The notes under the pieces: generated by a model | What the model saw: the letters and a program-made list of their open reading frames with translations, nothing else | What the model was told of the DNA's origin: nothing | The model's database searches: none | Shown: positions 1 through 64,000 of the stretch, piece after piece | Position numbering within the stretch: position 1 is the stretch's first letter | Layout of the letters: each line of letters starts with the position of its first letter | DNA from: Halobacteriales archaeon QS_1_68_20 | GTDB taxonomy: Archaea; Halobacteriota; Halobacteria; Halobacteriales; PXRE01 | DNA length: 64,000 nt | Direction of reading: 5' to 3' | Assembly (NCBI GenBank): GCA_003021085.1 | Contig: PXRE01000040.1 | Location: forward strand, 62,001 to 126,000 | Made by a program: the position numbers and the translations under genes

Positions 1-361
1 GCATGCGGACGTTGAACTTGATCAGTTCCCCCGTCGACCGGTCGTAGTTCCTGACCAGCGCGGTGAACACGTACCCGAGCGCCCCGAGGACGCCGAACAG
101 GTAGACGAAGGGGTCGACCGTGACGGCGGACTCCCAGTCGATGCCGACGACCGCCAGGACCGTCGACGCCAGGTCCGTGGTGCCCGCGACCACCACGAGC
201 GCGAGTATCGCGTCGAGACAGAACACTGTCATGCCCCGTTTGGTCAGGTACCACGGCCGGTCCCGGCCGACCGACTCGTCGCTGGCGTCGGCCGGCGCGC
301 CCGAGGACTCCGAGTCCGCCCCCGTCGACGTCACGTCACGTCCCGTTCCTTGAGTTTCCAT
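1..361 (-). CDS. haloarchaeal membrane protein, C-terminus beyond window edge
   Basis: The reading frame starts at the ATG at 361-359 and runs off the left edge after 120 codons. The first 40 residues are hydrophilic and rich in S, D and E. Two hydrophobic segments follow, at about residues 44-62 and 82-103, so this is an integral membrane protein with a cytoplasmic N-terminal tail. I do not recognise the family. The next gene on the same strand (start 1235) ends at 402, only 40 bases before this start, so the two may be co-transcribed. The start is chosen because it is the first ATG of the open frame. Confidence 0.6.
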   Translation of the reverse strand, partial: METQGTGRDVTSTGADSESSGAPADASDESVGRDRPWYLTKRGMTVFCLDAILALVVVAGTTDLASTVLAVVGIDWESAVTVDPFVYLFGVLGALGYVFTALVRNYDRSTGELIKFNVRM

Positions 362-401
362 AGTTGGTTTAACGAATCTGCCACCTTCAATCCGGGGGCC
401 G

Positions 402-1235
402 TCACGCCGTCTCGGACTGCGCTTCCAGGAACCCGACCAGCAGGTCGTCGACGATCCGCGGCCGTTCGACGCCGACGAGGTGCGGACCGCACTCCACGGG
501 TTCGTACCGGCCACGGGGGAGGTCCTCGGCCAGCGCCTCCCCGTCCGCCGCCGGCCACACCTCGTCGGCGGTCCCGTGGATGACCAGCGCCGGGAGGGTC
601 ACCTCGTAGAGGCGGTCACGCACGTCGAACCCCTCCGCGGCGGACGCCTGGGCGCGCCACCCCGCTTCCGGGGCGTCCCCCCCTGGGCCGCCGGACGCCG
701 ACTCGTCGTCACCCGGTACGGTTCCCGCCCGCCACTGGACGACGTCGTCGACGACGTCCGGATGGCCGTCGAGGAACTCGTCGGTCAACACCGGGTCGAG
801 GGTCGCCCGCAACGCGTCCTCGTCGTCGGCGGGCGCGTACAGGCGGTCGACCGAGTCCTCCGGGAGGTGCGGCCCGCCGGCCGAGGTCCCGAGCAACGTG
901 AGGGTACGCGCGCGGTCGTAATCGAGCGCGTACCGGAGCGCGACCAGGCCGCCCAGGCCGGCCCCGACCAGGTGCGCGCGGCCGACCCCGGCGTCCGCCA
1001 GGACGGCCTCCAGGTCGGCCGCGAGGGCCGTCACCTCGTAGGGACCGTCTGGGACGCCCGAGCGACCCGTGCCCCGGAGGTCCCAGGTCAGCGCCTCGAA
1101 CGGCCCGGCGACGGCCTGGTGTTGCCAGGCCCACTGCCAGGCGCCGTACCCGAGGTCCCCGACGAACGCGACCGTCTCCCCCTGGCCGTCGGTCTGGTAG
1201 TACAGCGAGAACCCGTTCCGTTCGACGCGGGGCAT
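402..1235 (-). CDS. alpha/beta-hydrolase-fold protein lacking the nucleophile serine
   Basis: This is a 277-residue alpha/beta-hydrolase-fold protein. It has the strand-turn GDLGYG region (26-31) near the oxyanion hole, the WDLRGTGRSG motif (51-60) typical of the family, a nucleophile-elbow segment, a late Asp region (HGTADEVWP) and a C-terminal GPHLVGVERP that would carry the catalytic His. The elbow reads G-A-G-L-G-G at residues 91-96. The normal motif is G-x-S-x-G, so the nucleophile (position 93) is glycine. As written it should not act as a classical serine esterase, epoxide hydrolase or lipase. It could be a binding protein or use another chemistry. Start is the ATG at 1235; length fits the family. 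Confidence 0.8.
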   Translation of the reverse strand: MPRVERNGFSLYYQTDGQGETVAFVGDLGYGAWQWAWQHQAVAGPFEALTWDLRGTGRSGVPDGPYEVTALAADLEAVLADAGVGRAHLVGAGLGGLVALRYALDYDRARTLTLLGTSAGGPHLPEDSVDRLYAPADDEDALRATLDPVLTDEFLDGHPDVVDDVVQWRAGTVPGDDESASGGPGGDAPEAGWRAQASAAEGFDVRDRLYEVTLPALVIHGTADEVWPAADGEALAEDLPRGRYEPVECGPHLVGVERPRIVDDLLVGFLEAQSETA

Positions 1236-1324
1236 ACGAGCACGTTCGGCGGCGGGTCACTTGGGTCGTCCGGTCGGCAGTGGGACGAATGCCCCGGAGG
1301 CCCTGCTGGGCCTGCCGCCCCGTC

Positions 1325-2128
1325 TCAGAGGACAGTTTCAGTGTCGTAGGAGCCGAGACGGCGGACCCAGCCCTCCTCGACCACCGACTCGATCTCCTCC
1401 AGCGCGGCCTTGGCGCGGCGCTCGTACAGGCCCGCGTCGAGGTCGACGTGGAAGACGTAGTCGCCCAGTCGCTCGCCGCTCGGCCGGGACTCGACCCTGG
1501 TGAGGTTGACGTCGCGCTCCGCGAACGGTTCCAGCAGTTCGAGCAACAGTCCGGGGTAGTTGGCGTTCGGGTAGATGACGACGGAACTCTTCGCACCGGC
1601 CCGGGAGGCCTCCCCGGGCGGCCCGACGACGAAAAAGCGGGTCGCGTTCGAGTCCCGGTCCTGCACGTCGGTCGCCACGAGTTGCAGGTCGCCGCCGGCG
1701 TTATCGGGGTGGGCGATGGCCGCCACCGCCGCGTCCTCGCGGGCGCGTTCGACGCCCGCGGCCGTGCTCGCGACGGCCTCCCGCTCCGCGTCCGGGTAGT
1801 GATCGTCGAGGTACGTCCGGCACTGCGCGAGCGCCTGCGGGTGGCTGGCGATCACGTCGAACGCCTCGCCCTGGGCCAAAAGCGCGTGCCGGATGGGCGT
1901 GACCACCTCGCGGTGGACCGACACCTCGTGCTCGGTCAGCGCGTCCAGCGTCTCCGTGACCGATCCCTCGATGCTGTTCTCGATGGGGACGACCCCCCGC
2001 TCGCGCTCGCCGTCCGCCACCGCCTCCACGATGGCCGTCACCGAGCCCTCGAAGTCCACCTCGTCGGCGACCGCTTCGGCGGCCCGGTGGGAGTACGTCC
2101 CCGCCGGGCCCAGCGTGACTACCTGCAT
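1325..2128 (-). CDS. pheA: prephenate dehydratase
   Basis: PheA converts prephenate to phenylpyruvate in phenylalanine synthesis. The 267-residue product opens with the typical VVTLGPAGTYSH segment. It carries the TRF catalytic motif at residues 163-165 and ends in an ACT regulatory domain (about 182-262) with the ESRP motif at 213-216, which binds phenylalanine for feedback inhibition in this family. I choose the ATG at 2128 because an in-frame ATG nine codons earlier would add a basic extension not seen in the family. There is no chorismate mutase domain, so it is the monofunctional archaeal type. It is transcribed away from the DUF457 gene at 2275. Confidence 0.93.
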   Translation of the reverse strand: MQVVTLGPAGTYSHRAAEAVADEVDFEGSVTAIVEAVADGERERGVVPIENSIEGSVTETLDALTEHEVSVHREVVTPIRHALLAQGEAFDVIASHPQALAQCRTYLDDHYPDAEREAVASTAAGVERAREDAAVAAIAHPDNAGGDLQLVATDVQDRDSNATRFFVVGPPGEASRAGAKSSVVIYPNANYPGLLLELLEPFAERDVNLTRVESRPSGERLGDYVFHVDLDAGLYERRAKAALEEIESVVEEGWVRRLGSYDTETVL

Positions 2129-2243
2129 CGGCCTCGCTTGCCTCCTCGCGGGCAAAAGGCCGTCGGGTGGACCGGACGCGGCGAGGGAGTACGGAATTAC
2201 CCCGCGTATTTTTAATACCTAATGGCAACGAGTGATCGCCCCG

Positions 2244-2256
2244 TTTAATTATACCT
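2244..2256 (+). promoter_or_regulatory. TATA-box promoter of the DUF457 gene
   Basis: An AT-rich TTTAATTATACC stretch lies about 25 bases before the GTG start at 2275, the spacing expected for a leaderless haloarchaeal transcript. A second AT block (GTATTTTTAATAC at 2205-2217, an inverted repeat) lies further up in the divergent region and may serve pheA or bind a regulator. Confidence 0.5.
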
Positions 2257-2274
2257 CCGTCGAACGCCCGGGTC

Positions 2275-2838
2275 GTGCACCGGGACGGTCACGTCGGTAT
2301 GAACCTGCTGCTGTACGCCCCCGTGGCGTTCGGGCTGGCCTGGGTCGGGATGGTCACGCCGCTGGCCTGGGGGCTACTCGGAACGGTCCTGTTGAGTACG
2401 CTGCCGGACGTCGACCGCTACACCTCTCTGCTCACCCACCGCGGGTTCACCCACACCGTGCTGTTCGCGCTGGTGGTCGGTGTCCTGCTCGGCGGTGCGG
2501 GCGCGCTCGCCGCGAACCAGGGACTGGGCGCCAGCCTCGGCCTCTCGACGGTGGAACTGGCCGACACCAGCGCCACCGTCGCGGGCGGCGCGTTCGGCTT
2601 CTTCGTCGGCGCGTTCGCCGTCGTCGGCCACCTCGTCGGCGACGCGTTCACGCCGATGGGCGTGGCCCCCTGGGAACCGTTCAGCGATCGTCGCCACTCG
2701 CTGGGCTGGTTCGACGCCGACAGCGACGTGGCCAATCGGCTCTGGCTCGGCACCGGCATCGTCCTCTTCCTGCTGGCCGTGCTGGTCGGGACGCTGCTCC
2801 GGACGGGCGTCCTGGCCGTCGAGCCCGGGGCGATCTGA
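2275..2838 (+). CDS. YdjM/DUF457-type membrane-bound metal-dependent hydrolase
   Basis: This 187-residue membrane protein begins MHRDGHVGMN, the His-rich start of the haloarchaeal DUF457 (YdjM-like) family. It continues with several hydrophobic segments and the conserved LPDVDRYTSLLTHRGFTHT region, whose Asp and His residues are probable metal ligands, and a second HLVGDAFTP motif. The family is annotated as membrane-bound metal-dependent hydrolases; the substrate is unknown. The start is GTG at 2275, supported by the family N-terminus and by the TATA box just upstream. It converges with lpdA, 42 bases away. Confidence 0.8.
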   Translation: MHRDGHVGMNLLLYAPVAFGLAWVGMVTPLAWGLLGTVLLSTLPDVDRYTSLLTHRGFTHTVLFALVVGVLLGGAGALAANQGLGASLGLSTVELADTSATVAGGAFGFFVGAFAVVGHLVGDAFTPMGVAPWEPFSDRRHSLGWFDADSDVANRLWLGTGIVLFLLAVLVGTLLRTGVLAVEPGAI

Positions 2839-2880
2839 GGGGCCGACAAGGGAGCGCGAGTTGCTAAAAGAACGAAGTCG

Positions 2881-4335
2881 TTACCGGTTCAGCGTGTGGA
2901 TCGCGTGCCCGAGGGCGTTCTCGGCGGCCTCCATGACGGCCTCCGAGAGCGTCGGGTGGGTGTGGATGGTCGCGACGACGTCCTCCAGGGTGGCGCCCAT
3001 CTCGATGGCGAGGCCGATCTCGGCGATCAGTTCGGAGGCCTCGGGACCGACGACCTGGCCGCCGAGGACGAACCCGCTCTCGTCGTCGGCGACGATCCGG
3101 ACGAACCCCTCGTCGTGGTCCGTCGTGAGCGCGCGGCCGCTGGCCCGGAAGGGGAACTCCCCGACGACGGGGTCGAAGCCGGTCTCGCTGGCCTCCTCCT
3201 CGGTCATGCCGACGGTGCCGATCTCGGGGTCGGTGAAGACGGCGGCCGGGACGGCCTGGTAGTCCAGCGCCGCGGGTTCGCCGGCGATCACCTCGGCGGC
3301 GACCTGGCCCTCCTTGCTGGCCTTGTGCGCCAGCATCGGTTCGCCCGCCACGTCGCCGATGGCGAAGACGTGCTCGAGGTCGGTCCGCGCGCGGTCGTCG
3401 GTCTCGAGGAACCCGTCCTCGTTCGGTTCCAACCCGGCCGCCTCCAGGTTCAGCGTGTCCGTTACGGGCTGGCGGCCGACTGCGACCAGCACCTTGTCGG
3501 CGTCGAACTCCTGGGCGGCGCCCCCATCGGCCTCGGCCTTGGCGGCCTCCGCGTCGGCCGGTTCGGTCACGACCCGGATGCCGTCGCCGTGCTCGTACCA
3601 CTCGCGGGCGGTCTGGCCGAAGTGGAAGTCGATGCCAAGTTCCTCGGCGCGTTTCTTCACGGGGCGAGCGAGGTCCTCGTCGTACTGCGGCAGGACCTCG
3701 TCGAGCATCTCCACGACGGTCACGTCGCTGCCGGCCTTGGCCAGCACCGTCGCCAGTTCCATGCCGATGTAGCCCGCGCCGACGACGACCAGGCGGTTCG
3801 GGACGGAGTCCAGCGCCAGCGCCTGCCGGGAGTCCAGCACCGGTTCGTCGTCGAACTCGAAGCCCGGAATCTCGATGGGCCGGGACCCGGTGGCGATCAC
3901 GGCGTGCTCGAACTCCACGGTCTCGGCGCCCTGGCCCTCGCCCCCGTGGACGATGCGGGCGGAGTTCTCGCCGGCGAACTCCGCGCGGCCCTCCATCAAC
4001 TGGACGCCGTTTGCCTTGCAGAGTTTCTCGACGCCGCCGGTCAACTGGTCGACCACGTCGTCCTTCCAGTTGACCATCCCGGCCATGTCGATGGCGGGGT
4101 CGGCGTGGACGCCCATGTGCTCGGCGTTGCGGGCGCGCTCGGCCACGTCCGTCGCCGTGATGAGCGCCTTCGAGGGGATGCACCCGTAGTTGAGGCAGGT
4201 GCCGCCCCAGGCGTCCTCGTCGACCAGGGTCACGTCCATGTCGAGTTGCCCGGCGCGGATGGCGGCGACGTAACCGCCCGGCCCCGCGCCGATCACCAGC
4301 ACGTCAGTTCCTGTCGAGATGTCTCCGACGACCAT
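2881..4335 (-). CDS. lpdA: dihydrolipoyl dehydrogenase (E3)
   Basis: LpdA is the FAD-dependent E3 component that reoxidises dihydrolipoamide with NAD. The 484-residue product has the GAGPGG FAD-binding motif (16-21), the redox disulfide motif GGTCLNYGCIPSKA (C47 and C52), a second GAGYIG NAD-binding motif, and the C-terminal HTHPTLSE interface with the His-Glu pair of the active site of the partner subunit. I choose the ATG at 4335 rather than a start nine codons earlier because the family begins just before the FAD strand. lpdA is separated from the E1/E2 genes by ilvA and a pseudogene. Confidence 0.95.
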   Translation of the reverse strand: MVVGDISTGTDVLVIGAGPGGYVAAIRAGQLDMDVTLVDEDAWGGTCLNYGCIPSKALITATDVAERARNAEHMGVHADPAIDMAGMVNWKDDVVDQLTGGVEKLCKANGVQLMEGRAEFAGENSARIVHGGEGQGAETVEFEHAVIATGSRPIEIPGFEFDDEPVLDSRQALALDSVPNRLVVVGAGYIGMELATVLAKAGSDVTVVEMLDEVLPQYDEDLARPVKKRAEELGIDFHFGQTAREWYEHGDGIRVVTEPADAEAAKAEADGGAAQEFDADKVLVAVGRQPVTDTLNLEAAGLEPNEDGFLETDDRARTDLEHVFAIGDVAGEPMLAHKASKEGQVAAEVIAGEPAALDYQAVPAAVFTDPEIGTVGMTEEEASETGFDPVVGEFPFRASGRALTTDHDEGFVRIVADDESGFVLGGQVVGPEASELIAEIGLAIEMGATLEDVVATIHTHPTLSEAVMEAAENALGHAIHTLNR

Positions 4336-4505
4336 GTAGGTGTAACGACGCGACCGCGCCACAAAAAGGGGCAGGAATTGCGGCCAGGCCTGCGCGAACG
4401 GTCGGTTCGTCGGGGTTCACGTCGACGAACGACGGGGACCGTCCCGGCCCGTCCGACGAATCGAAACGCCCGGCCGTCCCCGACCGGGGGTCGTTCGACG
4501 GACGG

Positions 4506-5720
4506 TCAGTTCACCCGCTCGACCTCGTAGCCGCCGGCCCGGACGGCGTCGAGGACGTTGCCGGCCTGGCCGCGGCCGCTGGTCTCCAGTTCGAAGACGA
4601 GGTACGCCTCGCCGACGTCGAGGTCGTCGACGGCGCGGTCGTGGCGCACCTCCCGGATGTTCGCGCCCTCGCCCGCGATGCGCTCGGAGATGTCCGCCAT
4701 CCGTCCCGGCTGGTCGTCGATGCGCACCCGCAACCGGAGCAGTTGCTCGCGGTCGGTCATCGCGTGTTCCAGCACCTCCTGGAGGCGCGCGGTGTCGATG
4801 TTGCCGCCGGACAGCACCGGCACGACCGTCTCTCCCTCGACGTCTAGCTCGTCGGAGAGAATAGCAGCGACCGAGGCAGCCCCGGCCCCCTCCACGAGTT
4901 GTTTGGCGCGCTCCAGCAGGACCTGGGTCGCGGACGCGATCTCGTCGTCCGAGACCGTCACGACCTCGTCGACGTGCTCGCGGATCAACTCCAGCGTGAG
5001 TTCGGAGACCGCCCCGGTTGCGATGCCGTCCGCGATGGTGTCGGGGTCGTCGACCTCCACGGGAATGCCCTTCCGGAGGCTCTCGGGGACCGTGGCCGCG
5101 TCGGCGGCCTGGACGCCGACCACGCGGACGTCTGGCGCGACCGCCGACAGCGCGGCGCTCACGCCGCCGATCAGGCCGCCGCCGCCGATGGGGACGACCA
5201 CCGTGTCGAGGTCGGGGACCTGCTCGGCTACCTCCAGCCCGAGCGTCCCCTGGCCGGCGACGATGGCGGGGTCGTCGTAGGCGTGGACGAACAGGGCGTC
5301 GTCGTCGGCTGCCAGGCCGCGGGCGTGGTCCATCGCCGCCTGGAAGTCCTCGCCCTGCAGTTCGACGGTGGCGCCGTAGTCGCGGGTGGCGTCGACCTTC
5401 GCTTGCGGCGCGTTGCGGGGCATGACGATGGTCGATGGCACGCCCGCCTTCGTCGCCGCCAGCGCGACCCCCTGGGCGTGGTTGCCCGCGCTGGCGGCCA
5501 CCACGCGGGAGACGGCGTCCCCGACCTGCCGGAGTTTGTTGTACGCGCCCCGGGTCTTGAACGACCCCGTCCGCTGGAGGTGCTCCATCTTCAGGGACAC
5601 GTCCGCGCCGGACATCGACGACAGCGACCGACTCGTCTCGACCGGCGTCTGCCTGACGACCGACTCGTCGTCCAGCCGCTGTCGGGCGGCGCGGACGTCC
5701 TCGACAGTGACGGTGGTCAT
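4506..5720 (-). CDS. ilvA: threonine ammonia-lyase (threonine deaminase)
   Basis: IlvA is a PLP enzyme that converts threonine to 2-oxobutyrate and ammonia. The 404-residue product has the PLP lysine in TGSFKTRGAYNK (K55), the glycine-rich phosphate loop GGGGLIGG and a C-terminal ACT domain from about residue 330. That length and single ACT domain fit the catabolic/short type. The start is the ATG at 5720; earlier in-frame ATGs fall in the promoter, where the minus strand has an AT-rich TATA-like stretch near 5783-5790. Its position among the 2-oxoacid dehydrogenase genes suggests that 2-oxobutyrate may be a substrate of that complex (inference). Confidence 0.92.
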   Translation of the reverse strand: MTTVTVEDVRAARQRLDDESVVRQTPVETSRSLSSMSGADVSLKMEHLQRTGSFKTRGAYNKLRQVGDAVSRVVAASAGNHAQGVALAATKAGVPSTIVMPRNAPQAKVDATRDYGATVELQGEDFQAAMDHARGLAADDDALFVHAYDDPAIVAGQGTLGLEVAEQVPDLDTVVVPIGGGGLIGGVSAALSAVAPDVRVVGVQAADAATVPESLRKGIPVEVDDPDTIADGIATGAVSELTLELIREHVDEVVTVSDDEIASATQVLLERAKQLVEGAGAASVAAILSDELDVEGETVVPVLSGGNIDTARLQEVLEHAMTDREQLLRLRVRIDDQPGRMADISERIAGEGANIREVRHDRAVDDLDVGEAYLVFELETSGRGQAGNVLDAVRAGGYEVERVN

Positions 5721-5811
5721 GCGCGTAACTCGAAAGAGTTGCAACAAAAAGGTGTCTGCCAACGTCTCCGGCGGCACGCGCTCATATACGCTCGTGGGCT
5801 TGTAAAGGCAG

Positions 5812-6555
5812 TCAGGCTCTGGGTTCCAGGCAGTGCAGTTCGTAGCCCGCGACGTAGAGGCGACCGTCCGCGACGACCGGTCCGCCGCCTAATTGGTCGT
5901 CGACCTCGACTCGTCAGCGTTCGGTTCCGGACGTGGCGTCGAGCGCGAGGACGGTGCCGTCGGTGGTCGCGGCGACGCGATGCCGTCGACGACTGCGGGT
6001 GGATGGGCGAGCGGTCCCGGCAGGGCGGCCCGCGTCCGCGAGGGGCGGAGGAGTCGCTCGACGCTGGATTCCCCTGTGGGTACCTGTCCCATCGCCGCTT
6101 CCCAGCACTCGCTCCCGTCCGCTCCCTCGAACACCCGGAGCCGTCCGTCCTCGCCGGTGGCGAGAACCACACCGTCACCGACGACGGGCGGAACCCACGC
6201 GGCCGCCGTTGCTCTCCTCCACGGTCCAGGCCCCCGGGAGCACCGCGTACTCGTCCGCGAGCACTACGGAGCCGATCCGGTACCCGTATTCGAGCCCCGT
6301 CTGGAGTGCCCACCTGAGTTGCCCGTCGTCCTGACCGACGGCCCGGACGTTCGGGGCCCGCACCTGGGTCATCAACCCGTGGACGTAGACGTGGCCGGGC
6401 CACCCAGGCTCACCCACGACCGGCGCCGAGTAGGCGTACTTCCCGCCCAGGTCGTGGGCCCACCGCCCGGTCACGGTCCCCTCCGGCCGAGTCACGTCGG
6501 TTCCGTGGCCGGTGTTGGCGGCGTCGTACCCGGCGGCTGGCCACGACTCGCTCAT
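5812..6555 (-). pseudogene. decayed PQQ-binding-like beta-propeller protein gene
   Basis: The frame starts at the ATG at 6555 (SESWPAAGYDAANTGHG, the usual start of haloarchaeal outer-membrane-assembly/PQQ-repeat proteins). It shifts frame near 6175-6190 and reads propeller sequence (GEDGRLRVFEGADGSECWEA) in the second frame. It returns to the first frame near 5990 (TTDGTVLALDATSGTER), meets an in-frame TGA at about 5909, and then continues with recognisable sequence (GGGPVVADGRLYVAGYELH) to a stop at 5812. Two compensating frameshifts plus one nonsense codon indicate decay, or base-call errors. A full-length relative would be about 250 or more residues with repeated DGxLYxxD-type blades. Confidence 0.8.
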
Positions 6556-6638
6556 GCCACCGTCGTCGGTCGGTCCCGGCAAAACCGTTGCGCCAGTGTG
6601 AGAGCACGAAGCGCGGAGAAAACGGAGGGTCCCGGACG

Positions 6639-8201
6639 CTACTCCAGCAACAGCAGTTCGGGATTCTCGACGTACTCGATGAACGTTTCGGCGAACCGCG
6701 CCACGTCGGCGCCGTCGACGACGCGGTGGTCGATGGAGATCGACAGCGGGAGGGTCCACTTCGCGACCACCTCGCCGTCCTCGACGACGGGGCGCTGTTT
6801 CAGTTCGCCCATGCCGAGGATGGCCACCTCGGGGTAGTTGAGGATGGGCGTGGCGTACTCGCCGCCGATGGCGCCGAAGTTCGTGATCGTGAACGTCGAC
6901 CCCTGCAGTTCCTCGCGGCTGATCGACCGGTCGCGGGCCTTCTGGACCAGTTCGTTGACCTCCGAGGAGATCTGCAACATCCCCTTGTCGTCGACGTCCT
7001 CGACGACCGGCACCATCAGTCCCGCGTCCGTCGCGGTGGCGACGCCGATGTTGTAGTACTTCTTCTTGAGGATCTCGCCGGCCTCCTCGTCGAGTTCGGC
7101 GTTCAGCACGGGGTGCTGTTTCAGCGCCGCGACGACCGCCTTCATCACGAACGGCATGTAGGTCAGCCGGAAGCCGCGCTCCTCGGCCTCCTCCTTGAGG
7201 CGGCCGCGGGCCTCGACGAGTTCGTCGGCCACGGCCGTCTCGTGGTGGGTGACGTGGGGCGCCGAGTACTTCGACTCGGCCATCGCGTCGCCGATGGTCT
7301 TGCGGACCCCGCGGTAGGGAGCCCGCTCGACGCGCTCGCCCTCGGCGGTCTGGATGGCGGTCTCGGCCTGGGCGGCCTGGGCCTCCTGCTGGGCCTGGGC
7401 GTACTGCCGGACGGCCGCCTCGGTGACGAACGCCTCGCCGTCCCGCTGTTCGGTGGCCGGCACCGCGTCGATGTCGACGCCGAGTTCGTCCGCGACCCGG
7501 CGGGTGGCCGGCGCGGCCACCGTCCGCTCGCGGTCGGCCGACTCGACCTGCTGGCCGCCCCCCGCGATGTCCGGACCCGACCCGGTCTCGCCGGCGGCTT
7601 CGACGCCGCCAGCGCCACCCGCGGGTTCGGTGCCGTCGGCGCCCCCCTCGGCGGCGGCTTCCGCAGTGGCGGTGTCGTCGCCGGCGGGTCCCTCGGCCGC
7701 CTCGGCGTGGGCGCGGACGTCCTGTTGGGTCGCCCGACCGGACGGTCCGGTGCCCTCGACCGCCGCGATGTCGACGCCGAGTTCGCGGGCCAACCGCCGG
7801 GCGCTCGGTGCGGCGAACACGCGACCCTCGGGGACCGACCCCTCCTGGCCGTCCGTGGAGGGGCCGCCCGCCTCGACCGACTCCGGGGTGCCGGTGTCGG
7901 CGTCCTCGTCGGCGGTCGCGGGTTCCCGCTCGGACTCCTCCAGTTCGTCCTCGTCGACCTCGCCCTCCGGCTGGAGGACGACGAACACGTCCCCGACGGG
8001 GACCATCTCGCCCTCCTCGGCGCGGAGTTCTTTCACGGTGCCGTCGACCGGCGAGGGCACCTCGACCATCGCCTTGTCCGTCTCGACCTCGGCCAGCGGC
8101 TGGTCCTCCGAGACGGTGTCGCCCGGTTCGACCAGCCAGCGTACCAGTTCGCCCTCCGCGACGCCCTCGCCGACGTCCGGGAGTTCGAATTCGTATGCCA
8201 T
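6639..8201 (-). CDS. pdhC: 2-oxoacid dehydrogenase E2, dihydrolipoamide acyltransferase
   Basis: This E2 subunit (520 residues) carries acyl groups on lipoyl-lysine and passes them to CoA. Domains in order: one lipoyl domain (1-80, lipoyl Lys43 in ETDKAMVEVP), an acidic linker, a first peripheral-subunit-binding domain (about 130-170, APSARRLARELGVDIAAVEG), an A/G/E-rich linker, a second PSBD-like unit (about 230-275, APATRRVADELGVDIDAVPA), and the catalytic domain (about 290-520) with the HRVVDG motif near the end. Two PSBD units are present; I recall this pattern in other haloarchaeal E2 proteins. The stop of pdhB lies 3 bases upstream of the start, so pdhA-pdhB-pdhC form an operon. Confidence 0.93.
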   Translation of the reverse strand: MAYEFELPDVGEGVAEGELVRWLVEPGDTVSEDQPLAEVETDKAMVEVPSPVDGTVKELRAEEGEMVPVGDVFVVLQPEGEVDEDELEESEREPATADEDADTGTPESVEAGGPSTDGQEGSVPEGRVFAAPSARRLARELGVDIAAVEGTGPSGRATQQDVRAHAEAAEGPAGDDTATAEAAAEGGADGTEPAGGAGGVEAAGETGSGPDIAGGGQQVESADRERTVAAPATRRVADELGVDIDAVPATEQRDGEAFVTEAAVRQYAQAQQEAQAAQAETAIQTAEGERVERAPYRGVRKTIGDAMAESKYSAPHVTHHETAVADELVEARGRLKEEAEERGFRLTYMPFVMKAVVAALKQHPVLNAELDEEAGEILKKKYYNIGVATATDAGLMVPVVEDVDDKGMLQISSEVNELVQKARDRSISREELQGSTFTITNFGAIGGEYATPILNYPEVAILGMGELKQRPVVEDGEVVAKWTLPLSISIDHRVVDGADVARFAETFIEYVENPELLLLE

Positions 8202-8204
8202 GGC

Positions 8205-9209
8205 TCAGAACTCTACTGCGTCCCTGATACCTTCCTTGATGCGGGCGGGCTCCGGGAGGTAGTAGTCCTCCAGGGCGTACAGCGGGAACGGCGTGTCGAA
8301 GCCCGTGATCCGCTCGACCGGTGCCTCCTGGTACAGCAGCGCCTCCTCCTGGATCGTCGCCGCGATCTCGCCCGCGAGTCCGCCGCTCTTGGGCGCCTCG
8401 TGGACCACGGCCGCGCGGCCGGTCTTCTTGAACGACTCGACGATGGTCTCCTCGTCCAGCGGCGACACCGTCCGGAGGTCGACGACCTCGGCGGAGATGC
8501 CCTCCTCTTCGAGGTCCTCGGCGGCCTCCAGCGTCTGGCGGGCCATCGCGCCCCAGGTGTAGACGGAGATGTCGTCGCCCTCCTTGCGGACCTTTGCCTC
8601 GCCCAGCGGCACCTCGTAGGGTTCGTCGGGGACTTCCTCGCGGAACGACCGGTAGATGAGCTTCGGTTCGAGGAAGATGACGGGGTCGGGGTCCCGGATG
8701 GCCGAGACGAGCATCCCCTTTGTGTCGTAGGGAGTCGAGGGGATGGCGACCTTCAGGCCGGGCATGTGGCTGAAGAAGGCCTCCGTCGACTCGGAGTGGT
8801 GCTCCGGCGCGCGGATGCCGCCGCCGTAGGGGGCGCGAACGACCAGCGGGCAGGTGAACCGGCCGCGCGAGCGGGTCCGCAGGCGGGCGGCGTGGGAGAC
8901 GATCTGGTCGAACGCGGGGTAGATGAACCCCAGGAACTGCATCTCCGCGACCGGCCGCATGCCGTAGGCCGCCATGCCGACGGCCGTGCCGACGATGCCG
9001 GATTCGGCCAGCGGCGTGTCGATGACCCGGTCCGGGCCGAACTCCTCGATGAGTCCTTCAGTGGCCCGGAAGACGCCGCCGTTCTCGCCGACGTCTTCGC
9101 CCATGACGACGACGCTGTCGTCGTTGGTCATCTCGTCGCGCAGGCCGTCCCTGACCGCCTGCACGAGGGTGAGGTTCTCCGTCTCCGCGGTGGTCTTTGC
9201 CTCGCTCAT
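8205..9209 (-). CDS. pdhB: 2-oxoacid dehydrogenase E1 beta subunit
   Basis: This 334-residue protein is the beta half of the thiamine-diphosphate E1 component, which decarboxylates a 2-oxoacid and acylates the lipoyl group of E2. Family motifs include VVMGEDVGENGG near the N-terminus, the PLAESGIVGTAVGMA region and the FLGFIYPAFDQIVSHAARLR helix. The ATG at 9209 (SEAKTTAETENLTL) is two bases from the stop of pdhA, giving tight translational linkage. The open frame extends upstream inside pdhA, but that extension is a shadow. Confidence 0.93.
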   Translation of the reverse strand: MSEAKTTAETENLTLVQAVRDGLRDEMTNDDSVVVMGEDVGENGGVFRATEGLIEEFGPDRVIDTPLAESGIVGTAVGMAAYGMRPVAEMQFLGFIYPAFDQIVSHAARLRTRSRGRFTCPLVVRAPYGGGIRAPEHHSESTEAFFSHMPGLKVAIPSTPYDTKGMLVSAIRDPDPVIFLEPKLIYRSFREEVPDEPYEVPLGEAKVRKEGDDISVYTWGAMARQTLEAAEDLEEEGISAEVVDLRTVSPLDEETIVESFKKTGRAAVVHEAPKSGGLAGEIAATIQEEALLYQEAPVERITGFDTPFPLYALEDYYLPEPARIKEGIRDAVEF

Positions 9210-9211
9210 TG

Positions 9212-10348
9212 TCAGTCCTCCAGGAGTGCTTCCTCGCCGTACTTCTCGCGGACGCGCTGGAACCACTGGCGCTGTTCGCGCAGGTGCTCGGGCACGCCGT
9301 CGTAGACGTACTCGAACATCTCCTCGGGGTCCGGCCGCTCGACGGCTTCCGCCTCGTCGATGGCCGCGGCGAGGTCGTCCTCGATGTCCGCTTCGATCTC
9401 CTCGATCCGGTCGTCGTCCAGCAGCCCGCGGTCCCGCAGGAACCGCTCCAGCCGCGGGATCGGGTCCTTCTGCTTCCAGCGCTCGACCTCCTCCTCGTCG
9501 CGGTACACCGTCGGGTCGTCGGCGGTGGTGTGCGCGCCGAAGCGGTACTGGACCGCCTCGATCAGCGTCGGCCGGGTCGCGTGGCCGATGGACTCGTCGA
9601 CGTCCGCGTCGCCGGGGTTCTTGGCCTTCTCGACGGCCTCCCGGGTGACCTTGTACACCGCCAGGGGGTCCATGCCGTCGACCTGGACGCCCTCGAACCC
9701 GTAGGCCTCGGCCTTCTGGGCCAGCGTCGCGGAGGCGGTCTGGCGCTCCCGCGGCACCGAGATGGCCCACTGGTTGTTGTTACAGAAGAACACCGCCGGC
9801 ACGTCGAAGACGCCGGCGAAGTTCAGGCCCTCGTGGAAGTCGCCCTCGCTGGTCGCGCCGTCCCCGAAGTAACAGAGGAACGCCTCGTCGTCGTCGCCCT
9901 GGAGTTTCGACGCCCAGGCGGCCCCGGTCGCGTGGGGGACCTGCGTGGCGATGGGAACCGCGATCGTGAACAGGTTGACGTCCTCGGGGATCTCGTTGCC
10001 GCGCTCGTCGCCCATCCAGTACCGCAGGGTCTTGGTCAGCGGCAGTCCCTTGATGTACGCGCCGATGTGTTCGCGGTAACTCGGGAACATCCAGTCGTCG
10101 TCGTCCAGCGCCATCACGGAGGCGACCTGCGCCCCCTCCTGGCCGGACAGCGGGGCGTACGTTCCCATCCGCCCCTGGCGCTGCAACGACACCGCCCGCT
10201 CGTCGAAGCGCCGCCCGAGTTTCATGTACCGATACATGTCGATCAACTCGTCGTCGGACAGATCCGGTACAGACGCACCCTCGACGAGCTCCCCGTCCTC
10301 GTCGAGGACCTGCACCTTCTCGTCGGGGTCGCGCTGTAGCACGCTCAC
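9212..10348 (-). CDS. pdhA: 2-oxoacid dehydrogenase E1 alpha subunit
   Basis: This 378-residue alpha subunit binds thiamine diphosphate through the GDG...NN motif ([17 protein letters not shown] ... FFCNNNQWA). It also has the YREH segment and the [12 protein letters not shown] phosphorylation-loop-like region. I choose the GTG at 10348 ([19 protein letters not shown]) because haloarchaeal relatives begin there; the more upstream ATG at 10429 would translate the AT-rich promoter. Genes pdhA, pdhB and pdhC are contiguous with 2-3 base gaps. Substrate choice (pyruvate, branched-chain or 2-oxobutyrate) cannot be told from sequence alone. Confidence 0.92.
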
Positions 10349-10389
10349 GGTGGGACCCTCCGTACCATGTGAAGTACGTCGCTCGCTCG

Positions 10390-10420
10390 CGTTATATGAT
10401 TTTCGTAAATAATTTACTAT
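10390..10420 (-). promoter_or_regulatory. AT-rich promoter of the pdhA-pdhB-pdhC operon
   Basis: The minus strand here has two TATA-like stretches (TTATTTAC and CATATAAC) about 40-70 bases before the GTG start of pdhA, in otherwise GC-rich sequence. It is the only AT-rich block in the 259-base gap between lipA and pdhA. The rest of that gap (10420-10607) shows no gene. Confidence 0.45.
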
Positions 10421-10607
10421 CAACCCCATATTTGCGATGCTTTCACAAAGGCGTTCAGTTCTCGCGGCGAGAACTGCGCGTCCATCCAGAGGCAGGGGGA
10501 GTGACGGACCGTCCGCGCAACTCTATGCGGGTTTCACCCGGTTCACTGAACGTTCGGGCAGTTCTTTCGTCGTTCGGAGGCTGGTACTGGCGGACGGGTC
10601 AGCGCCG

Positions 10608-11552
10608 TCAGTCGCCCGCGTTCGTCGCGCGAGCCGCTTGCCGTGCCTGCTCGACGCTCTTGCCCTCCCGCAACACCGCCTCCACGAACAGTTCGCCGGC
10701 CTTGTAGGACGAGCGCACCATCGGGCCGGACGCGCAGTACAAAAAGCCCATCTCCTCCTCGGCGACCCGTCGCCAGGTCTCGAACTCGTCGGGGTGGACG
10801 TACCGCTCGACGTCGAGGTGCGTCCGGGAGGGCTGGAGGTACTGGCCCAGCGTCACCACGTCGACGTCTGCCTCCCGGAGGTCCGACAGCGTCTGGTAGA
10901 TCTCGTGGTGGTACTCGCCGACCCCGAGCATCAGACTCGTCTTCGTGTAGACGTCGGACTCGCGCTCGACCTGCTCTAGCACGGACAGCGACTGCTCGTA
11001 GCCGGCCCGGCGGTCCCGCACGGGCCACTGGAGGCGCTCGACGGTCTCGACGTTGTGGGCGATCACGTCCGGCTCCGCGTCGATGATCTTCCGGACGAGG
11101 TGCTCCTCGCCCTGGAAGTCCGGAATCAGCACCTCCACGAGGATGCCGGGGTGCCGATCCTTGATCTCGCGGATGGCCTCGGCGAAGTGGCCGGCGCCCT
11201 GGTCCGGCAGGTCGTCGCGGTCGACCGAAGTGAGGACGACGTAGTCCAGGCCGATCTCCGCGACGGCGCTGGCCACGTTCGCCGGTTCGTCGGGGTCCAG
11301 CGGCTCCATGCCGCCGGTCTCGACGTCACAGAAGTTACAGCCGCGCGAGCAGCGGTGGCCCATCAGCATGAAGGTGGCCGTCCCGCCGCCGTCGCCGGGG
11401 CCGCCCGACCAGCACTCCCCGAGGTTGGGGCAGTTGGCCTCCTCGCAGACGGTGTTGAGGTCGTGCTCGCGGAGCGTCCGCTTGACGTCGGTGAACTGCT
11501 CGCCCCGGGGCGGCCGCATCTTCAGCCACTCCGGCTTTCGGGCGCGACTCAT
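10608..11552 (-). CDS. lipA: lipoyl synthase
   Basis: LipA is a radical-SAM enzyme that inserts two sulfurs into octanoyl-lysine on lipoyl domains. The 314-residue product shows both iron-sulfur motifs: CEEANCPNLGEC for the auxiliary cluster and CSRGCNFC for the SAM cluster, followed by the family segment LTSVDRDDLPDQGA. The start is taken at the ATG at 11552 (SRARKPEWLKMRPP); the codon before it is an in-frame GTG. Its place upstream of pdhA on the same strand fits its job of modifying the E2 lipoyl domain encoded in the same cluster. Confidence 0.95.
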   Translation of the reverse strand: MSRARKPEWLKMRPPRGEQFTDVKRTLREHDLNTVCEEANCPNLGECWSGGPGDGGGTATFMLMGHRCSRGCNFCDVETGGMEPLDPDEPANVASAVAEIGLDYVVLTSVDRDDLPDQGAGHFAEAIREIKDRHPGILVEVLIPDFQGEEHLVRKIIDAEPDVIAHNVETVERLQWPVRDRRAGYEQSLSVLEQVERESDVYTKTSLMLGVGEYHHEIYQTLSDLREADVDVVTLGQYLQPSRTHLDVERYVHPDEFETWRRVAEEEMGFLYCASGPMVRSSYKAGELFVEAVLREGKSVEQARQAARATNAGD

Positions 11553-11739
11553 CACTCGACCTAACGCGTGCCGACGCCTAAAAGTCAGGGGCTCCGGTCG
11601 ATAGCGGGGGCGACGACCGAACGCCGTCGAGACGCCGCCGGACGCCGAACTACGAGCGGCGCCGGAGCGACGCTGTCACGGCCCGGTCGTACGCGCTCCG
11701 TTACCAATGGGAACTTTCAATAAGGATGGCACCGCAAGT

Positions 11740-11750
11740 TTATTTATACC
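11740..11750 (+). promoter_or_regulatory. TATA box of the MATE exporter gene
   Basis: TTATTTATACC lies about 20-25 bases before the ATG at 11765, in a position that implies a leaderless mRNA. The rest of the 212-base gap between lipA and this gene shows no other gene. Confidence 0.6.
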
Positions 11751-11764
11751 TACGTGGGCGAAAT

Positions 11765-13171
11765 ATGTTCGACGTCTCACGGGAAGACATAACTGAAGGG
11801 CCACTCGCGAAGGCAATCGTTCTGTTAGCGGCCCCGCTGGTCCTGCAGAACCTCTTTCAGGTCGTCCAGCAGGTGGTGGACACGTTCTGGGTGGGGCGGT
11901 TGAGCGAGGAAGCCGTCGCCGCGATCGGCGTGAACTACCCGGTGACGGCGATCGTGTTCGCGGTCATCATCGTCCTCCCCGGCGTACCGACCCAGGTGCT
12001 CGTCTCCCAGCGGTACGGTGCGGAGAACCTGGCGGCGGCCCGTCGGATCGTGATTCACGGGCTGGTGCTCGCCGTGGTGGTCGGGGTCGCGGTCGGCGCC
12101 GTGACCGTGGCGTTCGCCAGGCCGGCGTTGAACCTGCTCAACCCGGGGGAGGCGGTCCTTCCACTCGCGGCCACGTACCTGTCGACCCTGGCGCTGGGAT
12201 TCCCCCTGGCGGCGATGAGCGACGTCGTGGAGTACGGGTTCATCGGATGGGGTGACACGCGCGCGGCCCTGTACATCAACGTCACGGCCGTCGTCGTCAA
12301 CATCGCGCTCGATCCGTTTCTCATCTTCGGGTGGGGACCGTTCCCCGCGCTCGGCATCCAGGGCGCCGCGCTGGCGACGGTCGTCGGCTACACGTTCGGG
12401 TTCGGTCTCGCGGTGAGCCTGGCACTGGGACTGCGGGACTCACTCACGCTGACCCGGGAGGCGGCCTCCATCCGCCTCCAGGAGTTCTACGAACTCGTCG
12501 ACGTCGGCGCCCCCATCATGATGGAGAAAGTGGGCCGGGACGGCGTCCGGTTGATCATCGTCGGCATCGTCGGCACCGTCGGCGGGGCGGCGGGACTGGC
12601 GGCGTACACCATCGGCGCGCGCGTCTCGTCCATCGCGTTCATCCCGGCGACGGGACTCCAGCAGGCCGCCCAGAGCGTCGTCGGCCAGAACCTCGGCGCC
12701 GAACAACCGGATCGCGCCAGGCGGACGACGTGGATCGGCGTCGCCATGGCGGGCGTCGGACTCACGCTGATCGGCGCCGTCCAGGTGATCGCGCCCGAAC
12801 CGCTCGCACGGTTGTTCGTCCCCGACATCTCGGCGGTGGCGCTCGACCTCACCATCGACTACCTGATCATCCTGGCGCTGGGGTACTGGGCCATCGGCGC
12901 CATGAACCTGTTCACGGCCGGGTTCAACGGGGCGAGTCGGACGCGCATCACCATGGTCGCCAACCTGCTGAAGTACTGGGTCGTCAGGTTACCCATCGCG
13001 GCGGTCGGCGCGTTCGTCCTGGGGTACGGCGTCTACGGCCCGTTCTGGGCGATCACCATCTCGAACGTCGTGGCAGCCATCGGCGCCGGCGGCTACTACT
13101 ACTACACGTCGAACCGCGGCATGTTCGAGCGGGCCGCGAAGGAAGTCAGCGACGCCGCGCCCGGGGACTGA
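11765..13171 (+). CDS. MATE family multidrug/metabolite exporter
   Basis: This 468-residue protein has about 12 hydrophobic segments in two homologous halves, the MATE (DinF/NorM) arrangement. Family features include LLAAPLVLQNLFQVVQQVVD in the first helix, SQRYGAEN after helix 2 and VGQNLGAEQPDRARR in the matching place of the second half, near residue 315. MATE proteins export drugs or metabolites against a sodium or proton gradient; the substrate is unknown here. The ATG at 11765 is chosen because it follows the TATA box at leaderless distance; an upstream frame extension would overlap the promoter. Confidence 0.9.
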   Translation: MFDVSREDITEGPLAKAIVLLAAPLVLQNLFQVVQQVVDTFWVGRLSEEAVAAIGVNYPVTAIVFAVIIVLPGVPTQVLVSQRYGAENLAAARRIVIHGLVLAVVVGVAVGAVTVAFARPALNLLNPGEAVLPLAATYLSTLALGFPLAAMSDVVEYGFIGWGDTRAALYINVTAVVVNIALDPFLIFGWGPFPALGIQGAALATVVGYTFGFGLAVSLALGLRDSLTLTREAASIRLQEFYELVDVGAPIMMEKVGRDGVRLIIVGIVGTVGGAAGLAAYTIGARVSSIAFIPATGLQQAAQSVVGQNLGAEQPDRARRTTWIGVAMAGVGLTLIGAVQVIAPEPLARLFVPDISAVALDLTIDYLIILALGYWAIGAMNLFTAGFNGASRTRITMVANLLKYWVVRLPIAAVGAFVLGYGVYGPFWAITISNVVAAIGAGGYYYYTSNRGMFERAAKEVSDAAPGD

Positions 13172-13301
13172 CAGCGGCGTCGCGTGCCCGACGGGCCGCC
13201 GCGGGTCGCCCACCCCTCGCCGGTCGGCCCGAGTCCGTCCCTCGAACCCCCGTCGGTCCAGAACGGTAACGCCTTTGGTCGCGGCCACCGGTGAACGTCC
13301 C

Positions 13302-15632
13302 GTGAAGGTCGCCGAGGTCGTACCGGAGTTCGCCGACGCGTTCGGGTTCGAGGAGTTCAACCGGATGCAGCGGGAGGCGCTGCCAGCACTGCTGGACCGG
13401 GAGGACAACGTCGTCGCCTCGGCGCCGACCGCCAGCGGGAAGACCGCGCTCGCGGAACTGGCGATCTGCAAGACCCTCCAGGAAGGCGGGACCGCCCTGT
13501 TCGTCGCGCCCCTGCGGGCGCTCACCAACGAGAAGGAGAGCGAGTGGGACCGCTTCGAGGATCTGGGTTACTCGGTGTACGTCGTCACCGGCGAGCGCGA
13601 CCTCAACCCCCGGCGGGCGCGCCGCGCGGACATCCTCGTGATGACCCCCGAAAAGGCCGACTCCGCCAGTCGCAAACACGACACCCGGCGGTACGACTTC
13701 ATCGCCGAGATCGACTGCTGCGTCGTCGACGAGGTCCACCTGCTGGACTCGGATCGAAGGGGGAGCGTCCTCGAGGTCGTGGTCTCGCGGCTCCGGCGAC
13801 TCTGTGACCCCCGGATCGTCGCGCTGTCGGCCACGTTGCCGAACGTGGAGGACGTCGCGGCCTGGCTGGACGCGCCGCCGGAGTGTACGCTCAGTTTCGG
13901 CGACGAGTACCGGCCGGTCGACCTGGAGACGGGGGTGCGGACCTACACCCACGGCGAAAACTCCTTCGCGGACAAGTACCGCCGACTGTACCGGGCGCTG
14001 GACCTGGCGGAACCGCACGTCCGGGACGACGGCCAGGCGCTGATCTTCGTCTCCTCGCGGGGCGACACCGTCCAGGCGGCGAAGAAGGCCCGCGACGAGG
14101 CCGCCGAGCGCGACCTCCCGATGGGTGCCCGCGGCGACTACGACTTCCACAACGAGGCCAAGGAGTTGAGCAACGAGACCCTCCGGAAGTCGGTACTGGA
14201 CGGCGTCGCCTTCCACCACGCCGGCCTCTCGAAGGGCGACAAGGACCTGATCGAGAAGTGGTTCCGGGAGGGCCACGTCCAGTTGCTGTTCTCGACGTCG
14301 ACGCTGGCCTGGGGCGTGAACCTCCCCGCCCGTTGCGTGGTACTCCGTGACACGAAGCTCCACGACCCCCTGGAGGGCGAGGTCGACATGAGTCCGCTTG
14401 ACGTCCTCCAGATGCTCGGCCGCGCGGGCCGGCCGGGCTACGACGACGTCGGCTACGGCTGGGTGATCTGTGACCGCTCGGAGGCCGACAAGTACCGGCG
14501 GTTGCTCCGGGAGGGCACCGAGATCGAGTCCCGGTTGGCCGAGCGACTGGACGCCCACCTCAACGCCGAAATCGCCATGGGCACCGTCCGGGACCTCGAA
14601 GACGTGATGGACTGGCTGGAGACGACGTACTACTACTACCGCGCCCAGAGCGTCCCCGAGCGCTACGACGTGGCGAACCTCCGCGACCGGGTGCGGGACA
14701 CCCTGGAGGACCTCGTCGACCGGGGGTTCGTCGAGACGGGGCCGGACCTCTCGGTGGAGGCGACGCCGCTGGGCCTGCTCACCTCGAAGTTCTACCTCCG
14801 CCTGGAGACCGCCGAGCGGTTCCGGGACCTGGCCCACCGCGACCGGATCGGCGTCGACGCCGTCCTCGAACGGGTGGCCGGCGCCGCCGAGTTCGACAGC
14901 GTCAGCGCCCGCAGCGACGAGCGGGACGCCGTGGACGCGGTCCTGGCAGGGGTCGGATCGGACCTCGACGCGAGCACGCGCAAGGTGCTGGCCATCCTCC
15001 AGTCCTCGATGACCGGGACGACCCCCGCGGAACTCCGGAGCGACGCCTGGGTCATCCGGCAGAACGCCCTCCGGTTGCTCGCCGCGCTCCGGGCGTTCTT
15101 AGAGCGGTTCGCGGGCGCCCGCGAGGCCAACCTCGCCCGCCGCGTGGAGGCCCGCGTCGAACACGGCGTCAGCCACGACGCGGTGGGACTGACGGCCGTC
15201 GACGGCATCGGCGCGGGCCGCGCCCAGAAACTCGCCGGCGAGGGCCTCGTCACGCCGGCGGACGTGCGCGAGGCGGGCGTGGACTGCGTCGTCGACGCCG
15301 GCCTCTCGGCGGGCGTCGCGCAGGGCGTCGTCGAGAGCGCCCAGGCCCTCCCCCGCGTCGCGGTCGAGTGGGACGTCCCCGACGCCGTGGCGGCCGGCGA
15401 CCGCGTCATCGGGGAGGTGACGGTCCGCAACCGCGGCGACGGCGAGAGCGCCGGCGTGCGCGCGACCGTCAACGGCGTCGAGATGACCGAGTCCGACGCC
15501 TACCTCGGGGAGGTGACCGTCCCCGTCGCGGCCGCCGCCGCCGACGAGGACCTCACCTTCGCCGTCGAGGTGTCGTTCCCAGAGTTGCCGATGCATCCCG
15601 TGGTCGAGGAGCGGACGGTCACGGTGCGGTAG
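13302..15632 (+). CDS. Ski2-like DEAD/DEAH helicase with HhH and C-terminal beta domain
   Basis: This is a 776-residue superfamily-2 helicase of the Ski2/Hel308 group. Motif I is APTASGKT (near residue 42), motif II is DEVH, motif III is SAT, and motif VI is QMLGRAGRPG. A winged-helix and ratchet region follows, then a helix-hairpin-helix (GLTAVDGIGAGRAQKLAGEG, about 625-645) and a C-terminal beta-sandwich-like domain (about 685-776) like the Ig-like tail of Sec63-type helicases. Hel308 has DEIH-type motif II and a different C-terminus, so this is a separate haloarchaeal paralogue, probably acting in repair or RNA handling. The GTG at 13302 (VKVAEVVPEFADAF) is the family-like start. Confidence 0.85.
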   Translation: MKVAEVVPEFADAFGFEEFNRMQREALPALLDREDNVVASAPTASGKTALAELAICKTLQEGGTALFVAPLRALTNEKESEWDRFEDLGYSVYVVTGERDLNPRRARRADILVMTPEKADSASRKHDTRRYDFIAEIDCCVVDEVHLLDSDRRGSVLEVVVSRLRRLCDPRIVALSATLPNVEDVAAWLDAPPECTLSFGDEYRPVDLETGVRTYTHGENSFADKYRRLYRALDLAEPHVRDDGQALIFVSSRGDTVQAAKKARDEAAERDLPMGARGDYDFHNEAKELSNETLRKSVLDGVAFHHAGLSKGDKDLIEKWFREGHVQLLFSTSTLAWGVNLPARCVVLRDTKLHDPLEGEVDMSPLDVLQMLGRAGRPGYDDVGYGWVICDRSEADKYRRLLREGTEIESRLAERLDAHLNAEIAMGTVRDLEDVMDWLETTYYYYRAQSVPERYDVANLRDRVRDTLEDLVDRGFVETGPDLSVEATPLGLLTSKFYLRLETAERFRDLAHRDRIGVDAVLERVAGAAEFDSVSARSDERDAVDAVLAGVGSDLDASTRKVLAILQSSMTGTTPAELRSDAWVIRQNALRLLAALRAFLERFAGAREANLARRVEARVEHGVSHDAVGLTAVDGIGAGRAQKLAGEGLVTPADVREAGVDCVVDAGLSAGVAQGVVESAQALPRVAVEWDVPDAVAAGDRVIGEVTVRNRGDGESAGVRATVNGVEMTESDAYLGEVTVPVAAAAADEDLTFAVEVSFPELPMHPVVEERTVTVR

Positions 15633-15662
15633 TATTTTCCACGGTCGGTCCTGGTCGGACGT

Positions 15663-16382
15663 GTGGACCTCGACGTCGACGAAACTCTCGACGGACAGGT
15701 CGCGCTCGTCACCGGTGCGACCAGGGGCATCGGGGCGGCCATCGCGTCGGCGCTCTCGGACATCGGAGCGACCGTTTACGCGGGGGCACGCGACCCCGGC
15801 GACGTCGAGGACGACGACCTCCGGCCCGTTCGCCTCGACGTGACCGAGGACGCGGAGATCCGTGCGGCCGTCGACCGGATCGCCGACGAGACGGGTCGAC
15901 TGGACGTGCTCGTGAACAACGCCGGCCGGGCGCCCCCGGGCGATCCGCTCGACGAGGCGGACGTCGCGGAGATCGACGCGACGTTGGCGACGAACCTCCG
16001 CGGCCCCGTCTTGCTGGCCCGCGAGGCGCTCCCCCTGTTGCCCGACTGACCGGGTGGCCGCGTAGTCAACGTCTCCAGCGGTGACGGTGCCGTCGAGGAA
16101 GTCCAGGCGGGTTACGAGGGCGTCGCCGGGTCCGGGCGCCCGTCCTACCGGATCTCGAAGACCGGGGTGAACGCCCTGACCGCGTGCCTCGACGGCGAGT
16201 ACGGCGAGCGGGGACTGCTCGCCAACGCGGTCCGTCCGGGAGCGGTTCGCACCGACATGGGGGCCGACGACGCGCCGCGCAGTCCCGCCGAGGGCGCGGA
16301 TACGCCGGTCTGGCTGGCGCGGTTCCGGTCGGGCAGTCCGGACGGCCGGTTCTGGCTCGACCGGTCGCCGATCCCCTGGTGA
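15663..16382 (+). pseudogene. short-chain dehydrogenase/reductase with in-frame TGA
   Basis: A single frame of 239 codons encodes a full SDR: cofactor motif TGATRGIG (17-24), NNAG (85-88), the NVSSG strand with catalytic Ser (about 136-140), and the active-site YRISK (Tyr162, Lys166). Codon 129 is TGA, between LLPD and PGGRVVNVSSG, so translation would end before the catalytic residues. No other lesion is seen, and the reading frame is kept on both sides. It is either a recent nonsense mutation (TGA could come from CGA or TGG), a sequencing error, or a readthrough site. Start is GTG at 15663, 30 bases after the helicase stop. Confidence 0.8.
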
Positions 16383-16461
16383 ACCGGTCGACGTTCGGTG
16401 AACGTCCGGGACCGGTGGCCGGCGACCGACGAGTGGTCGAACGGTTGCCACGAAACCCGAT

Positions 16462-16519
16462 TTCGAGTTGGCAGTCCATCACGAAATTGCGGTTCGAGTT
16501 GGCCATCCATCACGGAATT
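16462..16519 (+). repeat. pair of 27-base direct repeats, 31-base period
   Basis: Two copies of a sequence starting TTCGAGTTGG and ending in (A/G)AATT occupy 16462-16488 and 16493-16519, with 24 of 27 bases the same. They lie 70-130 bases upstream of the next start codon (16590) and just before its TATA-like box. Spacing of three helical turns suggests a paired protein-binding site (inference). Confidence 0.65.
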
Positions 16520-16555
16520 CGGCCAGCAGTTACGCATTCGACAACACGGCCGGGG

Positions 16556-16565
16556 GAAATAAATG
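16556..16565 (+). promoter_or_regulatory. TATA-like box before the AlbA-tail gene
   Basis: GAAATAAATG lies about 25 bases before the ATG at 16590, the usual leaderless spacing, and supports that ATG over the GTG at 16578. Confidence 0.5.
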
Positions 16566-16589
16566 TCCCTGTGACGTGTGCTATCGCGG

Positions 16590-17360
16590 ATGACCGTCAG
16601 GAGGGCACTGCTCGATGCTGCCGGGCGGTACGACGAGCACGCGCACCGTGCGGACTACTATCACCAGCGCCGCGCCGACGCCATCGCGGCGGGGGAGACG
16701 CGACTGTCCTCGGGCGAACGCCCGGGACTGGTCTTCCACCTCGTCCCCGAGAGCGCGTTCGCGGGCGACACCGCAGTATCCATCCCGGACGACGTCGGGG
16801 AAGGCGGGTACCTCCCGGTACTGGCCCGCGGGGAGGGCGAGGTCACCTTCACCGCCGACGGGGTAGTCGCACACTGTACCTCCTACGGCGTGACCGGGGC
16901 GTACGTCCGGGTCAGTCGCAACGGCATCGTCGAGGCGAGTTCCCACGCCTTCTTCACCGGGTACGAGGACGACGACCGGACCAGACTGCCGGCGACGACC
17001 TTCGAGTCCGCGTTCGTCGCGGGCGTGCGCGAGTACCTCGCGTTCCTGGAGGTACTGGGCGTCCGCACCCCGGTCCGCCTGGTGCTCAGTCTGGTGAACG
17101 TCTCCGGAGTCGACCTCGTCCACTCGCCGGAGGAAGGCCCGTACGTCCGGGAGAACTTCCCCGGCGACCGGGTGGAACCGCTGGGAGTGACCCTGCGGAG
17201 TTACGACGGGGACCCACACGAGGAACGCCTCGGGCCACTCGTCGACGCCGTCTGGAACGCCGCCGGAATCGACGGGTCACACGAACGAAGGAGCTCCAGC
17301 CGGGACGCCACGGATGACCGGCCCGGGCGGGAGATGGACTCGACCAGGCCCGACGCCTGA
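16590..17360 (+). CDS. protein like the C-terminal part of AlbA/Schlafen-type proteins
   Basis: The 256-residue product resembles, from memory, the C-terminal half of haloarchaeal AlbA/Schlafen-type DNA-binding ATPase-like proteins: an AIAAGETRLSSGERPGLVFHLVPESAF segment, a middle beta-rich part (YVRVSRNGIVEASSHAFF) and the closing VDAVWNAAGIDGS. The N-terminal AlbA DNA-binding domain is missing. It is either a free-standing C-terminal domain or a fragment that now has its own promoter (TATA at 16556, repeats at 16462-16519). The last 20 residues are R/D/S-rich and look unstructured. It converges with the HAD gene 10 bases away. Confidence 0.5.
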   Translation: MTVRRALLDAAGRYDEHAHRADYYHQRRADAIAAGETRLSSGERPGLVFHLVPESAFAGDTAVSIPDDVGEGGYLPVLARGEGEVTFTADGVVAHCTSYGVTGAYVRVSRNGIVEASSHAFFTGYEDDDRTRLPATTFESAFVAGVREYLAFLEVLGVRTPVRLVLSLVNVSGVDLVHSPEEGPYVRENFPGDRVEPLGVTLRSYDGDPHEERLGPLVDAVWNAAGIDGSHERRSSSRDATDDRPGREMDSTRPDA

Positions 17361-17369
17361 ACCGGCGGG

Positions 17370-18023
17370 TTACGCTCGCTCGTCTACCTGCGCCAGTACG
17401 GTCTCGCGCAACGCTTCTGGCGAGTCGATCACCACGTCGGCGGGTCCGTCGCCCGGGTCGCCGCCGAACCGGAACCCGATCACGAACGTCCCGGCGCGGT
17501 GGGCCGCCTCGATGCCGTGGGAGGAGTCCTCCACGACGACGCAGTCGACCGGATCGACGTCCAGCAACTGGGCGGCGTACTCGTAGACGTGGGGTTCCGG
17601 CTTGCCGTCGAAGTCCCGCTCGTCGGCGCTGACGACCACCTCGAAGGCGTCGTGGAGGTCGAACCGGTCGAAGACGACATCGATCCAGCTCGTCGGCGAG
17701 GAGGTGACCATCCCGACCGGGACCTCACGGTCGGCGAGTTCCGCCAGCAGGTCCGACAGCACCGGGAAGAGGGCCGCCCGCTCCCCGAAAATCTCGTGGG
17801 CGGCCTCGTCGAAGACGTCGAGGAACTCCTCGCGGTCGACCGCAGTCCCGTAGTGCTCGTCGAGGTAGTCGTAGATCTCGCGGTAGTTCATGCCCGTGAT
17901 CTCGTCGGCCCGGACGTCCTGGTCGGGGACGACCTTCGGCAGGATCTCCTCGTTCTCCAGGGGGACCCAGTACGATTCCGAATCGACGAGGACGCCGTCC
18001 ATGTCGAAGAGGACTGCAGTCAC
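17370..18023 (-). CDS. HAD-superfamily phosphatase, beta-phosphoglucomutase-like
   Basis: The 217-residue product starts with the HAD motif I FDMDGVLVDSE (both catalytic aspartates present). It has an alpha-helical cap of the C1 type, motif II in VTSSPTSWIDV, motif III Lys in DFDGKPEPHVYEYAA, and motif IV VVEDSSHGIEAAHRAG. This set is typical of the phosphoglycolate phosphatase/beta-phosphoglucomutase subgroup; the substrate is open. The start is the GTG at 18023 (VTAVLFDMDG), because the frame upstream lacks family similarity. The region between it and the Q-rich gene (18024-18396) is a divergent promoter region with an inverted repeat. Confidence 0.85.
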   Translation of the reverse strand: MTAVLFDMDGVLVDSESYWVPLENEEILPKVVPDQDVRADEITGMNYREIYDYLDEHYGTAVDREEFLDVFDEAAHEIFGERAALFPVLSDLLAELADREVPVGMVTSSPTSWIDVVFDRFDLHDAFEVVVSADERDFDGKPEPHVYEYAAQLLDVDPVDCVVVEDSSHGIEAAHRAGTFVIGFRFGGDPGDGPADVVIDSPEALRETVLAQVDERA

Positions 18024-18137
18024 GGGCCACCGTTGGCACCGCCGCGGGAAAGCGGTTTTCGTCGCGGCCACCTGGCGACGACGGGCCGGAGGGAGACGTG
18101 ACGAAGGTGAGTTCGTCCAGGTCCGCCCCGACCGGTA

Positions 18138-18152
18138 CGGGTAGATTACCCG
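18138..18152. promoter_or_regulatory. inverted repeat CGGGTA-GAT-TACCCG in divergent gap
   Basis: A perfect 6-base inverted repeat with a 3-base spacer lies in the 373-base gap between the HAD gene and the Q-rich gene. It may be an operator for either. A TATA-like GTTTATGC sits near 18264, which would give the Q-rich gene a leader of about 110 bases. Nothing coding is seen in the rest of the gap. Confidence 0.35.
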
Positions 18153-18396
18153 AGGATCCGGCGCCTTACCTTCGTTTTTGCGGTGCGAACCGGACGCTCG
18201 GTCCGGGCCGGCGGTGGCAAACGGCGGCCTACCAACCGCCGGAGCCCCGAAACGGTCGACCCGGTTTATGCCAGGCGGAGGTGTACCTCGGGTACGTTCT
18301 CTGGCGCGTCCACGGCTCGTCGAGCGGTCCGCGACGCCCGGTGATCGGTGCACGGAAGACCGGGCGGCGAGCGGTGGCCGCGGGGAACGCGAAACT

Positions 18397-19587
18397 ATGA
18401 GTGAACAATCGTCACCGTTTCAGGAAGGAATCGAGGCCCAGCAGCAGGCCCTCCAGCAGGGCCAGCAGGCGATCCAGCAGGCGTTCAGTTTCCCGCTGGA
18501 GCAGGGCATCCAGCTCCAGCGCAACGGCGTGGAGATGATGCTCAACGCCCTCGACGTGCAGTCGCAGGTCCAAAAGCAGGGGTTCGACCTCGCGAAGTCG
18601 GCCATGCAGACGTACCTCGACACGGTGCAGTCGACGGGGTCGACCATCGAGCGTACCGTCTCCGAGACCTCTCAGCAGGCCGCCCAGGGGCTCCAGGAGA
18701 CGTCCCGGCAGGCGATCCAGGGGATGCAGGAGACCACCCAGCAGGCACAGCAGGGTGCCCAGGAGACCGCCGAACAGATCCAGCAACGCACCCAGCAGGC
18801 CCAGCAACCCGAGACGGTGGAGTTCCAGCCGTCCGAGGGCGGAATCAGCCAGTCCGACGGCGCCCAGGTGGGAATGCAACAGCAGGCCACCCAGCCCTCA
18901 GTCGGCTACGAAGGGTCCGCCGGCCAGGCGCCACAGTCGACCATCCAGCGACCGCAGTCGACCGGCCAGCGACCGGCCGCACAGCGAGGCCAGCAACCCG
19001 CGACCCAGCAGAGCCGACAGGGGGGCCAGCAGAGCCAACCGACGAGCCAGCGGCAGGGCCAGCAGCCGACCGGCCAGCAGTGGGCGGGACGACAGTCGAC
19101 GGGTCAGCAGTTCACCGGAGGCCAGGGCGGCCAGTTCACCGGGGGCCAGGGCGGTCAGCAGTACGGGACCGCCGCCGGGCGTGGGACGGCCGGCCAGGCA
19201 TCGGGTCGACCGGGCCAGTCGTCGACCGGAGGGCAGTCGGTAGGTGGACAGCAGACTCAGCAGGCGACTGGCCAGCAGTCCGCACAGCGAACGGCCGGCC
19301 AGCAGAGCACACAGCCGACGGGGAGCCGGCAGACGGGACAGTGGACCGATAGTCAGCAATCGGGCCAGCGGTCCGGTGGCCAGCAATCGGGTCAGCAGTG
19401 GTGGGGCCAGCAGCCGCAGTACCAGCAGCGTTCCCGCTACGGGTCGGTCTCCCGGCAGTCGACCGGTCGGATCGGGGGATCCGGCGGCCGCACGGGACAG
19501 TCCGGGCGACAGCAGTCTGGCCAGCAGTCGTCGGGCCAGACCGGGGGCCGGCAGGAGGCCGGCTACGAGCGGGAGAGCCGTGAGTAA
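18397..19587 (+). CDS. glutamine-rich prion-like protein with amphipathic N-terminal domain
   Basis: The 396-residue product has two parts. Residues 1-130 form a predicted helical, phasin-like or coiled-coil domain (SPFQEGIEAQQQALQQ, then FPLEQGIQLQRNGVEMMLNA and repeated ETSQQAAQ/ETTQQAQQ units). Residues 135-396 are low-complexity, built of short Q, G, S, T and R blocks such as STGQQ, GGQGGQFTGG and SGQQ, with a few W and Y. By my count Gln is about 28 percent of the protein (about 109 residues). Asp and Glu are scarce in the tail, which is unusual for a halophile. The N-terminal part suggests association with hydrophobic granules or membranes, and the tail looks like a condensate-forming prion-like domain; both are inference. 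The ATG at 18397 is the only good start. Confidence 0.75.
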   Translation: MSEQSSPFQEGIEAQQQALQQGQQAIQQAFSFPLEQGIQLQRNGVEMMLNALDVQSQVQKQGFDLAKSAMQTYLDTVQSTGSTIERTVSETSQQAAQGLQETSRQAIQGMQETTQQAQQGAQETAEQIQQRTQQAQQPETVEFQPSEGGISQSDGAQVGMQQQATQPSVGYEGSAGQAPQSTIQRPQSTGQRPAAQRGQQPATQQSRQGGQQSQPTSQRQGQQPTGQQWAGRQSTGQQFTGGQGGQFTGGQGGQQYGTAAGRGTAGQASGRPGQSSTGGQSVGGQQTQQATGQQSAQRTAGQQSTQPTGSRQTGQWTDSQQSGQRSGGQQSGQQWWGQQPQYQQRSRYGSVSRQSTGRIGGSGGRTGQSGRQQSGQQSSGQTGGRQEAGYERESRE

Positions 19588-19676
19588 GCCGGTCCGCGCT
19601 GGGGTGTCGACAGACGGTGGCCCCCGTCGACGGGAGCGACGCGGGCCGACTGTAGGTCAATCCGCGTGCCTCCCGG

Positions 19677-20270
19677 TCAGTCCGCGTACACGTCACCTCG
19701 GCGCTCGTACTCCATCTCGCGGGCGACCGTTCGGGCGACGGACTCGCCGTAGTCCCGTTCCAGCAGCCACAGCGCCAGGTCGATGCCGGAGGTGACACCG
19801 GCGGCGGTGAGGACTTCGCCGTCGTCCACCACGCGGGCGTCGATGCGCTCGGTCACTTCGGCCAGGTCCTCGTGGGCGACGTGGTGGGTCGTCGCCGGCC
19901 GACCGTCCAGCAGTCCGGCCTCGGCCAGGATCATCGCGCCCGTGCAGACGGACGCGACGGCCGCGCCGTCGTCGTGGCGCTCGGCGACGGCCGCCGGGAT
20001 TTCCCCTTTCTCGACGGCGGTGGCCACGCCACCCTCGCCCGCCGACCATCCCCCGCCGGGGACGACCAGCAGGTCCGGTTGCCCGAGCGTGCCGTCCGGG
20101 ACGACCGTGAGGCCGTGACTGGCGGTGACGGATTCGGTCGGGGCCAGCGTCACCGTCGAGACGGTCAGGTCGGCGCCGTGGCGACGGCCGTTGTCCAGCA
20201 CCTCGTACGGGCCGACGGCGTCCAGTTCGTCGAACCCCTCGAACAGCAGCACCTCGACGTCGGTGGTCAT
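19677..20270 (-). CDS. DJ-1/PfpI family protein (isonitrile hydratase/ThiJ-like)
   Basis: The 197-residue product is a class-I glutamine-amidotransferase-like DJ-1/PfpI protein. It has the FEGFDELDAVGPYEVL start with the conserved Glu/Asp, and the nucleophile elbow ASVCTGAMILAEAGLL with a reactive Cys, as in ThiJ and isonitrile hydratase-type members. Functions in the family range from deglycase and chaperone to isonitrile hydration, so the exact role is open. The ATG at 20270 starts directly at the first beta strand (TTDVEVLLFEGF). The gap from 19588 to 19676 holds nothing visible. Confidence 0.85.
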   Translation of the reverse strand: MTTDVEVLLFEGFDELDAVGPYEVLDNGRRHGADLTVSTVTLAPTESVTASHGLTVVPDGTLGQPDLLVVPGGGWSAGEGGVATAVEKGEIPAAVAERHDDGAAVASVCTGAMILAEAGLLDGRPATTHHVAHEDLAEVTERIDARVVDDGEVLTAAGVTSGIDLALWLLERDYGESVARTVAREMEYERRGDVYAD

Positions 20271-20361
20271 GGGCGGATCCAGGGGGTTCCGCGACAAAAC
20301 GCTTCGCCTGGGGTACCTGCCTTGCGGGTCCTTGCCCACCGAACCCCTGACCCCAGGGCCC

Positions 20362-20800
20362 TCACTCCCGGTCGGCGAAGAAGCCGAACTCGTCGCCCGA
20401 CCGGTCGACGTACTCCTCCAGTCTGGCGTTGACGGCGTGGGCCAGGTCGTCCAGTTCCTCCTCGACGCGCTCGGCGGCGTGGTCGTCGTGGTCGCCGGGC
20501 AGCGAGCCGACGGTCGGCGAGCGATAGCCGACGTCGCCGCTGGCCGGTTCCCAGTAGAAGTCCAGCGCCTCGACCAGTCCGGCCTCGCGGGCCGCCTCGA
20601 ACTCCACCTCGTCGAGGTCGGTGTGGGCCGCCCACTCGTCGAAGCCGTTCGCCCAGGCGCCCTCTTCGAGGAACGACGCCAGTTCCTCGCGGCGCTGGTC
20701 GTCGCTGGGATCGTCCAGTTCCTCGACGGCCTCGTAGTCCCCCGGTTGCTGTGGCCCCCCCCAGCGGCGGCGGGTTCGGGGGTTCGACGTCCAGTCCCAT
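20362..20800 (-). pseudogene. small acidic protein gene, frameshifted at a G8 tract
   Basis: Good coding sequence (GDYEAVEELDDPSDDQRREELASFLEEGAWANGFDEW ... FGFFADRE, split here for length) runs from about 20745 to the stop at 20362. A start codon ATG at 20800 gives MGLDVEPPNPPPLGG. The two parts are in different frames, joined across eight consecutive G bases (minus strand; C8 at 20755-20762 on the plus strand). Seven G would restore one frame of about 146 codons. The locus is thus either phase-variable, mutated or mis-sequenced. Downstream of the tract a GTG at 20607 could still give an 81-residue product. The protein family is not recognised; residues are strongly acidic. Confidence 0.6.
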
Positions 20801-20873
20801 CCGACTGCTGGTGTACGTTGTGTTGCTGAACGTCATGCGGCGGCGGGTCCGGGGGTTCGACGTCCAGTCCCAT
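20764..20873 (-). repeat. direct repeat duplicating the start of the frameshifted gene
   Basis: The 37 bases at 20764-20800 and 20837-20873 differ at one position. Each contains an ATG and codes for MGLDVEPP(N/D)PPP. The offset is 73 bases, not a multiple of three, so the upstream copy reads a nonsense frame. This is a local duplication of the 5' end of the gene. Confidence 0.8.
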
Positions 20874-20957
20874 AGTGGTGGTAGGGGCTGGTAGGCCGAG
20901 GCTCGTTCCCCGGTCGAGAACGGTCCGCCGGGCTACCGCGCCGCTGTCGCGTTGCGG

Positions 20958-21131
20958 TCGCAGAAAGACGCCGGGACTGGGATTTGAACCCGGAGGAAGA
21001 CGGTCCGGGCTTCCGTTGTGTCTCCGACGGACGGGTCCGGGCTGCGACTTCCAGGGGTTCAAATCCCAGCGGCCGCTTCGCTCGTCGCGTCCGTTCCTCG
21101 CAGAAAGACGCCGGGACTGGGATTTGAACCC
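20958..21131 (-). repeat. duplicated 3' end of tRNA-Ser, 34 bases, 140 bases apart
   Basis: Positions 20958-20991 and 21098-21131 are identical over 34 bases. The right copy covers the T-arm, acceptor 3' strand and 3' flank of the tRNA-Ser gene; the left copy has only these parts. A third T-arm-like sequence (GGGTTCAAATCCCA) lies in the opposite orientation at 21055-21068. Duplication of a tRNA 3' end is the usual footprint of tRNA-targeting integrative elements; here only 106 bases separate the copies, so it would be a scar (inference). Confidence 0.75.
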
Positions 21132-21190
21132 AGAACCCCGTAAGGGGACACGCTTTCCAGGCGTGCGCTTTGCCATTCGGCCATCCCGGC
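21110..21190 (-). tRNA. tRNA-Ser (anticodon GGA)
   Basis: An 81-base class-II tRNA folds with acceptor strands GCCGGGA and TCCCGGC, anticodon stem CACGC/GCGTG around loop CTGGAAA (anticodon GGA, reading UCC/UCU), a long variable arm with CCCC/GGGG stem, and the T-arm CTGGGTTCAAATCCCAG. CCA is not encoded. Its 3' end is duplicated nearby at 20958-20991. Confidence 0.95.
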
Positions 21191-21219
21191 ACGCACGATT
21201 TCGTACGCCGGTCCGGCGC

Positions 21220-21444
21220 TTAAACCCTTTCGTCTCGGTCCGCCCCGCGGAGGCGCTCGCGCAACCACCCTTCGGCGGCGTAGGTCAGCCCCGCCGCCAC
21301 GACGCCCACGATGGCCGCGACGGCGAGTTTCGTGGCGAAGCCGACCGGCACCGACCGGAGCAGTTCGTACCCCTGCACGAGCACGAGGAACGTCATCGCG
21401 CCCACGAGCCCCCACAGGAGGCTGGTGCGGGTGCGGGCGTCCAT
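21220..21444 (-). CDS. small two-helix membrane protein downstream of ridA
   Basis: The 74-residue product has two hydrophobic segments, about residues 8-30 (LLWGLVGAMTFLVLVQGYELL) and 35-57 (FATKLAVAAIVGVVAAGLTYA), followed by a charged tail. The ATG overlaps the TGA of ridA by one base, so both genes are translated from one mRNA. The family is unknown to me, but the tight linkage to ridA points to a conserved pair. Confidence 0.7.
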   Translation of the reverse strand: MDARTRTSLLWGLVGAMTFLVLVQGYELLRSVPVGFATKLAVAAIVGVVAAGLTYAAEGWLRERLRGADRDERV

Positions 21445-21824
21445 CAGGACAACGAGGCGATGGCCTCGATCTCGACGCCGACGCCCTTCGGGAGGTTGGC
21501 CACCTCTACGGCGCTGCGGGCCGGCGGGTTGTCCACGAAGTACTCCTTGTAGGCCTCGTTCATCGTCTCGAAGTTCTCGATGTCGTCGAGGAAGACGGTT
21601 ACCTTCAGGACGTCCTGTATCGTCGCGCCCTCCCCATCCAGGATGGCCTGGACGTTCTCCAGGGCCTGCCGCGTCTGGACGTCGATGGACTCGTCGTCCA
21701 GCAACTCGCCGTCCGGCGTCATCGGGATCTGGCCCGCCGTGAACAGGACGTCCCCGTCCGTGGTCGCCTGGCTGTACGCACCGACCGCCTCCGGCGCGTC
21801 GGGCGTGCTGATGATTCGCTTCAT
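21444..21824 (-). CDS. ridA: RidA family enamine/imine deaminase
   Basis: RidA hydrolyses reactive 2-aminoacrylate and related enamines formed by PLP enzymes such as threonine deaminase. The 126-residue product has the family start ISTPDAPEAVGAYSQA, the LFTAGQIP strand, and the closing NPPARSAVEVANLPKG containing the arginine that binds the substrate carboxylate. The ATG at 21824 is the only start near the family N-terminus. An ilvA gene lies in the same window, consistent with but not proof of a link. It shares a symmetrical divergent promoter with the non-coding region to its right. Confidence 0.95.
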   Translation of the reverse strand: MKRIISTPDAPEAVGAYSQATTDGDVLFTAGQIPMTPDGELLDDESIDVQTRQALENVQAILDGEGATIQDVLKVTVFLDDIENFETMNEAYKEYFVDNPPARSAVEVANLPKGVGVEIEAIASLS

Positions 21825-21917
21825 GCGTACGTCGTCGGCGGGACGCCTCTTAAACGTACGCGGACTCGTCGTACCTTGCTCGCCGTGTGACGCGTGCTCT
21901 TCGTGTCGGGGTCGTCC

Positions 21918-21946
21918 ATTTATATAGGCGCCGTGATTATATAAAT
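21918..21946. promoter_or_regulatory. symmetrical divergent promoter, ridA and RNA region
   Basis: ATTTATATA (21918-21926) and TATATAAAT (21938-21946) form a perfect 9-base inverted repeat. Each half is a TATA box in its own direction: leftward for ridA (ATG at 21824) and rightward for the structured region beginning about 21970. The symmetry would let one factor cover both boxes. Confidence 0.6.
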
Positions 21947-22039
21947 GTCTTGAAGAAAGCGGGGAGAGGCGGTCGAATCGGGCTTATAAGTCGTTTCTCG
22001 CGTGTTCTCTGTCGGTGGTAACTTGGACGGCAACACGCA

Positions 22040-22256
22040 GAAAGCCCGCGGTCCCTTTCAGTCCCACCCGACAGCTCGCCGCAAACGAGTAACGCAGGCG
22101 GTTGGGGAGGGGAAGGCCTGCTGTGGGCGGGAATGAAAGGGCCGGGCGGCTTCGGGAACCCGGACGACGCAAGCACCGCAATGAAGAAGCGAGCGAAGCG
22201 AGCCACTGAATGAGGCGCGCAGCGAGGCCCGGGACCGAAGCCGCCCGAGGGCTTTC
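22040..22256 (+). ncRNA. candidate structured RNA with three-way junction
   Basis: No protein-like frame is convincing in 21950-22334, but the sequence pairs strongly. An outer helix joins GAAAGCCC (22040-22047) with GGGCTTTC (22249-22256). A second helix joins 22053-22075 with 22120-22141 (CCCTTTCA with TGAAAGGG at its base). A third joins GGGCGGCTTCGG (22144-22155) with CCGAAGCCGCCC (22235-22246), 12 perfect pairs. Together they make a three-way junction. The loop of helix two carries the motif CGAGTAACGCAGGCGGTTGG, shared with repeats near 37.6 and 40.2 kb. A TATA box sits about 90 bases upstream on the plus strand. It lacks the RNase P and SRP signature sequences. Identity unknown; it could also be a mobile-element-derived end. 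Confidence 0.6.
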
Positions 22257-22366
22257 GACGTAGTGGCAGAGGAAGACGCATTGGAGCATGATCCGGACCC
22301 CCCAATCGTCCAGCCAACGATCCCCATAGCAGACCTATTTTAGTCGCCCCGACCGTACGCCGCCAC

Positions 22367-22981
22367 ATGGGACTGTTCGACCGCCTCAGGGGCGTGCTCG
22401 GCACGGCGGCGGAGGCGGACGCCACCCGGGACGCCGACCCGGAGGACCTGTTCGGCATGAGCACCGGCTACGTCACGATGGCGGCGGACCTCGACTACGA
22501 CTCCGCGGGCGAGGCGGCGCTGTGTTTCTCCGGGGTCGACAGCACCGACTTCAAGGACACCGTCGAGGAGGTCCAGGACATCCTCGACGTCGGCAAGGTC
22601 GAGACCGGGACCGACGCCTCCCTGTACGAGGACAGCAAGGGCTACGAGTGGGTCGTCCTCGAAGACGACGACGTCGAGGACCTGGTCACCTCCATCCACT
22701 TCGCCGCGGATACGTTCATCGAACGCGGCTACGGCTCCCGCCTGCTGGCCGCGCTGTTCGCCTTCGAGCGGCCCGACCGGGCGGACCGCTACGTCTACTG
22801 GATCTACTCCTTCCGGCGCGGCGCGTACTACCCCTTCGCGCCGGAACCCGACCACGAACGGGACTCCCGGACGGAGTTCAAACTCCAGAGCGTCCTCGAC
22901 GGCGAACTCGACCTCGAAGACGACAAGGAGTACTGGTACCCGCTGTGGCCCGACCGACCGGACCGCTTCCCCTGGGAGTGA
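22367..22981 (+). CDS. pspAB: PspA-associated protein PspAB
   Basis: The 204-residue product matches, from memory, the haloarchaeal PspA-associated protein PspAB: MGLFDRLRGVLGT start, GMSTGYVTMAADLDY, and the C-terminal KEYWYPLWPDRPDRFPWE. It is soluble and acidic, with no membrane segment or obvious catalytic motif. The family is thought to work with PspA in membrane-stress response; no pspA is in this window. A TATA-like CTATTTTAG at 22335-22343 lies about 25 bases before the ATG, so the transcript is probably leaderless and separate from the RNA region upstream. Confidence 0.8.
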   Translation: MGLFDRLRGVLGTAAEADATRDADPEDLFGMSTGYVTMAADLDYDSAGEAALCFSGVDSTDFKDTVEEVQDILDVGKVETGTDASLYEDSKGYEWVVLEDDDVEDLVTSIHFAADTFIERGYGSRLLAALFAFERPDRADRYVYWIYSFRRGAYYPFAPEPDHERDSRTEFKLQSVLDGELDLEDDKEYWYPLWPDRPDRFPWE

Positions 22982-23189
22982 CGGGCGGTCGAACTGCCCG
23001 TCGCACGGGCGAACGGCCCGGATCGTTCGCCGCTGTCCCCGGAAAATAGATCCTGATGGCCCCCACGATGCGGATCCGCCCGTTTCCGGCAGCGCCCAGG
23101 GAGTGCCTCTGACGGATAAGTGTATTAGGCTATATATGAATAAATATACCTAAACGCGATTCAAATTGCCGGTAGTTTGCGGCGGCCGG

Positions 23190-23400
23190 CCGCCCGTCGC
23201 TGGCCGCCCCCACACTCACTGCCTCTCACCGCCCGCCCACTCACCGTCGCACACCGCACCCCCACTCGGCGCCCCCTCACCGCCCATCGACTCACCCTCC
23301 CACACCGCACGCCTACGCACTGCTCTACGTCCAGTTCCGAAATACCTCCGCCACCGCCGACGGTCCACCCCGCCCCCTTCCTGCGTTTTCACTTTCACCT
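23190..23400 (+). other. C-rich, G-poor stretch upstream of radA
   Basis: In the 464-base gap between pspAB and radA, the plus strand from 23221 to 23400 is about 54 percent C and 14 percent G by my count, with repeated CTCACCG and CACACCGC words. No convincing frame is present. An AT-rich block (TATATATGAATAAATATACC near 23131-23150) precedes it and could be a distal promoter; a nearer TATA-like CTTTATGT at 23415-23422 is about 25 bases before the radA ATG. Confidence 0.6.
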
Positions 23401-23445
23401 CCCTGTTAACGAGACTTTATGTACCGGGGGGAACAAGCGACGCCC

Positions 23446-24480
23446 ATGGCGAGTGATGCAGATCTCGAGAACCTTCCGGGCGTCGGACCGGCAACCGCAG
23501 AGAAGCTCCGCGACGCGGGCTTCGACTCCTTCCAGGGACTCGCGGTAGCCAGCCCCGGCGAACTGTCCAACACCGCGGACGTCGGCGAGTCGACGGCGGC
23601 CGACATCATCCAGGCCGCCCGCGAGCACGCGGACGTCGGCGGCTTCGAGAGCGGCGCCCAGGTGCTGGAGCGCCGCGAACAGATCGGCAAGCTCTCCTGG
23701 GGCGTCGACGAGGTCGACGAACTGCTCGGCGGCGGCGTCGAGACCCAGTCGATCACCGAGGTGTACGGCGAGTTCGGCTCCGGCAAGTCCCAGGTCACCC
23801 ACCAGCTCTGCGTGAGCGTCCAGCTCCCCGAGGAGCACGGCGGCCTCCACGGCGCCGCCATGTTCATCGACAGCGAAGACACGTTCCGCCCCGAGCGCAT
23901 CGACGACATGGTGCGGGGCCTCCCCGACGAGGCCATCGAGGCGACGATGGAGGACCGCGAAATCGAGGGCGAACCCGGCGACGAGGACGCCATGCAGGAA
24001 CTCGTCGAGGACTTCCTCGACAAGATCCACGTGGCGAAGGCGTTCAACTCCAACCACCAGATCCTCCTGGCGGAGAAGGCACGGGACCTCGCCAGCGAGA
24101 CCCAGGACGACGACTACCCGATCCGCCTGCTGAACGTCGACTCGCTGACCGCGCACTTCCGGGCGGAGTACGTCGGCCGTGGCGAACTGGCCGACCGACA
24201 GCAGAAGCTCAACAAGCACCTCCACGACCTGATGCGGATCGGTGACCTCCACAACACGGCCGTCCTCGTCACCAACCAGGTCTCGGCCAACCCCGACGCC
24301 TTCTTCGGCGACCCGACCCAGCCCATCGGCGGCAACATCCTCGGGCACACCTCCACCTTCCGGCTGTACCTCCGCAAGTCCAAGGGCGACAAGCGCATCG
24401 TCCGGATGGTCGACGCCCCGAACCTGCCGGACGGCGAGTCGGTCATGCGGATCACCGAGAACGGCCTGGAACCCGAGTAG
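23446..24480 (+). CDS. radA: DNA repair and recombination protein RadA
   Basis: RadA is the archaeal RecA/Rad51 recombinase that forms filaments on single-stranded DNA and catalyses strand exchange. The 344-residue product has the N-terminal helix-hairpin-helix domain ([20 protein letters not shown]), Walker [10 protein letters not shown] near residue 105, Walker B in [15 protein letters not shown], the L1/L2 DNA-binding loops and the C-terminal [17 protein letters not shown]. No intein is present. The ATG at 23446 starts at the family N-terminus ([11 protein letters not shown]); an in-frame ATG nine codons earlier overlaps the probable TATA box. Confidence 0.97.
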
Positions 24481-24526
24481 TCCGCCACGCCCGCCACGGC
24501 GGCCTGTCGAAGCGGCCCGCCTCCCG

Positions 24527-25201
24527 CTACTCGGCCGTGACGCCCGCCTCCTGCCGAGTCGCGCCCACGAACCGTTTGTATCCGGATTCGCCCGCCCCGG
24601 AGAGACGGTAGTTGGCGAAGAGGACGCCGCTGGTCGTGAGGTAGCCCTTCCGTTCGAGGACCCGCAGGTGAGCGGTGACCTCGGTCGTCCGCAGGCCGAG
24701 TTCCTCGGCGATCTCGCCGGTGTCGTGGCCCGACTCGGACTCCCCGAGGAGTTCGAGCACGTCGAGCGCCGTGGCGGTGACGTACTCCCCGTCCACCTCG
24801 ACGAGGTCCGCCGGATCGTGTTCGGCCAGGGCCCGGTTGCCGGCGTCGGTCAGCGCGAGGTCGAACATGCCTCGTCCCCGGTAGCCCCTCCGCCGGACGA
24901 GACCCTCACGTTCGAGCGTCTCGACGACGTCGTTGACCTGGGTGCCGTCGACGCCGAGGGCCTCGATCAGGTCGCTGTACCGTGACGCGCCGGTGGCGAC
25001 GAACGTCAACACGAGGAGTTCGTCCCCGTCGAGGTCGTTCGGTCCGCCGTCGGTCGCGGCGGGTTGCCAGTCGGACTTCGCGTAGTACTTCGGCTCTGTG
25101 AAGGGGGTCACGACCACGAGCGAACCCACCACGACGAGGATCGTCGGCCAGATCTGGTGGACCGGGGGGTACACCTGGAACACCGGCCAGACGACCGCCA
25201 C
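24527..25201 (-). CDS. membrane segment plus tandem winged-helix domains; transporter-tail fusion
   Basis: The 224-residue frame begins inside a hydrophobic segment (LVAAVLGGVVAVVWPVFQ, continued upstream of the GTG at 25201) and has a second one, IWPTILVVVGSLVVVTPFTEP. This looks like the last helices of a sodium:solute symporter. Two winged-helix units follow: residues 60-125 (LTFVATGASRYSDLIEALG ... LTDAGNRAL) and 140-205 (TGEIAEELGLRTTEVTAHLRVLERKGYLT). It stands directly downstream of the truncated symporter gene on the same strand, so it is best read as the C-terminal part of a once larger symporter-wHTH protein, cut off by the insertion at 25222-25308. Whether it is now translated is unclear. 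Confidence 0.55.
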   Translation of the reverse strand: MAVVWPVFQVYPPVHQIWPTILVVVGSLVVVTPFTEPKYYAKSDWQPAATDGGPNDLDGDELLVLTFVATGASRYSDLIEALGVDGTQVNDVVETLEREGLVRRRGYRGRGMFDLALTDAGNRALAEHDPADLVEVDGEYVTATALDVLELLGESESGHDTGEIAEELGLRTTEVTAHLRVLERKGYLTTSGVLFANYRLSGAGESGYKRFVGATRQEAGVTAE

Positions 25202-25221
25202 GACGCCCCCCAGGACGGCCG

Positions 25222-25308
25222 CGACGAGCCGCCGAACTGGTCGACCGGGACTACAGGGAGGTCCACCGCAACCTGTCGGAACTCGCTGACGTCGGCGTGA
25301 TCGACTTC
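25222..25308 (+). pseudogene. fragment of HVO_A0114-type wHTH regulator, antisense in symporter
   Basis: On the plus strand, about 29 codons read RRAAELVDRDYREVHRNLSE and then LADVGVIDFES, a clear match to the recognition-helix region of HVO_A0114-type (TumA-like antitoxin/regulator) proteins. No start or end of that gene is present. The fragment lies exactly where the minus-strand symporter frame loses family similarity (after LLAGAL), so a short piece of a foreign regulator gene has replaced part of the transporter gene. Confidence 0.7.
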
Positions 25309-26552
25309 GAGAGCGCCCCCGCCAGCAGGATCAGCGCGGAGATGCCCAGGATCGTGAGCACCACGCCCAGCAGGGCCTGGATGTCCCCGACGAACACCAG
25401 GGCCCACCCGACCACGAAGAACACGACGGTGATGATTCGCGTCGGCACGAGCATCTCGTGGGGGTCGGCGTCGGGACGGAACAGGCGCTGGTAGACGTCC
25501 CGTGACCAGGCAGCGATGCCACCCAGGCTGGTCGTCGTCTGCGAGGAGACGTTCGAGGCGATGACGGTCACCATCAGTAACGCCCCGACCCCGGACGGGA
25601 TCATGTGGGCAACGACGCCGACCGCGCCCTCGGCCGGCACCTGTCCGCCCATGAGCTGAAACTGCTCGGGCACCGCGCCGTACGCGTACAGCGGCAACAG
25701 CGACACGAAGAACGCGAGGAAGAAGACCATCGCCGACGCCAGCCGGAACCCGTTTTTCGCGTCGGCGTCGCTCCGCGGCGCGTTCGCCAGCAACCAGTAG
25801 TACGGGCTCCCGAACAGGACCATGGCGCCCCACAGCAGTATCCAGGTCACGTAGCTGTCCGCCCCGAGACCGAACCCGAACCGTCCGGGGAAGGCGAACG
25901 CGGTCGACGCCTCGGGAACGTTGTTCACGAGCCACTCGTACCCGCCGACCTGGGTCACCATGAGGCCGAACACGACGGCCAGCGTTCCGTACCCGATGAC
26001 CGCCTGCACGAGGTCCGTGATGGCGGCTCCCCAGAGGCCGCCGGCGATGCAGATCACGAAGATGATGAGGATCATCCCGGTCGCGCTCTGGATGATCGGG
26101 AGGCCGGCGTACCCCTTCAGGATGAACGCGACCCCGAGCGACGTGGCCGGCAGGAAGATCATCATCGCCAGCCCCAGGTACAGGCTGACCACCGTTCGCG
26201 TCTTCACGTCGTAACGCATCTCGAAGAACTCCCCGATGGACTGGCTCCCGAGCGTCCGGGCGAAGGGGGTGAAGTACACGCCGTACACGTAGTAGCCGAT
26301 AGCCGTCGCGATCATCGACGACAGCGCGGCGAAGAACCCGAAGTGGATCGCGAACTTCGAGAACAGGGCGAAGAACCCCGAGGACCACGCCATCGCGGCG
26401 ATGGCCAGTCCCACCACGTACCAGTTGATCTGCCTGCCGGCGACCAGGAAGTCCTCGGTGTGACCGATCCACCTGGACGTGACGAACCCGATGCCCGCGA
26501 GGATCGTGAAGAAGACGGCGCTGCCGACCAGCAACAGTGTTGTCGTTGACAT
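25251..26552 (-). CDS. sodium:solute symporter family protein, 3' end disrupted
   Basis: The 433-residue product is a member of the SSS family (PutP/SglT type). It shows many hydrophobic helices, SRWIGHTEDFLVAGRQINWY near the N-terminus, the ALSSMIATAIGYYVYGVYFTP region and GPGGLWGAAITDL-type loops (here AGGLWGAAITDLVQAVIG). Sequence after LLAGAL (about residue 414) is an out-of-family tail, SKSITPTSASSDRLRWTSL, produced by reading the antisense side of a regulator fragment. The two or so helices expected next are found in another frame just downstream. The ATG at 26552 is preceded by a TATA box on the minus strand (26593-26601). Probably inactive or altered. Confidence 0.8.
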   Translation of the reverse strand: MSTTTLLLVGSAVFFTILAGIGFVTSRWIGHTEDFLVAGRQINWYVVGLAIAAMAWSSGFFALFSKFAIHFGFFAALSSMIATAIGYYVYGVYFTPFARTLGSQSIGEFFEMRYDVKTRTVVSLYLGLAMMIFLPATSLGVAFILKGYAGLPIIQSATGMILIIFVICIAGGLWGAAITDLVQAVIGYGTLAVVFGLMVTQVGGYEWLVNNVPEASTAFAFPGRFGFGLGADSYVTWILLWGAMVLFGSPYYWLLANAPRSDADAKNGFRLASAMVFFLAFFVSLLPLYAYGAVPEQFQLMGGQVPAEGAVGVVAHMIPSGVGALLMVTVIASNVSSQTTTSLGGIAAWSRDVYQRLFRPDADPHEMLVPTRIITVVFFVVGWALVFVGDIQALLGVVLTILGISALILLAGALSKSITPTSASSDRLRWTSL

Positions 26553-26592
26553 GTCTCTTGAAATAACATGAAGGATAATAAATCATTTGTAG

Positions 26593-26601
26593 CTTATAAA
26601 T
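26593..26601 (-). promoter_or_regulatory. TATA box of the symporter gene
   Basis: TTTATAAGC on the minus strand lies about 41-49 bases before the ATG at 26552, within a 60-base AT-rich block. On its other side, 26632-26668 holds an 8-base perfect hairpin (CGCATCGG/CCGATGCG), possibly the end signal of the regulator gene upstream. Confidence 0.5.
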
Positions 26602-26710
26602 TAGTCATTCCGGCGGATGTGCGAGCGAAGCCGCATCGGGGTGCTAGCGACCGCTGGCCGCCGATGCGAAGACTCACCGGACGAGTCCAGTGGGGTCGTT
26701 TGCGGATTGC

Positions 26711-27487
26711 CTACTCCGCGAGCGCTGCGACTAGCGACTTGGCGTCCGCCTCCACCAGGTCGTCGGGGAGCGTGAGTCGCTGGCGGGGGCGGCCAACCTC
26801 GACGGGAACACGAACCGTCTCGACGATTCCCTGTTCTTCGAGCTGGGACTTCATCCGCGAGAACGTCGCCTTCGAGGCGAGGCCAACCTCCTTGCCCCAC
26901 CTGCTCAGGTGGTATAGCTGGCTGCCGTTGCGCGCCGCAGCGATCACCGTGAGGGTCACCTCGTCGACCTCGGCGCCGTCGGCTTCGACGTGGCGGAGCA
27001 GCGCCGCGAAGTCCTCCCAGACGGCTTCACCGAGGTTCTCGTCGTCGGTCAGCGAGTCCCGGAGCCGCGACCGGGCCGGCGTCCGGATCTCGAAGCTGTC
27101 GGCCCCGGCCCAGCGCTCCTCGTAGGCGGCGCGCACCGAGGAGACGAACGACTCGTCCTCGGTGGCGGCGTGCTCGACGAAGTTCCCGGCCGCGATGCGG
27201 ACCACGAGGCGGCCGTCGGTCACCAGCACCGGGTTCCGACCGAGGTCGTCGCTCGTTCGACAGCGAACCACCTCGCGCTCCACGAGGTCGGCCAGTTCGC
27301 TTGCCAGTGGAAAATCGTCAATCACGTTCTTGTAGACGGGTTCGCGGGCGAGCACTCGAACAGGGGCGGACTCCGGGAGGGCCTCCGATCGCTCTATCGT
27401 CTCCTCTAGCACCCCCGCTGACGGATTCACGAGCAACACGTCCGACTCCCCGGCGGAAACGTAATCGATTAACGCATCATCAGGCAT
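26711..27487 (-). CDS. TbsP-like transcriptional regulator (DUF5821 type)
   Basis: The 258-residue product fits the haloarchaeal TbsP/DUF5821 regulators as I recall them: an N-terminal sensor half (VLLVNPSAGVLEETIERSE ... PVLVTDGRLVVRIAAGNFVE) and a C-terminal winged-helix (YHLSRWGKEVGLASKATFSR plus MKSQLEEQGIVETVRVPVEVGRPRQ). TbsP acts with TrmB in control of central sugar metabolism in Haloferax; whether this paralogue does the same is not known. It is divergently placed to the Bat-like regulator at 27621, and its minus-strand promoter has an AT-rich AAAAATTTTACAAC block near 27510-27523. Confidence 0.65.
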   Translation of the reverse strand: MPDDALIDYVSAGESDVLLVNPSAGVLEETIERSEALPESAPVRVLAREPVYKNVIDDFPLASELADLVEREVVRCRTSDDLGRNPVLVTDGRLVVRIAAGNFVEHAATEDESFVSSVRAAYEERWAGADSFEIRTPARSRLRDSLTDDENLGEAVWEDFAALLRHVEADGAEVDEVTLTVIAAARNGSQLYHLSRWGKEVGLASKATFSRMKSQLEEQGIVETVRVPVEVGRPRQRLTLPDDLVEADAKSLVAALAE

Positions 27488-27590
27488 TCCAGCGTTAATG
27501 TTCCTAGCAGAGTTGTAAAATTTTTCAATCTCTGTTGCTCATGGGGCGACGGGTTTCGTCATTCCCTGACGAACGACCGGACCCCCGTCG

Positions 27591-27597
27591 TTTATTT
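27591..27597 (+). promoter_or_regulatory. TATA box of the Bat-like regulator gene
   Basis: TTTATTT lies 24 bases before the ATG at 27621, consistent with leaderless transcription. Confidence 0.55.
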
Positions 27598-27620
27598 GGG
27601 GGTATCGTGAACAACCGGCC

Positions 27621-28289
27621 ATGAAGTACCTCCGGGTGACGGCGACGCCGGATCCCGACGCCGCGCCGGAACTGTTCCGGTTACTGGCGACCTCGCCGGC
27701 GGTCGACGAGGCGCGGTTACTGACCTGGAACTTCTCGGATCGCGACGGCGTGACCATGCTGTACGCGGTCAACGGCGACGAGCAAGCGTTCGTCGAGACG
27801 CTCTCGGAGGTCCCCGAAGTCGTCGACGCAGACGTGACCAGCGAGGACGAGGGGCGATTCTACGTCCTCGCCGAAGTCGTGCCGGACGCGACGGCACTGT
27901 TCAGCGGCATCTTCGAGACGCTGTCGAAACTCCAGCTGCTGGTCCTGACGCCCGTCGTCTACAGGGACGGCCGGGCGCACGCCAAGGTCGTCGGGCAAGC
28001 CGACGAGGTCCAGGCGTCCCTAAACGATCTCCCCTCGGCCATCGACGTGTCGGTCCACGAGATCGGCGAACGGGGCTTCGAGCGAGACGATCTGGCCGCC
28101 GCGCTCAGCGACCGCCAGCGGGAGGCGGTGCTGGTGGCACTGGGACTGGGGTACTACGAACAGCCCCGGGAAGCGACCCACGAGGACGTGGCCAGGGAAC
28201 TGGGCTGTGCGCCCTCGACCGCGTCCGAACACCTGCAGAAGGCGGAAGCGAAACTCGTCCGGGCGGCGATGACCGACGAGCGGCGCTAG
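27621..28289 (+). CDS. Bat-type helix-turn-helix regulator (HTH_10)
   Basis: The 222-residue product has the haloarchaeal Bat-like layout: an N-terminal ligand or sensor half (MKYLRVTATPDPDAAPELFRLL ... FYVLAEVVPD) and the C-terminal HTH_10 domain from about residue 165 (LSDRQREAVLVALGLGYYEQPREATHEDVARELGCAPSTASEHLQKAEAKL, given in parts). Such proteins control many haloarchaeal operons; the target here is not visible. The 3' end overlaps the stop of sufU by four bases in convergent orientation. It may regulate the divergent TbsP-like gene or itself. Confidence 0.8.
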   Translation: MKYLRVTATPDPDAAPELFRLLATSPAVDEARLLTWNFSDRDGVTMLYAVNGDEQAFVETLSEVPEVVDADVTSEDEGRFYVLAEVVPDATALFSGIFETLSKLQLLVLTPVVYRDGRAHAKVVGQADEVQASLNDLPSAIDVSVHEIGERGFERDDLAAALSDRQREAVLVALGLGYYEQPREATHEDVARELGCAPSTASEHLQKAEAKLVRAAMTDERR

Positions 28290-28705
28290 TCCTCGGTCGT
28301 CGTCTTGTCGACGTCCAGTTCGCCGCGGTGGATCTTGGCGCCGTCCTGGGCGACCTTCTCGGCCAGCACCGCGCACTTGACCCGCATCGGACTGATGTCG
28401 ACGCCCAGCAGGTCCATGGCGTCGTCGCGGTCCAGTTCCATCAGTTCGTCGACGGTCTTGCCCTGGACGTGCTCGGTGAACATGCTCGCGCTCGCCTGGG
28501 AGATGGCGCAGCCGTCCCCGCGGAAGGCGACCTGCTCGATGGTCTCGTCGTCGTCGGCCAGCACCACGTCGACGGCGATCTCGTCGCCGCACATCGGGTT
28601 CTCGCCCTCGTGGGTGAACGACGGGTCCTCGATCTCACCGTAGTTACGAGGATTGCGGTAGTGCTCCAGGATCTGCTGTCTGTACATGTCCGATCCGGTG
28701 CCCAT
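28286..28705 (-). CDS. sufU: SUF-type iron-sulfur scaffold SufU/IscU-like
   Basis: The 139-residue product is a U-type scaffold that receives sulfur from SufS for Fe-S cluster assembly. The three ligand cysteines are present at C39 (MCGD, with the stabilising Asp41), C66 (GDGCAIS) and C111 (VKCAVL), in the longer SufU-like form with an insert between the second and third Cys. The start MGTGSDMYRQQILEHYRNPRNYG matches the family. Its partner sufS lies 1.6 kb away on the same strand (30301-31545), separated by an oppositely oriented surface-protein gene. Confidence 0.92.
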   Translation of the reverse strand: MGTGSDMYRQQILEHYRNPRNYGEIEDPSFTHEGENPMCGDEIAVDVVLADDDETIEQVAFRGDGCAISQASASMFTEHVQGKTVDELMELDRDDAMDLLGVDISPMRVKCAVLAEKVAQDGAKIHRGELDVDKTTTED

Positions 28706-28806
28706 AGTAGCGAGACATAGGTTGGTAACCCGTATAAGGATTCTGCAACCATCCCGGTACCGGGGCGCGGGAAACTGCTAAGGGCCGAGCGCCGTCAGAG
28801 AGGGAC

Positions 28807-30291
28807 ATGGTCCCCGCCAGCACGGCTACCGGCCGCCGGCCGTTCCTCGCCGGCGTCGCCGGCCTGGCCGTCACGATCCCGGGACGCGTCGCCGGGGACG
28901 CCACCGCGACCGACGAGGCGTTCGAACCCCGCGCGCACCTCCCCGTCGACGGCCTGATGGAAGCCGTCGCCGACGAGTCCGGCGAGGTCGTTTACGGCGC
29001 CGTCTCCGACGGGTTCGCCGCCGTGGACGTGAGCGACCCCGCCGATCCCCGGTCGCTGGCCGAGCGACGGGACGTCCTGGCCGACGTCGGTGGCCCCCTG
29101 GAGTACGCCTGGGACCTCGACGTCGACGGCGACCGGTTGCTGATCCACGGCCCCGCCTCCTTCAACGCGTACGAGGCGTTCGCGCTGTTCGACGTGAGCG
29201 ACCCCGCCGACCCACGGCGCGTGGCCCACTACGAGACCGGCCACCGGACCCACAACGCCTGCATCGCGGACGGCGTGGTCTACCTCACCGGAACCGGGGT
29301 GGCGCGTCGCCCGGTCGTCGTCGTGGACGTGAGCGACGACGACCCCCGGGAGATCGCACGGTTCACGCCATCCGACTACGGGCACGCCCCCCGGAAGATA
29401 CACGACGTATACGTTCACGAGGACGTACTGTACGCCTGCTACTGGGACCTGGGCACGTGGCTCGTGGACGTGAGCGACCCCACCGATCCCACACCCATCG
29501 TCCGCCTGGGGTTCGACAGGAGCGAGGGCGCCGTCGACTCCGACGTGCTCCCCGGCAACGACCACTACGCCGAGCCACGGCCGGACGGCGACGTGCTCGC
29601 GGTCGGCAAGGAGGTGTTCGACCGGGGGGCAAGCGGCGACGAGGCCCCGGGCGGGATCGAACTGTGGAACGTCTCGGACCCGGCCGACGCCACTCGGGAA
29701 GCGATCCTCGCGCCGCCGTCCCCCGTGGGCGTCGACGGCGGGCGGACCGCCCACAACTTCGGCTGGCGCGGGAACCGGCTGTACACCTCCTGGTACTCCG
29801 GCGGCGTCCGGGTCTTCGAGGTGAGCGACCCTGCCGACCCCCACCTGCTCGCGTCCTGGCAGGACGACGGAACGTCGTTCTGGACGGCCCAGCCGATCCA
29901 CGAGGGGTTCGTCGGCGCCGACCACGCCGGCCCGCTGGGCGACGACGAGGAAGGCTCGGGGCTGTACGTCTTCCCGGAACCGTCCGGGGACGGCGAACCC
30001 GCGGAGACGATGGATCCGCTGGCGCCCGTTGCGGTGACGACCGAGTTCCGGGAACCGGGTGCCGGCAGGACGCCCGAGGAGACGCCGACGCCGTCGGAAA
30101 CACCGACGCCGACCGGGACGCCCAGTCCGACGCCTGACGGCACGCCGACCCCGACGTCGGAGGACACGCCGACACCGGGCGTCACGCCCACGTCGACGCC
30201 GACGGACTCCCCAGGGTTCGGCGTCCCGGCGGCGCTGGCGGCCGGAGGGCTGGCGACGTGGCGACTGCTCGCGCGGCGAACTGAAGAGTGA
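28807..30291 (+). CDS. secreted LVIVD-repeat protein with PGF-CTERM anchor
   Basis: The 494-residue product starts with a Tat-type signal (GRRPFLAGVAGLAVTI, Arg pair at 10-11). Residues 40-410 carry a series of LVIVD-type blades, each marked by VDVSDP(A/T)DPR-like motifs, expected to fold as a beta-propeller. A P/T-rich linker (about 420-465, TPTPSETPTPTG style) and the C-terminal PGFG motif, hydrophobic helix and RR end make a PGF-CTERM sorting signal for archaeosortase A. It is thus a lipid-anchored cell-surface protein. Ligand unknown. It sits between sufU and sufS on the opposite strand, an apparent insertion between two functionally linked genes. Confidence 0.88.
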   Translation: MVPASTATGRRPFLAGVAGLAVTIPGRVAGDATATDEAFEPRAHLPVDGLMEAVADESGEVVYGAVSDGFAAVDVSDPADPRSLAERRDVLADVGGPLEYAWDLDVDGDRLLIHGPASFNAYEAFALFDVSDPADPRRVAHYETGHRTHNACIADGVVYLTGTGVARRPVVVVDVSDDDPREIARFTPSDYGHAPRKIHDVYVHEDVLYACYWDLGTWLVDVSDPTDPTPIVRLGFDRSEGAVDSDVLPGNDHYAEPRPDGDVLAVGKEVFDRGASGDEAPGGIELWNVSDPADATREAILAPPSPVGVDGGRTAHNFGWRGNRLYTSWYSGGVRVFEVSDPADPHLLASWQDDGTSFWTAQPIHEGFVGADHAGPLGDDEEGSGLYVFPEPSGDGEPAETMDPLAPVAVTTEFREPGAGRTPEETPTPSETPTPTGTPSPTPDGTPTPTSEDTPTPGVTPTSTPTDSPGFGVPAALAAGGLATWRLLARRTEE

Positions 30292-30300
30292 GAAGCGGGG

Positions 30301-31545
30301 TCAGGCGAAGATCTGGCGCGCGTCGTCGATGGCGTGGATCAGCGCGTCGACCTCCTCGCGGGTGTTGTAGACGTAGAACGACGCGCGTGCGGTCGCGGCG
30401 ACCCCGAGTTTCTCGTGCAGCGGCTGGGTGCAGTGGTGGCCGGCGCGGATGGCGACGGCGTGGTCGTTGAGGATCGACGCGAGGTCGTGGGCGTGGACGC
30501 CGTCGATGGTGAACGACACCAGGCCGGAGCGGTCGTCGCCCGGCGGCCCGTAGACCGTGACGTCCTCGAACTCCGTCAGGCGGTCGTAGGCGTACTCGGC
30601 CATCTCCTCCTCGTGGGCCTGCACGCGGTCCATGCCGAGGTCCTCGAGGTAGTCGGCGGCCGCCGAGAGGGCGACGCCCTGGGCGATCAGAGGCGTACCG
30701 GCTTCGAACTTCCACGGCAGGTCGTTCCAGGTGGCGTCCTCTTTGGTGACCCGCAGAATCATCTCGCCGCCGTAGTTGAACGGCTCCATCTCCTCCAGCA
30801 GGTGCTTCTTGCCGTAGAGGCCGCCCACGCCCGTCGGACCGAGCATCTTGTGGCCGGAGAACGCGTAGAAGTCGGCGTCGATGTCCTCCACGTCGACCGG
30901 TCGGGTCGGGACCGCCTGGGCGCCGTCCACGAAGATCAGCGCGTCGTGGTCGTGGGCCAGGTCCGCGAGTTCACCGACGGGGTTGACGGCCCCCAGCGTG
31001 TTCGAGACGTGGACCGCCGAGACCATCTCGGTGTCCTCGGAGATCAACTCCCGGGCGTGGTCCACGTCCAGGGTGCCGTCGTCGTCGACGCGGACGTACC
31101 GCACCTCGGCGCCAACCTTGCGGGCGATCTGTTGCCAGGTCACCAGCGAGGAGTGGTGTTCCATCTCCGTGAGGACGACCTCGTCGCCCTCGGAAAGTTC
31201 GTTCAGGCCCCAGGCGTACGCGACCAGGTTGAGCGCCTCCGTGGTCCCCTTCGTGAACACCATCTCCTCGCGTTCGCCGGAGGCACCGACGAACTCCGCG
31301 AGTCGGTCGTGGGCCTCCTCGTAGGCGATGGAGGCCTCCTGGCTGAGGTGGTGGATGCCACGGTGGACGTTGGCGTTCGTCTGCCGGTAGTAGTTACAGA
31401 TCGTGTCGACTACCGGCTCCGGCGTCTGGGTCGTCGCGGCGTTGTCGAGGTAGACCACCTGGTTGCCGTCGAACTCCCGCTGGAGGATCGGGAAGTCCTC
31501 CCGGATTTGTTCGACGTTCAACGGTTCGACGTCCTGTGTACTCAT
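30301..31545 (-). CDS. sufS: cysteine desulfurase SufS
   Basis: SufS removes sulfur from cysteine for Fe-S cluster assembly, using PLP. The 414-residue product has YLDNAATTQTPEPVV near the N-terminus, the PLP-lysine segment FSGHKMLGPTGVGGLYGKK, and the group-II (SufS) active-site segment RAGHHCTQPLHEKLG with the sulfur-accepting Cys. Length matches the family. The ATG at 31545 starts with MSTQDVEPLNVEQIREDFPIL. Its scaffold partner sufU is at 28286-28705. No sufBCD genes are in the window. Confidence 0.95.
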   Translation of the reverse strand: MSTQDVEPLNVEQIREDFPILQREFDGNQVVYLDNAATTQTPEPVVDTICNYYRQTNANVHRGIHHLSQEASIAYEEAHDRLAEFVGASGEREEMVFTKGTTEALNLVAYAWGLNELSEGDEVVLTEMEHHSSLVTWQQIARKVGAEVRYVRVDDDGTLDVDHARELISEDTEMVSAVHVSNTLGAVNPVGELADLAHDHDALIFVDGAQAVPTRPVDVEDIDADFYAFSGHKMLGPTGVGGLYGKKHLLEEMEPFNYGGEMILRVTKEDATWNDLPWKFEAGTPLIAQGVALSAAADYLEDLGMDRVQAHEEEMAEYAYDRLTEFEDVTVYGPPGDDRSGLVSFTIDGVHAHDLASILNDHAVAIRAGHHCTQPLHEKLGVAATARASFYVYNTREEVDALIHAIDDARQIFA

Positions 31546-31746
31546 TGAGAAGCTGTAGGAGTTCGAGGTAGAACTTTCCTTCGGTCGGTGGTGGGTTTTG
31601 CCTAACCGAGAAGGGTTAGGTCAGGCGGGCGAGCGCCGGTCCAGGCAACCGTTCGAATCAACTGGTTTCCGGCCCGGGGACACCTGCCGGACGCCGACCG
31701 TGCCGGTGGCGGGCCAGTTATGGGGGAGGTCCCTCAACTGTGGACC

Positions 31747-32652
31747 ATGACGGGTTCGGACGGGGAAGACGGGGTCGTCGTCGACCGACTCAGCCCGGAG
31801 GAGTCCTTCGAGCGATTGGCCCACGACATCAGGTTGCAGACCATCCTGACGCTCGACGACGACGGGCCCCTCTCCCACGCGGCGTTGCGCGAACGGGTCG
31901 GCGTCGACGACCCCGGGCAGTTCAACTACCACCTCCGGAAACTCGACGGCCGGTTCGTCCGCGACGACGGCGACGGTTACGACCTCACGGCCGCCGGGCG
32001 GCGCGTCGTCGGCGCCGTCCTCTCTGGCGGGTACACCGCGGACCTGGCGGGCGATACGGTCCCCGCGGACGCCGACTGCCTGCGCTGTGGCGGTCCGCTG
32101 GAGACCCACCTCGCGTACGGGGGCGTCTACGTCACCTGTAACGAGTGCGGCCAGACCTTCAACGACGTGGAGATGCCGCCCAGCGCGCTGGAAGGGTCCG
32201 ACCCCTCGGAGATCTACGGCCTGGTCGACCGCTGGGCGAAGCGCCGGCTGACGGCCGCACAGTACGGATTCTGCCACCGCTGTGACGGTCCCATCGACCA
32301 GCGGGTCCGGCGAGCGACCGAAGACGTCTGGGAAGAGGGCATTCCCGGCTGGCTCGCGGACCTCCCCGTCGAGGCCGTCCTCGAGCACCGGTGCACCCGA
32401 TGCGAGGAGCAGCGGTACTCGCTCGTCGCCGCCGTGGCGGCGCTGGAACCTGCCGTCGCCAGCTTCCACCACGAACACGGCGTCGACGTCCGCGAGACGC
32501 CACTGACAGACCTCGACTGGCTCGAGATGGGCGTCACGACGGTCGAGTCGACCGACCCCCTCGTCGTCACGGTCCCGGTGACGCTCGACGACGAGACGCT
32601 CGTCGTCTCGTTCGACGCCGACTTCTCGCTGGTCGACGAGCGACGCCGTTGA
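31747..32652 (+). CDS. ArsR-like winged-helix protein with two zinc ribbons
   Basis: The 301-residue product has an N-terminal winged-helix (about 15-90: SFERLAHDIRLQTILTLDDD ... LTAAGRRVV), a family-typical ArsR/MarR-like DNA-binding domain with the QFNYHLRKL recognition helix. Two Cys4 ribbons follow: C111/C114/C131/C134 and C176/C179/C216/C219. The last third is a beta-rich domain. This layout is common in haloarchaea; I recall it as DUF7351-like. It lies directly upstream of an MFS exporter, whose promoter carries palindromes, so it may control that gene. The ATG at 31747 is chosen over an upstream in-frame ATG because the family begins near it. Confidence 0.75.
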   Translation: MTGSDGEDGVVVDRLSPEESFERLAHDIRLQTILTLDDDGPLSHAALRERVGVDDPGQFNYHLRKLDGRFVRDDGDGYDLTAAGRRVVGAVLSGGYTADLAGDTVPADADCLRCGGPLETHLAYGGVYVTCNECGQTFNDVEMPPSALEGSDPSEIYGLVDRWAKRRLTAAQYGFCHRCDGPIDQRVRRATEDVWEEGIPGWLADLPVEAVLEHRCTRCEEQRYSLVAAVAALEPAVASFHHEHGVDVRETPLTDLDWLEMGVTTVESTDPLVVTVPVTLDDETLVVSFDADFSLVDERRR

Positions 32653-32703
32653 GTCCCCGCCTGTCAGCGGGCGAATAGAAGCGCGTTTCTGCTGCCCGTC
32701 CGA

Positions 32704-32728
32704 TAGAAATGTATTTCTACAAACATTT
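32704..32728 (+). promoter_or_regulatory. overlapping palindromes in the MFS exporter promoter
   Basis: TAGAAATGTATTTCTA (32704-32719) has perfect 7-base arms around a GT centre. AAATGT (32707-32712) and ACATTT (32723-32728) form a second inverted repeat over the same DNA. Both lie 27-50 bases before the ATG at 32756, where the TATA box and transcription start should be, so a bound regulator would block transcription (inference). Confidence 0.6.
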
Positions 32729-32755
32729 ACCGGGGCGTCGGGCGCCCGTCCGGAC

Positions 32756-34189
32756 ATGGAGATCAGGTCGCGATTGCCGACCGTCCTGGGGGAGTTGCGA
32801 TCGAACCGCCCGTTCCTCCGGTTGCTCGGCGGACGGGTGGTCACGAACGCCGGCGACAGTCTCTACTACGTCGCCTCGATGTGGCTGGTCTTCGAACTGA
32901 CCGGGTCGCCGCTGTACACGGGCGTCGCCGGGTTCCTCGTGCGGGCGCCGTCCGCGGTCGGGTTCCTCACCGGCCCGCTGGTCGACCGGTGGCCGCTGCG
33001 ACACGTGCTGGTCGCCACGCAACTGGTGAACGGCGTGGTGGTGCTCGTGGTGCCCGTCGCCGCCTGGACCGGCAACCTCTCGGTGTGGGTCGTCCTCGCC
33101 GTGCTCCCGCTGGTGACGTTCGTCAACCGGTTCGTCTACCCCGCCCAGAACGCCGCGCTCCCGCGACTGGTCGACGAGGACGGCCTCGCGCGCGCGAACT
33201 CCCTGCTGTCGGCGGCCTACCAGGGTGCGGACATGGTGTTCAACGCCGTCAGCGGCGTCCTCGTCGCCATCGTCGGCGCGGTGGCGCTGTTCGTGGTCGA
33301 CGCCGTCACCTTCGCCGTGGCCATGCTACTGTTCGTCGGCATCAGGGTCCCGCCGAGCGGGGACGCCGACGGGACAGGGGCAGGCGCCGACGAGGCGACG
33401 GCAGCCGACGGCGCAGGGGCGGACGACACCGCGGAGACGGACGACACCGCGGAGACGGACGACACCGCGGGGACGGACGACACCGCGGAGACGGACGACG
33501 GTGCGGACGGCTACCTGGCCGAACTCCGCGAGGGGTTCGCCTACGTCCGGGGGTCGCTGCTCGTCGTCCTGCTGGTCGGCGTCGTCGTCGCCAACTTCGC
33601 CGTCGGCGCGATGCTCGGCGTGTTGCCGGCCTTCGCGGCGACCGCAGGCGGGCCGGACGCCTACGGGCTCCTGATGGCCGCCTACGCCGGCGGGACCCTC
33701 GTCGGGACGCTGGTCGCCTCCAGGCTGGACGACTACCCGCTCGGTCGGTTCGCCACCGCCGGCAACGTGGCGTCGGGGGCGACGCTCGGCTTCGGTCTCG
33801 CACTCGGATGGTTCCCCGCCACCGTGGCGCTGTTTTTCCTCTCGTTCGTCCCCGTCGGGGCGTTCAACGTTCTCTTTTTCACGATGCTACAGTCCGCCGT
33901 CGCCGACGACCTGCTGGGACGGGTCTCGTCGGTGGTCACGAGCGCGGCGACGGCCGCCGTCCCGGTCGGGTCCGCCGTCGGCGGGGTGGCCGCCGGCCTC
34001 GTCGGCAGTCGCTTCGTCATGTACTGGTGGGCCGGCGGCACCGTCGTCTTCGGGCTGTACGTCGCGTCCCGACCCGCCCTGCGGTCGCTGCCGCCAGCGC
34101 CCGACCTGGACGCGTCGTCGCTCCGGCTGGGCGTTTCCGGCGACGACGGCGAGAGTGGGTCAGCGGCGGCCGTCGGGGCGGACGACTGA
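32756..34189 (+). CDS. MFS exporter with repeat-expanded central loop
   Basis: The 477-residue product has about 12 hydrophobic helices and the start FLRLLGGRVVTNAGDSLYYVA seen in MFS exporters of the enterobactin/EntS and macrolide (MefA) type. Between helices 6 and 7 there is a long acidic loop (about residues 200-245) built from four copies of DDTAET/DDTAGT encoded by 18-base tandem repeats. The loop is cytoplasmic in the usual topology. Substrate unknown. It follows a Zn-ribbon regulator and has a palindromic promoter, the usual arrangement for a ligand-inducible exporter. Confidence 0.87.
   Translation: MEIRSRLPTVLGELRSNRPFLRLLGGRVVTNAGDSLYYVASMWLVFELTGSPLYTGVAGFLVRAPSAVGFLTGPLVDRWPLRHVLVATQLVNGVVVLVVPVAAWTGNLSVWVVLAVLPLVTFVNRFVYPAQNAALPRLVDEDGLARANSLLSAAYQGADMVFNAVSGVLVAIVGAVALFVVDAVTFAVAMLLFVGIRVPPSGDADGTGAGADEATAADGAGADDTAETDDTAETDDTAGTDDTAETDDGADGYLAELREGFAYVRGSLLVVLLVGVVVANFAVGAMLGVLPAFAATAGGPDAYGLLMAAYAGGTLVGTLVASRLDDYPLGRFATAGNVASGATLGFGLALGWFPATVALFFLSFVPVGAFNVLFFTMLQSAVADDLLGRVSSVVTSAATAAVPVGSAVGGVAAGLVGSRFVMYWWAGGTVVFGLYVASRPALRSLPPAPDLDASSLRLGVSGDDGESGSAAAVGADD
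33421..33508 (+). repeat. 18-base tandem repeats inside the MFS gene
   Basis: Four full copies of an 18-base unit (GGACGACACCGCGGAGAC, one copy with a single G-for-A change) occupy 33421-33492, followed by a degenerate partial copy. The unit length is a multiple of three, so copy-number change would lengthen or shorten the loop without a frameshift. Confidence 0.85.
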
Positions 34190-34273
34190 GGCCGGGTAGC
34201 GGAGCTGAATCGACGAGTTCCGACCGGCTCTCGAACTGCTGTAGCCGCGGCGATAACCGCCACGACCACTCCA

Positions 34274-34564
34274 CTACATCCGCAACAACTGCGCGTGCCG
34301 GGTGTCTTCGATCTCCAGCACGTTCGCCTCGTCGACGAACCCCTCCTCGACCGCTAGCGCCACTGCACGGACGCCCACGATGTTCGCCACGTCGGCACGC
34401 GAGAGGCTCTCGACCACCCGCTGTTCGTCCACCTGGTCGCCGCCGTAGAACTCCTCGGTGACGGTCAGCGAGAGGTCGCCCTCCGCGAACGTCTCCCCCA
34501 GGACGTCACGGTCACAGACCGCGACCAGCAGGCCCTCCTCCGTCTCGCGCTCCGTGAGGATCAC
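34274..34564 (-). CDS. DUF424 family protein
   Basis: The 96-residue product matches the archaeal DUF424 family: MILTERETEEGLLVAVCDRDVLGETF start, then FYGGDQVDEQ and the conserved NIVGVRAVALAVEEGFVDEANVL. The family is small, cytoplasmic and archaea-wide; a structural link to translation has been suggested but the role is not settled. Its ATG overlaps the end of the upstream TPR gene by four bases, so the two are co-translated. Confidence 0.85.
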   Translation of the reverse strand: MILTERETEEGLLVAVCDRDVLGETFAEGDLSLTVTEEFYGGDQVDEQRVVESLSRADVANIVGVRAVALAVEEGFVDEANVLEIEDTRHAQLLRM

Positions 34565-35295
34565 TCGCTGACCAGCTCCTGCTCGGCGTCCATGCGGAGC
34601 TGCTCGGCCTCCTCGGCGATCTCCTCGGCTTCGTCGTACTCGCCCATCTCTTCGAGCGCGCGGGCCTTCTCCTCCAGGATGCCGGGGTTCCGCATGCCCA
34701 GCCGGATCGCGTTGTCGAAGCAGTTCAGGGCGTCCTCGGCCAGCCCGCGCTCCAGCAGGAAGAACCCGCGGTTGTACCAGGCCTGCGGGAACCGCTCGTC
34801 CAGTTCGACCGCGCGCTCGGCGTGCTCCAGGGCCTGCTCGGTCCGGCCGGACTCCCAGAGGGCGTACGCCAGGTTGGTCCGGGCGGTCGCGGCGTGCTCG
34901 CTGTCGTCGTCGATGCGTAGCGCCTCGCGGTAGGCACCTTCGGCGGCGTCGTACTCCTCCAGTTCGGCGTGGGCGGCGCCCTTGTTCACCCAGGCCTCCT
35001 GGGCGATCCGGTCGGCGGCGGCGAACCTCGCGGCTCGCTCCAGCGCCTCGGTGGCCTCCTCGAAGCGGTTGATGCGGACGTACTCGACGCCGACCTCCAG
35101 CAACTGCTCGGCGTCCACCTCCTCGGCCGGGACCTGCCGCTCGTCCAGCATGTCGGCGAGTACCCGCGAGTCGACGGGGTCGACCTCGTCGGGGTCGACG
35201 GCCAGTTCCGGGGGCTCCAGGTCGAAGCCCTCGTAGGGGTCGTCGAACCCCTGGCCCTCGGAGAAGTCGTGGCCATCGTCGGGGTCGTCGGTCAT
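34561..35295 (-). CDS. tetratricopeptide-repeat protein
   Basis: The 244-residue product begins with a D/E-rich disordered segment (1-55) and then has about five TPR units between residues 65 and 225, for example EAWVNKGAAHAELEEYDAAEGAYREAL, AATARTNLAYALWESGRTEQALEHAERAVE and AWYNRGFFLLERGLAEDALNCFDNAI (each named here by its core). TPR arrays bind protein partners. It is translationally coupled to the DUF424 gene. The partner is not known, and no membrane or signal segment is present. Confidence 0.85.
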   Translation of the reverse strand: MTDDPDDGHDFSEGQGFDDPYEGFDLEPPELAVDPDEVDPVDSRVLADMLDERQVPAEEVDAEQLLEVGVEYVRINRFEEATEALERAARFAAADRIAQEAWVNKGAAHAELEEYDAAEGAYREALRIDDDSEHAATARTNLAYALWESGRTEQALEHAERAVELDERFPQAWYNRGFFLLERGLAEDALNCFDNAIRLGMRNPGILEEKARALEEMGEYDEAEEIAEEAEQLRMDAEQELVSE

Positions 35296-35400
35296 GGAAT
35301 TCCGTTTGTCGGGCGCGGGGTTAAGGCCTGCGACCGGCGTCGACGCCCGGAATGGCCGAGACCGAACCGCCTAAGGACGGCCGGGCCCCACGGAACGACA

Positions 35401-36357
35401 ATGACGACGGTCGGAACGGCGAGCGCGGAGCCGGGCGAGGTCGACACCGGTCGCCTGACGGTCGGCGAGACCCGCGACGGGAGTCCGTTCGGCCTCCCGG
35501 TCGCCGTGATCGAGGGCGCCGAGGACGGCGACACCCTGTACGTCCAGGCCGCCAGCGACGGCGACGAACTCAACGGCGTCGGCGTCGTCCGGGGGGTGGT
35601 CCCCCGCCTGGACCCGGCGGACCTCTCGGGGACGGTGATCGTGGTGGGCGTCGTCAACTACCACGGGTTCCAGGTCGCGGAACACCGCAACCCCATCGAC
35701 GACACCAAGCTGAACCGTGCGTACCCGGGTGACGAGTACGGCTCCTCCAGCGAGCGCATCGCCGCGGCGACCTTCGACCTCGCGCGCCGGGCCGACCTCG
35801 CGCTGGACCTCCACCAGGGGTCGACTAGCCGGATGCTCGACGAGGTCCGGGTCCGCTGTGGCGCCCGCCACCGCCTGCACGAGGACTGCCTGGAACTGGC
35901 GAAGGTGTTCGGCTGTGGCCACGTCCTCGACCAGAAGGGCCCCGACGGGCAACTCGCCCGTGCCGCCCCCGACGAGGGCGTCCCGACCATCGACCCGGAA
36001 CTGGGCGGCTCGGTCGGCTGGGACGAGTCGAGCGTCCAGACCGGCGTCGAGGGCGTCTTCAACGTCCTCCAGCACTACTGGTTCCTCGAGGGGAGCGTCG
36101 ACCTCAAGCCACAGATCCGCAGTTCCGGTTTCGAGCAGTACAGCGCCCCTGCAGGCGGACTGGTGACGCTCCACCGCGAACTCGGGGACGAGGTCAGGGT
36201 GGGCGACGTCCTCTTCGAGGTGACCGACGTCTTCGGCGAGCGCAAGACGACCGTCGAGGCCGACGTGGACGGCATCTTCTGGCGCTCCCGGCGGCTCCCG
36301 CAGGTGGCCACCGGCGAGTACGTCTGCTCGGTCGGCACCGATGTCGACCGGTACTGA
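35401..36357 (+). CDS. succinylglutamate desuccinylase/aspartoacylase-like protein
   Basis: The 318-residue product has the M14-type zinc-acylase layout: an N-terminal catalytic part with the ELNG segment (E56), VVNYHGFQVAEHRNPIDDTKLNRAYPG in the substrate region, DLALDLHQGS with a zinc-ligand His, and a C-terminal beta-barrel (from about 240). The usual first zinc motif is H-x-x-E; here it reads D-G-D-E at 53-56, so the His position is Asp. Either the metal is bound differently or activity is changed. The TGA overlaps the ATG of the next gene (TGATGG), so both are made together. Confidence 0.8.
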   Translation: MTTVGTASAEPGEVDTGRLTVGETRDGSPFGLPVAVIEGAEDGDTLYVQAASDGDELNGVGVVRGVVPRLDPADLSGTVIVVGVVNYHGFQVAEHRNPIDDTKLNRAYPGDEYGSSSERIAAATFDLARRADLALDLHQGSTSRMLDEVRVRCGARHRLHEDCLELAKVFGCGHVLDQKGPDGQLARAAPDEGVPTIDPELGGSVGWDESSVQTGVEGVFNVLQHYWFLEGSVDLKPQIRSSGFEQYSAPAGGLVTLHRELGDEVRVGDVLFEVTDVFGERKTTVEADVDGIFWRSRRLPQVATGEYVCSVGTDVDRY

Positions 36358-37547
36358 TGGCCGACGATTCTCCCACAGCCGAGAACGGCGTCCCGGGCCT
36401 GCGCTGTCCCGCCTGCCACCGGACCTACGAGGCCACCCCCGAGGAGCCGTGGCGCTGTCGCTGTGGCGGACCGCTGGAAATCGACGCCGACCCGGACCTC
36501 CCGTCGACACCGCCGGCCGGACTGGACCGCGACCGTGGCCTGTGGGCGTTCGCGCGCTGGCTTCCCGTCTCGCCCCGCGTCACCCTGGGCGAGGGCTGGA
36601 CCCCGATGGTCGACGCCCCCGGGTTCGACTGCGCGTTCAAGCTGGAGTACGTCTTCCCCTCGGGGAGCTTCAAGGATCGGGGCGCGACTGCGGCGCTCTC
36701 GCGGGCGGCAGGCCTGGGCGTCGACCGGGTGCTGGAGGACTCCTCGGGCAACGCCGGGGCGGCGATGGCACTGTACGCCGCCCGGGCGGGCGTCGACGCC
36801 CGCATCTTCGTGCCCGTCGACGCCAAGCCAGCGAAAGTCTCGGCCATCGACCGCACGGGCGCGGAGGTGGTCCGCGTCGAGGGCGACCGGCAGGCTGTCA
36901 CGGACGCCTGCATCGAGGCCGTCGAGGGCGCGGAGCCACGCTCCGCGGAAACGACGAGCGGGCAACGCCCACGAGGCCAGGGCGGCGATGGGTGGTACGC
37001 AAGCCACGCCCACAACCCGGCGTTCTACGCGGGGACTTCGACGTTCGCCTTCGAGGTGGCCGCCCAGCGCGACTGGACGGCCCCGGACGCCCTCGTCCTC
37101 CCCGTTGGGCACGGGACGCTACTGCTGGGCGCCTTCCGGGGGTTCAGAGCCATGTGCGAAGCGGGTCTGATCGACCGCGAACCCCGGTTGCTAACCGTCC
37201 AGGCCGCGGGGGTCGCGCCGGTGGCCGAGGCCGTCGGCGGGGACGCCGCGTCCGGGGAACGCGACGGTCCCGACGGCCGCAACGACCTCGCAGACGGCAT
37301 CCAGATCAGCACGCCGGCCCGCCGCGATGAGGTCCTGCGGGCCGTCCGGGAGACGGACGGCGACGCCATCGCGGTCGGGGAGTCCGCCACCCGGGAGGCG
37401 CTCGACCGCCTCCGGCGGGCCGGGTTCGGCGTCGAGCCGACCAGTGCCGCGGCCGCGGCCGGCCTCGACGCCTACCGTGAGCTGGGGGTTCTGGACGGCG
37501 ACGACGTGGTCGTGCCGCTGACGGGGAGCGGGCTGAAGGACATCTGA
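36357..37547 (+). CDS. threonine-synthase-like PLP protein with zinc ribbon
   Basis: The 396-residue product has a short zinc ribbon at the N-terminus (C17, C20, C34, C36), followed by a fold-type-II PLP domain like threonine synthase: the PLP lysine in PSGSFKDRGATAAL, EDSSGNAGAAMALYAARAG, and the C-terminal PLTGSGLKD phosphate loop. It is shorter than typical ThrC and is a common haloarchaeal paralogue of uncertain substrate. Residues about 197-214 (EPRSAETTSGQRPRGQGG) do not fit the family and coincide with two small hairpins in the DNA, an apparent in-frame insertion. It is translationally coupled to the upstream acylase gene. Confidence 0.8.
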   Translation: MADDSPTAENGVPGLRCPACHRTYEATPEEPWRCRCGGPLEIDADPDLPSTPPAGLDRDRGLWAFARWLPVSPRVTLGEGWTPMVDAPGFDCAFKLEYVFPSGSFKDRGATAALSRAAGLGVDRVLEDSSGNAGAAMALYAARAGVDARIFVPVDAKPAKVSAIDRTGAEVVRVEGDRQAVTDACIEAVEGAEPRSAETTSGQRPRGQGGDGWYASHAHNPAFYAGTSTFAFEVAAQRDWTAPDALVLPVGHGTLLLGAFRGFRAMCEAGLIDREPRLLTVQAAGVAPVAEAVGGDAASGERDGPDGRNDLADGIQISTPARRDEVLRAVRETDGDAIAVGESATREALDRLRRAGFGVEPTSAAAAAGLDAYRELGVLDGDDVVVPLTGSGLKDI

Positions 37548-37601
37548 ACGGGATCGAGCATCCGTCGTTGCAGGCGGTTTCGCGCTGTCTGTCTGCTCTC
37601 G

Positions 37602-37745
37602 GCGCGCGCAACGCGCGCGAGGGACGAGTAACGCAACGGAGTGAGTAACGCAGTCGGTTGGGGAGGGCGTGGCCATCCCTAGGTCAAGTGGTCGCTAGTG
37701 TTCCCAGTTGGAACGAGAACGTTAGCGGCATGCAAAGTCTAGGGT
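37602..37745 (+). repeat. interspersed palindromic repeat element, copy in plus orientation
   Basis: Non-coding sequence with, in order: hairpin GCGCGCG-CAA-CGCGCGC (37602-37618), GAGGGACGAG, a GTGAGTAACGCAGTCGG stretch, GGTTGGGGAGGGCGTGGCCA, and a nested hairpin closed by CCCTAG (37677-37682) and CTAGGG (37739-37744). The same order of motifs occurs in inverted orientation near 40.1-40.24 kb. The remaining gap to htpX (37746-37936) shows no gene. Confidence 0.7.
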
Positions 37746-37936
37746 CACCCTCACACCGCCCCAGCCGCTTCGTTTCGGCCTGGGTTCGCGGCTCCGCCGC
37801 TCACCCGGACGCTCCACTCGGCCCTCGCACGCTTTCGGTTTGCCGCCTCACGGCGCTCGGCACGCTCACCCGCGCACGCCACCCCAGGGAAGTAGAGGCG
37901 GCCGAAAACGGACCCCAAAACCCACACTCCGCGATC

Positions 37937-38818
37937 CTACGCCGTCTCCATCTCCCGCTCCAGTTGCTGGAGGCGATCGATGCGCTTCTCGGTCGGCGGG
38001 TGGGTGCTGGCGATGCGGCCGACGAAGCCGCTCCGGATGGGGATGATGAAGAAGGCGTTCATCTCGGCCTGGTCGCGCATGTCCTGCTTGGGGACCTTCT
38101 CCATCCCGGAGGAGATCTTCATCAGCGCCGAGGCCAGCGCGCCGGGCCTGCCGGTGATGACGGCCGCGCCGCGGTCGGCGGCGTACTCGCGGTACCGCGA
38201 GAGCGCCCGGATGAGGACGAAGCTAACGATCCAGACGACCAGCGACACGCCGATGGCGACGATGACGCCGCCCCCGCCGCGGCCGCCGCGGTTGCGCCCG
38301 CCGCCGAACAGCCAGCCCCAGCGGACGATCATGAACGCGATGGTCGAGAGAAACGAGGCGATGGTCATCACGGCCACGTCACGATGCTTGACGTGGGCGA
38401 GTTCGTGGGCCAGCACGCCCTCCAGTTCGTCCTCGTCCAGCGTCCGGAGGATGCCGGTGGTGACGGCCACCACGGCGTTGTCCGGGGACCGCCCCGTGGC
38501 GAAGGCGTTGGGCACCTTGCTGTCGGCGACGGCCACGTCGGGCTTGGGAAGGTCGGCCTGCTGGGAGAGCCGAGAGATCGTCGCGTGCAACTCCGGGTAC
38601 TCGCTCTCGTCGACCTTCTTGGCACCCATGCTCCGCAACGCCAGTTTGTCGCTGAAGAAGTACTGGATGGCCAGCATCGGCCCGACGAACAGCAACGCCG
38701 TCAGCATGTTGTCGAAGTAGAACGTCAGCATGCCGAGGAAGACGACGTACAGTACTCCCAACAGGAGCATCGTCAGGGCCATCCGGCCGCGAAGTCCCCA
38801 GTCCGTTTGCCACTGCAT
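37937..38818 (-). CDS. htpX: HtpX-like membrane zinc metalloprotease
   Basis: HtpX is an M48 membrane protease for quality control of membrane proteins. The 293-residue product has two N-terminal helices (about 12-58), the zinc motif HELAHVKH, a second pair of helices (about 170-230), and the downstream zinc-ligand Glu in RYREYAADRGAA, then STHPPTEKRI. The ATG at 38818 (QWQTDWGLRGRM) is the family-like start; the longer frame upstream is not. It is on the opposite strand from the repeats flanking it. Confidence 0.92.
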   Translation of the reverse strand: MQWQTDWGLRGRMALTMLLLGVLYVVFLGMLTFYFDNMLTALLFVGPMLAIQYFFSDKLALRSMGAKKVDESEYPELHATISRLSQQADLPKPDVAVADSKVPNAFATGRSPDNAVVAVTTGILRTLDEDELEGVLAHELAHVKHRDVAVMTIASFLSTIAFMIVRWGWLFGGGRNRGGRGGGGVIVAIGVSLVVWIVSFVLIRALSRYREYAADRGAAVITGRPGALASALMKISSGMEKVPKQDMRDQAEMNAFFIIPIRSGFVGRIASTHPPTEKRIDRLQQLEREMETA

Positions 38819-38929
38819 GTCCGACTCTTCGGTACGGAAACACATTAATTCGTCGCGTCGGGCGCCGAGGCGGCCGGTCGCGCCGGGTCCCACTATCCGC
38901 CGGGCGAACCTGCCCGTGGTCGCACCCGC

Positions 38930-39892
38930 TCAGGCGTGCCGGTGGTCGACGACCGACGGCTCCCGTTCGGGTGGTCCCTCCGGTCGTTCCGGCTCGGCGG
39001 TCGTCCCGAGGTGTCGCGCCAGGAAGTCGGCCTGCCGCTCGACGACCCGGTCGAACGCCGGCTGGAGGTAAGCGTCGAAGTGGCCCATCTCGTAGCGGAC
39101 GCGTTCGACGTCCGGGAGCGTCTCGACGAGGTCGTCGACCGGACCCGACGGGACGACCTCGTCCTCTTCGGCTTCGATCACGAGCGTCGGACACTCGACC
39201 TCGTCAGCCGCCGAGATCGGGCGGTAGAACGGCACCTGCAGGAACACTCGCGCGGCGACCCGGTTGGGCCAGTCCGCATCCGGCACGATGGCCTCGTAGC
39301 CCACTTTCGCGCCGGGACTGTCCAGGGCGGCGAACTCGCCGGGGTCGGCGACCACCGGGACGTAGTTCGGGCCGCGGAACGTCGCCGTCCGGAAGCGGTC
39401 CCGGAGGCCCGCCAGGCCCGCACGCAGCGCCCACCCCGGGCCGCCCTGTTTGATCCGCAGTGTGGCCTGGGCGCGGCCGTCGAGGAACGGAATCTGCAGC
39501 GCGAGGGCGTCGACGTCCCGGCGCGCGGCCACCGTCACCGCGTGACCCGCGGACAGCGACGTGCCCCACAGCGCCACCTGGTCGCCCACCGAGTCCAGCG
39601 ACTCGGCGTGTTCGACGGCCGCGTCCCAGTCCTCGACCTGGCGCTGGACGTCGACGAGGTATCGCGGGTCGCCGTCGCTGTCCCCGAACCCGCGGTAGTC
39701 GAACAGCAGGACCGCTAGCCCGCGGCGGGCGAACCGCCGGGCGAGCGCCGGCAGTCGCCAGGGCTTCTCGCCCGCGAGGCCGTGGGCCATCACGACCACC
39801 GGCGGGTCTTCGCCGCGCGTGGGGCGGAACAGCCAGGCGTCACAGCGGGTGCCGGCCGACTCGAAGTCCGAACTGTGCCGGAATCCGGCCAT
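38930..39892 (-). CDS. alpha/beta hydrolase (dienelactone hydrolase-like/peptidase S15-like)
   Basis: The 320-residue product has a complete catalytic set: HGLAGEK oxyanion strand (38-43), FDYRGFGDSDG (64-74), nucleophile elbow GTSLSAG with Ser112, a late Asp (EAEEDEVVPSG) and His in EMGHFDAYL near residue 282. The last 25 residues are E/P/R-rich and probably disordered. It belongs to the broad group of haloarchaeal hydrolases with uncertain substrate. The ATG at 39892 (AGFRHSSDF) is preferred to an upstream frame extension. It is transcribed in the same direction as htpX, 111 bases upstream of it. Confidence 0.85.
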   Translation of the reverse strand: MAGFRHSSDFESAGTRCDAWLFRPTRGEDPPVVVMAHGLAGEKPWRLPALARRFARRGLAVLLFDYRGFGDSDGDPRYLVDVQRQVEDWDAAVEHAESLDSVGDQVALWGTSLSAGHAVTVAARRDVDALALQIPFLDGRAQATLRIKQGGPGWALRAGLAGLRDRFRTATFRGPNYVPVVADPGEFAALDSPGAKVGYEAIVPDADWPNRVAARVFLQVPFYRPISAADEVECPTLVIEAEEDEVVPSGPVDDLVETLPDVERVRYEMGHFDAYLQPAFDRVVERQADFLARHLGTTAEPERPEGPPEREPSVVDHRHA

Positions 39893-39992
39893 GGGGTTCG
39901 TTCGGCCGGTAGCGGCAAAAAGGCTCGCGCCGGAATTTTCGGACCTTCGATGCACGTCTGGGGTGAGTTCTCGGCACGAACCCGAATTTGGC

Positions 39993-40240
39993 TCCCGGCG
40001 CGCGCGAGCAACGCGCGCGAGGGTCCGGGTGAGGCGCGGCGGCCAGGCGGTCGGCCGCCGCGCCGAACCCCACGGCTGGGGAGGGGTGAGGTCGACCCCT
40101 AGTTGCCCGGTTGCCGCTCGTCTGGACGGTCAAATGCGGACGGCAGAAACGCGCATGCCGGGCGACTAGGGGTGGCCACGCCCTCCCCAACCGACTGCGG
40201 TGCTCACTTCGCTGCGCTCCTCGTCCCTCGCGCGCTATCG
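39993..40240. repeat. head-to-head pair of palindromic repeat elements
   Basis: In the 545-base gap 39893-40437, a plus-oriented element (GGCGCGCGCGAGCAACGCG, then GGCTGGGGAGGGGTGAGG, CCCCTAG) faces a minus-oriented one related to that at 37.6 kb. Together they form a large imperfect palindrome at 40073-40193, with perfect-but-one 15-base arms at 40096-40110 and 40158-40172. A separate perfect 12-base hairpin (GGCGCGGCGGCC, 8-base loop) lies at 40033-40064. No gene is seen in this gap. Confidence 0.75.
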
Positions 40241-40437
40241 GTTCGCGGTCGTCATATGACCCCGAGTCCAAGCGGACGACGGAGAACGGCACTGCACGAC
40301 GAGCTGAGGGTCCGACGGAGTCGAAATCGTCCGAGCGCAAAGCGGGCACTCCAGGCGACCCGCCACCACCACGACCACCCCCGTCGACGCCCCCGTCCGC
40401 CCGAAGGCTCACATAGCCCCCGTACGAGCGAAAGCAC

Positions 40438-41229
40438 ATGACAGACGACGGGACATTGACGCTCCCTGACGACTGGTCGGAGGTGCGCTTCGAGCGGGAC
40501 ACCTTCGGCCCGGACGACCGCGAGGGGTTACAGGTCGCTTTCCGGCGAGACGACACGTTCGTCGACGTGCTACCTGCGCAGTACGAGCGCGAGAGCGGCA
40601 CCGAGACCGTCGGGGCGCTGACCGAGGACTGGACCGGTGGCCGCAGCGACCCTGGAGTCCCCCTCACCGACGTCCCCGCGGTGACCGCGTTCGCGACGCG
40701 GTTGACCTACACGCCGTTCGACAGCGAGCGCCAGGAGATCGTCTGTGTCGCCGCCGACGCGGGCGACGCGCTCGCGGTCGGACTCTGGCTGGCGGCCGCC
40801 GCCGAGGACGCCCGGGACCTCCACCGCCACGTCAACCGCCACGCCGGCCTCGGGTCCCCGACCGGACCGGCGCTGTCCGACGACGAGATCCTGACGGCCT
40901 GCTTCGCGGAGGAACCGATCCAGTGCGTCTACCTGGCGACCGACGCCGACGACCACCGGATCGAACTGCCGTACCGGTACGCGCCGCTCCTGTCGGCCGC
41001 CCGCCGCACCCCCGCGGGCGTGCCGCGGTTCCCGTCGACCGTCCAGCGCCTCGCGGGCGTCGTCTCCAGGGAGGCCTGGGAGAAACACGACCTCGGGTCG
41101 GTGGACCTCGACGCCCCCCTGGAACGCGACGGCCCCGGCGAGTACCAGCTCCCGGACCCCGTGGCCGACGCCGTCGCCGGGACCGACGCCGAGTCCTACG
41201 CGCTCGTCCGCCTCGGCGACGAGGAGTGA
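40438..41229 (+). CDS. hypothetical haloarchaeal protein
   Basis: The 263-residue product is soluble and acidic: MTDDGTLTLPDDWSEVRFERD start, a beta-rich first half and a helix-rich middle with LDVLPAQYERESG and IVCVAADAGDALAVGLWLAAAAEDARDLHRHVNRHAG. I recognise no catalytic motif or named family. It lies 47 bases upstream of the epimerase gene on the same strand and may be co-transcribed with it. The ATG at 40438 is the first start after the repeat region. Confidence 0.65.
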   Translation: MTDDGTLTLPDDWSEVRFERDTFGPDDREGLQVAFRRDDTFVDVLPAQYERESGTETVGALTEDWTGGRSDPGVPLTDVPAVTAFATRLTYTPFDSERQEIVCVAADAGDALAVGLWLAAAAEDARDLHRHVNRHAGLGSPTGPALSDDEILTACFAEEPIQCVYLATDADDHRIELPYRYAPLLSAARRTPAGVPRFPSTVQRLAGVVSREAWEKHDLGSVDLDAPLERDGPGEYQLPDPVADAVAGTDAESYALVRLGDEE

Positions 41230-41276
41230 GGCCCGCGGCCGGGAGGAGTTTGTGGGCCCGAACCGTAGCGGACCCC

Positions 41277-42170
41277 GTGACCGACACCGCACTCGTCACC
41301 GGCGGCCTGGGCCGCTCGGGGCGCTGGATCTGCGACCGACTCGCCGACGAGGGGTGGGACGTCGTCTGCGTCGACCGCGACCACCCCGGCTTCGAGACGT
41401 GGGGCCGCGAAGGCGTCGACTTCCGGGCCGCGGACGTGACCGACCGCGGTGAGGTGACCGACCTCGTCGCCGGCGTCGACCCCGACGCGGTCGTCCACTG
41501 GGCGGCCATCCCGGTGCCGACCCGCCACCCCGACGGCCGGGTGTTCGACACGAACGTCGGGGCGGCCCACAGCGTCCTCGTCGCGGCGGGTCGCGCGGAC
41601 GCGCGAATCGTCCTCGCGTCCAGCGAGAGCACCTACGGCTTTCCCTTCGCCAGCGAGCGGACCCTTCCGGAGTACCTGCCGGTCGACGAGGCCCACCCGA
41701 AACGGCCCGAGGATGCGTACGGCCTCTCGAAGGTGGTCGCCGAGGAAGTCGCCGCCTCGGTCGCCCGCCGCCACGGCGTCCAGGTCGCGTCCCTGCGGCC
41801 CTCGTGGATCCAGTACCCCGGCGAGTACACCTGCCTGGTCAACCAGGAGAACCCCCAGGAGGGCGCGGGCAACTTCTGGTCGTACGTCGACGTCCGCGAC
41901 GTCGCCAGCCTCGTCGTCGCGGCCCTGGAAACGGACTTCGGCGGCCACGAACCGTTCCTCGCGCTGGCCGACGACAACTGCCTCGGCCGGCCGACCGCCG
42001 AGGCCGTCCGCGAGTTCTACGGCGGCCTCCCCGAGCAGTGCGACCTGGAGGGCGAAGAATGCGCGTTCTCGAACGCGAAGGCCCGCGAGGTGCTCGGCTG
42101 GGAACCCGACCACGACTGGCGGTCGGCCGCCGACGAGGACGTAGAGACGCCGTCGCTGGTGGCCGAGTAG
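41277..42170 (+). CDS. NAD-dependent epimerase/dehydratase, extended SDR
   Basis: The 297-residue product is an extended short-chain dehydrogenase: nucleotide motif TGGLGRSGRW near the N-terminus, D-V-T after the second strand, HWAAIPVPTRHPDG, the active-site Ser in LASSESTYG and the Y-x-x-x-K pair in DAYGLSKVVAEE. The C-terminal half ends in a substrate domain with GWEPDHDWR. Members act on nucleotide sugars or related compounds; substrate not determined. The start is GTG at 41277 (VTDTALVTGG), directly before the first strand. Confidence 0.85.
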   Translation: MTDTALVTGGLGRSGRWICDRLADEGWDVVCVDRDHPGFETWGREGVDFRAADVTDRGEVTDLVAGVDPDAVVHWAAIPVPTRHPDGRVFDTNVGAAHSVLVAAGRADARIVLASSESTYGFPFASERTLPEYLPVDEAHPKRPEDAYGLSKVVAEEVAASVARRHGVQVASLRPSWIQYPGEYTCLVNQENPQEGAGNFWSYVDVRDVASLVVAALETDFGGHEPFLALADDNCLGRPTAEAVREFYGGLPEQCDLEGEECAFSNAKAREVLGWEPDHDWRSAADEDVETPSLVAE

Positions 42171-42201
42171 CGCCGAGACGTGAGCACCGCCGCCGCGGCG
42201 G

Positions 42202-42381
42202 TCAGTCGTCCGCGGTCCCGCCCCGCACGGCCGCCGACTCGACCGGACGCACGGGCGAGACGGCGAACCAGAGCACGCCGGCGGCCAGCGACAGCACCAT
42301 CGAGACGCCCGACAGCACCGTCGCCCGCCCGACGTCGGCCAGGCCGGCGGGACCACCGCCGACGATCACAACGTCCGACAT
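42202..42381 (-). CDS. small membrane protein with a Rossmann-like N-terminus
   Basis: The 59-residue frame begins MSDVVIVGGGPAGLA, the classic FAD-binding start of oxidoreductases, and then jumps to a hydrophobic helix (VLSGVSMVLSLAAGVLWFAVSP, about 22-43) and a charged tail. It may be a chimera of the start of a flavoprotein gene and a small membrane protein, or a natural small protein with a chance motif. It converges with the epimerase gene, 31 bases away. The gap at 42382-42737 to its right has only a possible 28-codon reading frame (42647-42733). Confidence 0.45.
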   Translation of the reverse strand: MSDVVIVGGGPAGLADVGRATVLSGVSMVLSLAAGVLWFAVSPVRPVESAAVRGGTADD

Positions 42382-42725
42382 ACTGGAATTCGTTACGGCG
42401 ATGGGTGACAAAAATCCCTCCGAAAGCCAGCTTTGGTTCTATTTCTGATATTTCGGGCTTCCCCCTCCGGTGACCCGACCGGCGACTGCGGACCCCGTCG
42501 TGGGAACCGACGGCGAGTTCGGCGCGCTGGTCGGACTCGGCGACGAGACGTCCGGATCGCCTCTGCCGGTCGAACCGTTCGGCAGACTCACCAGGGGGCG
42601 CTGGCGACCCTTCGTTTTTTGGTGGCTGAAGCCCTTTCTTGGGAGGATGACGTCCGAGGGGGGTGGACCCGTAACGGCCGGCCAACGGACCCGCCACTGG
42701 CGGCCGTCAAACGTCCCAGACGGTG

Positions 42726-42733
42726 GGAGGTGA
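42726..42733 (+). promoter_or_regulatory. strong Shine-Dalgarno site deciding a GTG start
   Basis: GGAGGTGA stands four bases before the GTG at 42738, a full match to the 16S rRNA tail, uncommon among these mostly leaderless genes. It supports GTG 42738 over the upstream in-frame start and includes the TGA of a 28-codon upstream frame (42647-42733). Confidence 0.6.
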
Positions 42734-42737
42734 GCCC

Positions 42738-43217
42738 GTGCCACCGAAACACGTCGTACGAAACCTGCCCTGGCAGGTCGTGTTACAGGCCACCTACGCG
42801 TTCAGACGGTTGGCGTTCGCCAGGGAACCGGAGGCCGTCACCCACCTCGCCGTCGAGGCGATGGACCCCGACGACCTCCGGAAACTGCTCCTCTCCCGGG
42901 GACTGGTGAAGGGCGACCTGGCGTCGTACTACTACTACGGCGAGGAGGTGAACATGGTCCGTGGGCTGTACAAGGACGACGAGTACGAGTGGTACCAGTA
43001 CCACGTCCGCGGGTTCGACGAGGAAAACGGCATGCGGTTGCGACCGCATACGGAACTGTACTGGCGGGTCTACCCGAAAGAGCACATCCAGTTAGTGAAC
43101 GTCGACGTCGAGGAGGGAATCGAGTTGACGAAAGCCGCCCTCGACGACGGCGGCTTCGACTACGAGGTGGTCCCCGGGGAAGGCTCCTCGACGGACGTGA
43201 CGCAGGCCGTCCAGTGA
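42738..43217 (+). CDS. hypothetical protein
   Basis: The 159-residue product starts PPKHVVRNLPWQVVLQATY after GTG. Helical first part, then an YYYYGEEVNMVRGLYKDDEYEWYQYHVRGF segment unusually rich in Tyr, and a beta-rich C-terminus (TELYWRVYPKEHIQLVNVDVEEGIE). No membrane segment, zinc motif or family is recognised. The Tyr-rich core suggests a small ligand- or protein-binding fold. It is followed by nmd3 on the same strand 65 bases later, with its own promoter likely. Confidence 0.65.
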   Translation: MPPKHVVRNLPWQVVLQATYAFRRLAFAREPEAVTHLAVEAMDPDDLRKLLLSRGLVKGDLASYYYYGEEVNMVRGLYKDDEYEWYQYHVRGFDEENGMRLRPHTELYWRVYPKEHIQLVNVDVEEGIELTKAALDDGGFDYEVVPGEGSSTDVTQAVQ

Positions 43218-43282
43218 CCGGTCTCGACGCCGTCGAGGACGGAACGCGCTCCTTTTAGGCCCGTCCGCCCTACCGCGCGGTA

Positions 43283-44425
43283 ATGAGCGAGTCCGGGACG
43301 CGCAGGTTCTGCCCGCGCTGTGGGGACCCCGTCCAGCGCCCGGCGGACGTCGAACTGCCGGGCGCCCGGGGCCGCCAGCAGCAGCTCTGTGACGCCTGCT
43401 ACTTCGAGGAGTTCGACCTCGTGGACGCGCCCGACCGCGTCCAGGTGCGGGTGTGTTCGCAGTGCGGTGCCGTCCACGAGGGTAACCGCTGGGTGGACGT
43501 CGGCGCCCGGGACTACACCGACGTGGCCATCGACGCGGTCAGCGACGCGCTGGCGGTCCACGTCGACGCCGACGAGGTGACCTGGGGCGTCGAACCCGAG
43601 CAGGTCGACGAGACGACCATCCGGATGCACGCGATGTTCTCCGGACTCGTCCGCGGCACCCCCGTCGAGGATGATGTGACGGTCCCGGTGAAGATCTCCC
43701 GGGAGACCTGCACGCGCTGTGGCCGGATCGCCGGCGACTACTACGCCTCCGTCGTCCAGGTACGGGCGGCCGACCGGCCGGCCTCCGAGGACGAACTGGA
43801 GCGCGCCGAGGCCATCGCCCACGAGACCGTCGCCGAGATGGAAGCCACCGGCGACCGCAACGCCTTCGTCTCCGAGGTCGGCCGGACCCATGAGGGCCTG
43901 GACGTGAAGCTCTCGACGAACAAGATCGGCAGGAAGGTCGCCCAGCGGATCACCGAGCAACTCGGCGGGTCCTTCGGGGACCACGAGACGCTGGTCACCG
44001 AGGACGAGGACGGCAACGAGGTCTACCGGGTGACCTACGCCGTCCGCCTGCCGCCGTTCCGCCAGGGCGACGTGATCGACCCCGAAGACGACGACGCCGG
44101 CCCGGTCGCGGTCACCAGCGTCCGCGGCAACCTCAAGGGCCGGCGCCTGACGACCGGGAACCCCTACGAGGCGAGTTACGAGGACGGCGACGCGCCCGAC
44201 GCGCGGAAACTCGGCCACGCCGAGGACGCCGAGGAGACGACCCTCGTCGCCGTGGAAGACGAGCGCGCCATCCAAGTACTCGACCCCGAGACCTACGAGA
44301 CCAGGACCGTCGCCCGTCCGGACTTCGCGGACGTGGAAGGCGACACCGTCCCCGTCCTCAAGAGCAGGGCCGGCCTCCACGTCGTGCCCCCGACCACGCC
44401 TGGAGAGGCCGAGAGCGATGACTGA
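43283..44425 (+). CDS. nmd3: archaeal NMD3 family protein
   Basis: The 380-residue product corresponds to archaeal NMD3, the homologue of the eukaryotic 60S export adaptor, expected to bind the large ribosomal subunit. The N-terminal zinc-binding part has C-x-x-C pairs (FCPRCGDP, LCDACYF, VCSQCGA, TCTRCGR) typical of the family. The middle domain (LDVKLSTNKIGRKVAQRI) and the OB-like C-terminal part follow. The last eight bases overlap the next gene, which encodes a tRNA-modifying-type methyltransferase, so ribosome and tRNA maturation genes are coupled here. Confidence 0.9.
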   Translation: MSESGTRRFCPRCGDPVQRPADVELPGARGRQQQLCDACYFEEFDLVDAPDRVQVRVCSQCGAVHEGNRWVDVGARDYTDVAIDAVSDALAVHVDADEVTWGVEPEQVDETTIRMHAMFSGLVRGTPVEDDVTVPVKISRETCTRCGRIAGDYYASVVQVRAADRPASEDELERAEAIAHETVAEMEATGDRNAFVSEVGRTHEGLDVKLSTNKIGRKVAQRITEQLGGSFGDHETLVTEDEDGNEVYRVTYAVRLPPFRQGDVIDPEDDDAGPVAVTSVRGNLKGRRLTTGNPYEASYEDGDAPDARKLGHAEDAEETTLVAVEDERAIQVLDPETYETRTVARPDFADVEGDTVPVLKSRAGLHVVPPTTPGEAESDD

Positions 44426-45518
44426 GAGTGACGAACGGGAGACGTCTATGACTGCGGGCGACCCCCTGGCCGCCGTCGTCCGCAAAGGCGTCGCGGAGGC
44501 GGCCATCCGCTCGCTACGTGCGGAGGGCGTCTACGACGAACAGCGGCGGGTCCGCGAGCGCGACGACGAGACCATCGAGGTGCCGGTGACCGAAGCGCCC
44601 GCGGAGACGGACGTGCTGGACCTGGTCCGGCAGGTCGACCCCGAACCGCGGGTCACGGGCCTGGCGGACCTGCTGCGGGAGCAGGGGTTCTCTGACGAGG
44701 AGGTCGACCGCGCGCCGTCCTCGTGGGCGGTCGTCGGGACCGTCGTCCTCGCCCGCTTCGATGACTGCCCGCGCCGCCAGGAGGTCGCGGAGGCCCTGCT
44801 GGAACTCCACGGCGAGGCCGACACTGTCGTGGACGGCCGCGGGGTCGACGGCGTCCACCGCGAACCAGAGGTGGACGTCGTCGCCGGCGAGGGCGACACC
44901 GAGACCGTCCACGTCGAGCACGGTACCCGCTACGCGCTGGACCTCTCGCGGGTGATGTTCTCGCCGGGCAACAAGGCCGAGCGCGCCCGGATGGGTGAGG
45001 TGGTCGCCGGCGAGGCGCCGCCGGCCGTCGGGACGGGCAACGACGGCGACGAGCAGGTGCTGGACATGTTCGCGGGCGTCGGCTACTTCGCGCTACCGAT
45101 GGCACGGGCGGGTGCCCGCGTCACCGCCGTCGAGCACAACCCGACCGCCTTCCAGTACCTGCTGGAGAACGCCAGCCTCAACGACGTGACCGACCGCGTC
45201 GACCCCTACCGGGGCGACTGCCGGGAGGTGGTCGACCGACTCCCCGCGGAATCGGTCGACCGCGTCGTGATGGGCTACTACGACGCCACCGACCCCGGCG
45301 AGGCGTACCTCGACCCCGCGCTGCACGCGGTCGCCCCCGGCGGCGTCCTGCACGTCCACGCGGCCGTCCCCGAAATGGAACTGTGGGACCGGCCCGTCGG
45401 CCGGATCGAGGCCGCCACAGACGCCGCCGGTCGGACGGCGGAGGTGCTGGACCGCCGGACGGTCAAGACCCACAGCGAGGGGGTCAGCCACGTCGTGCTG
45501 GACGTTCAGACTCCGTAA
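44418..45518 (+). CDS. Trm5/Taw2-like class I SAM-dependent methyltransferase
   Basis: The 366-residue product has an N-terminal helper domain (1-150) and a Rossmann methyltransferase domain: LSRVMFSPGNKAERARMGEV, motif I VLDMFAGVGYFALPMA, VTAVEHNPTAFQYLLENASLN and motif IV DRVVMGYYDA. This fits the Trm5/TYW2 group acting on tRNA position 37 (methyl or aminocarboxypropyl transfer). The last 55 codons deserve care: the final 22 or so match, with divergence, a second copy of the gene end 921 bases downstream, so the present C-terminus (HVVLDVQTP) came with an inserted cassette and the native end was VLDVRVE. Confidence 0.85.
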   Translation: MTESDERETSMTAGDPLAAVVRKGVAEAAIRSLRAEGVYDEQRRVRERDDETIEVPVTEAPAETDVLDLVRQVDPEPRVTGLADLLREQGFSDEEVDRAPSSWAVVGTVVLARFDDCPRRQEVAEALLELHGEADTVVDGRGVDGVHREPEVDVVAGEGDTETVHVEHGTRYALDLSRVMFSPGNKAERARMGEVVAGEAPPAVGTGNDGDEQVLDMFAGVGYFALPMARAGARVTAVEHNPTAFQYLLENASLNDVTDRVDPYRGDCREVVDRLPAESVDRVVMGYYDATDPGEAYLDPALHAVAPGGVLHVHAAVPEMELWDRPVGRIEAATDAAGRTAEVLDRRTVKTHSEGVSHVVLDVQTP

Positions 45519-45522
45519 GATT

Positions 45523-45581
45523 GACCGATTTCCAATTCGAGCAGGATCGGTCGGCATTTTTATTGCCTATCGGATAATAGG
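45523..45581 (+). promoter_or_regulatory. promoter and operator-like repeats of the TumE/TumA cassette
   Basis: An inverted repeat GACCGAT (45523-45529)/ATCGGTC (45546-45552) precedes a TATA-like TTTTTATT (45557-45564), and a second inverted repeat CCTAT (45566-45570)/ATAGG (45577-45581) follows it. The ATG is at 45602. Repeats on both sides of a TATA box suit autoregulation by the downstream wHTH antitoxin (inference). Confidence 0.55.
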
Positions 45582-45601
45582 GGATAGTAAGAAGTGCGAC
45601 G

Positions 45602-45895
45602 ATGGTCGACGGGGACGTCGTGCTAGATCGGAACTTCGACGTCGGCGACGGAAGGCGCGTAGAACTGTTCGCCGTGGAGGACTCGTCGTATCCCGGCGGG
45701 TTCTACTACAGGTTCCAGTTCTACGACCCGGAGGACGGCCGGACGATCCTCCGGTACGACAACGCCCACGAAGCCGACGTGGGACACCATCACCGCCACC
45801 GTGGCGACGACGTGACCGGCATCGAATTCGACGGACTGCAGGCCCACGTGGAACGCTTCCGCCAGGAGGTACGCACCATCAATGCCCGACGATAA
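45602..45895 (+). CDS. tumE: TumE-type toxin (DUF6516 family)
   Basis: The 97-residue product has the DUF6516/TumE pattern: small beta-rich N-terminal part (VVLDRNFDVGDGRRVELFAV) and the signature LRYDNAHEADVGHHHRHRG near residues 57-75, then a C-terminal helix (LQAHVERFRQEVRTINARR). The family is annotated as the toxin of a toxin-antitoxin pair; target not established here. It overlaps the antitoxin gene by 14 bases. The position in a duplicated gene end marks it as acquired. Confidence 0.8.
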   Translation: MVDGDVVLDRNFDVGDGRRVELFAVEDSSYPGGFYYRFQFYDPEDGRTILRYDNAHEADVGHHHRHRGDDVTGIEFDGLQAHVERFRQEVRTINARR

Positions 45896-46322
45896 CAACA
45901 TCGATCCCGCGCCCGAGGACGTGAACTTCCCCGATACGCTCCGGATTACCATCGAGAGCGGCGAAGAGGGGTTCGACCGAGCGCTGGAGGCTGCCGGAGC
46001 CGCCGAAGCGGGCGAGAGTTCACCCGCAGTCGTCTCCTTCGAGAGTACGGAAGGTCTCCGACGACTACTCACCGACCGCCGACTGGAACTCCTTCGGTCG
46101 CTGATGACCGAGCCCCCAAACAGCATTAGCGACCTCGCCGAGCGGCTGGACCGCAACTACTCGACGGTCCACGAAGACGTCGAGGTACTCGCAGAATACG
46201 GAATCGTCCGGTTCCGTCGGGCGGGCCAGGCAAAGCAGCCGTTCGTCCCCTACGAGACCGTCGAGTTCGACGTGACCGTCCGGGCCCCTGGGCCGGGGCA
46301 CGACACTGAAGCGCCAGCGTGA
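45882..46322 (+). CDS. tumA: TumA-like antitoxin, HVO_A0114 family wHTH
   Basis: The 146-residue product has a 70-residue acidic N-terminal part and a C-terminal winged-helix (RRLLTDRRLELLRSLMTEP ... LAERLDRNYSTVHEDVEVLAEYGIVRFRRAGQAKQPF, given in parts), the HVO_A0114-type pattern. In TumE loci this protein is the cognate antitoxin and probable autoregulator. The gene overlaps tumE by 14 bases. The same wHTH family occurs as a fragment in the broken symporter gene at 25222-25308. Confidence 0.82.
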   Translation: MPDDNNIDPAPEDVNFPDTLRITIESGEEGFDRALEAAGAAEAGESSPAVVSFESTEGLRRLLTDRRLELLRSLMTEPPNSISDLAERLDRNYSTVHEDVEVLAEYGIVRFRRAGQAKQPFVPYETVEFDVTVRAPGPGHDTEAPA

Positions 46323-46343
46323 ACCTGATCGGCGGGGCTACCT

Positions 46344-46439
46344 GCCACCGGCCGGGCGGTCGAGGTGGTGGATCGCCGGACGGTCAAGACCCACAGCGAG
46401 GGGGTCAGCCACGTCGTGCTGGACGTGCGGGTCGAGTGA
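46344..46439 (+). pseudogene. displaced native 3' end of the methyltransferase gene
   Basis: In frame, 31 codons read ATGRAVEVVDRRTVKTHSEG and then VSHVVLDVRVE before TGA at 46437-46439. They match the end of the methyltransferase (AAGRTAEVLDRRTVKTHSEG ...). The stop lies directly against the stop of the convergent membrane-protein gene at 46440, the tight spacing expected of the original locus. It has no start codon of its own. Confidence 0.85.
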
Positions 46440-46658
46440 TCACTCGCCGACGCCCCTCGCGGACTCGGCCGTCGCGATGAGGAAGCCGGTGATGGCGGTC
46501 ACGAGCGCGACGACGCCGACGACGACGACGGTGACGTTGTACAGCGTCCCCGAGACGACTTCCTGTGCCGTGATGAGGAACACGGCCGACACCGCCGCGA
46601 TCAGCACGTACAGCCGGAGGAGTCGGCCCGTGTCCAGTGAGGAACCCGAACCGCTCAT
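46440..46658 (-). CDS. small two-helix membrane protein
   Basis: The 72-residue product has a short S/G-rich start, then two hydrophobic helices, about 14-32 (LYVLIAAVSAVFLITAQEV) and 38-62 (YNVTVVVVGVVALVTAITGFLIAT). Its ATG overlaps the stop of the upstream membrane-protein gene by four bases, so they form a two-gene unit. The family is unknown to me. Its 3' end abuts the displaced methyltransferase gene end. Confidence 0.7.
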   Translation of the reverse strand: MSGSGSSLDTGRLLRLYVLIAAVSAVFLITAQEVVSGTLYNVTVVVVGVVALVTAITGFLIATAESARGVGE

Positions 46659-46897
46659 GATCGCAGGACGCTCACCAGGCCCTCGTAGTCGCTGTCGGTG
46701 TAGGCGTTCCCCAGCGAGTGGATCGACTGGGCGATCCACAGTCCGGCGGTGAAGTTCAGGAACGCGACGAACGAGACGACCTGCAACTGCCCCTCCAGCA
46801 GGAACACCGAGCCGACGGCGCCGAGAAGCGAGGCGGCCATGATGGCGTGGGTGACCAGCGACCGCGTGCCGAAGTCCGCGAGTCGACCGAGGTCCAT
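46655..46897 (-). CDS. small membrane protein, partner of the next gene
   Basis: The 80-residue product has two hydrophobic helices, about 13-33 (SLVTHAIMAASLLGAVGSVFLL) and 38-57 (LQVVSFVAFLNFTAGLWIAQSI), and a polar tail with Y and D. A TATA box GCTATATAC on the minus strand at 46922-46930 lies about 25-33 bases before the ATG at 46897. It is translationally coupled with the 72-residue protein downstream. The two probably act as a complex (inference). Confidence 0.7.
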   Translation of the reverse strand: MDLGRLADFGTRSLVTHAIMAASLLGAVGSVFLLEGQLQVVSFVAFLNFTAGLWIAQSIHSLGNAYTDSDYEGLVSVLRS

Positions 46898-46988
46898 CGA
46901 CGGCTAGTACGGCGTCCCGACGTATATAGCATCCGCCGCGAGCGGCCCGGAAGCGAGCGCTGAGGGCGATCCACGACCCACCTCGCAG

Positions 46989-47456
46989 GTGCAGAGCGGG
47001 TCGGTCGACCTCGCGGCAGCGGAGTCGGCGTTCGAGGCCCACGCCGGGGACGTGCTGGACCTGCTGGCCGAGGAAGGACTGCTGGACGGCGGCGTCGCGG
47101 CGCTGCCGACCGACCGCGCGGTACCCGTCGGCGCCCTCGTCGGCGGCCCCGAGGGAGTCGCGTACTTCGGGCTGGCGGACCGGCCGGACCTCCTCAAGGC
47201 GGTGAAACGCGTCGACGGCGGCGTGCTGAAAGTCACGGTGAAACCCGAGACGGGCGACTCCCACGCCGTCTTCGAACCCGCCGACCAGGACGTCCGGCAC
47301 TTCTACGACCCCGAGCGCGACGGCGTCGGCGTCCGGTCGACCGGCCCCTCGCCGTCGGCGGAGTGCTCCTGCGACGAGGTCATCTGCCCGTACGGCGGCG
47401 GCCTCACCCGGACCTGCTGTGACGGCGACGACTGCTGGGTCGAGGAGTGCTGTTGA
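46989..47456 (+). CDS. hypothetical protein with cysteine-rich C-terminus
   Basis: The 155-residue product (GTG start at 46989) has a helical N-terminal half (AAAESAFEAHAGDVLDLLAEEG) and a C-terminal tail with a dense Cys cluster: C125, C127, C132 and then C142/C143, C148 and C153-C155 region (SAECSCDEVICPYGGG ... CCDGDDCWVEECC). Eight or more Cys in the last 35 residues suggest a metal- or cluster-binding module, or disulfides. It is divergent from the membrane-protein pair. Family not recognised. Confidence 0.6.
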   Translation: MQSGSVDLAAAESAFEAHAGDVLDLLAEEGLLDGGVAALPTDRAVPVGALVGGPEGVAYFGLADRPDLLKAVKRVDGGVLKVTVKPETGDSHAVFEPADQDVRHFYDPERDGVGVRSTGPSPSAECSCDEVICPYGGGLTRTCCDGDDCWVEECC

Positions 47457-47459
47457 GAC

Positions 47460-47545
47460 CTACGAGTCGTCTCGCATCTTCTCCAGTTCGCGCTCGAACT
47501 CCTCGTCCGAGAGGGTGGCCTCCACGCCAGAGGCTCCGACCCCAG
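47460..47545 (-). pseudogene. detached 3' end copy of the SHOCT-like gene at 48655
   Basis: In frame on the minus strand this reads GVGASGVEATLSDEEFEREL followed by EKMRDDS and a TAG stop at 47460. It matches the end of the protein at 48655-48990 (GVGSSDVEATLSDEEFEREL, then EELGEDS). The longest identical block is 36 bases (47481-47516 with 48676-48711). It has no upstream part or start. The DNA between the copies holds one orphan gene and a decayed region. Confidence 0.8.
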
Positions 47546-47639
47546 GATTCTAGTCGCCCGGCTGCCTCGGTGAGAGCATGCGTCCCGTCCGGACCCAGTT
47601 GGACGTACCCCTCGGCGCGACCGGCAGGAGGACCTGACG

Positions 47640-48377
47640 ATGGGCGACGCCGACCTCCAGACGTTGATCGCCGAGCGCGAGCAGGGATTCGAACAGCTCC
47701 AGGACCGGGTGGAGAGTGGCGACGTCCCCTCCGAGAACCGACCGAGCACGCTGAGTTTTCTGTCCAAGGACGCCCGATGGCTGGGCGACCTCTACGCTCT
47801 CGACGGGCAGCCGGACGCGTCGACGGCGTGGTTCGACGAGGCCGCCCGGTACGGGCTGGATCACCTCCGGGCGAAGGCAGACCGGACCGGCGAGCACGCC
47901 TGGGAGAGCCGCCCCCAGCAGACGATAGATCTGCTGTACGCTGCGGTCCTGGGACGGGACGAGGACCGGCTGGCGGACGTCGTCACGGCGACCCGGGCGT
48001 CCCCTGCCCCGTTCCCCGAGCAGTTCCCCGACGCCGCCCCCTGGTACCACTACTCCCGGTCGCTGGCCGGCTGTCTCGCCGACGAACCCGAGACGACCAG
48101 CGAGCACCGGGCGCAGCTGGCCGCGGCGAGCGAGCGACACACCGCCGGGTTCGACGAGTTCTTCGACGCGCTAGGCGGGGTCCTCGACGGCCTCCTCGCG
48201 GACGACGGCCGGCAGCTCGCCGCGGGCATCGAGGCCCTGATAGCTGACCTGTCGGACTCGGAGCGCGACCCCCACCACGTGCGCGTCCCCGCCAGCGCAC
48301 TGGTCGAACTGGGAAGCCGTCGGGGATTGGCGGTCGACGTCGCGGACGGCCACGTCTACGAACACGTCCGTGGGTGA
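47640..48377 (+). CDS. hypothetical protein, possibly Imm49-like
   Basis: The 245-residue product is soluble, mostly helical: LSFLSKDARWLGDLYALDGQPDASTAWFDEAARYGLDHL and then paired helices, with RQLAAGIEALIADLSDSERD and VPASALVELGSRRGLAVDV at the end. The arrangement recalls immunity-protein-49-type sequences, but this is weak. It lies between two copies of a SHOCT-like gene end, so it is part of an inserted segment. The ATG at 47640 is the only clear start. Confidence 0.5.
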   Translation: MGDADLQTLIAEREQGFEQLQDRVESGDVPSENRPSTLSFLSKDARWLGDLYALDGQPDASTAWFDEAARYGLDHLRAKADRTGEHAWESRPQQTIDLLYAAVLGRDEDRLADVVTATRASPAPFPEQFPDAAPWYHYSRSLAGCLADEPETTSEHRAQLAAASERHTAGFDEFFDALGGVLDGLLADDGRQLAAGIEALIADLSDSERDPHHVRVPASALVELGSRRGLAVDVADGHVYEHVRG

Positions 48378-48654
48378 GGCGGAGTCCAGCCGGGGCGGAC
48401 GAGATTCGGAGGCGGTTCGGACGGACGGGCGCCGACAGCGGCAGGCCGTTTCGTGCGGCTCGCCGGTGTCTCGGCCGTACGAATGCCATCACTACGGGAC
48501 GAGTTCGACGTCCCGGTCGAGTCCGTCGTCGACGGCCGCACCGGCCCGCGTTCGACGACGAGGACCTGCCGTGGGTCGAACTCGACGCGGACCCGATACA
48601 GTTTCGGCGGGACCACTCCGCCTCCCTGGGAACCGTCTCGTCGGCAACGCAGTC
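48378..48654 (+). other. decayed non-coding stretch with possible short gene remnant
   Basis: No complete gene is seen in these 277 bases. On the plus strand, one frame from 48483 reads MPSLRDEFDVPVESVVDGRT and another frame continues DEDLPWVELDADPIQFRRDH and ASLG, suggesting a small acidic gene broken by a frameshift. I do not recognise the family. The stretch belongs to the same inserted segment as the orphan gene to its left. Confidence 0.35.
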
Positions 48655-48990
48655 CTACGAGTCCTCCCCGAGTTCCTCCAGTTCGCGCTCGAACTCCTCG
48701 TCCGAGAGGGTCGCCTCCACGTCGGAGCTTCCGACGCCGCTCCCGCCGTCCAGGTCGTCGCCGATCACCGGTTCGGCGGAGGCGTCCCGGCCGGCCTCGG
48801 GCGCGTCCTCGCGGCCGTCCGGGGCGATCCAGATCCGGTAGGCGGCGTACGCGAGCCCGACCACGAGCAGGGCCACGCCGAACAGCATCGCCAGTCGGAA
48901 CAGCCACCCCACCACTATCTTGACCACCAGGAACAGCAGGGCTGCCCCGATCACGCCGGCCCCGATCCGGAGCGCAGTTCTGGTCTCCAT
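48655..48990 (-). CDS. membrane protein with SHOCT-like C-terminal helix
   Basis: The 111-residue product has two closely spaced hydrophobic segments (about 8-30 LRIGAGVIGAALLFLVVKIVVGW and 31-52 LFRLAMLFGVALLVVGLAYAAY), then an acidic linker (DDAPEAGRDASAE style) and a short C-terminal helix VEATLSDEEFERELEELGED that resembles the SHOCT motif. The gene start is the ATG at 48990. A second copy of its last 28 codons, without the rest, lies 1,195 bases to the left. Confidence 0.7.
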   Translation of the reverse strand: METRTALRIGAGVIGAALLFLVVKIVVGWLFRLAMLFGVALLVVGLAYAAYRIWIAPDGREDAPEAGRDASAEPVIGDDLDGGSGVGSSDVEATLSDEEFERELEELGEDS

Positions 48991-49090
48991 GCCGGTGTGT
49001 TCGTGGCTGGCCACATAGAACGTTGGGACGACCTGACGTCGCGTTCCGATTGCCGAACACCTATTCCCCTGCCACCCCTGCCGCCGTACC

Positions 49091-50335
49091 ATGAGAGTCA
49101 TCGACACGGGCCTGCTGATCACGGGTCGGGACGACCCGCCGCTGTTTGACGCGCGGGTCGTGGTCGAAGAGGCCACCGAATCGGACGACGGGACCGGCCG
49201 CATCGTCGCGGTCGGCCCACAGGAGGACGTGGAAGCGCCCGCGGACGCCGCCCACGACGCCCACGGGGTACTGCTCCCGGGACTGATCGACGCCCACCTC
49301 CACCTCCAGGGCGCGCGGTCGATGGACCCGATGCAGTGGGTGACCGAGTCCTCCGAACTGGGGACCGCCCGGGCGACCGCCGACCTCCGGCGCATCCTGG
49401 CCGCGGGGTTCACGGCGGTCCGGGACGTCGGCAGTACGACGGGCCTGGGCCTGCGGGGCGCCGTCGAACAGGGCGAGATTCCCGGCCCGCGCGTGTTCAC
49501 GAGCGAGCGGAGCATCTCCCAGACGGCCGGCCACGGCGACGCCCACTACCTGCCCTACGAGTGGGCCGACGGCGAACACGGCATCGGCACGCTCGCGGAC
49601 GGCCCCGACGAGTGCCGCAAGGAGGCCCGCAAGCGCATCCGCAAGGGCGTCGACGTGCTGAAGATCATGACTACCGGCGGCGTCCTCAGCGAGAAGGACG
49701 CCCCCGACCAGAGCCAGTTCACCGACGCCGAGGTGGCCGCGATGGTGGAGGAAGCCCACCGCGTGGGGATTCCGGTCGCCAGTCACGCCCAGGGCGCGCC
49801 CGGCATCAAGACCGCGCTCCGCAACGGCGTCGACACCATCGAGCACGGCTTCTACGTCGACCAGGAGTGCATCGACCTGTTCCACGAGACCGGCGCCGTC
49901 TTCGTCCCCACCCTGGCCATCATGCACCGCCTCGTCACCGAGGGCGACGAACACGGCGTCCCCGAGTACGGACTGGCGAAGGCCCGCGAGGCCCGGCAAG
50001 CACACTTCGAATCCGTCGAGCAGGCCTACGAGGCGGACGTCCCCATCGCTACCGGGACCGACTTCATCGGCCCGGACCTGATCCCCCACGGCGAGAACGC
50101 GCTGGAACTGGAGTTGCTGGCCGAGGAGGTCGGGATGGACGAACACGACGTCCTCCAGTCGGCCACCCGGGTCGCCGCCCGAACGGTCCCCGACGACGAC
50201 CTCGGGACGGTCGAGGAAGGCAACTACGCGGACCTCGTCGCGCTGGGGAGCGATCCGCTCTCGGACGTCTCGGCAGTCAGGGACGTCGAGACGGTCTACC
50301 GGGGCGGCGAACCGGTCGCCCTCGACGCGCGCTGA
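49091..50335 (+). CDS. amidohydrolase family protein
   Basis: The 414-residue product is a metal-dependent amidohydrolase with a composite beta-sandwich domain. Metal-binding features: DAHLHL (68-73), the K/KIMTTGG strand region, ASHAQG, EHGFYVD, and GTDFIGPD near residue 333. These are as in prolidase-like/imidazolonepropionase-like amidohydrolases that cleave C-N bonds in cyclic or peptide-like compounds; substrate not determined. The ATG at 49091 and the short N-terminal strand (MRVIDTGLLITG) fit the family. A phosphodiesterase gene tail follows immediately. Confidence 0.88.
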   Translation: MRVIDTGLLITGRDDPPLFDARVVVEEATESDDGTGRIVAVGPQEDVEAPADAAHDAHGVLLPGLIDAHLHLQGARSMDPMQWVTESSELGTARATADLRRILAAGFTAVRDVGSTTGLGLRGAVEQGEIPGPRVFTSERSISQTAGHGDAHYLPYEWADGEHGIGTLADGPDECRKEARKRIRKGVDVLKIMTTGGVLSEKDAPDQSQFTDAEVAAMVEEAHRVGIPVASHAQGAPGIKTALRNGVDTIEHGFYVDQECIDLFHETGAVFVPTLAIMHRLVTEGDEHGVPEYGLAKAREARQAHFESVEQAYEADVPIATGTDFIGPDLIPHGENALELELLAEEVGMDEHDVLQSATRVAARTVPDDDLGTVEEGNYADLVALGSDPLSDVSAVRDVETVYRGGEPVALDAR

Positions 50336-50336
50336 G

Positions 50337-50561
50337 GCCGCCGAGTACGCCGAGGGACCGCGCGTCGGGATCGGTGGACACTCACACGTGATCGAGGACG
50401 AGGAGTTCGAACTCTTCGAGGAGGCCGAGGAGTTCGACGGCCCCACCGTCCGGGTGCTCAACCCCGGATCGGCGACCGGCGCCGACCCCGCCGACCGCGC
50501 CACGACGATGACCGCCGACGTCGAAGACGGCGAGATCGACGTGACGCTCCACGAGGCCTGA
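50337..50561 (+). pseudogene. C-terminal fragment of YfcE/MJ0936-type phosphodiesterase
   Basis: Immediately after the amidohydrolase stop, 74 codons in one frame read AAEYAEGPRVGIGGHSHVIE and later VRVLNPGSATGADPADRATT plus MTADVEDGEIDVTL, ending in TGA. This matches the second half of YfcE-type metallophosphoesterases (GH(T/S)H metal motif and LNPGS). The first half, with D-x-H and GNCD motifs, is absent and there is no start codon. It is a remnant. The remaining gap to 50708 shows nothing else. Confidence 0.7.
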
Positions 50562-50708
50562 CGATCCACCGGGCCTGACGCTCCGCGAGGCCCGAGAACG
50601 GTAGCGGGCCGGGGACAGTCAGCCATCACCCCGTCATCGGGCGAGGACCGATCCGTTCGACGGCGTCGCGGCTAACGGTGCCGAAGGCACGTCGAGAGAG
50701 GGAGTCGA

Positions 50709-50924
50709 CTATTCGGCGGCTGCCTCTTCGGGAACGTCCGGGAGCAGTCCGCCACCGACGACGAACAGGCCGGCGTACAGTGCGATGGCGCCCATGTACG
50801 CCAGCCAGAGGCCGACGACCGTCTCGCCGCCCATGACCCACTGCGAGGCGGTCAGTTCGGCAAACGCGCCGGCCAGCGTGATCGCCAGTGCGGCGACCGG
50901 TTCGAGTAGTTCCGCGATGGACAT
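50709..50924 (-). CDS. small membrane protein with two helices
   Basis: The 71-residue product has two hydrophobic segments, about 10-24 (VAALAITLAGAFAEL) and 34-60 (GETVVGLWLAYMGAIALYAGLFVVGGG), and a P/E/A-rich tail. The ATG at 50922-50924 is the first start of the frame. Family not recognised; small proteins of this kind are common in haloarchaea. It lies downstream of the helicase gene on the opposite side of a 55-base gap. Confidence 0.55.
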   Translation of the reverse strand: MSIAELLEPVAALAITLAGAFAELTASQWVMGGETVVGLWLAYMGAIALYAGLFVVGGGLLPDVPEEAAAE

Positions 50925-50979
50925 CTTCGCCGGCGGTTACCTTCCACGGGCTATAACGCTTGCGAACCAGCGGAGTTCA

Positions 50980-52809
50980 CTACTCGTGATCCCAGGCGTC
51001 GGCGAGCGGACTGCGGTCGCGGGAGCGCTGGCCGCCCGCGGACCGCTCGTCCCCGGACCGCTGGTTCGAACGGGCGGCCCGGCCGCTGTCGGTCCGTCTG
51101 CCGGCAGTCCCACCGGCGCTCGGCCGCGGCCCTGGGTCGCCGCCGACCGCGGCCGCCGGATCGAACGCCGGCAGGTCCGGTTCGGTCATGGCGTCGACCT
51201 GCTCGCGGAACCAGTCCGGCGTGTCCGCTCGCGTGCGCTCGAACAACTCCAGTAGCGACGAGTCCGCCAGGTAGGTCGCGCCGTAGTCGTCCGGCGCCCG
51301 CACCACCCGGCCGCAGGCCTGGATGACCGTCCGGAGGGCCGCCCGGCGGTACCACGCCCACTGGCCCTGCTCCAGGCGGTGGGCGACCCGCGAGTCGCGC
51401 GTATTGGGGTACGGCGCCTTGCACAGCACCTGCCAGCGACAGCGGTCGCCCTCCAGGTCCAGCGCTTCCTCCATCTTCACCGAGAGAAAGACGTCGGGGT
51501 CGTCGGTGGCCTTCCAGGTGGCCAGCGCGTCGTCCCGGCCGTCACGGTCGTGGGCGCGCACCCGCGACCCGACGCCGAAGTCGGTGAGGTGCTCCAGCAG
51601 CCGTTGCTGGATCGAGTAGGAGTGACAGTGGACCAGGCCCTTCTCGTCGTCGTGGCGTTGCATCAGTCCCACGATAGTCCGCGCGATCTCGGGGATCGTC
51701 TCGTCGCGGTGCTCGTAGGTCATCTTCCCGCAGGTCACGTCGTACAGCGGCCGGTTCTCCAGGGGGAACGTGTGGCCAACGTCCACGAGGGCGACCCGCT
51801 CGGGGTCCAGCCCCACGCCCCGGCAGAACGCCTCCTTGTTGAGGATGGTCGCCGAGAACAGCGCGAACTTCGCGCCGCGGTCCCAGACCGTCGAGTGGAG
51901 GTACCACTCGGGGGAGAGCGGCTTGATCGTGACCGACGCCTCGCCCTGGTCGACCAGCCACGTCGTCGTCCCGTCGGGGTCGCGGTAGTCCTCGACGAAC
52001 CACTGCAACTCCGAGATGCGCTCCTGCAGGCGGTCCCGCACCGCGGCCTCCTCCGGGGTGAGTTCGGGTTCAGAGATCAGGTCGTCCTTCCGGCGGCCCA
52101 GGCGCGCGGCGAGGTGCTCCGCGAACTCTGCGGCGGCGTCAGGGTCGTCGTCGACGTCGGGGACCTGCAGGTCGTCCCACCCCGGGACCGTCCGCGGGTT
52201 CAGGTCGATGGTCGCGTACATCTCCGCCCACTGGGCGAGGCCGTGGGCCTCGTCGATCACGACCACGTCGCGCTTGCGGAACACGTCGGACCCGGCGGTC
52301 TGCATGAAGTACGCCAGCGTCATCGCGGCGATGCGGCGGTTCGAGGCGATGGAGCGGTCCGAGAAGTACGGACAGCGGTGTTTCACACGGCAGTCGAAGC
52401 CCTTCTCGCGGGCGCAAGGCGCCCGGTCGACCGGCGTGTCGGTCTCCCCGGGGAGGATGCAGTCGTAGTTTGCCTTCCCGCGGACGATATTGAGGTCGTC
52501 CAGGAGCGGGTCGGCGGCGACGTCGTCCAGCTGGGAGACCTGCGGCGTCGTGTAGTAGGCCCCCGTCGGGTCGAGGCTGGCGCGGGTATTGGCGGCCTCG
52601 GCGTCGGAGGGACTGTCCCCCTCCTCGGGGCGGCGCGCGGCGCCCGTGACGGCCCGAGCCAGCAAGGACTTGCCGCTACCGGTGGGCGCGCGCACCAGCA
52701 CCACGTCGTTGCCGGCCTCGAAGGCCGCGCGGATGCGCTCCAGCGCCTCCTCCTGGTTGCCACGGTAGGAAGGTGCGGGGAACTCCTCGGGAATGCGGGC
52801 GGGGTTCAC
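50980..52809 (-). CDS. XPD/DinG-like superfamily 2 DNA helicase with Fe-S motif
   Basis: The 609-residue product starts NPARIPEEFPAPSYRGNQEEAL after GTG at 52809. It has Walker A APTGSGKSLLAR, an iron-sulfur-type Cys set (YDCILPGETD ... DRAPCAREKGFDCRVKHRCPYF, four Cys), motif II DEAH in VVIDEAHGLAQWAE, motif III FALFSATIL, and C-terminal motifs VHCHSYSIQQR and VIQACGRVVRAPDDYG. This is the Rad3/XPD group; a second family besides the Ski2-like helicase at 13302. The C-terminal 55 residues are G/R/S-rich and disordered. The upstream frame extension is rejected. Confidence 0.88.
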   Translation of the reverse strand: MNPARIPEEFPAPSYRGNQEEALERIRAAFEAGNDVVLVRAPTGSGKSLLARAVTGAARRPEEGDSPSDAEAANTRASLDPTGAYYTTPQVSQLDDVAADPLLDDLNIVRGKANYDCILPGETDTPVDRAPCAREKGFDCRVKHRCPYFSDRSIASNRRIAAMTLAYFMQTAGSDVFRKRDVVVIDEAHGLAQWAEMYATIDLNPRTVPGWDDLQVPDVDDDPDAAAEFAEHLAARLGRRKDDLISEPELTPEEAAVRDRLQERISELQWFVEDYRDPDGTTTWLVDQGEASVTIKPLSPEWYLHSTVWDRGAKFALFSATILNKEAFCRGVGLDPERVALVDVGHTFPLENRPLYDVTCGKMTYEHRDETIPEIARTIVGLMQRHDDEKGLVHCHSYSIQQRLLEHLTDFGVGSRVRAHDRDGRDDALATWKATDDPDVFLSVKMEEALDLEGDRCRWQVLCKAPYPNTRDSRVAHRLEQGQWAWYRRAALRTVIQACGRVVRAPDDYGATYLADSSLLELFERTRADTPDWFREQVDAMTEPDLPAFDPAAAVGGDPGPRPSAGGTAGRRTDSGRAARSNQRSGDERSAGGQRSRDRSPLADAWDHE

Positions 52810-52906
52810 CGTACGGGAACGCGGCCGGCGGATCCCTAAAGTCACCGGAAGCGGTCGGGTTCCCGACATCGAAACGTTCGAACGCCTGGAGGCCCCAACC
52901 CCGGCC

Positions 52907-52996
52907 ATGGACCGCAAGCAGTGGCTCGCCGTCTTCCTCGTCCTCCTGATGATCGGATCGACGCTCGCGTACGCCGGCGTGAGCGGGCTGTTCTGA
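52907..52996 (+). CDS. 29-residue single-helix membrane peptide
   Basis: ATG at 52907 gives MDRKQWLAVFLVLLMIGSTL followed by AYAGVSGLF and a stop. A charged start, one strong hydrophobic helix and no other feature. I recall near-identical tiny proteins in many haloarchaea, in the same convergent setting, so it is probably real. It lies between the helicase start (on the other strand) and a 67-residue zinc protein whose stop is two bases away. Confidence 0.7.
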   Translation: MDRKQWLAVFLVLLMIGSTLAYAGVSGLF

Positions 52997-52997
52997 C

Positions 52998-53201
52998 CTA
53001 CTCCGACAGCGCGGACACGTCCTCCGCGGTCGGCCGGTCCGGGAGGCGTTCGATACAGCCGAAACAGAGGAAGTGTTCGGACCCGTCCTCCAGTTCCAGG
53101 GTCATCCCGCCGGTCGGCGTCTTCTCCATGGTCCAGAGGTTGGCGATGCCGCCGGCGATAGTTACCTCCTCGGCGCAGGTGTCACACGGCTCCGTGGTCA
53201 T
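52998..53201 (-). CDS. small zinc-ribbon protein
   Basis: The 67-residue product has two C-x-x-C pairs, CDTC (6-9) and CFGC (46-49), spaced by a beta-rich segment (GGIANLWTMEKTPTGGMTLELED), typical of haloarchaeal zinc ribbons (DUF7561-like, from memory). No catalytic motif is visible. It converges with the 29-residue membrane peptide with one base between the stops. Confidence 0.7.
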   Translation of the reverse strand: MTTEPCDTCAEEVTIAGGIANLWTMEKTPTGGMTLELEDGSEHFLCFGCIERLPDRPTAEDVSALSE

Positions 53202-53279
53202 ACCTGTCGGTGGTCACCCACCGACAAATGTCTTGCCGCGGCGAGCGGCGGCCGGGGGTTACCCGGCGACGTACCCGGG

Positions 53280-53624
53280 TTACGCAGCCGAACCCCGGTA
53301 CTGGTAGTTACCGAAGCCGAGTATGGGCCAGAAGATGAAGCTAAGGATCCACAGGCCCAGTCCGAACCCGATGCCCTGTCCGAAGGACTTCGCCACGTCC
53401 GTGAACATCCGGTAGGCGACGTAGATGTTTACCAGTGGGACGAACATCCCGATGAACCAGATGATGTCGTCGTTGCCGCCGATGCGAAGCATAACCCAGT
53501 AGTTGTAGAACGGGATGATCACCGCCCACCCCGGCTCACCGGCCTTCGTGAACGCTTTCCACATCCCCGCCAGGACCACGACGGTGAAACCCAGTGCCAC
53601 CAGCGGTACGAGTGCTTCTGCCAT
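53280..53624 (-). CDS. DUF5684-type membrane protein
   Basis: The 114-residue product has three hydrophobic stretches: 4-22 (ALVPLVALGFTVVVLAGMW), 48-75 (region around NDDIIWFIGMFVPLVNIYVAY) and 86-103 (GFGLGLWILSFIFWPILGFG). It also carries the family segment FTKAGEPGWAVIIPFYNYWVML, matching DUF5684 (signal-peptidase-I-like small membrane proteins of unknown function). The ATG at 53624 gives the family start AEALVPLVALGF. Confidence 0.8.
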   Translation of the reverse strand: MAEALVPLVALGFTVVVLAGMWKAFTKAGEPGWAVIIPFYNYWVMLRIGGNDDIIWFIGMFVPLVNIYVAYRMFTDVAKSFGQGIGFGLGLWILSFIFWPILGFGNYQYRGSAA

Positions 53625-53791
53625 AGTACCGCGTGTATTTGCCGCACCCCCTCACTTAAAGTTTCGGCCTGATTTCACGAATTGCGGGCCGACCCCCGGA
53701 GAACGAACACAGTTCCGGCCGCTCCCGGTCCAGTTAGCGACGGATCGTAGGGAGAAAATCGACTGCCAGCACCGGCCCCGGATCCGTCCGT

Positions 53792-55417
53792 TCATCGCTC
53801 GGCGGCGTCGAAGGAGATGTCGAGTTCGTCGAGTTTCTCCTCGACCGCCTCGCGTTTCTCCTGGTGTTCCTCGAGGAACTCCCGCATCAACTCGGCGGCC
53901 TGCTCCTTGCATCCACCACAGAGGCGTTCGCCGCCGACGCACTCGTCGTAGACCTCTCTGGCGAACTCGTCGTCGTCGCCGGCCAACAGGTAGGCGTACA
54001 GTTCGTACACCGGGCACTCGTCGGCCTTCCCGCCGAGTTCGCGCTGTTTCTCGGCCGTCTCGCGGCCGCCGGTCGTCGCGGCCTTGACCTTGTCGTAGCC
54101 CTCCTCGGGGTCGTCCAGGAGCGAGATGTGGGAAGCGGGGATCGAGGAGGACATCTTGCCGCCCGTGAGGCCGGTCATGAAGCGGTGGTAGATCGAGGAA
54201 GGCATCTGGAAGCCGTAGCCGCCGTGGTCGAGTTCGACCTCGCGGGCCAGTTCCTCGGCCTCCGTGCGGTCCATCTCGAAGGCGTCGACGTGGGCGTCGT
54301 AGACGCGCTTCTCGCCGCCGACGGCCTCGATCAGCGCCTCGAACGCGTCCTCGTCCGCGCGCTGGTCGAGGAGCCGGACCCGGGGCCGCAGGGGTTCCTT
54401 GCCCGCGGCCTCCAGTTTCTCGACTGCCGACTGGCGGGCCTCCACCGGTGTCGGCCGGTGGTCACGCAACCACTCGGCGGCGTCCTCACAGCGCACGTCG
54501 CCGTCGGTCTCCTCGCGCAACTGGTCGTACGCGAACCCGATGAGGTCCCGCTCCTCCGGGGTCGCCTCGAAACTGGCGTAGGCCTCGGTGACGCCGAAGT
54601 ACCGCATCCGCGCGGCGAGGTCCCTGGCGAGGCGGACGTGTGGGTCCTGGTCGGGCCCCACCGGGATGACGGTCGGCTTCGGTTCGTCGAGCTGGGGGTA
54701 GAGGATGTCGGCCATCTGGGTGACGACCGACTGCATGTGCGAGACGTCCGTCTCGCCGTCGAAGCCGTAGATGGCCTGCAACTCCGAGAAGTTGGCCTCG
54801 ATGCCGAGTTCGAACGCCAGGTCCTGGAGCACGCGGTTGTCCGACTGCCGGTACAGTTCGCCATCGTCGGGGTCGAACCCCAGCGCGAGCAACGACAGCA
54901 CGTAGTCGCGGGCGTGCTGGTCGATCTCTTCCCAGGTCATCCCGCGGGCGGAGTGGGCTTCGAGGTCCGCGATCAGACCGTAGGTGTCCCCGCCCTGCTT
55001 TTGGTGCCAGATCAACTCGTCGAAGACGAGTTTGTGGCCGATGTGAGGGTCGCCGGTCGGCATGAACCCCGAGAGGGCGGCGAACTCCTCGCCGTCGCGC
55101 ATCGCCTCGGCGATCCGTCGGTAGTCGCGGTGGCCGAAGATGACCCCGCGGCGCATCAGGTAGTGGGGGTCCGGTATCTCTCCCAGCACCTCGTCGAACT
55201 CCTCGATGCCGAAGTCCTCGAACAGTTTCCGGTAGTCCGCTACGGTCGACGAGCCCCAGGGGTCCAGCGTCACGTCGTCCGCGCCGGCCGCGCCTCCGTC
55301 GGTCCGTAGGGCCGGGTCCTCGCGGGAGTCAAACGCCTCCCCACGCCAGCCTCGCCCGTCGCTGGCTTGCTGGTCGACGGGCGATTCCTCCTCGGTGGGC
55401 TCGCGTTCGCTGGTCAT
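53792..55417 (-). CDS. trpS: tryptophan-tRNA ligase
   Basis: TrpS charges tRNA-Trp. The 541-residue product is a class-I aminoacyl-tRNA synthetase with the HIGH-type motif in GDPHIGHKLVF, the tRNA/amino-acid domain, the Cys-rich RLCGGCKEQ near the C-terminus and the KMSSS motif in TGGKMSSSIP. A 60-residue acidic, probably disordered N-terminal extension (EREPTEEESPVDQQ) precedes the catalytic core, seen also in haloarchaeal relatives. The ATG at 55417 is chosen over one 11 codons upstream because it follows the AT-rich promoter more naturally. Confidence 0.94.
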   Translation of the reverse strand: MTSEREPTEEESPVDQQASDGRGWRGEAFDSREDPALRTDGGAAGADDVTLDPWGSSTVADYRKLFEDFGIEEFDEVLGEIPDPHYLMRRGVIFGHRDYRRIAEAMRDGEEFAALSGFMPTGDPHIGHKLVFDELIWHQKQGGDTYGLIADLEAHSARGMTWEEIDQHARDYVLSLLALGFDPDDGELYRQSDNRVLQDLAFELGIEANFSELQAIYGFDGETDVSHMQSVVTQMADILYPQLDEPKPTVIPVGPDQDPHVRLARDLAARMRYFGVTEAYASFEATPEERDLIGFAYDQLREETDGDVRCEDAAEWLRDHRPTPVEARQSAVEKLEAAGKEPLRPRVRLLDQRADEDAFEALIEAVGGEKRVYDAHVDAFEMDRTEAEELAREVELDHGGYGFQMPSSIYHRFMTGLTGGKMSSSIPASHISLLDDPEEGYDKVKAATTGGRETAEKQRELGGKADECPVYELYAYLLAGDDDEFAREVYDECVGGERLCGGCKEQAAELMREFLEEHQEKREAVEEKLDELDISFDAAER

Positions 55418-55855
55418 CGAACTATCTGACCAGGGGAGCGGACGGCGCAAAAAGCGTTCGCTTCGGCGGTCCGCGGTGACGCTCGAACCACTGCTCCACT
55501 CCCCCTCGCCAGGCGCGCGCGAGACCCGAGTCGAGGCCGAATCTCCTATTTTACTTATATACTCCGCGGACCCTTATAAACGACCGCGCGACGAACGGCC
55601 CGAACGACCGGACTTCGGGAGCCTCCAACGCGGGCCGACGAGCCGGACGCACTCTGGCGATTCCGGTGGCTGTCGACCACGCCGCACCCGAACCCTTAAT
55701 AGCCCGCCGTCCGAATTTATAAGTAGATAGTAAATTAAACTCCGATAACAACTTTTTGGAAGAGTATCGACTATCGGTACAAGCCCGAGGACAGCCCCAT
55801 CTCCACCGTTACGGCACGGACGCACTGCACGACGACCAGCCACTGCTACGCAATA
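55418..55855. other. divergent promoter region without genes
   Basis: This 438-base gap has no credible gene. Two AT-rich clusters occur: TTTTACTTATATAC near 55550-55562 with CCCTTATAAACG at 55571-55580, and a long cluster at 55690-55760 (CTTAATAG, GAATTTATAAGTAGATAG, AAATTAAAC). They are probable promoters for trpS on the minus strand and for the gene at 55856 on the plus strand. Confidence 0.5.
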
Positions 55856-56239
55856 ATGACAGGAAGCAGACATTCGGCCGGGGGCGGGCCCGCGTCCGGG
55901 ATCCGGCCGGCCGAAGCCGACGGCGCATCGACCAGCACGACGCCTGCCGACCTCGCGGACCTCGTCGACGACGAAGAGGTGGCGCTCCGTGAAGGGACCG
56001 TCACCCACGAAGAGCGGGACTACTGCGAGAGCGAGGCCGCCGGTCGTGCCATCGTCGGCGTGACCGACGAGCAGGGCCGGGTACTGGTTCTGTTCAACGA
56101 AACGGCGGACCGGCCGGCGCTGCCCAACGAGGTAGTCGACCCTGGCGACGACTGGGCATCGGTCGGCCGCCGGGCCGTCGACGCCCCCGACGAGGGCTGG
56201 ACCGGCCGGGCCAACCCCTGCGTGTACGTGCCGACGTGA
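55856..56239 (+). CDS. hypothetical protein, NUDIX-like N-terminal part without Nudix box
   Basis: The 127-residue product has a disordered first 25 residues, then a segment (LADLVDDEEVALREGTVTHEERDYCESEAAGRAIVGVTDEQGRVLVLFNETADRPALPNEVVDPGDDW, given in parts) like the first part of haloarchaeal NUDIX hydrolases, up to the strand before the Nudix box. The catalytic box itself is absent and the frame ends VDAPDEGWTGRANPCVYVPT. It is either a truncated NUDIX gene or a small domain protein. The start ATG at 55856 follows CAATAATG. Confidence 0.45.
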   Translation: MTGSRHSAGGGPASGIRPAEADGASTSTTPADLADLVDDEEVALREGTVTHEERDYCESEAAGRAIVGVTDEQGRVLVLFNETADRPALPNEVVDPGDDWASVGRRAVDAPDEGWTGRANPCVYVPT

Positions 56240-56300
56240 TCCACGGCGGGGCGTCCCACCGACTGGTCGCGGCGTTCCCCGCCGACCCCGAACCGCCGAA

Positions 56301-56450
56301 CTACGCGATTTCGTAGGTAGCGATAGATTCGGAGTCGCATTCCGGACAGCGGTCGGCCCGCTCCGGGACGCTCGCCCCGCAGTGGCGGCACTCGACGACG
56401 GTCTCGGCCCGCCGCCGACCCCCCACCAGCAGTTCCAGGAGTCGCCTCAT
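56301..56450 (-). CDS. 49-residue zinc-ribbon protein
   Basis: The minus strand from ATG at 56450 reads MRRLLELLVGGRRRAETVVE followed by a Cys4 ribbon (CRHCGAS ... RCPECDSES) and ATYEIA, stop at 56301. The two C-x-x-C pairs are spaced as in rubredoxin-like zinc ribbons. It lies downstream of endA (88 bases) on the same strand and may be co-transcribed with it. The role is unknown; the N-terminal basic helix could contact nucleic acid. Confidence 0.7.
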   Translation of the reverse strand: MRRLLELLVGGRRRAETVVECRHCGASVPERADRCPECDSESIATYEIA

Positions 56451-56538
56451 CGCCCGCCCCTCGCGTAAGCCCCGGGAAGTGTCTTCTGTTTCGTCGCCAG
56501 ACGGCGCCAGGGCGTGGCCCGGGCGGCTTCCTGCCTGG

Positions 56539-57585
56539 TCAGGGCGTCAGACGGCGGACCGCCAGCCACTCGACGTCGCTCTCCCCGGGGACGAGCGCGA
56601 AGACCATCTCCTTGCGGACGCCGTGGGCCAGGCGCACGTCCAGCGCCAGGTCCCGGGGCAGGAACGTGTGCCCGGCGGGGACCACCCGGACCAGGCGCTC
56701 GGAGTGCCCCAGCGACTCGACGTCCTCCACCTCGCGGTAGGTGCGGAAGTCCGCGCCGAACTTGAAGCCGGTCTTCGGGACGACGCCCGCCTCCCGGAGC
56801 GCGGCGTAGGCCCGCAACCGGCGGTCGAACCGGTCGCCCTCGACGTTGCGGCCCGCGTCCACGATGCCCTCGTAACCCGCTTCCACGTCGACGGCCCCGC
56901 GGGCGGCCAGGTACGCGGCCTCCAGCAGGGACAACTGGAGCGCGTCGGTGCCGACGCCCTCCCGCTCGGCCAGCTGCTGGCCGTAGAACGCCCGCCGGTG
57001 GAGGTCCGCCGGCGGGTCCCACAGGAGCACCCGGTCGGCGAGCAGACTGCCGGGCACCCCCTCCGGGAGGTCCGTCTCCGTCCCGCCGTCGACGTCGATG
57101 TGTTCGGTCTCGAAGTAGGTCACCTCGCTCTCCTCGTCGACGACGGCGAGGACCCTGTCGCCCAGGTCGGTCGCCTGGACCGCCGTGCGCTCGCCGACGG
57201 CGCGGACGCGGTAGGCGACGTCGCCCTCCTGGGGGCCTTTGCCGCGTGGATAGACCACGAAGTCCACGTCTTCGGCGGGGTCCGGCACCCAGCCCTCCCG
57301 GGCCGGCGAGAGGTAGAACCCACGCCGCCGGAGGTCCGAGTACACGAGAAACCGGACGCCGAAGCCGTCGCCCGTCGAGTCCGCGAAGAACGCCTGGAAC
57401 CCCATGCGCTCGCCCGCGTCGGCGACCGTCTCGACGTCGCCGCGCAACAACAGGTGGGCGGCCTCCACCCGCGAGAGGGCGACCTCGTTGCCCTCCAGCG
57501 GTCTGCCGTACCCGCTGGCGTCGTAGAAGCGCTGGCGGGCGTCGCCCCCGACGACCACCTCGTCGCCCCGGCGTTCGCCGTGCAT
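56539..57585 (-). CDS. endA: tRNA-splicing endonuclease
   Basis: EndA cuts introns from pre-tRNA at the bulge-helix-bulge. The 348-residue product is the haloarchaeal fused form: a degenerate N-terminal repeat (VALSRVEAAHLLLRGDVETVADAGE ... YSDLRRRGFYLSP) and a catalytic C-terminal repeat (LSLLEAAYLAARGAVDV ... YAALREAGVVPKTGFKFGADFRTY) with the catalytic Tyr, the His in LGHSERLVRVVP and the Lys in RLAHGVRKEMVFA. Two such chains make the active dimer. The start is the ATG at 57585 (HGERRGDEVVVGGDARQRFY). Confidence 0.93.
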   Translation of the reverse strand: MHGERRGDEVVVGGDARQRFYDASGYGRPLEGNEVALSRVEAAHLLLRGDVETVADAGERMGFQAFFADSTGDGFGVRFLVYSDLRRRGFYLSPAREGWVPDPAEDVDFVVYPRGKGPQEGDVAYRVRAVGERTAVQATDLGDRVLAVVDEESEVTYFETEHIDVDGGTETDLPEGVPGSLLADRVLLWDPPADLHRRAFYGQQLAEREGVGTDALQLSLLEAAYLAARGAVDVEAGYEGIVDAGRNVEGDRFDRRLRAYAALREAGVVPKTGFKFGADFRTYREVEDVESLGHSERLVRVVPAGHTFLPRDLALDVRLAHGVRKEMVFALVPGESDVEWLAVRRLTP

Positions 57586-57654
57586 CTACCCGCCCGTCGG
57601 GCGGCGCCCCCCATAGGGACTGCGGTCCGCGGTTCCGGCGCCTCATGCTCGCCC

Positions 57655-58389
57655 CTACGAGGCCTCCCCGCAGGTCGGATCCAGACACCGCCGTCCGTCG
57701 TCCACCTGGAACGCCGGCAGGCCACAGTCACAGGTCCCGTCCGCGACGCCGCGAGGGACGGCGAAACTCGCCGTGCAGTCGGGGTAGTCCGCACAGCCCG
57801 CGATCAGGCCGGTGCGCCGCAGGATCCGGAGGTCGCCCCCGCACTCGGGGCAGTTCCACTCGCGGTCGAACCGTGCTTTCACCGCCTCGTCCAGCGGTTC
57901 GCAGGTCCGGTCGACGCACACCTCGAAGGCGTCGCCACGTTCGACTGCCACCAGCGGGAGGCCGCAGTCACAGGACTCCTCGCGGACGGCGGCGTCCGCG
58001 GGCAGGCCGTAGCGCGACTCGCAGTCCAGGCAGGCGATGGCGCCGTCCGCCCGGACCAGCGTGCCGTCACAGTCCGGGCACGGGCCGACTGGCGCGCCCG
58101 CGGGCGAGGCCGGGAACCGCTCGAAGCCGTGGGCGGCGTGGACGGTCACCCGGAGGTGGCGGTCGCCGTCCTGGGCGAGGACCGTCTCCGGTTCCGCCCG
58201 CGAGCAGGAGACGGCGTCGGCCCGGGTCAGCCACTCTACCGGTTGGTAGCCGTCGGCGTCGTGGACGAAGACGGTGTTGTCGGGTTTGACGACGGTCGCG
58301 ACGTGGCCGCGCTCCTCGCGGCGCCCGTCGCCGTCGGTGTACGTGACCGTGCAGTCGCCCGCGAGCACGCGGATGGGTTCGTCGGGCAT
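57655..58389 (-). CDS. NucS-like N-terminal domain with topoisomerase C4 zinc fingers
   Basis: The 244-residue product starts with a NucS-like DNA-binding domain (about 1-80: IRVLAGDCTVTYTDGDGRRE ... VVKPDNTVFVHDADGYQPVEWL) but lacks the NucS nuclease part. In its place are four Cys4 motifs of the topoisomerase I C-terminal type: CPDCDG/CLDC, CDCGLP/CVDRTC, CPECGG/CADYPDC and CDCGLP/CLDPTC. It should bind single-stranded DNA or RNA; enzymatic activity is not visible. It lies upstream of endA on the same strand. Start is the ATG at 58389. Confidence 0.8.
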   Translation of the reverse strand: MPDEPIRVLAGDCTVTYTDGDGRREERGHVATVVKPDNTVFVHDADGYQPVEWLTRADAVSCSRAEPETVLAQDGDRHLRVTVHAAHGFERFPASPAGAPVGPCPDCDGTLVRADGAIACLDCESRYGLPADAAVREESCDCGLPLVAVERGDAFEVCVDRTCEPLDEAVKARFDREWNCPECGGDLRILRRTGLIAGCADYPDCTASFAVPRGVADGTCDCGLPAFQVDDGRRCLDPTCGEAS

Positions 58390-58461
58390 GGCGACGTTGG
58401 TCGCGCCTTCTCGGATAAACCCTCGCCGGGCCGACGTGTAGGCGATTCGAAACCGACACTG

Positions 58462-58479
58462 TTTTAGGCCCGCCTAAAA
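58462..58479 (+). promoter_or_regulatory. palindromic iron-box-like operator before the RGP-like gene
   Basis: TTTTAGGCCCGCCTAAAA is a perfect palindrome with a CC centre. It ends 13 bases before the ATG at 58493, over the expected TATA and start-site region. The core TTTAGGC-NN-(G/A)CCTAAA is shared with the box at 59724-59739 and resembles DtxR/IdeR/SirR-type iron boxes. Confidence 0.75.
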
Positions 58480-58492
58480 GATATCAAGCAAG

Positions 58493-59704
58493 ATGGATCA
58501 GGACGTTTGCGTGCTCGTCCCGACGATACGTGAGTACGAGTGTATGCGCGCGTACTTCGAGAACGCGCGCGAACACGGGTTCGACCTCTCGCGGCTCCAC
58601 GTGGTGCTCGTCACCGAGGACTTCTGTGAGACCGACGAGATGCGGGCGATGCTGGACGAAGAAGGCGTCTCCGGCGAGGTGTTCGACGGGACCCGCCGAC
58701 AGGAGTGGTACGCCGAGCAGGACGTCGAGGAGTACGCCCACGTCGTCCCGGCGGCCAGTCACGCCGAGACGAGTTTCGGCCTGCTGTACGTCTGGGCCAA
58801 CGAGCAGTTCGACTACGTCTTCTTCGTCGACGACGACACGCTGCCCCACGACGACCAGGACTTCTTCGGCACCCACATGGCGAACCTCGCCTTCGAGGGC
58901 GAGGTCGAAGCCGTCTCCTCCGACGAGCAGTGGGTGAACGTCCTCTACCAGAACGCCGACGAGCACGGCCTGTACCCCCGCGGGTACCCCTACTCCGCGA
59001 TGGACGAGACCGTCGAGACGGGCACCGCCACCGTCGAGCGTGGCGACGTCGTCGCCTCCCAGGGCCTGTGGACGAACGTCCCGGACCTCGACGCCGTGCG
59101 TATCCTCATGGATGGCGACCTGCAGGGCCAGGCCCAGACCCGGACGACGGCCGACGACTACGGCAAAGACTTCGTCGCCGCCCGCGGCAACTACCTGACG
59201 GTCTGCTCGATGAACCTCGCCTTCCGCCGCGAGGTCATCCCGGCGTTCTACCAGTTGCCGATGGACGACAACGAGTGGGCGGTTGGCCGGTTCGACGACA
59301 TCTGGTCGGGCGTGTTCCTCAAGCGCGCCTGCGACGTGCTGGGCAAGCAAATCTACAACGGCGCGCCGCTGTGCGAGCACAACAAGGCCGCCCGCTCGAC
59401 GTTCGACGACCTCAACAACGAGGTGCCCGGCCTCGAACTCAACGAGCACCTCTGGCGGATCGTCGACGAGGTCGATCCGACGGATCGACGGAACGGTGAC
59501 GCGGCGACGCCGCGGAACGACGTGAGCGCCGACGCCGACGACTACGCGGACGTCTTCGAGGAGATGGCCCGGGAACTCGCCACCGGCGACTGGTCGGCGT
59601 ACAACAACGGCGCGTTCCTCAACCACGTCGGCGAGTACATGCTGGACTGGCTCGACTGCCTCGCGGCGCTCGAACGCGTCGAGGTCCCCGCCGCGGGCGA
59701 CTGA
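58493..59704 (+). CDS. reversibly glycosylated polypeptide (GT75/RGP)-like protein
   Basis: The 403-residue product resembles the RGP/UDP-arabinopyranose-mutase family (GT75), known as alpha-1,4-glucan-protein synthase in older annotation. Evidence: VCVLVPTIREYECMRAYFEN start, the FVDDDTLPHDD motif (Asp113-115, sugar-nucleotide/metal binding), SMNLAFRREVIPAFYQLPM, and the WSGVFLKRACDVLGK segment. It should act on a nucleotide sugar in the cytoplasm. The promoter is covered by an iron-box palindrome, and the next gene is an iron-binding lipoprotein, so iron control is likely. No membrane segment is seen. Confidence 0.75.
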   Translation: MDQDVCVLVPTIREYECMRAYFENAREHGFDLSRLHVVLVTEDFCETDEMRAMLDEEGVSGEVFDGTRRQEWYAEQDVEEYAHVVPAASHAETSFGLLYVWANEQFDYVFFVDDDTLPHDDQDFFGTHMANLAFEGEVEAVSSDEQWVNVLYQNADEHGLYPRGYPYSAMDETVETGTATVERGDVVASQGLWTNVPDLDAVRILMDGDLQGQAQTRTTADDYGKDFVAARGNYLTVCSMNLAFRREVIPAFYQLPMDDNEWAVGRFDDIWSGVFLKRACDVLGKQIYNGAPLCEHNKAARSTFDDLNNEVPGLELNEHLWRIVDEVDPTDRRNGDAATPRNDVSADADDYADVFEEMARELATGDWSAYNNGAFLNHVGEYMLDWLDCLAALERVEVPAAGD

Positions 59705-59713
59705 ACCGACGAG

Positions 59714-59739
59714 TATAAATGGGTTTAGGCTGACCTAAA
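59714..59739 (+). promoter_or_regulatory. TATA box and iron-box-like palindrome before the iron lipoprotein gene
   Basis: TATAAAT (59714-59720) is followed at once by TTTAGGCTGACCTAAA (59724-59739), a palindrome with a 4-base centre. It ends four bases before the ATG at 59744, so a bound repressor would cover the start of a leaderless transcript. It is the same box type as at 58462-58479. Confidence 0.75.
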
Positions 59740-59743
59740 AATC

Positions 59744-60871
59744 ATGAAACGGACACGACGACTCCCGGACCGTCCCGGCCGCCGGCAGTTCCTCGCCGGA
59801 TCGGTCGCGCTGGGCGTCACGGGGATGGCAGGCTGTCTCGACTCCGACGACGACGAAGAGCCGACCGACTACGAGATCGGCCAGATCGGCTCCGGTCGAC
59901 AGGGCCGGGACGCCCCCGGCGGGACGCCGATGGCGGAGATGCCGGACCTCTCGGGCGAACTCACCCTCTACTCGGGCCGCCACGAGTTCCTGGTGGGCGA
60001 CCTCGTCCGGTACGTCGAGGACCTGTACGACGACTTCTCCGTGGAGGTCCGGTACGGCGGCTCGACGGATCTCGTCAACCAGATCGCCACCGAGGGCGAC
60101 GCGACCCCCGCCGACGTGTTCTACTCGGTCAACGCCGGGTCGCTGGGCGCACTCGTCGAGGAGGGGCGGACCCGCGAACTCCCGGAGGACCTCCGCACGA
60201 TGGTCCGCGAGGAGTTCCACACCGACCAGTGGGTCGGCACCTCCGGCCGGGCGCGCACCGTCCCGTACAACACCGACGCCCTCTCGTCGGGCGACCTGTC
60301 CGACGACATCGTCGCCTACGCCGACGACCCGCCGGGCGACCTCGGGTGGGCACCGTCCTACGGGTCTTGCCAGGCGTTCGTCACCGCGATGCGCATCCTG
60401 GAGGGCGAGAGCGCCACCCGCCAGTGGCTCCAGGGCGTCGTCGATTCGGGGATCGCCGCGTACGCCGACGAGTTCGAGGTCTGCCGGGCCATCGCGGACG
60501 GCGAAATCGACGCCGGGTTCACCAACCACTACTACATCCAGCGGGTCATCGACGGGTCGCCCGGTGCGCCCATCGACACGGCGTTCACCAACGGCGACGC
60601 CGGCGCGATGTTCAACGTCGCCGGCGCGGCGGTCACCGACGCCGCCTCCGACGCGGAACTCGCGGAGAACTTCGTCCGGCACCTCCTCTCGGCGGAGGCC
60701 CAGGACTACTTCGCGCGTGCGACCTTCGAGTACCCGCTGATCCCCGACGTCGACCCCATCGGCGAACTGCCGACCATCGACGAACTCGACGTCCCTGACT
60801 TAGATCTGACGAAGCTGTCGGACCTCGAACCGACCATCGACCTCATGCGCGAGGTCGGCATCGACGTCTGA
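59744..60871 (+). CDS. iron ABC transporter substrate-binding lipoprotein (Fbp/AfuA-like)
   Basis: The 375-residue product has a Tat motif (RRQFLAG, 13-19) and a lipobox ending in Cys31 (GMAGC), so it is exported folded and lipid-anchored. The rest is a type-1 extracellular solute-binding domain: ELTLYSGRHEFLVGDLVRYVEDLY, VRYGGSTDLVNQIATEGDATPADVFYSVNAGSL and TNHYYIQRVIDG. This is the Fbp/AfuA ferric-iron-binding pattern. The permease and ATPase genes are not in the window. The palindromic box in its promoter points to repression by an iron-responsive DtxR/SirR-type regulator. Confidence 0.88.
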   Translation: MKRTRRLPDRPGRRQFLAGSVALGVTGMAGCLDSDDDEEPTDYEIGQIGSGRQGRDAPGGTPMAEMPDLSGELTLYSGRHEFLVGDLVRYVEDLYDDFSVEVRYGGSTDLVNQIATEGDATPADVFYSVNAGSLGALVEEGRTRELPEDLRTMVREEFHTDQWVGTSGRARTVPYNTDALSSGDLSDDIVAYADDPPGDLGWAPSYGSCQAFVTAMRILEGESATRQWLQGVVDSGIAAYADEFEVCRAIADGEIDAGFTNHYYIQRVIDGSPGAPIDTAFTNGDAGAMFNVAGAAVTDAASDAELAENFVRHLLSAEAQDYFARATFEYPLIPDVDPIGELPTIDELDVPDLDLTKLSDLEPTIDLMREVGIDV

Positions 60872-60880
60872 CGCCCCGCC

Positions 60881-63118
60881 GTGGCCCCCTCGCCGCTCCG
60901 TCGCCTCGTCCGTCGCGCCCGCGAGCGCGTCCGCAGTCGCTCCGGCGAGACGAGGGTCCGCGAGCGGGTCGACGAAATCGGGCGCGACCGCCTCGCCGCC
61001 GCCGCGGTCGCGCTGGTGGCCGGCGCAGTCGTCTTCTGGCTGGCGACGAACCTCTTCCCGCACCACTCGGCCAACCACGACGAGGGGGTCTACCTCCAGC
61101 AGGCCGCGCTGTTACTGGACGGCAACCTCGAACTGGTCGCCGGCGACCTCGCAGAGGCGGTCCGGCCCTGGTTCTTCGTCGAGGACGGTGGCCGCCTGTA
61201 CCCGAAGTACGCGCCCGTCCCGGCCGGCATGTACGCCGTCTCGATGGCGCTGTTCGGTGAGCCACGGGTGACCCTGGCCGCCGTCGCGGCGGGCAACGCG
61301 GCGCTGGTGTACGTACTCGCCGCATCGGCGTTCGACCGCCGGGTGGGCGTGGTCGCCGCCGCCGTCTTCGCCGCGTCGCCGATGGCGCTTCTCACCTCGT
61401 CGGTGTTCCTGCCGTACGCGCCCACGACGCTGCTGAACCTCCTGTTCGCGGTCTGCTACCTCCGGGGCGTCCGCGAGGGGTCGCTCCGTGCCGCCAGGGT
61501 GGCCGGGGTCGCGGTCGGCCTGGCCTTCTTCGCCCGCCCGTTCACGGCCGTACTGTTCGCCGTGCCGTTCGTCGCCCACGCGGCCTGGCAGGTCCTCGAG
61601 GGCGCCTACCGACGCGGCATCTCGCCGCTGCCCGACCCCGTCCGCCGGAACGCACTCACGGGAACCCTGGGACTGACGTTCGTCGGCGTGACGCTTGCGT
61701 ACAACGCCAGACTCACCGGGTCGCCGTGGCTGTTCCCCTACGAGGCGTTCGCCCCCATGGACGGCCCGGGCTTCGGCACCCGGCGCATCCTCGAGCACTC
61801 CGCCGAGTACACCCCCGAGGTCGCGCTGTGGGCCAACGAGTACGTCCTCCGGTACTTCGCGACGCGCTGGTTCACCGCGGGCGTGCTCGGGACCGCCTTC
61901 GCGGCGGCCGGCCTGGCGCTGGCAACGAAGCGATGGGTCGCCGGGGGCACCGAAGGCGGTCGGACCGGGGACGCCGACGGCGACCGGACCGCGGGCGTCC
62001 TCCTCGCCGGACTGTTCGTCGCCGTCCCGCTCGGGAACGTCTTCTTCTGGGGGAACCGCAACGTGCTGGGGACGGTGACCGACCCGACCGACGGCCTGGT
62101 CTCGCTGTTCGGCCCGTTCTACCACTTCGACCTGCTGGCCCCGCTCTCGGTGTTCGCCGCGTTCGCCCTCGTCGCCGGGTGGCGGTGGGTTCGCGGCGTC
62201 TGCAACGAGCGCGTCGCCCCGGCCACCTCGCCGCGGGCGGCCCGAGCACTCGGCCTCGTCCTCCTCGTGGTCGGCGTGCTCGTCCTCGGGGCGGCCAACG
62301 CCGCCGTCCTCTCGCCGACGGCCGAGCGCAACGCCGACTACACCGCGAAGTACGAGGCCGCCTACGAACCGTTCGAGGACGCCGACCTCGAGAACGCGGT
62401 CGTGTTCGTTCCCACCCCCTACGGGGACTGGCTGGCTCACCCCTTCCAGTCGCTGCGGAACGGCCCGGACCTCGATGGCGAGGTGGTCTACGCGCTGGAC
62501 CGCGCGCCGGCGAGCGACTTCGCCGTGCTGGACGCCTACCCGGACCGGACGTTCTACCGGTACGACTACCGCGGGACGTGGACGCCCGACCCCGAGCGCC
62601 ACGTCACCCCGAAACTCGAACGCCTGGAGGTGCGTTCGGGCGAGGTCCTCGACGCCGAGACGGTGGTCGGCGTCCCCGACCACGTCACCCGCGCGACCGT
62701 CCGACTGGAGAACGACGGCGAGCACGTCCAGTACGGGGTTCAGGATCCGGGCGAACGGATCGCCGTCGACTGGTCGATGGACGGCGACGGTGCGACGCTC
62801 GCGGCGGTCGAGAACGGGTCGGTCGCCGTCGACGGGACCGACGCGGTGGTCCTGACGGTGACGCTCGTCCAGCCCGACGGGTCGACGCTCACCTACCGCC
62901 AGGAGGTGACGGTGCGGGCCACCGGTGGGACCGTCGAGGCCATCTGGCCGCCGGAGCGGTCGGTCTGTCCGCTCGTGACCGACTGCGGCACCGAGGGGAC
63001 CTATCTACCTGATCGGCCCGGAGTTCATCGGGACGGCGTGTCTTTCGAACCGCAGGTCGAGGCGCGGAACGGGACCGGGACGCGAGTCGAGGCGCGAGAT
63101 GGGGCGGCGGAAGATTAG
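60881..63118 (+). CDS. GT39-like polytopic membrane glycosyltransferase
   Basis: The 745-residue product (GTG at 60881, nine bases after the iron lipoprotein stop) has about 12 hydrophobic helices in residues 35-480 and a large extracytoplasmic C-terminal domain (about 500-745). NHDEGVYLQQAALLL in the first outer loop carries the D-E pair of GT-C/GT39 (ArnT-like) enzymes that use lipid-linked sugars. Other segments: RPWFFVEDGGRLYPKYAPVPAGMYA and FLPYAPTTLLNLLFAVCYLRG. It is probably a surface glycosyltransferase. Tight spacing suggests an operon with the iron-binding protein. Confidence 0.75.
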   Translation: MAPSPLRRLVRRARERVRSRSGETRVRERVDEIGRDRLAAAAVALVAGAVVFWLATNLFPHHSANHDEGVYLQQAALLLDGNLELVAGDLAEAVRPWFFVEDGGRLYPKYAPVPAGMYAVSMALFGEPRVTLAAVAAGNAALVYVLAASAFDRRVGVVAAAVFAASPMALLTSSVFLPYAPTTLLNLLFAVCYLRGVREGSLRAARVAGVAVGLAFFARPFTAVLFAVPFVAHAAWQVLEGAYRRGISPLPDPVRRNALTGTLGLTFVGVTLAYNARLTGSPWLFPYEAFAPMDGPGFGTRRILEHSAEYTPEVALWANEYVLRYFATRWFTAGVLGTAFAAAGLALATKRWVAGGTEGGRTGDADGDRTAGVLLAGLFVAVPLGNVFFWGNRNVLGTVTDPTDGLVSLFGPFYHFDLLAPLSVFAAFALVAGWRWVRGVCNERVAPATSPRAARALGLVLLVVGVLVLGAANAAVLSPTAERNADYTAKYEAAYEPFEDADLENAVVFVPTPYGDWLAHPFQSLRNGPDLDGEVVYALDRAPASDFAVLDAYPDRTFYRYDYRGTWTPDPERHVTPKLERLEVRSGEVLDAETVVGVPDHVTRATVRLENDGEHVQYGVQDPGERIAVDWSMDGDGATLAAVENGSVAVDGTDAVVLTVTLVQPDGSTLTYRQEVTVRATGGTVEAIWPPERSVCPLVTDCGTEGTYLPDRPGVHRDGVSFEPQVEARNGTGTRVEARDGAAED

Positions 63119-63202
63119 GTCCCCGGAGTCGGCGTTTCGAGGGAAATCTGGCCCTCTGGCCCCTGCCCACATCCTCAAGGTGTCGGCGAGGGATGGGATC
63201 GC

Positions 63203-63886
63203 ATGGACGAACTGCCACCCCTCGGGTTCGGGACCTACGACGACGAGGACTCCCAGGTGAGCGCCGAAGCAGTCGCCTACGCACTCGACCACGGCTACAG
63301 GCACGTCGACACGGCGGAGATGTACGGCAACGAGGACGTGGTCGGCGCGGGCGTCCGGGCGTCGTCGGTCGACCGCGAGGAGGTCGTCGTGGCGACGAAA
63401 CTGGCGCCGGAGCACCTGGCGTACGACGACGCCATCGAGCACGCCCACGCCAGCGCCGACCGCCTGGGGGTCGACTACCTCGACCTGCTGTACGTCCACT
63501 GGCCGGACACGACCTACGACCCCGGGGAGACGTTGCCGGCGCTGGACCACCTCCGGGAGACGGGGCTGGTCCGCGAGGTCGGTATGTGCAACTGCCGGCC
63601 CGACCAGATCGAGACTGCCGTCGAGCGCCTGGCGTCCCCGCTGTTCGCCCACCAGGTGGAGTGCCATCCCCTGTTGCAACAGCGGGAACTCCGACGGCTG
63701 GCGCGGGAGCACGACCACTACCTTGTCGCGTACTCGCCGCTGGCGAAGGGCGAAATTCTCGACGTGCCCGAACTCCAGGCAATCGCGGAGGAGCGCGGGG
63801 CCACCCCGGCGCAGGTCGCGCGCATCGAGGCCATCGACCGCGAGAAACGAGTGGTCGACGGCCCGGGTGCGCCGTGGCAGCAGTGA
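63203..63886 (+). CDS. aldo/keto reductase with internal deletion
   Basis: The 227-residue product follows the aldo/keto reductase barrel: DELPPLGFGTYDDEDS, DTAEMYGNE with the catalytic Asp and Tyr, VVVATKLAPEHLAY with the Lys, YVHWPDTTYDPG with the His, and VECHPLLQQRELRRLAREHD. The usual final part (a strand-helix pair that binds the NADPH phosphate, then a helix) should follow GATPAQVA; here the sequence jumps directly to RIEAIDREKRVVDGPGAPW, the family C-terminus. About 40 residues are thus missing, in frame. The catalytic tetrad is intact, but cofactor binding may be lost. Confidence 0.85.
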   Translation: MDELPPLGFGTYDDEDSQVSAEAVAYALDHGYRHVDTAEMYGNEDVVGAGVRASSVDREEVVVATKLAPEHLAYDDAIEHAHASADRLGVDYLDLLYVHWPDTTYDPGETLPALDHLRETGLVREVGMCNCRPDQIETAVERLASPLFAHQVECHPLLQQRELRRLAREHDHYLVAYSPLAKGEILDVPELQAIAEERGATPAQVARIEAIDREKRVVDGPGAPWQQ

Positions 63887-63900
63887 GCAGATAGCCCCTC

Positions 63901-64000
63901 TTACCGAAACTGCTCTTCCAGACAGACCTTCACGATGGACTTCGTGATCGCCGCCCCACCCTCGATGGGATCGAGTTTCGTCTCGCCGGCGCGTTCGCGG
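63901..64000 (-). CDS. unrecognised protein, 3' end only
   Basis: The last 33 codons of a minus-strand gene enter at the right edge and end at the TAA at 63901: ERAGETKLDPIEGGAAITKS followed by IVKVCLEEQFR. Good haloarchaeal codon use and a stop 14 bases from the convergent aldo/keto reductase gene support a real gene. I do not recognise the family from this tail. Confidence 0.5.
   Translation of the reverse strand, partial: RERAGETKLDPIEGGAAITKSIVKVCLEEQFR

Follow-up and report, generated by a model that had tools for sequence, protein, structure and literature searches.

A worn copy of a dispersed, probably mobile, two-armed hairpin repeat of haloarchaea lies beside ridA in Halobacteriales archaeon QS_1_68_20

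Beside ridA, the genome of Halobacteriales archaeon QS_1_68_20 carries a strongly foldable stretch of DNA, and the question is whether this stretch, as a first-pass annotation proposed for positions 22040-22256, encodes a structured RNA built around a three-way junction. The window, i.e. the whole stretch of DNA that was analysed, is 64,000 nucleotides long. Its genes were called with a home-made caller, which finds none from ridA (PF01042, 21444-21824) to the divergent PspAB gene (PF22742) at 22367, with radA beyond, in agreement with the initial statement that no protein is encoded here. Two 37-nt direct repeats also lie beside a tRNA-Ser gene (21107-21191, minus strand), with sites at 20764-20873, 20958-20994 and 21098-21134; one of them duplicates the 3' end of the tRNA (CGCCGGGACTGGGATTTGAACCC), as attachment-site duplications do.

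The three helices of that proposal are all present and in nested order. Helix 1 is made of eight perfect pairs between GAAAGCCC (22040-22047) and GGGCTTTC (22249-22256); the long imperfect helix joins CCCTTTCAGTCCCACC (22053-22068) to GGCGGGAATGAAAGGG (22126-22141), with further inner pairs; and the helix reported as 12 perfect pairs is indeed perfect, its length being 13 (22143-22155 with 22235-22247). The motif that had been noted as repeated elsewhere is a CGAGTAACGCA..GGTTGGGGAGG module, which is also present at about 37626-37665 of the window. Neither RNase P RNA nor SRP RNA is matched, as had been expected, and an Rfam search of the element at the curated threshold returned no family at all. 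The minimum free energy of 22040-22256 is -113.7 kcal/mol on the plus strand (z -4.9 against shuffles) and -122.9 kcal/mol on the minus strand (z -7.9), and on both strands every shuffle folds worse than the native sequence. Among 217-mers of the same genome, 6 of the 159 intergenic and 12 of the 185 genic ones are equally stable; the raw stability of the element alone is not unusual for a GC-rich genome, and therefore it is comparative evidence that decides.

The genome itself gives the first part of this evidence, because the sequence is present in many copies, which rules out a lone non-coding RNA gene at ridA. The assembly is a 3.39-Mb draft, 81.5% complete, of an organism that is the sole member of its family among the genomes drawn. 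In it, blastn with the region gives 67 similar places and the hairpin arms number at least 37; a leader motif (TTGGNCNGCAACANSCAGAAAGCCC) has 112 matches, against none for the reversed control. In 398 kb of this genome, all 22 of 22 clusters are intergenic. A TATA-like TTATAA does lie at 21984-21989 (plus strand), as had been noted, but it is a local feature and not one of the family: TATA-like hexamers are found upstream of 2 of 36 copies in this genome and in 1 of 36 control stretches.

In each arm an A motif (..CAACAGCCAGAAAGCCCC) and a B motif (GGCCCCTTTCAGTCCCACCC) flank a stem of some 13 pairs, which encloses a conserved inner hairpin (CTCGCTGCGC .. GTGCTTACGTCG). The register is constant in 100 of 118 arms: CTTTC is the partner of GAAAG, at the next three positions C stands opposite C, and the variable stem follows. 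The complete form, known from Haloarcula, is a mirror-symmetric element of about 250 bp (mostly 233-268 bp, measured up to 359 bp) with the architecture A-hairpin-B-centre-B'-hairpin'-A', in which a short centre joins two arms in head-to-head orientation. Its inverted ends are 16 bp long (ACAGCCAGAAAGCCCC), with conservation falling sharply outside them; no excess of flanking direct repeats, such as a target duplication would leave, is seen at the Haloarcula elements, and complete elements carry no gene. The genome of QS_1_68_20 contains mostly half-elements, composed of A (often tandem, about 50 bp), hairpin, B and then the CCTCCCCAGCC module with further hairpins, and in a few arms of the family the inner hairpin is reversed. 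Tandem A-unit arrays have a genome-specific period of 50, 75 or 45 bp (L158, L160, L034, L040, L170), and the tandem repeats meet at about base ten of the stem; CRISPR arrays were ruled out by inspection, the tandem A units being diverged, fully repetitive and spacer-free. The B motif of one element (L162, about 2170-2470, G284) holds another small inverted-repeat insertion, with ends GCTCTGTAGGATCGCT..AGCGATCCTACAGAGC.

Read against this anatomy, the copy beside ridA, which extends over about 21998-22275, is one worn member of the dispersed family and a composite, made of a left arm that has lost its hairpin body and a complete right arm. On the plus strand, a left A unit, i.e. a leader of about 50 bp that is tandem in other copies, occupies 21998-22047, with a conserved part, TTGGACGGCAACACGCAGAAAGCCC, at 22023-22047 and the core at 22040-22047. 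In the left arm (22029-22067, plus strand; covariance model R1, 30.3 bits, E 7e-5) the A motif is joined almost directly to the B motif at 22053-22068, which is conserved across genera. By sequence comparison, the centre (22069-22125) contains at 22086-22112 the sequence CGAGTAACGCAGGCGGTTGGGGAGGGG, which is the CCTCCCCAGCC/CTGCGTTACTCG module of other copies in reverse. The right arm is complete on the minus strand (22127-22267; R1, 79.2 bits, E 9.1e-16) and has its conserved inner hairpin between the two sides of the variable stem, with A' and B' outside; its B' motif (CCCTTTCATTCCCGCC on the minus strand) lies at 22126-22141. The right A' unit (..TACGTCGAAAGCCC on the minus strand) lies at 22249-22275 and is the inverted counterpart to the left A core. 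The two A cores pair as helix 1 and the two B motifs as the long imperfect helix, and the stem of the right arm accounts for the 13 perfect pairs, so that the helices are real but the single RNA junction dissolves into two inverted arms, one of them without its hairpin. Copies of the CCTCCCCAGCC/CTGCGTTACTCG module without A or B motifs are also present in the window at 37590-37680, about 37750-37880 and about 40074-40190, and they are probably related repeat fragments, corresponding to the second half of half-elements.

The family is widespread and patchy. A covariance model of the arm detects it in 52 of the 89 Halobacteriales genomes sampled, which come from 26 of 40 genera, and finds no arm in the genomes sampled from several other families; the 14 related Haloarcula have 4 to 18 model matches each. 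Copy numbers per genome are lower bounds, because at most 40 candidates were scored in each and many genomes come near that number. The 17-base A-core pattern alone matches in 26 of 394 genomes, and a pattern scan of genome contigs mixes chance bacterial matches with real haloarchaeal ones. Haloarchaeal plasmids carry similar copies, those checked having no annotated feature beneath them, and none was found in phages. Plasmids and second replicons of Haloarcula have a divergent single arm (..CCTTGAAAGCCCCACGCC..) upstream of a SOSS B-type (ssDNA-binding) protein gene (L318 about 815-940, L316, L320, L340), in the neighbourhood of type IV secretion genes; several genomes have two to three copies of this arm, which may be the mark of a site for transfer or replication. 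The Haloarcula matches of about 51 bits, for which a location in rRNA leaders had been considered, are sited upstream of this gene and are plasmid-borne in annotated records, and the rRNA-leader assignment was dropped.

Shared loci in Haloarcula reveal that the elements differ in presence, orientation and arms. One spacer holds an insert in five species that is absent from nine, its length being 336-450 bp with the insert (where measured) and 56-74 bp without it; the inserted tract reaches about 45-65 bp beyond the A core on either side, and the A cores may therefore not be exact element ends. A second locus also varies, and in H. japonica only, an element together with a vapBC-like cassette sits where 12 relatives have a plain junction. 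This vapBC-like toxin-antitoxin pair (L123, 6905-7815), surrounded by an inverted repeat of about 35 bp (CTTAACAGTTGTTGGTAATACGGTTTCATTATTCAGA), directly adjoins the element, and both sit in the junction between a gene and hisI. A further locus has the whole element inverted, from one end exactly to the other, in one species (G116) with respect to G085 and G155, both flanks being kept. At a third locus left and right stems differ among three species and look permuted, and a fourth species has lost its hairpins. The absence of an element could also reflect deletion, and inversion in place could be due to rare homologous or microhomology recombination.

On these grounds we consider it likely that the feature is a copy, short of one hairpin body, of a haloarchaeal mobile DNA element which consists of two inverted hairpin arms and is non-coding and non-autonomous. 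A mobile or recombining element without a transposase is the best reading because of the copy number, the inverted ends, the absence of a gene or of a shared promoter, gain and loss between species, and inversion in place. The same observations do not support a distinct RNA gene tied to the ridA locus, and the element comes close to being the end of a transposon, an identity that the first-pass annotation had itself named as incompatible with its proposal. A recombinase or transposase provided in trans would act on the inverted A ends, presumably while each arm forms a single-stranded or cruciform hairpin. The stems would drift and yet stay complementary through palindrome correction, in which one side is the template for re-copying its partner, or alternatively through exchange of whole arms between copies, or else through selection on the fold. 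No autonomous parent or transposase was found between inverted A ends in the about 0.8 Mb scanned; the genes lying between such ends encode a thioredoxin, a DnaJ/ferredoxin protein, a thioesterase and a methionine sulfoxide reductase.

The alternative that survives best, which we nevertheless hold to be unlikely, is a structured RNA, either a multi-copy small RNA or a UTR element read from B to A toward the adjacent gene, kept by selection on its fold, with dispersal as a secondary event. Covariation of the arms is strong, and compensatory changes were the test set beforehand: in a consensus of 27 pairs built on 26 diverse arms, 96.6% of consensus pairs are paired and 17 of the 27 are changed on both sides, with a covariation score of 0.509 against 0.129 for shuffled and 0.04-0.07 for slid alignments. 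The inner loop and the ends are also conserved across families. At one locus common to Haloarcula species (flanks about 87-93% identical), the fifth stem pair stays paired in the orthologues, being G-C in two species and T-A or C-G in others, and half-changed forms are absent. Among 105 distinct stems, 1307 of 1367 pairs (95.6%) are Watson-Crick; the A-to-B strand has 3 G-U pairs and 21 A-C pairs, the latter being G-U on the other strand, a bias toward the B-to-A strand (binomial p 3e-4) that fits an RNA read in this direction and could also be caused by transcription-linked mutation. Half-elements of QS_1_68_20 point the same way: their A side faces gene starts in 36 cases against 8 and, between tandem genes, B-to-A is the sense direction in 20 against 6. 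Some RNA-level constraint may thus also act.

Against selection for RNA, wobble pairs are just about 1.8% of stem pairs, which seems few for a selected RNA, and together with the double changes their scarcity suggests copying or arm exchange as the means of restoring complementarity. Moreover, the copies share no promoter, the inner hairpin is reversed in some arms, whole elements are flipped in place or missing from relatives, and the symmetric Haloarcula elements have no orientation bias (29 facing a start, 24 a stop). This unbiased placement also rules out promoter-proximal targeting, the bias being confined to the half-elements of QS_1_68_20.

A bidirectional transcription terminator, or a hairpin for RNA 3'-end processing, is very improbable: the copies are intergenic and GAAAG before and CTTTC after the strong stem give an A-tract followed by a T-tract on both strands, but the T-tract is only three long, the types of gap that hold elements roughly track their availability with few convergent gaps, and inverted ends, inversion, gain and loss would be left unexplained. 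Chance folding of GC-rich intergenic DNA, to which the 4-6% of other 217-mers of the genome with a matching raw folding energy might point, is already refuted by the multiple copies, the motifs conserved across haloarchaeal families and the strong covariation.

Among described systems the closest class to this mobile hairpin repeat is that of the small mobile repeats of Haloquadratum walsbyi (SMR-A and SMR-B), which are about 110 bp long, with inverted ends, no target duplication, no transposase and a mobilisation called "enigmatic" (PMC3119063). They are defined by inverted terminal repeats unrelated to a known transposon and by being too short for a transposase, and SMR-A is inserted into palindromes of IS605-type transposons or of PATEs, the palindrome-associated transposable elements (PMC3119063). 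Like them, the hairpin repeat is short, non-coding, present in tens of copies and without a transposase, has prominent inverted ends, and at 233-359 bp shows no target duplication and is too short to encode a transposase; unlike SMRs as described, it is about 250 bp long with two arms, variable stems and inversion in place, and its 16-bp end does not seem tied to IS605 or PATE palindromes. MITEs are likewise short, non-coding and dispersed, with inverted ends, whereas the hairpin repeat lacks a target duplication, unless its true ends lie further out, and no parent transposon with its ends was met in the scanned DNA. With PATEs it shares haloarchaeal hosts, palindromes near the ends, and the lack of coding capacity and of target duplication, but PATEs by definition have no inverted terminal repeats and the hairpin repeat has 16-bp ones.

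Outside the haloarchaea, REP/BIME elements, associated with RAYT (Y1) transposases, are multi-copy intergenic hairpins, often in inverted pairs and with covarying stems. The hairpin repeat resembles them in all these respects and has different end motifs; no match to a Y1 transposase (PF01797) was found in the 81.5%-complete draft of QS_1_68_20, where controls were detected, and a REP/RAYT origin was rejected. In integron attC sites conserved complementary ends surround a stem of variable sequence and conserved fold, and recombination takes place on folded single strands; the hairpin repeat may be compared with them as a functional analogy only, since it has conserved ends and a variable stem that keeps its fold, but other core motifs and no cassette array. 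In openly licensed PMC papers only the SMR, PATE and MITE classes of Haloquadratum came up as candidate families and none of the papers prints the motifs of the repeat, so that the family is apparently undescribed, a description in subscription journals being possible.

The family occurs in most sampled haloarchaeal genera with up to tens of arms per genome, yet it has neither an Rfam family nor an annotated feature on the plasmids that were inspected, and it can be studied in culture through the copies assigned to Haloarcula hispanica and H. marismortui. It is also a warning, because covariation, the usual proof of a structured RNA, can arise from mobile DNA hairpins, and a natural experiment in which palindromes keep their complementarity while their sequence turns over. 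A bolder proposal, which we regard as quite unlikely, is that the A and B motifs are the sites of a dedicated haloarchaeal recombination system working on folded single-stranded hairpins, which would invert elements, swap arms and renew stems on their own template. If this were true, palindromes throughout the class would stay paired while their sequence turns over, and the arm upstream of the SOSS B-type gene near the type IV secretion cluster could be a site in its working context.

Follow-up and report, generated by a model that had tools for sequence, protein, structure and literature searches.

Results

A TumE toxin-antitoxin pair lies between two copies of a gene end

In the window analysed here, a 64,000-nucleotide stretch of contig PXRE01000040.1 from Halobacteriales archaeon QS_1_68_20, an nmd3-like gene is followed by a tRNA methyltransferase-like gene, in an operon that is kept in most haloarchaeal relatives, and then by a TumE/HVO_A0114-type gene pair (Table 1). 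The methyltransferase-like gene, for which an ATG at 44418 is a possible start too, carries TRM5-TYW2 and TYW2_N_2 domains, and Taw2 models are top-scoring in NCBIfam, yet stay below cut-off. The name given to it in a first-pass annotation, Trm5-like, is acceptable, and "Taw2/Trm5 family" is more exact in view of these domains and models.

Table 1 Features of the TumE locus in the window.
Feature	Position	Strand	Remarks
nmd3-like gene	43283-44425		
Host gene, Taw2/Trm5-family tRNA methyltransferase-like	44448-45518	+	PF02475 (E 2e-42), PF25133; complete, ends VQTP-TAA
Left repeat copy	45423-45505	+	Within the complete host gene; 45453-45505 identical to 46374-46426
Substitute tail	45506-45518	+	Cassette-side sequence, encodes QTP; stop TAA at 45516-45518
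Putative promoter region of the cassette	45560-45601	+	T-rich box, then imperfect CTATC..GATAG inverted repeat
TumE (DUF6516) toxin gene	45602-45895	+	PF20126 (E 3.8e-14; 52.9 bits against a cut-off of 23.4)
HVO_A0114-type winged-helix antitoxin gene	45882-46322	+	PF25212 (E 1.9e-31); 14-bp overlap with TumE
Right repeat copy (displaced gene end)	46344-46426	+	First 30 bp diverged, last 53 identical
Native gene end, ..RVE	46427-46439	+	TGA at 46437-46439; abuts a convergent gene, 46440-46658

The pair is bracketed by a direct repeat of 83 bp at an offset of 921, with 76 of 83 positions identical (92%). All seven mismatches fall within the first 30 bp (P = 0.0005 against random placement), so that both the 53 identical bases reported at first pass and the diverging homology described upstream of them are confirmed. 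Chance is excluded for this repeat, which scores 62 against a 99th percentile of 12 in the cross-locus null. Beyond 45505 the copies part, the left reading QTP-TAA and the right RVE-TGA, with both stops in register. Compared with 71 scorable relatives, the right tail was closer in 68 and the left in 2, and a QTP ending was found in none of the 71; the native end thus lies in the right copy and the left tail comes from the cassette side, in agreement with the earlier description of VRVE as native and VQTP as a different tail. The host gene in the window is therefore whole through an element-side 3' end, with its native end displaced. Behind that native end, minus-strand ORFs at 46440-46658 and 46655-46897 encode small membrane proteins with no convincing Pfam match, and the second gave no tblastn match in the relatives' loci compared.

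The shared unit comprises a putative promoter and two genes

With its predicted TumE domain and an adjacent DNA-binding partner gene, the window pair is a predicted TumE-type toxin-antitoxin system. An antitoxin gene lies next to TumE in 144 of 149 loci. PADLOC returned no match for the toxin and only generic winged-helix matches for the antitoxin. The weak CTATC..GATAG inverted repeat is a possible operator, in a region whose promoter function is likewise putative.

Between the window repeats we found two genes only and no integrase, as had been noted at first pass; the tyrosine recombinases of this genome lie on other contigs. A search with the 838-bp between-repeat region against 394 haloarchaeal genomes and plasmids gave best relatives of 71-75% DNA identity. 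The closest cassettes (a Natrinema plasmid, G125 and G128) align from ~55-78 to 817 of the 838 bp and none of them beyond, which corresponds to ~20-42 bp before the TumE start through to the antitoxin stop codon (~45560-46322); the match in G381 ends 2 bp further, and those in G370 and G247 end earlier, at 771. These limits bear out the earlier proposal of a minimal inserted unit. Cassettes that are ~95-98% identical also occur in different places with little flank in common; for the clearest pairs (the two L226 copies, L222/L227, L194/L201, L165/L167 and L211/L237) the shared flank measures 38-268 bp on the upstream side and 0-111 bp on the downstream side. The best reading is that the TumE/HVO_A0114 pair is a minimal mobile cassette of ~760 bp, made up of a promoter and two overlapping genes and lacking a recombinase.

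The two cassettes of locus L226 (genome G330) are 98% identical and ~4.5 kb apart, with 38 bp upstream and 111 bp downstream in common, and one of them is followed by sequence resembling an IS200/IS605-type end (CCACGACTGAAGTCGTGGG). The closest plasmid relative (75% DNA identity; NZ_CP101875.1, L318, 163-3224) is on a circular Natrinema plasmid of 29.8 kb, ~1.7 kb from a tyrosine integrase gene, and this plasmid is a possible vehicle. A viral vehicle was also considered and set aside: viral contigs and phage records held no relative of the window TumE and no exact match to the repeat core.

Flanking repeats are enriched across haloarchaeal TumE loci

The first-pass annotation had suggested looking for other TumE loci flanked by repeats of the adjoining gene end. 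We gathered TumE loci class-wide by family score, independently of repeats, and compared 350 bp upstream with 250 bp downstream of each pair (n = 144). A flank score of at least 13 was reached by 22 of 144 pairs, against ~0.9 expected from cross-locus pairing. Strong repeats, scoring at least 25, were found at 13 of 144, compared with 2 of 1460 random pseudo-cassettes at other haloarchaeal loci (Fisher 1e-12) and 14 of 1500 placed elsewhere in the same loci (7e-8). With one family of five collapsed, 9 of 140 remain (1e-8 and 5e-5). Several of the strong repeats are gene 3' ends. Weak alignments (L128, L188, L120, L110, L241, L189 and L105) were left out as evidence. Most cassettes, recently moved ones included, have no detectable repeat.

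Duplicated gene ends mark several independent insertions

Besides the window cassette, about seven independent others have a duplicated gene end at their landing site. In L206 the terminal 57 bp of purK are repeated, and in L147 the terminal 42 bp of a rubrerythrin-like gene lying on the other strand, each repeat finishing precisely with the stop codon. L140 (G059) and L276 (G333) both repeat the 3' end of an archaeosortase-like gene. In L238 some 358 bp of panB, a gene that we named by its C-terminal sequence without a family search, are repeated at ~90% identity as far as the stop, and most of this length is still an open frame. The L207 repeat comes from the end of a beta-lactamase-like gene and has an internal deletion; those in L205, L219, L235, L176 and L215 are the end of a 154-aa ORF. 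In L112, 44 bp of tRNA-Gly are duplicated. Repeats also occur elsewhere, at a gene 5' end in L232 and at the start of a TFB-like gene in L115.

The targets are unrelated and repeat length ranges from ~40 to 358 bp. In protein genes the homology typically runs as far as the stop codon, or breaks off a few bases before it with the stops in register, and it weakens towards the interior of the gene; these limits and this polarity were seen post hoc and scored by eye. Five protein-gene cases are compact, with ~60-130 bp before TumE and 10-85 bp after the antitoxin, and their displaced gene ends are still 90-100% identical. Neighbours shared between loci (the Taw2/Trm5 family, panB, archaeosortase) were discarded as proof of targeting, since by our own estimate about the same number is expected by chance among 144 loci.

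In L112 (G056, 978-2620 as oriented), the TumE pair has an intact tRNA-Gly on one side and a 44-bp tRNA 3' half on the other, with a third, shorter tRNA-end piece beyond the latter; these pieces suggest repeated integrations.

Related genomes retain empty sites

Alignment with cassette-free relatives, the check proposed at first pass, revealed same-genus empty sites for three other insertions. For L147, G156, G109 and G073 have the uninterrupted gene, followed by the DNA found behind the displaced end in G161; in G099, which has the L147 insertion site in common, we detected neither a displaced end nor the native downstream DNA. For the archaeosortase insertion in G333, the alignments of G250 (95% identity in the host gene) and G088 run across the displaced end and on into the gene that lies downstream. 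The third insertion, in G037 (L133, 1863-2719), places a different TumE/HVO_A0114 pair directly behind the Taw2/Trm5 gene of another family, with no repeat; the same-genus G025 (L134) offers a clean empty site, having the next gene there, with homology resuming at the antitoxin stop. For purK (L206) no clean empty site was found among same-genus genomes, because the DNA behind the displaced end differs. The window's own empty site we infer from its native tail and from the relatives, in whose loci no second Taw2/Trm5 gene end was found.

Discussion

Proposed entry at a carried or duplicated gene end

The repeat, the native right tail, the same arrangement at other gene ends and the empty sites of relatives together support the central claim of the first-pass annotation, that the cassette leaves its host gene with a duplicated and preserved 3' end. 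Our main reading, to which we give a probability of about 0.5, is that a transposase-free TumE cassette entered by recombining at a gene end that it carried or that was duplicated. By this mechanism, which we infer, the TumE/HVO_A0114 cassette would enter the 3' end of the Taw2/Trm5 gene and leave a gene end at either border, with the complete gene finishing in cassette-side sequence and the native end orphaned on the far side. The arriving DNA would be a circle or concatemer of the cassette with a spare, slightly foreign copy of the gene 3' end, and a single crossover in the gene end would at once insert the cassette and repair the gene. The two copies could recombine with each other and so release the cassette again, and toxin-antitoxin addiction would retain it. 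A new gene end would first be acquired, most probably, by an insertion that duplicates its target, as has been proposed for restriction-modification units. No circle or excision product was seen.

The pattern of mismatches and alleles suggests that one repeat copy is partly foreign. In particular, the displaced end in G059 has GAGATTAC, as in G333 and G250 and unlike the gene of G059 itself; in this Halobacterium pair, G059 and G333, the cassettes are 95% and the host genes 93% identical. Together with the mismatch polarity and the stop-codon limit, this favours a carried, partly foreign end over a target duplication. The diverged allele that the cassette was first thought to have carried is to that extent favoured, although unproven, since duplication with partial gene conversion could look alike. 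Against entry at a carried end stand the many cassettes, the majority of all, that show no repeat, the G037 insertion, made at the Taw2/Trm5 gene end without a repeat, the few repeats at gene 5' ends or elsewhere (L232, L115) and the QTP tail of the window, which is unlike a natural allele of the host gene. A homology of 42-83 bp is also short for ordinary homologous recombination.

Alternative explanations

A bare cassette might instead have been joined between two chromosome breaks at different positions, duplicating the stretch between them, with the copies then diverging and being partly homogenised by gene conversion. Haloarchaeal polyploidy would permit such breaks, and 3' ends would be over-represented as the gene there stays unbroken. 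The variable repeat length and unrelated targets speak for this possibility, as do the repeats at gene 5' ends or between genes, and insertion of this kind is described for restriction-modification units, which are addictive like toxin-antitoxin pairs (PMC3874152, PMC3031569). Long direct repeats do flank the window cassette, and a single-copy unoccupied site was seen in relatives for the L147 and G333 cases. However, random breaks would not be expected to give the sharp stop-codon ends of L206, L147, L238 and G333, nor the clustering of mismatches on the gene-internal side, and gene conversion is required as an extra step; we regard this explanation as rather unlikely, if the foremost of the alternatives.

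Integrases offer another route to a duplicated 3' end. A site-specific integrase acting at the gene end, as once suggested for this locus, is not supported: none is encoded in or adjoins the cassette, the targets differ from case to case (Taw2/Trm5, purK, panB, archaeosortase and others) with no one recurrent attachment site, and a hotspot at the Taw2/Trm5 end is rejected, that end being duplicated only in the window among 226 matching class genomes, bar one fragmented assembly (two contigs). The cassette could also be the relic of a larger plasmid or provirus with its own integrase and an attachment site in the gene end, from which all but the toxin-antitoxin pair was deleted, loss of the pair being harmful. 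A 3' end duplicated to the stop and fading into the interior is the trace that integrase elements leave in protein genes, as e14 does in icd, one case is a tRNA 3' half (L112), and the closest plasmid relative is near an integrase gene. Trimming is nevertheless disfavoured by the equal compactness of the five protein-gene cases and by their displaced ends, whose remaining identity leaves little time for it; moreover, each case would need a different integrase, and no gene-end sequence was found on the Natrinema plasmid. We consider such a relic improbable. An assembly artefact or a simple local tandem duplication, for which one might cite the 40 contigs and 81.5% completeness of the assembly, has next to no likelihood, as the contig around the locus spans at least 126 kb, the two copies have different sequences and tails, and independent genomes show this architecture too, with empty sites in relatives.

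Relation to known systems

Restriction-modification units have been reported by Kobayashi and colleagues (PMC3874152, PMC3031569, PMC1643837) to insert with no mobility gene and to leave long target duplications of variable length, the long-target-duplication insertion being credited in these papers to Nobusato et al. 2000 (Gene 259:99). Like those units, the TumE cassette is a two-gene, presumably addictive unit with no known mobility gene and with long, variable target repeats (of the order of 100 bp); unlike them, it is an archaeal toxin-antitoxin pair whose repeats lie mostly at gene 3' ends, typically reaching the stop codon, with a divergence gradient suggesting a foreign gene end. TumE-TumA was validated in 2023 as a translation-targeting toxin-antitoxin system in proteobacterial pairs (PMC10584680), a text in which the word "mobile" is absent. 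The window pair likewise sets a PF20126 (DUF6516) toxin beside a DNA-binding antitoxin, but is haloarchaeal and has an HVO_A0114 winged-helix antitoxin. The literature searched, which covered few subscription papers, yielded no description of TumE pairs moving by gene-end duplication.

The likeness to integrase elements is in the outcome. Some of these elements, such as e14 and phage 21 in icd, provide a protein gene or tRNA with a replacement 3' end. In both situations the element supplies the 3' end, the gene is whole and the native end lies on the far side, whereas the TumE cassette is without an integrase, ~0.8 kb long and composed of two genes, and has another target in almost every case.

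For the spread of chromosomal toxin-antitoxin pairs without a mobility gene, the present unit is delimited (promoter and two genes), and its insertions can be compared with empty sites. Gene-end duplications point to one concrete route, in which a carried gene end recombines, that can be tested in archaea amenable to genetics, and this route would explain how such pairs settle harmlessly beside conserved genes. A broader idea, which we put forward tentatively, is that TumE cassettes form a transposase-free mobile class carrying a spare host-gene 3' end as both docking homology and repair patch. If so, a toxin-antitoxin pair could enter conserved genes of a new species, leave them undamaged and install itself by addiction.

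A flanking-repeat rule for all toxin-antitoxin families was not retained: with somewhat larger flanks compared, strong repeats were found at 1 of 29 RelE/ParE loci, a sample too small to decide. In one RelE/ParE locus (L306, G110) the toxin gene is flanked by a ~170-bp direct repeat, and long flanking duplications may thus extend beyond TumE. A G-rich palindromic element (CCCCCGAGAGGGGTGCGGGGG), which recurs on either side of RelE/ParE loci and close to a TumE locus (L291, L293, L296, L115), looks like a dispersed repeat.
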